From a virus: 20,293 bases of DNA. Positions 1 to 20,293 of the stretch are shown piece by piece. The position numbers and the translations under genes were made by a program. Each line of letters opens with the position of its first letter. Within the stretch, counting starts at the first letter, position 1. The notes under the pieces are model-generated. The model did no database searches. It was not told the DNA's origin and saw only the letters and a program-made list of their open reading frames with translations. The stretch spans positions 1 to 20,293 of the IMG/VR virus record IMGVR_UViG_3300042881_001402; one strand, given 5' to 3'.

Positions 1-357
1 TGCGGTGTTGCCTTCGATTGTGGTGACGGTTCCATCGGCATTAACCTTGGTTACAATCCCAATATGTGAAATGCGGTCAATTCCATCGTGCGGGAAATCA
101 AAGAACACGCAATCGCCAATTTCAGGGGTAGCTGACTCGGCATCTTGCCAAGCATTGTTTTTCTTAAAGGCGGTTGCCCCTGCCAAGGTGGAAACACAAT
201 TAGGGATTTTCACGCCTACTTCTTTGAACACCCAATTAACAAAAGCCCCGCACCAAGGTTGGTTTGTCTTTTGGTACTTGGTTTGATTCTCTTTCGGGCC
301 TTCAATCAGCCCTAGTTCAGCTTTGGCTGTTTCTACGATTTGGTTTCTTTGGTTCAT
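1..357 (-). CDS. CHAP-domain endolysin, N-terminal part (cut by window edge)
   Basis: Reading leftward from an ATG at 357, the frame stays open for 119 codons to the window edge, so the 3' end is missing. The product resembles a CHAP (cysteine/histidine amidohydrolase/peptidase) domain, which cleaves peptidoglycan cross-links or the amide bond. The motif PWCGAFVNWV carries the likely nucleophile Cys36; SHIGIVTKV carries His98; and TIEGNT (from residue 113) supplies the third acidic/amide position. No signal peptide is visible, so a holin would be needed for release. The start overlaps the end of the upstream holin-like gene by about 40 nt. A G-rich stretch 7-12 nt before the ATG is a plausible ribosome site. 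Any C-terminal wall-binding domain would lie outside the window. The lysin call is confident; the exact bond cleaved is not known. Confidence 0.88.
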   Translation of the reverse strand, partial: MNQRNQIVETAKAELGLIEGPKENQTKYQKTNQPWCGAFVNWVFKEVGVKIPNCVSTLAGATAFKKNNAWQDAESATPEIGDCVFFDFPHDGIDRISHIGIVTKVNADGTVTTIEGNTA

Positions 358-556
358 TTGCTGCCCCCGTAATTAGTATTTTGTAAATTTCCTCAACCTG
401 GCGTTCAAGTCGAACGACTGAATCTTTAAGCGAGCTGCCCGAATTAGGCTTCAATTCGCTTAAATAATGCTTGACCATCCAACGGGTTGCGGTAGCAAAT
501 GCGCCGATAATGGTGCAGATAGCCACCGCCATTGTTAGATAATCTTGAGCTGTCAT
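317..556 (-). CDS. holin-like small membrane protein with coiled coil
   Basis: This 79-residue protein has one clear hydrophobic segment near the N-terminus (residues 6-24, LTMAVAICTIIGAFATATR). It is followed by a polar region with the motif PNSGSSLKDSVVRLE and a predicted coiled coil (about 41-62), then a basic tail. Actinophages often carry a similar one-TM protein with an 'N-GGSSL-D-V-R-E' motif beside the lysis genes, so I read this as a holin or lysis-associated membrane protein. Its ATG overlaps the stop of the upstream gene as ATGA (553-556), and its own end overlaps the endolysin start, which ties it to the lysis module. Direct evidence for pore formation cannot be seen; an alternative is a membrane anchor or regulator of lysis. 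Confidence 0.6.
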   Translation of the reverse strand: MTAQDYLTMAVAICTIIGAFATATRWMVKHYLSELKPNSGSSLKDSVVRLERQVEEIYKILITGAANEPKKPNRRNSQS

Positions 557-804
557 TTCGTAATCACCAACACCTGCATAGTGCCTGAACCTGATGAAGT
601 AATGCCATAAATAGGTGATTCGTGATTTTGGAGAACTATCTTGTCACCATTATCCATTTGATAACCTGTTGATGCGGTTACATCGGCACCGCCAAGATAA
701 GTTGTGTGCTTTGCGTGAAGGTTCACTTGCTCAGCTTGAGCATCGCCTGCGACTAACAATGTTGGTGAGGTGGTCACGGTAATTTGAGCTGATGAAATTG
801 GCAT
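553..804 (-). CDS. small beta-rich virion-type protein, function unknown
   Basis: This 83-residue protein starts at an ATG with a strong ribosome site (AGGAG, 5 nt spacing). It has alternating hydrophobic/polar strands and the pattern 'V-TSPTLLVAGDA ... YLGGADVTASTGYQM ... IYGITSSGSGTMQVLVI'. Small phage proteins with this layout (an 'xLGGxDVTxxxG' core and a C-terminal 'SGTxxVxVL' strand) often occur near tail or lysis genes and are thought to be virion-associated. No catalytic motif or membrane segment is present. It sits between the DUF2061 gene and the holin-like gene and overlaps the latter by 4 nt (ATGA), so it belongs to the late transcript. Family recall is from general pattern only; treat the virion role as inference. 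Confidence 0.6.
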   Translation of the reverse strand: MPISSAQITVTTSPTLLVAGDAQAEQVNLHAKHTTYLGGADVTASTGYQMDNGDKIVLQNHESPIYGITSSGSGTMQVLVITK

Positions 805-830
805 TATTCTCCTAGATTATCCCCGAATAG

Positions 831-1034
831 TTATTTTCTGCCCCAAGTAATTTTGTTCCAAATTCGTTCGTGCCAATAGTAAATTCCAACTTTGACAACG
901 GTTTCCCAAAAAGCAATCAATGCTGACAATGTGCCTTCGCCTGTAATCACGAAAACAACCGCAAAAGAACTAAGTGTTCCAAAAATTCTGTAACTTAGAG
1001 ATTTGGTAAATGACCGCGCCTTAGTTACTTTCAA
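831..1034 (-). CDS. DUF2061-family small membrane protein
   Basis: The 67-residue protein matches the small DUF2061 membrane family: a basic N-terminus (KARSFTKSLSYRIFGT), two hydrophobic segments (about 17-30 and 36-54) and the conserved ending YYWHERIWNKITWG. The family has no established biochemical function; from recall, members occur near adenylylsulfate kinase genes in bacteria and aquatic phages, so a role in sulfate or sulfated-substrate handling at the membrane is plausible. The likely start is TTG at 1034, overlapping the stop of the kinase gene as TTGA, which predicts translational coupling. No strong Shine-Dalgarno sequence is visible before it, consistent with coupling. The gene would be easy to miss because of the non-ATG start. 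Confidence 0.8.
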   Translation of the reverse strand: MKVTKARSFTKSLSYRIFGTLSSFAVVFVITGEGTLSALIAFWETVVKVGIYYWHERIWNKITWGRK

Positions 1035-1780
1035 AGCCCAAGTTCTTTTCTTTTCTGAGTTGCTGAAATTGCGTGAATATCAGCGCCCAAATCAATTTGT
1101 TCAATTTTGTATCCGACATCACGCCCATAAACAATGTTTGTAATGTTTGGAACTTTTACAACAAAAGATGCCCGTTCTTCGGCTCTGATCCGATTGGCAA
1201 CTTCTTGATAAGGTAGTGGGTCTTTTTCGCTAGTGCCGTGAGTATCCCTAACACCAACAACAACCTGTGCTGTGCGTTCATATGCTTTCTCCAATAGTGC
1301 CTGATGCCCTTCGTGCCAGGGTTGGTAACGCCCAAGCATTAAAGTTGTTGGCGCTTTCCAATCGTGCAAACCAAACTGCTCAATAACAAGTTTGACTTCT
1401 TCTTCAATGGTCAAACCGTCAGAAATTGTTAAATCTGCATTTTGAGGGTTTTCCCACATTTTGTTGGTATCTTCAAATCTACCAACTTTGATTCGATCAA
1501 CCCAAATAAGCACATCAGGTTGCCCAAAGGCAACACGGGTTTCTTCCGTTGGGCAAACAAAATCTGAAATTACAATCTGCCCTTGCTTGCTAACAAGGCG
1601 GGCTAATGCGCCCATTCGCCTTGCTTGCTCAATTCTATCCTCAGGCGCAAAGCCCAAATCTGAATTAAGATCAGCTCGCACTTCATCAGCGTTGAAAACT
1701 ATCGCATTGATGCGATCAGCTAATGCGGTTGCAAGTGCAGTTTTGCCCGCGCCCGGCAACCCTATAATTTGAATAATCAT
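1031..1780 (-). CDS. fused adenylylsulfate (APS) kinase / HxGH nucleotidylyltransferase
   Basis: This 249-residue protein has two domains. Residues 1-135 resemble APS kinase, which phosphorylates APS with ATP to give PAPS: a Walker A motif GLPGAGKT at 7-14, the APS-kinase-like ADEVRADLNSDLGF (31-44) followed by PEDRIEQARR, ISDFVCPTEETR (71-82) in the place of the usual SFISPYR segment, and GRFEDTNKMWE (100-110). Residues 146-249 are a cytidylyltransferase-like Rossmann domain with the nucleotide-binding motif HEGH (156-159, in GRYQPWHEGH) and ISATQKR (238-244), the counterpart of the ISTTxxR motif. The C-terminal domain lacks the typical bacterial CysN/CysD layout and differs from classical ATP sulfurylase motifs (QxRNPxHxxH), so whether it makes APS or transfers another nucleotide is open. 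The ATG is preceded by GGGGG at 4 nt spacing. It is divergent from the sulfotransferase and overlaps DUF2061. Confidence 0.85.
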   Translation of the reverse strand: MIIQIIGLPGAGKTALATALADRINAIVFNADEVRADLNSDLGFAPEDRIEQARRMGALARLVSKQGQIVISDFVCPTEETRVAFGQPDVLIWVDRIKVGRFEDTNKMWENPQNADLTISDGLTIEEEVKLVIEQFGLHDWKAPTTLMLGRYQPWHEGHQALLEKAYERTAQVVVGVRDTHGTSEKDPLPYQEVANRIRAEERASFVVKVPNITNIVYGRDVGYKIEQIDLGADIHAISATQKRKELGL

Positions 1781-1796
1781 CTAACCCCCAAAATAG

Positions 1797-1812
1797 ACAT
1801 TTGGGCAAATGT
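1797..1812. promoter_or_regulatory. operator-like inverted repeat in divergent intergenic region
   Basis: ACATTTG-GG-CAAATGT is a perfect 7-bp inverted repeat with a 2-nt centre, lying in the 77-nt gap between the divergent APS kinase and sulfotransferase genes. Position and symmetry suit a dimeric repressor or activator controlling one or both genes. AT-rich hexamers that could act as -10 elements lie next to it (TATTTT at 1818-1823; TAAAAT on the minus strand at 1824-1819), but I see no convincing -35 partner, so promoter placement is uncertain. Confidence 0.35.
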
Positions 1813-1857
1813 ATCATTATTTTAGGGATTATCTTGTTTTTTGTGTATCGTGGGGTT

Positions 1858-2685
1858 ATGGGGAAAATACTAGAAAACAAGACATTCTATTTTATGGGCG
1901 GTTTGCCGCGTTCAGGTAGCACCGTTCTAACGGCTATCTTGAATCAGCATCCTGAAATCTATGCAAGCCCGCAAAGTGGCTTATTGGGCATTTACTACAA
2001 TTTACAAAATGAAATTTACAACTCGCAAAGTTGGCAATCAGGTTTAATGCACGAAAGTTATCAAACCACAATTGATTCTTTAGGAAATCTTTTCTATTCA
2101 GGCATTAAAAAACCTGTCATTATTGACAAAAACAGGTCGTGGGGAACGCCTGGCAATCATAATATAGCCACAACATTGAATGGAACCCCAAAAACAATTC
2201 TTGTTTTGCGACCAATTCTTGAGGTTTTATCATCATTCATCAGATTAGCTGAGAAAAACCCTGATAATTTCTTAGATAAAGAAATCATAAGTCAAGATTT
2301 TTTTGGAAAGTATTATCGAAGCAAAAATGAAACAAGATGTGATTATTTGATGCGCAATCAAGGAGAAATTGATCACGCATTGCTTGCAATTGCCACTTTA
2401 GTAAATAAACCTGAAATCTGCCATTTGGTTTGGTATGACGATTTGATTGCTGATCCTCAAGCCTGTTTAAGCGGCATTTATCAATTCTTGGATATTTACG
2501 ATTTCAAGCACAATTTTAGTAAAATTAAGCAATTAGATAAACACGATGATGCCAAAATTTTTGGAGTCAAAGATTTACACAAAATTGAAACTTCAATCAA
2601 AGCTAGTAAAACAAAACCTGAATTGGTTTTGTCAGATCATTCTATGGCTAAATATGGAAATGCTTTAGATTTCATCCCAAGATAG
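1858..2685 (+). CDS. PAPS-dependent sulfotransferase family protein
   Basis: The only plus-strand gene in the window. From the ATG at 1858 it encodes 275 residues. The N-terminus carries the 5'-phosphosulfate-binding motif GLPRSGST (15-22), matching the sulfotransferase P-loop (PKSGTTW/PRSGST), and VLRPILEVLSSFIR (116-129) fits the 3'-phosphate-binding region with Ser125/Ser126. IIDKNRSW (88-95) matches the 'IDKxRxW' segment common in phage-encoded sulfotransferases. It would move sulfate from PAPS to a hydroxyl or amine, probably on a glycan; the acceptor is unknown. The neighbouring APS kinase could supply PAPS. I chose ATG 1858 because family members begin a few residues before the P-loop; a TTG at 1801 would add a hydrophobic 19-residue extension but has no ribosome site. 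The 3' end overlaps the opposing tail gene by 21 nt. Base composition is more A+T-rich than the late genes, suggesting transfer. Confidence 0.88.
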   Translation: MGKILENKTFYFMGGLPRSGSTVLTAILNQHPEIYASPQSGLLGIYYNLQNEIYNSQSWQSGLMHESYQTTIDSLGNLFYSGIKKPVIIDKNRSWGTPGNHNIATTLNGTPKTILVLRPILEVLSSFIRLAEKNPDNFLDKEIISQDFFGKYYRSKNETRCDYLMRNQGEIDHALLAIATLVNKPEICHLVWYDDLIADPQACLSGIYQFLDIYDFKHNFSKIKQLDKHDDAKIFGVKDLHKIETSIKASKTKPELVLSDHSMAKYGNALDFIPR

Positions 2686-2997
2686 TGTTGCTTCATTCCA
2701 TTTGCGAAATGCACCTTCAGGGTGAGGGATTGGGGCAACCCAATCATAACCAAACCGCACCCAAGAAGGGTAAGGTTTAGGAGCAATAAAAGCATCTTCA
2801 TCAGCATTGTATGTATCACCAATGCCAGCAAATTTGCCACGAATGTTTGAATTGAATGAAGTGCGCTTGCAGGTTTGATTTCTAAAATTACCGTACCAAA
2901 TTTCAGGGCTTAGCCCTTCAATTAGCTCTGTTTCATCAATGCCCTTAATCACTTCGGTAACAATGTTGTTTTCATCTAAAAAAGCATAATATGCCAT
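2665..2997 (-). CDS. small tail-associated protein, PYPSW-motif family of aquatic phages
   Basis: From the ATG at 2997 this encodes 110 residues beginning MAYYAFLDENNIVTEVI. The layout is characteristic: an N-terminal strand 'xAxLDENNIVxxVI', a middle 'FNSNIRGKFAGIGDTYNADED', then 'FIAPKPYPSWV' and a C-terminal tryptophan-rich end 'PEGAFRKWNEATLSWDEI'. Many marine and freshwater phages, including T4-like cyanophages, encode a protein of this pattern beside tail fibres; its function is not established, though it is presumed structural. The start lies 2 nt after the stop of the glycine-rich gene, so reinitiation is likely; the upstream TTG at 3006 is less plausible. It is the last gene of the tail block before the plus-strand sulfotransferase, whose 3' end it overlaps. 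Confidence 0.72.
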   Translation of the reverse strand: MAYYAFLDENNIVTEVIKGIDETELIEGLSPEIWYGNFRNQTCKRTSFNSNIRGKFAGIGDTYNADEDAFIAPKPYPSWVRFGYDWVAPIPHPEGAFRKWNEATLSWDEI

Positions 2998-2999
2998 TT

Positions 3000-3887
3000 T
3001 TACCAACTCACATTTCCCGTGCCTGCTGTAATTGTAGTGACCTTGAATCCACCTGAAGGCGCAGCGGTTGTGCCTGTCAAGCCTGCACCGATTGTGATGG
3101 TTCTATTGTCAGGATATTTTAGAATCACAACACCTGAACCGCCTGCTGCACCAGCGCCTTGACCACCGCCACCGCCACTTGCTCCACCGCCTGTGTTTGC
3201 AGTGCCAGCCACGCCAAGGTTATTTGAACCTAGTGTTTGACCACCGCCACCTGAACCGCCGGTGCCACCGTTATAACCTGAACGACTACCCGCGCCACCA
3301 CCACCTGCATAATATGTTGATGTTCCTGTGATACTTGATTGAGTGCCATTACCACCATTGCCGCCAATTGAAGTTGAAGGGGAGTTTCCGCCTGTTGCAC
3401 CACTAGCGCCGCCGCCACCACCGCCGCCGCAGGCTTGACCTCTTGCAGGGTCAGCGCCACCACTTGCACCTTGCGAAGGAGAAACTGAAGGTGTATTTCC
3501 AGCACCGCCAACATAGTTAGTGGCTTGACCACCACCACCACCTGCACCACCTGCACCACCTGAACCACCACCGCCGCCGAAGCCGCCACCTGCTGAAGTA
3601 ATGGTTGAAAATACCGAACTGTTGCCTTGGCCTGCACTATAAACGCCGCTAGTTCCACCGCCACCAACGGTTGCGGTGTAGTTTGTGCCTGCAACAACTG
3701 CAAAACCTGAAGCTGTGCGCATACCACCGCCGCCCGCGCCTGCTGCTCCTGGTGTTGAACTGCCTCGCCTTGTACCGCCACCACCTGCAACAACTAAGTA
3801 TTCAACGGTGAAATTAGGGTCTATTGATACTCCCCCGAAGCCATAAGCGCGTGGGGTAATTGTGCGTGAACCTAAAATTGGTGACAT
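3000..3887 (-). CDS. glycine-rich tail tip/fibre adhesin
   Basis: This 295-residue protein starts at ATG 3887 with AAGGAG at good spacing. After a short N-terminal beta segment ending 'FTVEYLVVAGGGG', most of the protein (about 40-255) is low-complexity Gly/Ala/Ser/Thr with runs of three to six glycines, and it ends with the typical closing strand SGVVILKYP and a C-terminal 'TGTTAAPSGGFKVTTITAGTGNVSW'. Such glycine-rich domains form polyglycine-II helix bundles in the receptor-binding adhesins of T2/S16-like phages; here it probably acts in host recognition at the tail. Length of the glycine tracts is expected to vary between relatives. It lies just after the fibre gene and before the PYPSW-motif protein. 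The receptor cannot be inferred. Confidence 0.8.
   Translation of the reverse strand: MSPILGSRTITPRAYGFGGVSIDPNFTVEYLVVAGGGGTRRGSSTPGAAGAGGGGMRTASGFAVVAGTNYTATVGGGGTSGVYSAGQGNSSVFSTITSAGGGFGGGGGSGGAGGAGGGGGQATNYVGGAGNTPSVSPSQGASGGADPARGQACGGGGGGGASGATGGNSPSTSIGGNGGNGTQSSITGTSTYYAGGGGAGSRSGYNGGTGGSGGGGQTLGSNNLGVAGTANTGGGASGGGGGQGAGAAGGSGVVILKYPDNRTITIGAGLTGTTAAPSGGFKVTTITAGTGNVSW
3120..3800 (-). repeat. low-complexity GGN-codon tract encoding polyglycine
   Basis: The DNA is dominated by short CCACC/GCCGCC-type runs on the plus strand, i.e. GGN codons on the coding strand, imperfectly repeated. It explains spurious long open frames in the other reading frames here. Such tracts expand, contract and recombine readily, a plausible source of host-range variation. 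Confidence 0.8.
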
Positions 3888-3896
3888 CAAAACTCC

Positions 3897-4685
3897 TTAT
3901 GCAAACTTAGTTTGTGATTCCAAAACCAAATAAGTTGGTGTTGCTGCTGTCTTGATAATTGTGAATGAATAAATGTCTGTTGCTGAGGCATTTCCACCTG
4001 AAATTGCAGTTCCACCTTGTAGCTTTGGAGTCACGGTTGAACCATCAATTTGAATCACATTTGGATAATATGGGGTTGCACCGTTTGGAGTTATCCAAAT
4101 GATTGTAATTACTTCGCCAACTGATAACTTGCTTGAAAGCGTTGTTCCTGAGTTATAGCGAAAATTCAAGGTGTGATTTGCAGTTGCGTTGGTTGTGTAA
4201 TACCAAACCGTTGAAGTTTCAACATCAATGTTGATTGTGCCTGTTGCTGCCGATGCAATAACATTTGCGGTTTCGGTTGGGGCTTTCAATGTTGAATAAT
4301 TTGCTGTTGCATCATTAAGAATTGGCGCAGTTAAAGTCTTATTTGTAAGGGTTTGGGCAGTTGTCAAATCGGCAGTTGTCGCGGTGTCAATTGAAAGAGT
4401 GACCGCGCCACTTGACCCGCCACCTGATAAACCTGTTCCCGCTGTCACACCTGTAATATCGCCAGGGTTTGAAACATCTGCCCACGCTGCGCCATCGTAG
4501 TATTGGAACGCGTTTGTGCCTGTTAGGTAAGAGAACATTCCTTCAGCAAGAACACCCGAAAGGGCAGTTGTGCGAGCTGATGAATCAGCAAACACCATAA
4601 TAACCTGCTGTTGCAAGTAAGTATTTACTTGAGCAGCCGTCAAAACATCTCCGGTATTAAATAACTTGTAACCCGCACCTGCCAT
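3897..4685 (-). CDS. tail fibre / minor tail protein
   Basis: This 262-residue protein starts at an ATG with AAGGAG at 6 nt spacing. The N-terminus (MAGAGYKLFNTGDVLTAAQVNTYLQ) is typical of phage fibre proteins with 'GDVLTAAxVNxYL', followed by a small strand-rich unit with 'FADSSARTTAL' and 'YDGAAWADV' (about 30-72) resembling peptide head regions of fibre proteins. A linker with 'GDITGVTAGTGLSGGGSSGAVTLSID' and 'TLTNKTLTAP' follows, patterns common in tail fibre shafts. The C-terminal 130 residues are beta-rich and probably form the trimeric tip. It lies between the hub-like minor tail protein and the glycine-rich adhesin. No enzymatic motif is visible. Confidence 0.75.
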   Translation of the reverse strand: MAGAGYKLFNTGDVLTAAQVNTYLQQQVIMVFADSSARTTALSGVLAEGMFSYLTGTNAFQYYDGAAWADVSNPGDITGVTAGTGLSGGGSSGAVTLSIDTATTADLTTAQTLTNKTLTAPILNDATANYSTLKAPTETANVIASAATGTINIDVETSTVWYYTTNATANHTLNFRYNSGTTLSSKLSVGEVITIIWITPNGATPYYPNVIQIDGSTVTPKLQGGTAISGGNASATDIYSFTIIKTAATPTYLVLESQTKFA

Positions 4686-4698
4686 TGTTATCTCCTTG

Positions 4699-5961
4699 TT
4701 AATAGCTCAGGATGCCTGAGCCAAGTTTTCCTTGATCGGTTGTGCTGTCTAAAATAAACGCTTGGATGATAGGTTCGCTAGTCAAAAGCGTAGTGTTCCA
4801 ACTTCGCGGTGTTGCATCTGTTTGGATGCCCTGAATAAATAACTCGCGGGTAACCGTTGAGCCGCCCGGTACTGATTTTGTTATGTTTACTAAGTCAAAA
4901 ATTTCTGATGATAATCCTGCTGTGATTCTAGTTGGTTGGCTCGCATCAAACAAGTTTAATGTCATTGAATCAATGCGCAAAATGGCATCTTTTCTAGCTT
5001 GCAAAATCATTGTTGCTTGATCTAGTGCCTCAGCATCGGTTTGAACTAAAATGTTTTCGCGCTTACCTGAGTGGATAAAGTAGGTGTCAATTGAGGTTTG
5101 ATCAAAAACATTAGCGGTTCCACCATTTGCCCTGCTAACGAAAACATCATTAACAAGCAAAGTATCATCAAAGGCGAAGTCAATTCCTTGGTAAGAAATG
5201 CCTGTTCCGTCATCTGAATAAACGGTGGGTGTTGTGTCGGCTTTCTTGCTGATGGTATCTCTTGAATAAAATGTTGCGGCACCTTGGGTGTTTACAAAAA
5301 ATCCACCAAAATCAGAAACTTCGCATAATTGAATTGCAGTTAGCAAATCTCTATCTGCGCCTGAATCAGCCTGAAGCGTGGATGAACCCGCATCAATTGC
5401 CCTCAGGGATGAAGGCCAAGATGCGACATCCAACAGGTTATTTATTCGCGCACCTGATAATTGACCCGCCGAAGTACCTGGCACGGTTGAAATTGCGGTG
5501 TTATTTAGCAAGCGGAATCCGTCAATGCACTTTAGAGCTACTTTTGAAACTCCATCAACGCCAACGGCAAATGTTGTGTCATAGCTTGTTATGTAACCAC
5601 TAAATAAATAATATCTTTGACTTCCGCTGCCATTATCATAATCTGCCCAAATGCGGATTTTACGCAATGGAACCAATTTGCCGTAATAGGGAGATGCCGT
5701 ATTGCTTGGATTCCACGCGCCTGTTGAATCCTCAAGAACAACGGTTGCTGAACCCGCTTCGAATTTGTCCAAGATACGGTTTCGGCCACGCCGAACTGAA
5801 ACCTGAAGGGTGATGTCAGAAATATCAACAACATCTGAAACGGTATCAGCTAAAACGCCTGTTCCAAGAGGTGTTGAAATATCATCCAAAATAAGTGGGT
5901 TACCGAATGAAGGCCCACTTGCGAAGTCAATTGAAACGCCTAAATGTGGAGTGCCTGGCAT
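4699..5961 (-). CDS. minor tail protein (hub/Tal-like)
   Basis: This 420-residue protein starts immediately after the tape measure stop as TAATG (1-nt overlap), a position in siphophages normally held by the distal tail or tail hub proteins. Residues 40-130 contain a beta-rich region with VSVRRGRNRILDKFEAGSA and 'PSNTASPYYGKLVPLRKIRIW', a pattern common in actinophage minor tail proteins (a ring-forming domain with 'R-GR-R-LDxFxAGxxxVxLxN'). The middle and C-terminal part is soluble and beta-rich, ending 'TTDQGKLGSGILSY'. It probably forms the tail tip ring or hub, connecting tube to fibres. No peptidoglycan hydrolase motif is visible. I cannot tell whether it fills both Dit and Tal roles; no separate Dit gene is seen, so it may. 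Confidence 0.72.
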   Translation of the reverse strand: MPGTPHLGVSIDFASGPSFGNPLILDDISTPLGTGVLADTVSDVVDISDITLQVSVRRGRNRILDKFEAGSATVVLEDSTGAWNPSNTASPYYGKLVPLRKIRIWADYDNGSGSQRYYLFSGYITSYDTTFAVGVDGVSKVALKCIDGFRLLNNTAISTVPGTSAGQLSGARINNLLDVASWPSSLRAIDAGSSTLQADSGADRDLLTAIQLCEVSDFGGFFVNTQGAATFYSRDTISKKADTTPTVYSDDGTGISYQGIDFAFDDTLLVNDVFVSRANGGTANVFDQTSIDTYFIHSGKRENILVQTDAEALDQATMILQARKDAILRIDSMTLNLFDASQPTRITAGLSSEIFDLVNITKSVPGGSTVTRELFIQGIQTDATPRSWNTTLLTSEPIIQAFILDSTTDQGKLGSGILSY

Positions 5962-8426
5962 TAGATACTCAAATTTGTTCTAGTAATTGTTGAACCTGAT
6001 TGTTGCAATGCAAGAAGTTGGTTGCGAATTACGGCAACCAAATCGCCTTCGCTGATAACGCTGCCGCCAACATTTATCGTGATGTTTTGACCACCCATTG
6101 AATCCATTTTTGAAAGTGGGATTACCGCTTCAGGGCCAGCCTCACCAATTAGAGAAAGAGTTGGTGAAGTTACAATGCCGCCTGTTGCTAATGGGAGAAC
6201 GGTTCCGCGTGGTGGCACAAAGACAGGGTCATTATCGCCACCTAGCGGTGGGATTATAGGCAACAATTCAGGTGGAATAACTGGCAATTGTGGAATGACA
6301 GGCGGTTTGATAACTATTGAATTGGCATCGGCTGCTGCTGCTACATAAGCAGATAAAGCTCCTGATGCTGAAATCCAACCAATTGAAGCGGCATCTGAAC
6401 CTGCTGTGATGCTTGGGTCATAAGTAAAGGTGCCTTCGGAAATTTCTTTGTAGGCTTCAACGCTACCGTAAGCCAAAAGCCAAGCGCCTTCAGCTTCAAC
6501 AGGGGCAGCAAATATGCTTGGGTCATAACCAAATTCTTCAAGAATCTTGGCAAGATATTTTTCAACCTCGACTTTAGTCATTCCCCATTGATCGCCAAGA
6601 TTTGTAATTTCACTTACATCAATTTTTCCATCATCTGCTGCCGCAAATGCTAGTGCATAATCTTTAACTTGTTTTTCGGTTAAATTCCATTTGCCTTGAA
6701 GATTGACAATTTCGTCAGGAGATAATGTGCCATCATTTAGCGCGGTGAAGAAATCAAGATACTTTGCCGCTTCTTGATAAGTGATGCCCCAAGTTTCAGC
6801 TAAGAAAGCAACATCTGCGCCATCAACTTTTTTGTCACCAACTGAAATAATTGTTTGAACATAAAGTTGCGCGGCGCTAGTGGTAATTCCCCACTTGGCG
6901 GCAAGTAATTCAAACTCAGCAGGCGTGATCTTGGTGTCAGCAAGCGCGGTGAGAATGTCATTGTAACGCATTGCTGCTTCGGCAGCAGCGTTGTTTTGTT
7001 CAATTTCAAACTTGCGGGCATTAACAAAGGCAGCAAATCTTGCTTGTTCAGCAATTTGACCTTGTTTAATTAAGTTTAGGCGAGCCGCTTCAAGTTGGAT
7101 TGGGTCGGTTTCACTTGTTGGAGCTGCGCCACCAAGTTTTTTAATTGCTATCCGCAAAGCTAAGAGTGTTTTTTCTTCTTTGGTTAAATTCTTAGTATCA
7201 ACGCCAACTTTTTTCAAACCAATATCTAAACCTTTGAGTGATTTAGTGAAATCGGCAGTTGTGCCTTCCAAACCTTCAAATGAGAAATCTAAGCCTTTAG
7301 TTGATTGTTCAGCTTTGCTCATCTGATCGTTAATTAACTTCAGCGCCACCATTGCGCCGCCTACGGTTAAAGCAAAAGCGGCAACACCTGCGGCCGCGGC
7401 GGCAACTGAAATTCCACCTGTTGCTGCGGCAGTAGCGGCGGCTGCGCCAAGGGCGGCAGCTCGCATTAACTGAAAAGTTTTTATGATTGTTTGAAGAACT
7501 TTAACAAAAGCCATTGCTTTAGCGGCTGCAAAAATGCCAGTAAGAAGCACTCCAAGAGCAACGAACACTCCGCGATTTTTGGCAACAAAATCAAAAACTT
7601 TGAAAACTACAAAACCAAAACCAATAACGGCTTTGATGGCAGTTTGGAAAGCAGCAACTAATTTGCCGCCATTTTCTTCCATCCATTTTTGAACCGCAGG
7701 AATAACCTTTTGGGTTAGTAACTGAAAGAACTTTTCAACGGTTGGAAGTAAGGCATTTCCAAGAGTTTCTTTTGCTTCATCAAAAGCAATGCCAACACGC
7801 TTCATTCGATATTCAAATGTTGCTGCGCGAACTTCGGCTGAACCCTTAAATTGCTTGGCTAAAATATCAAGAACTTTGCCAAAGTCTTTGCTTTTTAATG
7901 TTGCTTCATCAATTTTCACGCCCATATTTCTTAGGGCTTTGAAATTGCCTTGATACGCTTTTTGAATCGCTGAAACTGCGCTATCAAGTGAAACTGTTGC
8001 ACCTGCTGAAAGGTCAAGGGCAACTGCAAGCAAACCTTGGGCTTGGGCTAAATCTCCAGTTATGCCAGCGAGTTTTGATAACGCCGGGCGAAGCTCTGTG
8101 TCGGCAACACCAAGGGCGCGCTGTAACCTGTCAATGTAAGCCTCTACTGAGGCAATTGCTTCATCGGTAGCGCCAACGGTATTGCGCAAAGAGTTGGCAA
8201 GAAGTGCCTGTGATTTTTGATCTTCAATGGCAGCTTTAACTGAATCAATGCCAATTTTAACCGCAAATGCTGCTGAAGCAGCAGCGGCGATACCAAAAGC
8301 CTTTGTTGCTTTCTTGGCAAAAGCATCAAAATCTTTGCCTAATTTGGTAATATCTTTTTGGGCTGCCTTTGAACCTTTGGCGCTGTATTCGCTGACAATC
8401 CGTGCGACTATTGCTCCAATTGCCAT
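5961..8426 (-). CDS. tape measure protein
   Basis: This 821-residue protein has the expected size, position and composition of a siphophage tape measure, which fixes tail length and is ejected with DNA. Residues 1-260 are alpha-helical with Ala/Lys-rich coiled coil (SKAAQKDITKLGKDFDAFAKKA) and a conserved tape-measure segment (FKALRNMGVKIDE, 162-174; AATFEYRMKRVGIAFDEAKETLGNALLP, 201-228). Hydrophobic stretches at about 268-300 and 323-366 are likely membrane-spanning. Residues 494-634 hold four 34-residue repeats (listed separately). A proline-rich segment (708-740) and the conserved TGGIVTSPTLSLIGEAGPEAVIPL (748-771) end the protein. At roughly 1.5 angstrom per residue the tail would be about 120 nm, a family rule of thumb rather than a measurement. 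No lytic domain is visible. Confidence 0.93.
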   Translation of the reverse strand: MAIGAIVARIVSEYSAKGSKAAQKDITKLGKDFDAFAKKATKAFGIAAAASAAFAVKIGIDSVKAAIEDQKSQALLANSLRNTVGATDEAIASVEAYIDRLQRALGVADTELRPALSKLAGITGDLAQAQGLLAVALDLSAGATVSLDSAVSAIQKAYQGNFKALRNMGVKIDEATLKSKDFGKVLDILAKQFKGSAEVRAATFEYRMKRVGIAFDEAKETLGNALLPTVEKFFQLLTQKVIPAVQKWMEENGGKLVAAFQTAIKAVIGFGFVVFKVFDFVAKNRGVFVALGVLLTGIFAAAKAMAFVKVLQTIIKTFQLMRAAALGAAAATAAATGGISVAAAAAGVAAFALTVGGAMVALKLINDQMSKAEQSTKGLDFSFEGLEGTTADFTKSLKGLDIGLKKVGVDTKNLTKEEKTLLALRIAIKKLGGAAPTSETDPIQLEAARLNLIKQGQIAEQARFAAFVNARKFEIEQNNAAAEAAMRYNDILTALADTKITPAEFELLAAKWGITTSAAQLYVQTIISVGDKKVDGADVAFLAETWGITYQEAAKYLDFFTALNDGTLSPDEIVNLQGKWNLTEKQVKDYALAFAAADDGKIDVSEITNLGDQWGMTKVEVEKYLAKILEEFGYDPSIFAAPVEAEGAWLLAYGSVEAYKEISEGTFTYDPSITAGSDAASIGWISASGALSAYVAAAADANSIVIKPPVIPQLPVIPPELLPIIPPLGGDNDPVFVPPRGTVLPLATGGIVTSPTLSLIGEAGPEAVIPLSKMDSMGGQNITINVGGSVISEGDLVAVIRNQLLALQQSGSTITRTNLSI
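6525..6947 (-). repeat. four 34-residue repeats in tape measure protein, EF-hand-like
   Basis: Within the tape measure, tryptophans fall at residues 512, 546, 580 and 614, exactly 34 apart, each in a 'W-[GN]-[IML]-T' core (KWGIT, TWGIT, KWNLT, QWGMT). Upstream of each is an acidic turn (ADTKITPAEF, GDKKVDGADV, NDGTLSPDEI, DDGKIDVSEI) that aligns with the second half of an EF-hand loop (D-G-x-I-D-x-x-E). The first-half aspartates of a canonical EF hand are missing, so calcium binding is uncertain. Confidence 0.85.
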
Positions 8427-8429
8427 TGT

Positions 8430-8987
8430 TTAGCCCTTCTTGTTTGTGTCTAAATGCTTTTGAAGTGTTGCTTTAGCATCATTAAAAGCACTTTCAATTT
8501 TATTTTCAATCTCAGTTTTGTTCTTATCAACTGCCCACCAAATAAGGCGTGAGGCTTTGCCAAACCAATTAAGGTTTTCAATAAAGCGACCACTACCGCC
8601 CAAACGCCCGCCAACTTCAAAGATGGCACCCGCCGCTGATTTATTGAGCAAGGCACCTGCTGAAGTTGTGTAATCAGCTCTAACCTTGCCCGCAGCGCGA
8701 GTTGAAACAATGCCTGTTTTAATCGCGCCGGTATCCCAAGCAGGCCAACCTTTGCCACCGCGAGAGGTCGCGCTTGGATTTGTTGGCTCAACTTTGCGCC
8801 ATCCGCGCATTGGTGTATCTGTCTGCGAACTGCCAATTTTATCAACTTTGTTGCGAGCTTCATCTCTTGCGCCGCGAAGTTCGCTTGAAATAACTTTGTT
8901 AAAGCCCTTGACGGCATCTTTATCAAATTCTTTTAATGCCGCCAAGGTTTCTTTAACACCAACCAAGATAATTGCTTCTTGAGCCAT
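8430..8987 (-). CDS. putative HK97 gp10-like tail protein
   Basis: This 185-residue protein begins in a TAATG overlap with the frameshifted chaperone's stop. The N-terminus (VGVKETLAALKEFDKDAVKGFNKVISSELRGARDEARNKV) has the helical pattern 'LxELxxALKxxxxxxxxxxxxxLxxxAxxxxxxA' of HK97 gp10-type tail completion proteins, and the C-terminus (GRFIENLNWFGKASRLIWWAVDKNKTEIENKI) matches the family's helical end. Such proteins usually join head and tail near the tail terminator gene, but here the gene sits between the tail chaperones and the tape measure, an unusual place that suggests relocation or a tail-internal role. No other function is visible. Confidence in the family is moderate; its role in this phage is uncertain. 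Confidence 0.55.
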   Translation of the reverse strand: MAQEAIILVGVKETLAALKEFDKDAVKGFNKVISSELRGARDEARNKVDKIGSSQTDTPMRGWRKVEPTNPSATSRGGKGWPAWDTGAIKTGIVSTRAAGKVRADYTTSAGALLNKSAAGAIFEVGGRLGGSGRFIENLNWFGKASRLIWWAVDKNKTEIENKIESAFNDAKATLQKHLDTNKKG

Positions 8988-9393
8988 TATTTACTCCGCG
9001 CTTTGTTGCGTTCTTTAATGTAGGCAACGATTGCTTCCAAGACACCATCAGGGGCATCTATCAAAGCCGTTGGAGATAAGCCCGACTCCACCGAAATTGC
9101 TGCTATTGAATAAGTCAGGCTATCTCGGTGGATTCGGAATTTGGGTCTGTAACAATCTCAACTGAAACTAATTCATCAAGAAAACCGTTACCAAATGGCT
9201 TCACAACTTTACCGCTTGCGGCAAGAGCTGCGTGTCCAAGGTAATAGATGTGTTCTAGTTTTTGTTCCTCGCTGAGTAGTTTCGCAAATCCCTTGCCAAA
9301 CTTTTGTTCGAATCCAACGATGATTCGGGGAGTCAGCGAAAAGACTCCCTCGAAACCATCGGTTGTTTTAACTTTGATCTGTAATCCATCCAT
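8987..9393 (-). CDS. tail assembly chaperone, short form plus -1 frameshift extension (G / GT type)
   Basis: The short product (9393-9115, 92 residues) resembles the actinophage/lambda-type tail assembly chaperone (TDGFEGVFSLTPRIIVGFEQKFGKGFAKLLSEEQKLEHIYYLGHAAL). Its stop is TGA at 9117-9115. In the -1 frame the reading continues as FRIHRDS, then LTYSIAAISVESGLSPTALI and EAIVAYIKERNKARSK up to TAA at 8987, the usual sequence of the second chaperone domain. The two parts joined give a fused chaperone needed to assemble the tail tube around the tape measure. A canonical slippery heptamer and downstream stem (listed separately) explain the fusion. The last base is shared with the next gene start (TAATG). 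Start ATG follows AAGGGGG with A-rich spacing. A minority fused form and a major short form are expected. Confidence 0.9.
9087..9145 (-). promoter_or_regulatory. programmed -1 ribosomal frameshift signal (CCCAAAT plus stem)
   Basis: On the coding strand C-CCA-AAT (9145-9139) fits X-XXY-YYZ in the zero frame. Six nucleotides downstream, TCCACCGA (9132-9125) pairs perfectly with TCGGTGGA (9094-9087), an 8-bp stem with a 30-nt loop. The zero-frame stop lies in the loop. Spacing and geometry are as expected for a -1 shift; the -1 frame continues to a plausible second chaperone domain. Confidence 0.9.
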
Positions 9394-9413
9394 TTATTTT
9401 CCCCCTTGTTTGA

Positions 9414-9824
9414 TTAGGATGTTGCTTTTGTGATTGCGCCTGAAATTGGCCAAGTAACTGAAGCGGTGGCAAGTTCGCCAACGCCACCGTTAAGTGGTGT
9501 CCATTCTGAGATTAAAACTGAGAATGTGTATGAAGGATTTGTTGGGCTTACTGCTCCATTGACAGGTTTGACAACGCAATTCACGGATGTTCCAAGCAAA
9601 GGATAAATTACTTGTTCAACGCTTGATGTTGCAAAATCCTGATGGAATTCAAAAGTCGCAGAATTATCAGCTAAGCCAGCAACACGCTTTTTTGCTGTAT
9701 CGCCAAAACTTGTGGTTTCAACGATGTCAAAGCTAGTTGAAAGACTTATGTTACTGATGTGGTCACTCAAATCTGAGTTTGTACCGAATACAACTTGTGC
9801 GTTTGTTAAGACTAATCTTGCCAT
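9414..9824 (-). CDS. major tail protein paralog 2
   Basis: This 136-residue protein (starting at ATG 9824, MARLVLTNAQVV) is a paralog of the gene just upstream: both begin MAR[IL]VLT[DN]A and both contain RVAGL-DNS, EFHQDFATS and IYPLLG. Their C-termini (SEWTPLNGGVGELATASVTW and on to the end) are identical except for the last residue. The fold expected is the beta-sandwich of siphophage tail tube proteins, assembled as hexamer rings. The start was chosen because the frame upstream of 9824 overlaps the paralog and lacks homology. It lies 1 nt after the previous stop (TAA-A-ATG) and depends on reinitiation. About two-thirds of residues match its partner by eye; the differing middle region probably sets surface or interface properties. 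Which of the two forms the bulk of the tube cannot be told. Confidence 0.85.
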   Translation of the reverse strand: MARLVLTNAQVVFGTNSDLSDHISNISLSTSFDIVETTSFGDTAKKRVAGLADNSATFEFHQDFATSSVEQVIYPLLGTSVNCVVKPVNGAVSPTNPSYTFSVLISEWTPLNGGVGELATASVTWPISGAITKATS

Positions 9825-9825
9825 T

Positions 9826-10233
9826 TTATGCGGTTGCCTTTGTGATCGCGCCTGAGATAGGCCAAGTAACGGATGCGGTTGCGAGTTCACCAACTCCACC
9901 GTTAAGTGGTGTCCATTCAGAAACAAGTGCTGTGAAAGAATATGAAGGTGATGTTGCACTTACGGTTGAAGTTGGTGATACCACTATTGTAGTGGTGCTT
10001 CCCAAAAGTGGGTAGATGGTTGCTTCAACATTTGAAGTTGCGAAGTCTTGGTGAAATTCTAAAGTCACGGAATTATCTTGCAAGCCGGCAACGCGGGTCT
10101 TTGCCGCTGTTGAAGCAAATGCTGATGTTTCAATGACATCATCTGATCTTGAAAGTGAAACTGAAGCAATATGATCGCTCAAATTGACTCCATTTACTGT
10201 CACCTTCGCATCTGTTAATACGATTCTTGCCAT
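9826..10233 (-). CDS. major tail protein paralog 1
   Basis: This 135-residue protein is the first of two tandem major tail tube proteins. It begins MARIVLTDAKVTVNGVNLSDH, and contains VAGLQDNSVTLEFHQDFATS and a C-terminal block ending ASVTWPISGAITKATA. The size and beta-rich composition fit siphophage tail tube subunits. It is followed after 1 nt by the second paralog, and by the tail assembly chaperones, the normal order around tail tube genes. Codons in the shared C-terminal block differ from those of the partner at many synonymous sites, so the duplication is old and the protein sequence is conserved by selection rather than by recent copying. Both are likely to be made; a mixed tube or a tip-specific copy are possibilities. 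Confidence 0.85.
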   Translation of the reverse strand: MARIVLTDAKVTVNGVNLSDHIASVSLSRSDDVIETSAFASTAAKTRVAGLQDNSVTLEFHQDFATSNVEATIYPLLGSTTTIVVSPTSTVSATSPSYSFTALVSEWTPLNGGVGELATASVTWPISGAITKATA

Positions 10234-10413
10234 TTATTTGGCTCCTTCTTGAGTTGTTACTGGCTTGATTGACGGTGTTGAATCTGACTTGATATGTAAA
10301 CCTTCAACAAGTGCTTCAATGTTCACACCTGCTTCAAGTAGTTCCTTTTCGGTGAGGGTGTCACCTTTGCTTTTTCCGCAAACCTCTAAATCTGAGGTTA
10401 CTGTGTAGCTCAT
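10234..10413 (-). CDS. small protein before major tail genes
   Basis: From ATG 10413 (AAGGAG with 6-nt A-rich spacing) this encodes 59 residues beginning MSYTVTSDLEVCGKSKGDTLTEKELLEAGVN. The longer frame upstream is ignored because the strong ribosome site points to this ATG. Similar small proteins ('xYxVTxxLEVxGKxxGDxV') often sit between the tail terminator and the major tail gene in actinophages; their function is unknown. It is soluble, with a mixed N-terminal strand pattern and a polar C-terminal tail (SDSTPSIKPVTTQEGAK). Confidence 0.72.
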   Translation of the reverse strand: MSYTVTSDLEVCGKSKGDTLTEKELLEAGVNIEALVEGLHIKSDSTPSIKPVTTQEGAK

Positions 10414-10423
10414 TTGTTTCTCC

Positions 10424-10822
10424 TTATCCCCAAATTGTGAGGCGGTAGCGGTACGATAAATAAAGATTGCCTTGCGAGTCATAAGTTCCTGATTCGGCGC
10501 TTAATACTCGCAAAGTTTGAACTGCGCCCCCTAGTGTGCGATCACCTTCAAGGGCGGCCTTAATTGAACCTGCACCCGAACCTGCCAAATAAGCATCTAA
10601 CTTATCTTGACCCGAACGGGCATCAAAGCGTTGCACGATCACATAAATATCAACATTGGCTTGGTCTAAACCTCGCGCATTGTCAATATCAAATGTGAAA
10701 TCTAATTGCCCCACGATTGCGCAGGGTGGCGTTGGCACCTCAGGGATTAAGTCAAAGGCGCGAAGCCCTGTAATGGTCTGTAAACGGGTTTTAAGCCCAT
10801 CTCTGACGGTGCTTACATTCAT
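10424..10822 (-). CDS. tail terminator / tail completion protein
   Basis: This 132-residue protein sits between the head-tail connector and the tail tube genes, the expected place of a tail terminator, which caps the tail tube and binds the head. The N-terminus (VSTVRDGLKTRLQTITGLRAFDLIPEVPTPPCAIVG) resembles the 'IRDGLAxRLxTIPGLRxxxxxPxxxxPPAAVV' start of actinophage tail terminator proteins, and the C-terminal half has 'GDRTLGGAVQTLRVLSAESG' and ends with a 'YLSYRYRLTIWG' strand typical of the family. It overlaps the previous gene by 4 nt (ATGA-type). The assignment is by pattern and position. Confidence 0.78.
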   Translation of the reverse strand: MNVSTVRDGLKTRLQTITGLRAFDLIPEVPTPPCAIVGQLDFTFDIDNARGLDQANVDIYVIVQRFDARSGQDKLDAYLAGSGAGSIKAALEGDRTLGGAVQTLRVLSAESGTYDSQGNLYLSYRYRLTIWG

Positions 10823-11427
10823 TTGGCAATCCCATTTTGCTTGCGGAATGGGCGAACAAGTGCCTCAACATCGGCATCTAATTTAGCTGAAAGTCGAACG
10901 GTGCCAAGGTCGGGGGTTCCCGCTATTCCAAACGGTGATTGACGGCGAACAAAGAGGCGAGAAGCCTGAATCAAGGTTGCCATATTGATCTCCGCAGGTG
11001 TAGCTGACCATCCCCAAACGCCTTGAACGCGAACTGCTTGAGGTAAGAAGTAGGGGAAAACATAACTTCCAACCGCCAAAATGCGTGAGTAAGGCCAACC
11101 TCGGCGGGGATTGTTGATTGGTTCGGTCAAGAAATCTGCTGTTGTCCAAACGCTTTGATAAGTTTGGTTGAAATTGTCATCAGTTGCAATTTGGCTAATG
11201 CTGACAAAATCATCAACGGGCAAAATGTAAGCATCTTCGGGTGTGTAGTAACGATAAACAGGCGCTTGAGTTGTTCCATCTTTGTAAAAGAATCGCCCTG
11301 TGTAATCGTCAATCATTCGACTTGCTGAGGTAACAGCAGCCTCAAGCGGGGTGTCATCAACTGAGTCGGTAATGGCAAGAGATGCCTTTAACTCGGCTAG
11401 GGTGCAGTACCCGTTAGTTATTGCCAC
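10819..11427 (-). CDS. head-tail connector protein
   Basis: This 202-residue protein probably starts at GTG 11427 (MAITNGYCTLAELKASLAI). The pattern 'NGYCTLAELKASLxI...DTPLExAVTSASRMIDDYTGR' is the usual N-terminus of HK97 gp6-like head-tail connector/adaptor proteins that bind beneath the portal. The middle 'YYTPEDAYILPVDDFVSISQIATD' and 'AVRVQGVWGW' and the C-terminal 'VEALVRPFRKQNG' are also typical. It overlaps the small upstream ORF by 14 nt, suggesting translational coupling; no clear ribosome site is seen before the GTG. It is followed by the tail terminator with a 4-nt overlap. Confidence 0.82.
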   Translation of the reverse strand: MAITNGYCTLAELKASLAITDSVDDTPLEAAVTSASRMIDDYTGRFFYKDGTTQAPVYRYYTPEDAYILPVDDFVSISQIATDDNFNQTYQSVWTTADFLTEPINNPRRGWPYSRILAVGSYVFPYFLPQAVRVQGVWGWSATPAEINMATLIQASRLFVRRQSPFGIAGTPDLGTVRLSAKLDADVEALVRPFRKQNGIAK

Positions 11428-11539
11428 GAATGATTCTCTTTTCTGCTTTAGGCAGCATCGCCCTTTCTAAATCAGGGGCAGCCGTTGCGGTTTCTTTTGG
11501 CTTGCGAGCTAATCGCAAAATTCTTTTCAATCTTTCCAT
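11414..11539 (-). CDS. 41-residue basic ORF between glycosyltransferase and connector
   Basis: A small ATG-started frame (MERLKRILRLARKPKETATA..., ending AEKRIIRGNN) sits between two genes and overlaps both: 13 nt with the end of the glycosyltransferase and 14 nt with the start of the connector. Without it there would be a 100-nt gap, large for this operon. It is strongly basic (many Arg/Lys) and amphipathic at its N-terminus. No ribosome site is obvious, so reinitiation from the preceding stop is assumed. The function is unknown; nucleic-acid or capsid binding is conceivable. Confidence 0.55.
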   Translation of the reverse strand: MERLKRILRLARKPKETATAAPDLERAMLPKAEKRIIRGNN

Positions 11540-12210
11540 AATTGGTGGTGCCGTTCATCTAACCAATAAGACTTTTGATGCGGCAAAATTGCTCCCGTGT
11601 TTACATAAATTGGGAAACCTAGCGCTCTAATTCTACGGCAAAAAAGTAAATCTTCACCAATCCAATTTCCATCAACAGGGCCATCCCAAAACCAACACCA
11701 ATCAGGGCCTTGGTTTTTGTCTGCGGTTTCACGCATTTTTTCTAACACGCTGCGGTGGATAAGTAAGCAACCTGTTCCCGCAGCATCAATTTCAAAAACT
11801 GAATTCTTATCGTACTTATACAAAGGCAAAAAGCCTTCGGGTGCATCTTGGAAGATAGCAGGCACCGGTTTTGGATACGGTGCGCCCTCAATTCCAAATC
11901 CTGCAAAAACTAAACCTGCTACAACAGGGCGTTCTTTATCGTGAGCAGTTTCAAGCAACTTATCAAATGCCTCAAGTGATAACTGTTCATCGCTATCAAT
12001 TAGCAATAACCAATCAGACTTTGTGCCATCTAAGAATTGTTTTACAACTCGGTTGCGTTGTTTTGATAATAACCCTGAACCCTTAACGCGAACAAATGGG
12101 CCAAGTCTTGCTGACCTTGCCTGCGCTAATTGAATGAGGCGATAAGCAAAAGCACCATTGACGGTGCCAGGGTCGCAACTACCGATTGAAACTTTGTGAG
12201 CTGACTTCAT
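11527..12210 (-). CDS. GT-A fold glycosyltransferase
   Basis: This 227-residue protein matches short GT-A glycosyltransferases seen in phages: a nucleotide-binding start (KVSIGSCDPGTVNGAFAYRL), 'SKQRNRVVKQFLDGTKSDWLLLIDSDEQL' with the metal-binding DxD motif DSD at 72-74, the acceptor-site segment AAGTGCLLIHRSVLEKM (143-159), 'WIGEDLLFCRR' (183-193) with an acidic pair near the catalytic base position, and His211 that could complete metal binding. It would transfer a sugar from a nucleotide sugar to an acceptor. Its place directly after the major capsid gene suggests it modifies the capsid or tail, as shown for glycosylated actinophage virions; this is inference. The ATG follows GGGGGA whose Gs form the loop of a small hairpin. 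The donor and acceptor are unknown. Confidence 0.83.
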   Translation of the reverse strand: MKSAHKVSIGSCDPGTVNGAFAYRLIQLAQARSARLGPFVRVKGSGLLSKQRNRVVKQFLDGTKSDWLLLIDSDEQLSLEAFDKLLETAHDKERPVVAGLVFAGFGIEGAPYPKPVPAIFQDAPEGFLPLYKYDKNSVFEIDAAGTGCLLIHRSVLEKMRETADKNQGPDWCWFWDGPVDGNWIGEDLLFCRRIRALGFPIYVNTGAILPHQKSYWLDERHHQLWKD

Positions 12211-12226
12211 AGATTCCCCCGAATCT
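12211..12226 (-). promoter_or_regulatory. ribosome-site hairpin before glycosyltransferase
   Basis: On the coding strand AGATTC-GGGG-GAATCT (12226-12211) is a 6-bp stem with the G-rich ribosome site in its loop and stem edge, ending immediately before the ATG at 12210. Folding could modulate glycosyltransferase translation. Confidence 0.5.
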
Positions 12227-12236
12227 GTTTTGGGAA

Positions 12237-12278
12237 GTGTTGAGAGGGTAAGTCGGGGGAGTCTTACCCTCTCAACAC
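12237..12278 (-). terminator. strong hairpin after capsid gene (16-bp perfect stem)
   Basis: GTGTTGAGAGGGTAAG (12237-12252) and its exact reverse complement (12263-12278) form a perfect 16-bp stem around a 10-nt loop, in the 86-nt gap after the capsid stop. No U-tract follows in the direction of transcription, so it may be a leaky (U-less) terminator, an RNA processing site, or a 3'-stabiliser that sets high capsid mRNA relative to downstream genes. Confidence 0.7.
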
Positions 12279-12286
12279 AATCAAGA

Positions 12287-12306
12287 AACCTTCAAATTAG
12301 AAGGTT
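12287..12306 (-). other. hairpin spanning capsid stop codon
   Basis: AACCTTC (12306-12300 on the coding strand) pairs with GAAGGTT (12293-12287) around a 6-nt loop that begins with the TAA stop of the capsid gene. It precedes the longer 16-bp hairpin by 8 nt and probably acts with it. Confidence 0.55.
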
Positions 12307-13640
12307 GGTGCCACTAAACCTGTGCCTGAAATAATTGAGGCAGCAAGTGGGTAACGCTCAGCAGAAAACGCTGCATAGCCGTAAACAACTGACTTAACTG
12401 TGAGATTGCCTGCTCCAGTAGCATCGAAAGACAATGCGAATGGTGAGCCAGGTTGTTCCCAAAGGTGCATCTCAGGTGCGGCAACGCAATAGATTTCATC
12501 TTGGTTTGTTGCAGCGCCGTATGAAGTACCAACTGAAGCATCTGTGATGATTGGAAGTCCAAGCATCTGATAGCCGCTGTTACCGTAAGCTGAAGCGCCT
12601 GCGCCTGTACCAATTGCGTTCATTGGGCCACCCGCAGCAGGAACTACTAATGGGCGGTTTGAACCATCAACGGCAGCCATCAAGAAAGCAAGGCGGCGTG
12701 GGTGCATAATGAAGTGAGTTGGTGTTGTGAATGTGTTTGCCTGAACTTGCTGAATTGCATCAGCTAGTTTTGGATAAAGCAAGGCAACTGTTGGTGTTGT
12801 TGCTGTGAATGTGATGGCATTTCCACCTGAGTTGCGGATTCCCTTGATTGTGCCTGCTGTGCCTGCACCATTAAGAATCTGAGCATCAAGTGTTGTGTGC
12901 CAAGAACGGATTAGGTCGGCAACGATGAAAGCATCAATGCCTGTTCCGCGCTCAATTGCTTGCTTTGAAATATCTTGCTGACCTGCAATTGTGCGCACAT
13001 TGATTGTCAATAGTGTGTCATCTGCATCTGTTTCTGAAACCGCATCGTTCTGAGTAACCTGAACGGCTGTTGAAGTTCCAGTTGTCATACGGGAGATATT
13101 CAGGGTCATTCCGGCTGCTGGCAGAGTGTGCTTGCTTGTTGCGAAATCCGCTGTTGGGCGGCCTGCGCGAGCAAGTGGTGCTGCTAGATCAACAAGGTAC
13201 TGTGGAATAACAAGACCATCAAATTGAGCTGTTCCGACATCGCGGCGCTCGATTGATTCTTCGCGCATATGGCGAGCAAGGCGCTCATTAGCTGCGAAAT
13301 CTCCGCGTGAAGATGCTGCGAAAGCATCCTTTACGAATGAAACCTCAGCCTCAGGTGAGTATGTGCGAGCTTCGCGTGTAACTGTTGCGCCACCCTTAGG
13401 TGTAACAACTGCTGCGACTGAAGCACGAACCTCAGATGCCTTAGCATCTGCAACTGCCTGTGTGTTGAACTTTTCAATCTTTGTATCTAATGAGCGTGAT
13501 TCTTCAACCAAGGCATCAACCTTTTCGGTTTCCTCGGCGGTTAAGTCTGTGCGTTCTTCAGCGGCAACCGCTTCAAGAACTGCATCTAGTTCAGCCTTAA
13601 CTGCATCACGGCGCTCAATTACTTTGTCAAGAAATGACAT
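12297..13640 (-). CDS. HK97-fold major capsid protein
   Basis: This 447-residue protein starts with AAGGAG about 8 nt before the ATG. Residues 1-65 form a charged coiled coil (VIERRDAVKAELDAVLEAVA, EETEKVDALVEESRSLDTKIEKF), the scaffolding delta-domain of HK97-type capsids that the prohead protease removes. The rest has the HK97 fold pattern: 'YSPEAEVSFVKDAF' (E-loop/N-arm region, about 94-107), 'GLVIPQYLVDLAAPLARAGRPTADF', 'SDAVSE...TINVRTIAGQQDISKQAIERG', 'HFIMHPRRLAFLMAAVDGSNRPL', and a C-terminal 'YGYAAFSAERYPLAASIISGTGL'. It is the shell-forming subunit. The gene is set apart by hairpins before and after, the likely reason for high, separately tuned expression. The cleavage site is not identified with certainty. 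Confidence 0.95.
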   Translation of the reverse strand: MSFLDKVIERRDAVKAELDAVLEAVAAEERTDLTAEETEKVDALVEESRSLDTKIEKFNTQAVADAKASEVRASVAAVVTPKGGATVTREARTYSPEAEVSFVKDAFAASSRGDFAANERLARHMREESIERRDVGTAQFDGLVIPQYLVDLAAPLARAGRPTADFATSKHTLPAAGMTLNISRMTTGTSTAVQVTQNDAVSETDADDTLLTINVRTIAGQQDISKQAIERGTGIDAFIVADLIRSWHTTLDAQILNGAGTAGTIKGIRNSGGNAITFTATTPTVALLYPKLADAIQQVQANTFTTPTHFIMHPRRLAFLMAAVDGSNRPLVVPAAGGPMNAIGTGAGASAYGNSGYQMLGLPIITDASVGTSYGAATNQDEIYCVAAPEMHLWEQPGSPFALSFDATGAGNLTVKSVVYGYAAFSAERYPLAASIISGTGLVAPTF

Positions 13641-13715
13641 TTGTTTTGCTCCTTATGAGTTTGTTGGAAAATTTGAGGTGGTGGCGATGGTTTCACGGCG
13701 CTTTGAGGGTGTGAG

Positions 13716-13750
13716 GTCGCTCCGACTTCATCTGCTGATTGTTCAGCAGA
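13716..13750 (-). other. paired hairpins in leader of capsid gene
   Basis: Three nt after the protease stop, TCTGCTGA-N4-TCAGCAGA (13731-13750) is a perfect 8-bp stem; a 4-bp stem GTCG-N3-CGAC follows at 13716-13726. They occupy the 113-nt gap before the capsid start. No U-tract follows, so this may be an RNA processing or stability element for the capsid message instead of a full terminator. No convincing promoter is seen in the gap. Confidence 0.5.
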
Positions 13751-13753
13751 AAC

Positions 13754-15262
13754 TTATTTTGTGTTGTTTACAATTGCCTTAGCAAGGCGAAGTGAGATTT
13801 TGCGAGATGAATTTTCTGTTGGTTCAGGTAGCGGTTCAATATAACGCAACTCTGACATTTTATGACCAACCAAAGTTTCTGTTGCTTTGTAGCCATCTTC
13901 AACTTCTTCATAAATGCGAATTAGAACCGCAGGGTCACCTTCTTCGGCTGTAACGCTGAAATCAGTTCCCGGAATACCTAACACGCCTTCTTCCATAATG
14001 TGTTCAATGCGACCTCTTGCGGTGCCGCCACTTGAATCCCATTCAACGAAATCGCCAACCTTCTCGCGAGATTCTTCTTCAAGTTCACCTTCGGAACCTG
14101 TAAGCATTGCCATCATTTCAACGGCGCGCATAATGTAATCGTGACCTTCGGAAAGATCATCAAAAATTGTTTTCAAAACAACCAAAGATTCGCCTGTTAT
14201 TTCACGGCCTTCTTTAACCGCACCAATTGCTTTGCGCAATTCTTCTCTTGCCTCAACTGATGTGGTTGGGTAGGCAGGATAAGTTACAACTGAAACATCG
14301 CCATCTGAAAGTGAAACCTCAGTTAGAACGCGGCGCGAACGATCTTCGCTCCACTTTTGACGAATAACACGGAAAGCAAAGCTCATTTGATCAACATCAC
14401 CGCGAGCAATTAAGGTGTGAATGTCGCGGGCTTCTTGAGTATCTGCTAAATCTGCGCTGAAATATAAACCGCGCTCATCTTCGGTAAGGGTTAAGGTGCC
14501 ATTCTTAGTGCGAGCCAAGGGCAAACCTTCGTGATTGACTAGCAATCGAACATCGGGGGTTTCGCTTAAAGTCTTGCGAAATGCGCCAGGGGCAATTGAT
14601 TCTTTGAATGGAAGCGGAACGCTTGAGTCATTGAAAACGGCAGCATAACCCGAAAGGCGCATTGTGCCATCGTCAGCTTGTCTTGCCTCAACATCGCGAA
14701 CTGTGAATGTGCGGCGCTCAATCTTTTTCATTTTACTCCTTGAGTTTGTTTCTGCATCTAAGGCATCAATTTTTCTTTGCGCCCAATTTTCAGCTCTATC
14801 ACTAAAATCAGAATCCCCACCCCAAAGAAGCCAAGCAACTAAACCTGCGCCGGGATATTGAGAATTTGAAGGGTCATTATTTTTTGGGGCTTGTCCATCA
14901 ACTTTGTGACGGGCAAACCAAGGTGCCATCTTGCGAACTTTGTTTTCAGATACTCGACCTGCTGCCATTTCACGCGCTTCGCGTTTAGTTGCATCAGTTA
15001 AGCCATCTCCCCCAAAGCCTTCTTGCAGATATTTCAAACCGCGAGCTGCGTTGTCACGAATAAATTGTGGAACGCTTAAATCAACGGCACGAATTTCTCC
15101 ACCCGGTTCCATATCTTCAGAAATTGAAACCGCAATCATTTGGTCAATTGCATCTTGCTTAGAATCGTGGCACCCAATTGTTGTGTAGGTTCCGTCAGAT
15201 TCCTCTTTGACCGTTGCCCAACCTGAGCAATCACTTTGTTCATCGCTTATGTAATAAGGCAT
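13754..15262 (-). CDS. fused HK97-type prohead protease with extra N- and C-terminal domains
   Basis: This 502-residue protein is far longer than the usual 180-220 of HK97 prohead proteases (U35 family), which cleave the capsid delta-domain. Residues 1-50 (DCSGWATVKE, TTIGCHDSKQDAIDQMIA) are a small Cys-containing unit common in phages; 60-175 carry 'VPQFIRDNAARGLKYLQEG', 'GRVSENKVRKMAPWFARH' and 'VAWLLWGGD', a conserved phage module of unknown function. The protease spans about 178-345: His244 in LLVNHEG and Ser294 in DQMSFAFR are the likely catalytic pair. Residues 401-478 (VGDFVEWDSSGGTARGRIEH ... VGHKMSELRYIEPLP) look like an SH3/Tudor-like barrel, and the tail is basic. A second start at ATG 14731 with its own AAGGAG fits a short product that is the protease itself. 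It is next to the capsid gene, as expected. Confidence 0.87.
   Translation of the reverse strand: MPYYISDEQSDCSGWATVKEESDGTYTTIGCHDSKQDAIDQMIAVSISEDMEPGGEIRAVDLSVPQFIRDNAARGLKYLQEGFGGDGLTDATKREAREMAAGRVSENKVRKMAPWFARHKVDGQAPKNNDPSNSQYPGAGLVAWLLWGGDSDFSDRAENWAQRKIDALDAETNSRSKMKKIERRTFTVRDVEARQADDGTMRLSGYAAVFNDSSVPLPFKESIAPGAFRKTLSETPDVRLLVNHEGLPLARTKNGTLTLTEDERGLYFSADLADTQEARDIHTLIARGDVDQMSFAFRVIRQKWSEDRSRRVLTEVSLSDGDVSVVTYPAYPTTSVEAREELRKAIGAVKEGREITGESLVVLKTIFDDLSEGHDYIMRAVEMMAMLTGSEGELEEESREKVGDFVEWDSSGGTARGRIEHIMEEGVLGIPGTDFSVTAEEGDPAVLIRIYEEVEDGYKATETLVGHKMSELRYIEPLPEPTENSSRKISLRLAKAIVNNTK
14729..14741 (-). promoter_or_regulatory. internal ribosome site and start inside protease gene
   Basis: AAGGAG-TAAA-ATG (14741-14729) lies in frame within the long gene, at Met178 (MKKIERRTF), exactly where the protease domain begins. 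This predicts a 325-residue product made alongside the 502-residue one. Confidence 0.7.
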
Positions 15263-15269
15263 TTTTTTC

Positions 15270-15647
15270 CTAAATTAGAAGTAAAACTTCAGCATCATCT
15301 TCAATGATTGAAAAATCAATCCTAGATTCAGCACTTGCCTTGATTCCTGCCATTTGTGCTTTTGCTTTTGCAACAACTGTTTTAATAGTTATTTCAATTT
15401 TAGGTTCAACAACAGGGAAGTTAGGTTGAACAAAAGAATAACCTGTTGAACTTGAGGCAGTTTGTTCTTGAGGAATTACTACGCTTGCCGACAATCCCCC
15501 AAGATTTGCTGTTGCTGTTACAACATTTGTGACCTCAGCAGTTGCGGTGGCGGTTAAATCCTGCAAATCTGCTGATGCGGTTGCGTAAACAATTGGCCCT
15601 AGAACATCAACGCCAAGCTGAGAGGTATCTAAAACAAATTGCGCCAT
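15270..15647 (-). CDS. Ala/Thr-rich structural protein, unrecognised
   Basis: This 125-residue protein starts at an ATG that directly follows the preceding stop (TAA-ATG), so it is probably translated by reinitiation. It is rich in Ala, Thr and Val: LQDLTATATAEVTNVVTATANLGGLSAS in the first half, a Pro/Val stretch (YSFVQPNFPVVEPKIEITIKTVVAK) in the middle, and an acidic end (FSIIEDDAEVLLLI). I recognise no family. The 'V-P-V-V-E-P-K-I-E-I' stretch and repeated short strands suggest a beta fibre or decoration protein. Its place between the portal-linked fibre gene and the protease suggests a head-associated role. Confidence 0.6.
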   Translation of the reverse strand: MAQFVLDTSQLGVDVLGPIVYATASADLQDLTATATAEVTNVVTATANLGGLSASVVIPQEQTASSSTGYSFVQPNFPVVEPKIEITIKTVVAKAKAQMAGIKASAESRIDFSIIEDDAEVLLLI

Positions 15648-16031
15648 TTAGCTTGCGATTGTTAGGGCAACTGTTAGAGATGCTGACGGGATTGTGTAAG
15701 TATCGCCTGCGGTGTAGGCGTTGCCGCTGATTGTTCCTGAAAATAGGAAGTTGCCTGCGGTACTTGCATCCCAAGCGGTGAAATAGGTGGCATCTTGGCT
15801 GCCTGAAATTGCTGTCCAAGTAACATCAGCATCACTTGCCATTGAACCGCTACCTGCCGCACCAAATGAAACCGACTTGCGGGTGGTTTCGGTGGCAGGA
15901 TTTGCGGTGCCGTTAGCGCCGGGATCGCCAATGTGAAGTTTTACATAGGCAGTTGATACTGAAAATGCTGTTGCGTTACCAACTGAATTAAGAAAAGCAT
16001 TTGCTAGATAAGAGCTTAGACCTGTTGCCAT
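15648..16031 (-). CDS. head fibre-like structural protein (LHIGDPG motif)
   Basis: This 127-residue protein starts in a TAATG overlap with the portal stop. The N-terminus (ATGLSSYLANAFLNSVGNATAF) and 'YVKLHIGDPGANGTANPATETTR' match a widespread phage structural family with the hallmark 'LHxGDPGxxGTxNxxxxxTR', often labelled tail fibre or head fibre. Further conserved parts are VSFGAAGSG, 'VTWTAISGSQDATYFTAWDAS' and 'GNFLFSGTISG' leading to the last strands. It is probably a virion surface protein; the location next to portal and protease points to the head, but a tail role cannot be excluded. Confidence 0.75.
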   Translation of the reverse strand: MATGLSSYLANAFLNSVGNATAFSVSTAYVKLHIGDPGANGTANPATETTRKSVSFGAAGSGSMASDADVTWTAISGSQDATYFTAWDASTAGNFLFSGTISGNAYTAGDTYTIPSASLTVALTIAS

Positions 16032-17695
16032 TATTCTTCACCCTCAACAAATTCTTCCGTGATTGATTCAATTCTTCCAAGATCATCACGCACAACCTTC
16101 TTAACAACGCGTTGGCGCGAAATTGTGTTGGTGACTTGAACTGTTGGAGATTCAACATTGACATTTGGCGCAGCAACATTGACCTGAGGGGATTCAAGCA
16201 TCACCATTGCAGGTTCAATTGTCACATTTGGCGCTTCAACATTAACTGTTGGTTCAGGAACTTGAACAATCATTGAGTTATTGCCATTGCGGGCTTCGCG
16301 TGAATTGACTTCATAAGCCGAACTTGGGTCGGCAGGATCAATGCTTGAAATCTGTTGTAGCTGAGATGAAGGCAAACCTGTGTGTTTCATATCAGGTAAA
16401 CCAACTGCATCTGTCACTGCCTTAGGGTCAAAGCCAACCTGAATCAAGTTAGAGGCAATTTCTGCTCGCAACTTCAAACCAACATCCTTGGCATCGGCTG
16501 CATCAATGTTTTGTAGCGGCACACGGTATTGATCACCTGACTCAACAGGTGACAAATCTTCAATGCTGCGAACATCGTTCAAGCTCAAGAAACCTTCACG
16601 CAATCCCTTGGTGTAGGCATCATAACGCTCAAGAGTTGTGCCGCGAAGTAGCGCATCAAGGTTAAATCGAATGAAACCATCAGGTTCAGGCAACAAAGTT
16701 GATAGTGCTTGCTCAATTCGCTCCAAGATTGGGCGCAATGAGTGTTGAACAAATGAAAGATTCTGCGCTTCAACTGATGCAAATGACATCGCACCCGCAA
16801 CAGGATGACCTAACAGGCTAAGCGGAACGCGAAAAATTCGGGCAATTTCCTCGACCGAGAACCTGCGGGTATCTAAAAGTTGGGCGTCAGAGGCGTTAAT
16901 TTGTAGCGGTTTGAACTGCGCACCACCCGAAAGGATGCCAATCTTGCCTGCACGATAAGGCCCCGTGTGAGTGATGTTCCAATCGCGCCCAATATCTGAA
17001 GCCTGTTCTTCAGTTAAATCACCCGGAACTTCAATAACACCGCCGGGGTTGGCAGCATTGCCGAAGTAAGCGGCAGCATAAGTATCGGCAGCCATTGCTG
17101 AACCAATTGTGGTTCGGCAAGCTGCGATTGGGCTTAGACCGTAACGCTGACCTGGCAAACGGAATTCAGGAATGTGGAGAACATCTTTGCCACTTAATTT
17201 TTGCTCATAGATGCCTTGAGCATCTCTTGCCTTTACATAATAAACCAAAGGTTCATTTGGATTTGGGCGCTCAATGCGAACATCGCGTGGGTCAAGAACC
17301 CAAAGCTCTTGAATGTCACCAATATCATCACGCAAGGTCATAATGTAAGCGTTGCCCTCAAGTTTGAATGAGGAAACAATCTGCTCATAAAATTCTAGGC
17401 GAGTTGTTTCAGGGTTTGGCTTTGTTACCCATTCAGGTTGCTCACCATAAACAACTGCATAAGGCAAGCGGTTGCGACCTCGGCGCACATAAGCGCCAAC
17501 AGGTAATGATGAAACGGTATCGCAAAGCAAGCGAACGCAAGAATAAACTGTTGCCATTCGGATAGCTGACTCAGCATCTACAACAACGCCTGATAATGAT
17601 TGACTTGGCGGGCGGCCAGGGATAATTGGCTCAACATATTGAGAATTTATTGCTCGCTTATCGCTTGCCCCACTTAAACGCTTAGATAAACTCAT
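16031..17695 (-). CDS. HK97-family portal protein
   Basis: This 554-residue protein forms the dodecameric ring at the head vertex through which DNA enters and leaves. The portal signature AESAIRMATVYSCVRLLCDTVSSLPVGAYVRR (41-72) is clear, followed by 'PNPETTRLEFYEQIVSSFKLEGNAYI', 'LWVLDPRDVRIERPNP' and 'VLHIPEFRLPGQRYGLSPI', and the clip/stem region 'SVEEIARIFRVPLSLLGH'. The C-terminal 80 residues are unusual: a series of short 'P-x-V-[NT]-V-E-[AS]-P' repeats (about 478-524), then a basic segment (SRQRVVKKVVRDDLG) and an acidic end (ITEEFVEGEE). It starts in a TGATG overlap with the small membrane protein and ends in TAATG with the fibre-like gene. The portal identity is confident. Confidence 0.95.
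   Translation of the reverse strand: MSLSKRLSGASDKRAINSQYVEPIIPGRPPSQSLSGVVVDAESAIRMATVYSCVRLLCDTVSSLPVGAYVRRGRNRLPYAVVYGEQPEWVTKPNPETTRLEFYEQIVSSFKLEGNAYIMTLRDDIGDIQELWVLDPRDVRIERPNPNEPLVYYVKARDAQGIYEQKLSGKDVLHIPEFRLPGQRYGLSPIAACRTTIGSAMAADTYAAAYFGNAANPGGVIEVPGDLTEEQASDIGRDWNITHTGPYRAGKIGILSGGAQFKPLQINASDAQLLDTRRFSVEEIARIFRVPLSLLGHPVAGAMSFASVEAQNLSFVQHSLRPILERIEQALSTLLPEPDGFIRFNLDALLRGTTLERYDAYTKGLREGFLSLNDVRSIEDLSPVESGDQYRVPLQNIDAADAKDVGLKLRAEIASNLIQVGFDPKAVTDAVGLPDMKHTGLPSSQLQQISSIDPADPSSAYEVNSREARNGNNSMIVQVPEPTVNVEAPNVTIEPAMVMLESPQVNVAAPNVNVESPTVQVTNTISRQRVVKKVVRDDLGRIESITEEFVEGEE
16124..16264 (-). repeat. short valine/proline repeats at portal C-terminus
   Basis: Residues 478-524 contain about five units of 8-9 residues with alternating strands, such as PTVNVEAPN, VTIEPAMVM, PQVNVAAPN, VNVESPTVQV. 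The pattern suggests a beta-helix or spike-like rod projecting from the portal into the head. Confidence 0.8.
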
Positions 17696-17841
17696 CAGTT
17701 AGCCTTTTCTGTAATCCATACTAGAAATGAACCTAAAACAATAAATGCGGCAGGCAAAGAAATCATTGCAAGCCCTGAAGTAACAAGGCTTATGCCAACA
17801 ACTTCAACGATGAGTGAGAAATCAATCTTGTTGAGTTTCAT
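17695..17841 (-). CDS. 48-residue membrane protein between terminase and portal
   Basis: This short gene has AGGAG ending 6 nt before ATG 17841 (MKLNKIDFSLIVEVVGISLV...), and stops as TGATG shared with the portal start. An alternative ATG at 17847 is too close to AGGAG. The protein has a short basic start and two hydrophobic segments (about 10-24 and 27-43, ending VLGSFLVWITEKAN) with a helical hairpin form. Actinophages frequently have such a small two-TM protein at this spot; its function is unknown. Conservation of position suggests a role in head formation or superinfection rather than lysis. Length and coupling support it being real. Confidence 0.75.
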   Translation of the reverse strand: MKLNKIDFSLIVEVVGISLVTSGLAMISLPAAFIVLGSFLVWITEKAN

Positions 17842-17850
17842 TTTCATCTC

Positions 17851-19374
17851 CTAAACCTGAATCGAAAAGAATTTGGCAACCGGCTTTGCAGGTTCAAGCG
17901 GTTGAGTGGCACGGTCATATCCAAAAATTGAAGCAACGGCAGCATCCACCTTACGGCGAGAACTTGCCTTGGCAACCATAACTCCGCGAGATGATTGCTT
18001 TGTCACGCAGTTTGCAATGTGTCTAGCAAGTGCGGGATTACCATCGTGAGTAAACGATTGGTTCACAACTGCTTCGTAGAATTTTTGCGTGGCGGGAACC
18101 ATTCGTTCAGCAGAATTCGGATAGCTGACAACGGGTAGCCCTTCCTCATCCAAGACCATAAAAGTTCGCTGCCAACGGGCGGGGTCGAACACGATCTCTC
18201 GGACACTAAATCTTTCATCTCTGAAAGTGCTGATGATTGTTTCTTCGACTTCGGCAACGGGGATGTGCCAATCTTGTTCAGCATCATCTGGCCTTTCCCA
18301 TAAACCGACAACCATTAAATGTGGCTTTGAACCACCAAGTAACCACGCGACAAGTGCGGTGGAGTCATTTGAAAACGCACCATCGAAGGCAAGAATTACA
18401 TCTTCGCCAATTTCAGGGTAACGATCTTCATCAGCTAACGCTTCCCAAGCACCTGTTGGCAACCAAGCAACCGAAGTATTCACAAAACAATTAAGGCGCT
18501 TGGTTCTAAACTCAGCTTCAGGTGTTCGCAAAACTGCCGAACGCATCTCATCTAAATCGGTGATGTCACCAAGACCGGGATTTGATTGGTGCCAAAGTTC
18601 TTCAATGCGATGGTCGGCTTCAACCTTCTCAGGTTCCCACCAAGCAAAGAAAAATGATTGATCTTTCTTTTCCTCTTTAACAATTTGCTGCCCGTATTGA
18701 TACAACGAATAGCAAAGAGAATCTTGACCGTTGCTTTGCGACTTAACACCTGCGGTTGTGATACCTAAAAGCAAAGAATCCTCACGCGCACCACCTGCAA
18801 GTGAAAGCACATTCCACAATTCCCAACTAGGTTGGGCGTGAACTTCATCAAAGATGACAAGAGGCGAAGGGTTCAAACCTTCTTTTGAATACGCCTCAGC
18901 AGAAAGAACTCGGTAAACCGAACCCTTATCTTTGAACTCAATCGCATCGCGGTAAAGCGTGAACATTGATGAAAGTTCTTCATCCATTTCAATCATTCGC
19001 TTGGCGGTGCCGAATACAATTCGCGCTTGTTCCTTATCGGCTGCGCAAGAATAGATTTCCGAACCGTGACCGCCTAAGGTCAAACCTGCCAAGCCCATTG
19101 AAGCGCCAAGAGCTGACTTGCCTGACTTACGGCTCATCCCGATAAGTGCGGTGCGGTGGCGAAAGCGCCCGTCATCGCGGCGGGCAAGGGCGTGGTTTAA
19201 CAATTGCTTTTGCCAATCGCGCAAAACAAGTAGCTTGCCCGCAGGCGAGCCAACTGAATCTTTAGTTACTCGGCAAACTGCCTCGGTAAAGTTTGAATAT
19301 AACTCGCCATCGCCCCGAAGTTGATCTTCAATCGGAACGGGCGTGAGCCATTTAGGGGGCCAAGAATTACTCAC
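17851..19374 (-). CDS. terL: terminase large subunit (ATPase/nuclease)
   Basis: This 507-residue protein packages DNA into the prohead. The ATPase half shows a Walker A-type GMSRKSGKS (79-87), Walker B VIFDEVH (173-179; Asp176, Glu177) and a coupling motif GITTAG (204-209). The nuclease half shows three acidic residues: Asp331 in AFDGA, Asp398 in VFDPARW, and Asp477 in KVDAAVA. The order is that of the Terminase_1 family. It starts at GTG 19374, overlapping the small subunit stop as GTGA. The C-terminus ends 10 nt before the next start, with the ribosome site of the small membrane gene lying in that short gap. All key motifs are intact, so the enzyme is probably active. The type of DNA end produced cannot be told from sequence alone. 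Confidence 0.96.
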   Translation of the reverse strand: MSNSWPPKWLTPVPIEDQLRGDGELYSNFTEAVCRVTKDSVGSPAGKLLVLRDWQKQLLNHALARRDDGRFRHRTALIGMSRKSGKSALGASMGLAGLTLGGHGSEIYSCAADKEQARIVFGTAKRMIEMDEELSSMFTLYRDAIEFKDKGSVYRVLSAEAYSKEGLNPSPLVIFDEVHAQPSWELWNVLSLAGGAREDSLLLGITTAGVKSQSNGQDSLCYSLYQYGQQIVKEEKKDQSFFFAWWEPEKVEADHRIEELWHQSNPGLGDITDLDEMRSAVLRTPEAEFRTKRLNCFVNTSVAWLPTGAWEALADEDRYPEIGEDVILAFDGAFSNDSTALVAWLLGGSKPHLMVVGLWERPDDAEQDWHIPVAEVEETIISTFRDERFSVREIVFDPARWQRTFMVLDEEGLPVVSYPNSAERMVPATQKFYEAVVNQSFTHDGNPALARHIANCVTKQSSRGVMVAKASSRRKVDAAVASIFGYDRATQPLEPAKPVAKFFSIQV

Positions 19375-19838
19375 TTAGATTTTTGCTGCTCTAACAACTG
19401 AGCTAACTTGCCCTTTGTTGTTACTTCAGCAACCCCTAATTTGCTTCGATCAACAGGCGTTAAACCTAGCAATGAAAGCAATTTAACAATGTCATTCTCA
19501 ACGGTGTTCAACATTCCGAACAACGGGTTGGCATAGGCGTAACCCTTATCGGTGAAAAGCACATAATCAGTAGCAGCTAGTTTTTCTTTTAGCTCATACT
19601 TCTTATCCATCTTTTCGCAAAGTTCAATGAGTAACTTGCCATCGGTGGTTGCGACCCAAGGCGCGAGTTCGCGAATCTCTAACCAAATCTTTTTGCCTGA
19701 TTCAGAAAGATGAATTGGTGGCTGATTCTTAATCTGAGGCAACGCAATAACATTCTTTAGATCAGGCAGTTTGCGCTGACCAGGATTTCCGTTCTTACGC
19801 TTTTGTTCTACTGGCTTTGGTGGTCTGCCTGCTGTCAT
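19371..19838 (-). CDS. terS: terminase small subunit, P27 family
   Basis: This 155-residue protein begins MTAGRPPKPVEQKRKNGNPGQRKLPD, the hallmark of the P27-type small terminase (GRPPKPxxxKxxxGNPGxRxLP), followed by 'LSESGKKIWLEIRELAPW' and helical regions (KLLIELCEKMDKKYELKEKL) that make the oligomerisation core, and 'YANPLFGMLNTVENDIVKLLSLLGLTPVDRSKLG' near the C-terminus. It recognises phage DNA and feeds the large subunit, with which it overlaps by 4 nt. The ATG has GAGAGG at 5-nt spacing. It starts 9 nt after the nuclease-like gene. The N-terminal basic region probably binds DNA. Confidence 0.94.
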   Translation of the reverse strand: MTAGRPPKPVEQKRKNGNPGQRKLPDLKNVIALPQIKNQPPIHLSESGKKIWLEIRELAPWVATTDGKLLIELCEKMDKKYELKEKLAATDYVLFTDKGYAYANPLFGMLNTVENDIVKLLSLLGLTPVDRSKLGVAEVTTKGKLAQLLEQQKSK

Positions 19839-19847
19839 TTGTTCCTC

Positions 19848-20246
19848 TCATAAATCCACCGCCCCCGGTAGATGAACCGCTTGCGCGATTGGTAAAAAGC
19901 CAACGGCTTTTTCAACCAACTGCGCATTGCCAAAATCTGTTGTCGCAGGCATTGGGTGATTTTCCCAAGTGATTTGAACCTTGCGCAAATTGAACGCATA
20001 GATTCCCTGCGGTGTTGCGTTGATGTAGCAAGGTGCAAAGCCGATTTGATCAGCTCGCTCAACTAGCGCATCAAACTTTTTCTTTTCAATTAGTAAATCA
20101 TCGTAATGAGTTCGCCTGCATTTAAGTTCAATGTGCAGCTTTGCAGATTCAGATTCGCAATCAAAGCGCGAAAATTGCGTAACGCTCTTTTTCAAATCAG
20201 GCAAAAAACTTTTGCGCAAAATTTCAAATAGTTCTAATTCGGACAT
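19848..20246 (-). CDS. PD-(D/E)XK-like nuclease upstream of terminase
   Basis: From ATG 20246 this encodes 132 residues; the frame is also open upstream to the window edge, so a longer protein is possible, but the ATG has a G-rich ribosome site about 10 nt before it. The pattern FDCESESAKLHIELKCRRTHYDDLLIEKKKFDAL contains Asp29 and Glu40-x-Lys42, matching the D...ExK core of PD-(D/E)XK nucleases, with the following helix (LIEKKKFDALVERA). The rest (GFAPCYINATPQGIYAFNL, 'WENHPMPATTDFGN') resembles small marine phage proteins of this nuclease type as I recall them. Phages often encode a nuclease next to terminase genes that helps packaging (HK97 gp74 style HNH); this could be an analogue of a different fold. 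Not verified; other roles such as host DNA degradation are possible. Confidence 0.65.
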   Translation of the reverse strand: MSELELFEILRKSFLPDLKKSVTQFSRFDCESESAKLHIELKCRRTHYDDLLIEKKKFDALVERADQIGFAPCYINATPQGIYAFNLRKVQITWENHPMPATTDFGNAQLVEKAVGFLPIAQAVHLPGAVDL

Positions 20247-20293
20247 TTGGTGCAAACCCCCCAATCTCAATTTCGCAGAAACCTGCGCGCCTT

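Follow-up and report, generated by a model that had tools for sequence, protein, structure and literature searches.

A conserved internal start within a fused prohead protease gene points to two nested forms of the enzyme

The DNA analysed here (hereafter the window) is a 20,293-nucleotide viral stretch, IMG/VR record IMGVR_UViG_3300042881_001402, in which a protease gene lies between the genes for the portal (16031–17695) and the major capsid protein (12297–13640), its neighbours being the terminase, the portal, two small genes and the capsid protein. The 502-aa product (Table 1) is an HK97-type (S78) prohead protease, scoring above the cut-offs of curated family models: Pfam Peptidase_S78 (PF04586) matches residues 191–340 with an E value of 4.6e-43 and 147.6 bits (cut-off 21), and NCBIfam proheadase_HK97 (TIGR01543) reaches 112.6 bits (cut-off 59). 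His244 and Ser294, the putative catalytic His and Ser, are invariant in 53 relatives. An earlier reading made from the letters of the DNA (the sequence-only reading) had described the protease as flanked by an N-terminal module of 175 residues and a C-terminal SH3/Tudor-like barrel, and this anatomy holds, with the N-module extending to 177 residues and Pfam Hva1_TUDOR (PF11160) matching residues 403–449. The structure predictions that it had proposed agree: AlphaFold2 models the N-module, an α/β part followed by a helical bundle, with a mean pLDDT of 90, and the full-length model contains a C-terminal β-barrel at about residues 405–475. Confidence in the full-length model falls below a pLDDT of 50 at residues 173–179, the junction between module and protease. 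Among phrogs, the N-module matches phrog_2859 at residues 60–155 and the N-terminal part of phrog_80.

The Phage_capsid domain of the neighbouring capsid protein begins only at residue 161 of 447, which suggests that this protein carries its own N-terminal scaffold-like region, as in HK97. Between the protease and a Gp80-like head gene lies a 125-aa ORF (15270–15647, minus strand), for which a family-model search returned no match and no SD signal was seen at the listed ATG. Directly after the capsid gene is a glycosyltransferase-like gene (11527–12210, minus strand); in Pontimonas phage phiPsal1, glycosyltransferases occupy the equivalent place.

Table 1. Features of the protease gene, in window coordinates
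Feature	Position	Strand	Remarks
Long-form ORF	13754..15262	(-)	502 aa; N-module, S78 prohead protease and Tudor-like C-terminal tail
N-terminal module, residues 1–177	14732..15262	(-)	Small α/β part (1–57) and helical bundle (66–176)
S78 protease domain, residues 191–340	14243..14692	(-)	PF04586; TIGR01543
Tudor/SH3-like barrel, residues ~403–475	13838..14056	(-)	PF11160 and barrel in model
Long-form SD-like AGGA	15268..15271	(-)	SD energy −4.2 kcal/mol
Internal SD TCAAGGAG	14736..14743	(-)	Codon constraint in relatives
Internal in-frame ATG, codon 178	14729..14731	(-)	First base 14731; SD energy −8.0 kcal/mol
Predicted short form, stand-alone protease and Tudor-like tail	13754..14731	(-)	325 aa; start position matches stand-alone S78 proteases

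The sequence-only reading had also pointed to an in-frame ATG with an upstream AAGGAG at 14731. This ATG, codon 178, sits exactly at the protease boundary and is preceded by TCAAGGAG-TAAA with a spacer of four bases. In a scan of 15 genes of the window that covered 196 in-frame ATG, GTG and TTG codons downstream of the listed starts, no other codon reached −7.5 kcal/mol or lower. Codon 178 has an SD energy of −8.0 kcal/mol, against −4.2 for the long-form start and −8.5 for the capsid gene, values that all presuppose a standard anti-SD sequence; an SD energy is not by itself proof of initiation. Among 75 relatives, 66 have a stronger SD at the short-form start than at the long-form start. A frameshift in the A-rich stretch that follows the SD was considered and set aside, because the frame is open throughout and the A-run bears little resemblance to a classic slippery site.

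Relatives were collected in three scans of viral contigs, the first of which gave at least 599, and at least 196 loci, counting the window itself and phiPsal1, have a readable junction; they include contigs of Microbacteriaceae MAGs. The sequence-only reading had made its proposal depend on conservation of the internal start in close relatives, and an in-frame ATG, GTG or TTG with an SD energy of −4 kcal/mol or lower is present in the linker of all 98 non-redundant relatives among the matches listed. At −6 kcal/mol or lower the proportion is 83% of these 98, against 0–32% for other 24-codon stretches of the same genes. Arg175 is encoded by AGG in 53/53 non-redundant window-group sequences among the matches listed, in genes in which AGG makes up about 6% of arginine codons; RSKMKKIE, one of six peptide patterns with which the first scan was run, spans part of the junction and may have favoured those residues, but not particular codons. 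Across the same 53 sequences, serine at residue 174 is encoded by TCA (46/46) and serine at residue 176 by AGY (46/46), the constraint on Arg175 and Ser174 is the most extreme in the gene, and at no other conserved arginine position does AGG exceed a minority. When synonymous codons were shuffled with the amino acids held fixed, 1.6 ± 1.3 window-group sequences were expected to reach −6 kcal/mol and 56 did so (n = 56); in the phiPsal1 group the expectation was 7.9 ± 2.3 and the count 25 (n = 42), a weaker signal, with the SD above −5 kcal/mol in 10 of the 42. Synonymous distances are near saturation (dS mostly >1), and dN/dS in the N-module is about 0.04–0.16. The latter indicates that the long frame is under selection at the protein level, and the codon comparisons argue that the internal SD is under additional selection at the nucleotide level.

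This constraint bears on another possible origin of a short protease. It is common for prohead proteases to cleave their own chains as well as those of other head proteins, and the junction here is flexible in the model, so that a short form might arise mainly by self-cleavage in the linker, with the internal start a minor or backup source; the processing of T4 gp21 discussed in PMC9026906 counts in the same direction. Self-cleavage would, however, conserve amino acids and not synonymous codons, whereas the constraint lies at the level of nucleotides, and we regard this route as quite improbable.

The start itself appears to have turned over while its function was kept. In three relatives (L064, L066 and L068) the ATG has become CAA, and downstream of AAGGAGCAAACAA an in-frame GTG stands two codons beyond the lost ATG. 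The equivalent linker of the phiPsal1 group holds AAGGGGCAAGCA-TTG, TGGAGAAGCC-TTG or -GTG, CGGAGCACT-GTG, AGGAGTACC-GTG or GTGGAGGCTAAAGAG-ATG. Spacing between SD and start stays within 4–8 bases across relatives. A protease-domain tree requires 10 or more changes of start codon, a figure partly due to choosing the best of several candidate sites, so that not all of the changes are real events. An SD-like sequence placed exactly at a domain boundary could instead slow ribosomes while the module folds, without initiating translation; a pause site of this kind needs neither a start codon 4–8 bases downstream nor the replacement of that codon by GTG or TTG, which makes the explanation very unlikely.

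Proteases of this family that lack the module locate the internal start further. The gene of Rhizobium phage 16-3 (p004) begins in alignment with codon 178. Counted back from the GYA motif, stand-alone starts lie 25 codons upstream in 16-3 and 26–31 in phage Wrath and in two gammaproteobacterial MAG contigs (L211 and L213, with stand-alone proteases 45–51% identical); the internal start of the window lies 27 codons upstream. SD energies at these stand-alone starts range from −7 to −12.6. Because the internal start has the position of a stand-alone protease start, the fusion seems to have brought in the ribosome site along with the protease gene, and selection has kept that site. The same match in position is what a fusion relic would show, that is, the old ribosome site of a stand-alone protease persisting without importance. 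A relic would hardly account for an AAGGAG kept while synonymous sites are near saturation, for an in-frame GTG at the proper spacing where the ATG is lost, or for other lineages using different combinations of SD and start, and we consider it highly improbable.

Relatives differ in what precedes the internal start, some of them lacking residues 1–57, and the variable part is wholly absent from the predicted short form. A Cys-rich insert (CGNC...WC/FC...YC), with only a very weak HIPIP match, is found in the N-terminal region of six of them (L073, L080, L081, L082, which is phiPsal1, L209 and L210), and L076 (3622–5538) has a HAD/polynucleotide-kinase-like insert there at residues ~57–182, before the internal start. 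The Tudor-like motif, C-terminal in the window, is often located upstream in the phiPsal1 group, where it precedes both protease and internal start (L105, L122, L130, L143, L208 and L210). These patterns fit a short form that would be the constant working protease and a long form that would carry an exchangeable, head-associated part. L002 and L070 diverge from the window in their N-terminal parts but become near-identical to it at around codon 140, and remain so into the protease. Such mosaic genes, in which N-module and protease have different histories, raise the question of whether the conserved nucleotides are a recombination joint at which N-modules are swapped. In these closest mosaic pairs, however, the break falls near codon 140 and not at the SD, and the phiPsal1 group has other letters yet still an SD and a start; a recombination joint is thus extremely improbable.

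The helical part of the N-module is also found on protease–capsid fusions of Roseobacter and Synechococcus phages, on an XkdF-type protease and on a minor head protein of a Nodularia phage with Tudor and inorganic pyrophosphatase domains; more broadly, both the N-module and the Tudor domain turn up again on further head proteins and on proteins resembling enzymes. Predicted viral proteins that match in structure bear names including HAD, Dps, ParB/sulfiredoxin and portal. Solved structures include no sequence relative of the N-module or of the whole-protein profile, and because a Foldseek search of the PDB returned nothing below E 0.8 and VIA-align gave a Z of 4.1 at best, the N-module is left without an assignable fold, which does not make the fold new. 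Its distribution marks it as a mobile head-protein domain, and the targeting or assembly role that the sequence-only reading had offered for the flanking modules is plausible. In phage DSL-LC01 (L201, 3012–8303), the helical module occurs on a 603-aa protein annotated as a capsid maturation protease, in which a Pfam search found no protease match; the gene adjoins two more with this annotation and another annotated as a high potential iron-sulfur protein.

An anatomy legible in the sequences themselves—a fusion, an internal SD and start, their maintenance by selection and their positional match with stand-alone proteases—leads us to propose that the gene yields two products. The kept internal start, the saturated synonymous sites around it, the turnover of its start codon and the coincidence with stand-alone starts together make it very likely that a long form is accompanied by a short stand-alone protease made from the stronger site. 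The sequence-only reading had anticipated two products differing by the N-module, and codon constraint, shuffles and stand-alone starts now lend that idea strong evolutionary support. As an account of the whole, a probable explanation, and in our judgement the best, is that a head-associated accessory module became fused to an ordinary HK97-type prohead protease whose normal start site was retained inside the ORF, leaving two start points. Ribosomes would initiate at two places on one mRNA, the weaker site giving the 502-aa long form and the stronger, at codon 178, the 325-aa short form of protease and Tudor-like tail. Two sites of unequal strength would give more protease than module-bearing protein, and the short form would most likely supply the bulk of head maturation activity. 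That both products are made, in what ratio, and what the module contributes are points that we infer. The fewer copies of the long form could introduce the module into the procapsid, where it would be cargo or would serve as an adapter that contacts DNA or other parts of the head; we hold this carrier role only tentatively, at somewhat less than even odds.

A further reading is more speculative. The N-module may, with rather low probability, serve as a packaging tag, the protease being the long form's ticket into the procapsid and the module being carried in the virion and delivered to the next host. On this reading, the enzyme-like domain attached to the module in some relatives would travel with it, and the internal start would provide protease without the module in amounts sufficient for heads to mature normally. 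Were the packaging-tag reading true, it would describe a way of loading phage heads with cargo by means of the protease.

Protease–capsid fusions (NCBIfam NF045541; Roseobacter phage CRP-811) resemble the window gene in combining a helical module, a Tudor domain and an S78-like protease and in having an internal SD and start at a boundary; they differ in that the capsid protein lies within the ORF and it is there that the strongest internal start is placed. An internal SD and ATG stand exactly at the capsid protein start at codon 404 in CRP-811 (L200), at codon 537 in CRP-821 (L199) and in L214–L293. In the CRP-811 group, the SD at the capsid start reaches −4 kcal/mol in 38 of 39 non-redundant sequences and −6 kcal/mol in 34 of 39, where synonymous shuffles lead to an expectation of 15.5 ± 2.9 at −6 kcal/mol; a weaker signal follows the helical module (14 seen, 7.3 ± 2.2 expected). 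Because this SD and ATG are conserved, the capsid protein of the CRP-811 group may be a nested product, and on the strength of both signals internal starts may be common in the fused head genes of these phages. The pattern is not universal, since Limnohabitans phage DC31 showed no strong internal SD and start in its helical-module/XkdF gene. Fused head genes can hide internal starts, and in the family studied here automatic annotation would hide a second product in hundreds of contigs.

The p004 protease of phage 16-3 shares the S78 family and genome position with the window gene, and its ordinary start coincides with the internal start here, but it lacks the N-terminal module and has a single start. 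The phiPsal1 protein, like that of the window, combines N-module and protease, with SD and start candidates in the equivalent linker, a GTG near codon 237 and a TTG near codon 242; it differs in its sequence (about 34% identity by tblastn), in its start codons, in its Cys-rich insert, in the absence of a C-terminal Tudor domain and in being annotated as one product. A literature search covering mostly sources other than subscription journals turned up no earlier description of internal initiation in the S78 module–protease family.

Other nested genes of phages offer wider comparisons. In phage lambda C/Nu3, as in Mu I/Z, one ORF in the head gene block has two in-frame starts, and the nested short product of C/Nu3 is a scaffold without protease. 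The sequence-only reading had likened the window gene to such nested scaffold/protease pairs; the comparison fits less well, since the predicted short product is the whole protease and the capsid protein seems to bring a scaffold-like region of its own, and T4 gene 21 is the better analogue. A scaffold nesting of the lambda type was rejected because the short form keeps the full S78 domain. Two-polypeptide phage endolysin genes also encode in-frame nested products with a common stop codon, but these are lysis enzymes, proteins unrelated to those considered here (PMC9430671). In polyvalent virion-packaged phage proteins, a head-associated domain is fused to effector-like enzyme domains (PMC5512222); such an enzyme domain is absent from the window protein and occurs with the module in L076 (HAD/PNK-like) and in the Nodularia phage (inorganic pyrophosphatase).

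The closest mechanistic precedent, an experimental one, is by analogy T4 gp21/gp21s. Two proteins come from T4 gene 21: gp21 itself and gp21s, a shorter form that starts from Met45, is reported to be essential as well and has been called a puzzle (2022 review, PMC9026906). Gene 21 and the window gene are both prohead protease genes with an in-frame internal start, which gives a shorter protease in T4 and is predicted to do so here, and in both the short-form SD is the stronger. RefSeq places the T4 short start at codon 23 (L207, NC_000866.4 103448–104086) and the review at Met45; SD energies of −1.8 and −5.7, respectively, favour Met45. In T4, however, only 44 residues are lost (22 according to RefSeq), not a separate 177-aa module, and the scaffold is a separate protein, gp22. 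A sequence-profile search detected no homology between the window protease and T4 gp21. With its conserved internal SD and start, the window gene can be classed, as far as its sequence indicates, as a nested-start prohead protease gene of the T4 gene 21 kind. The aquatic phages in which this nested start is kept by selection are a very common group, apparently unrelated to T4, which suggests that producing the head protease in two sizes is a recurring solution; the group offers a second system, beside T4, in which to ask why.
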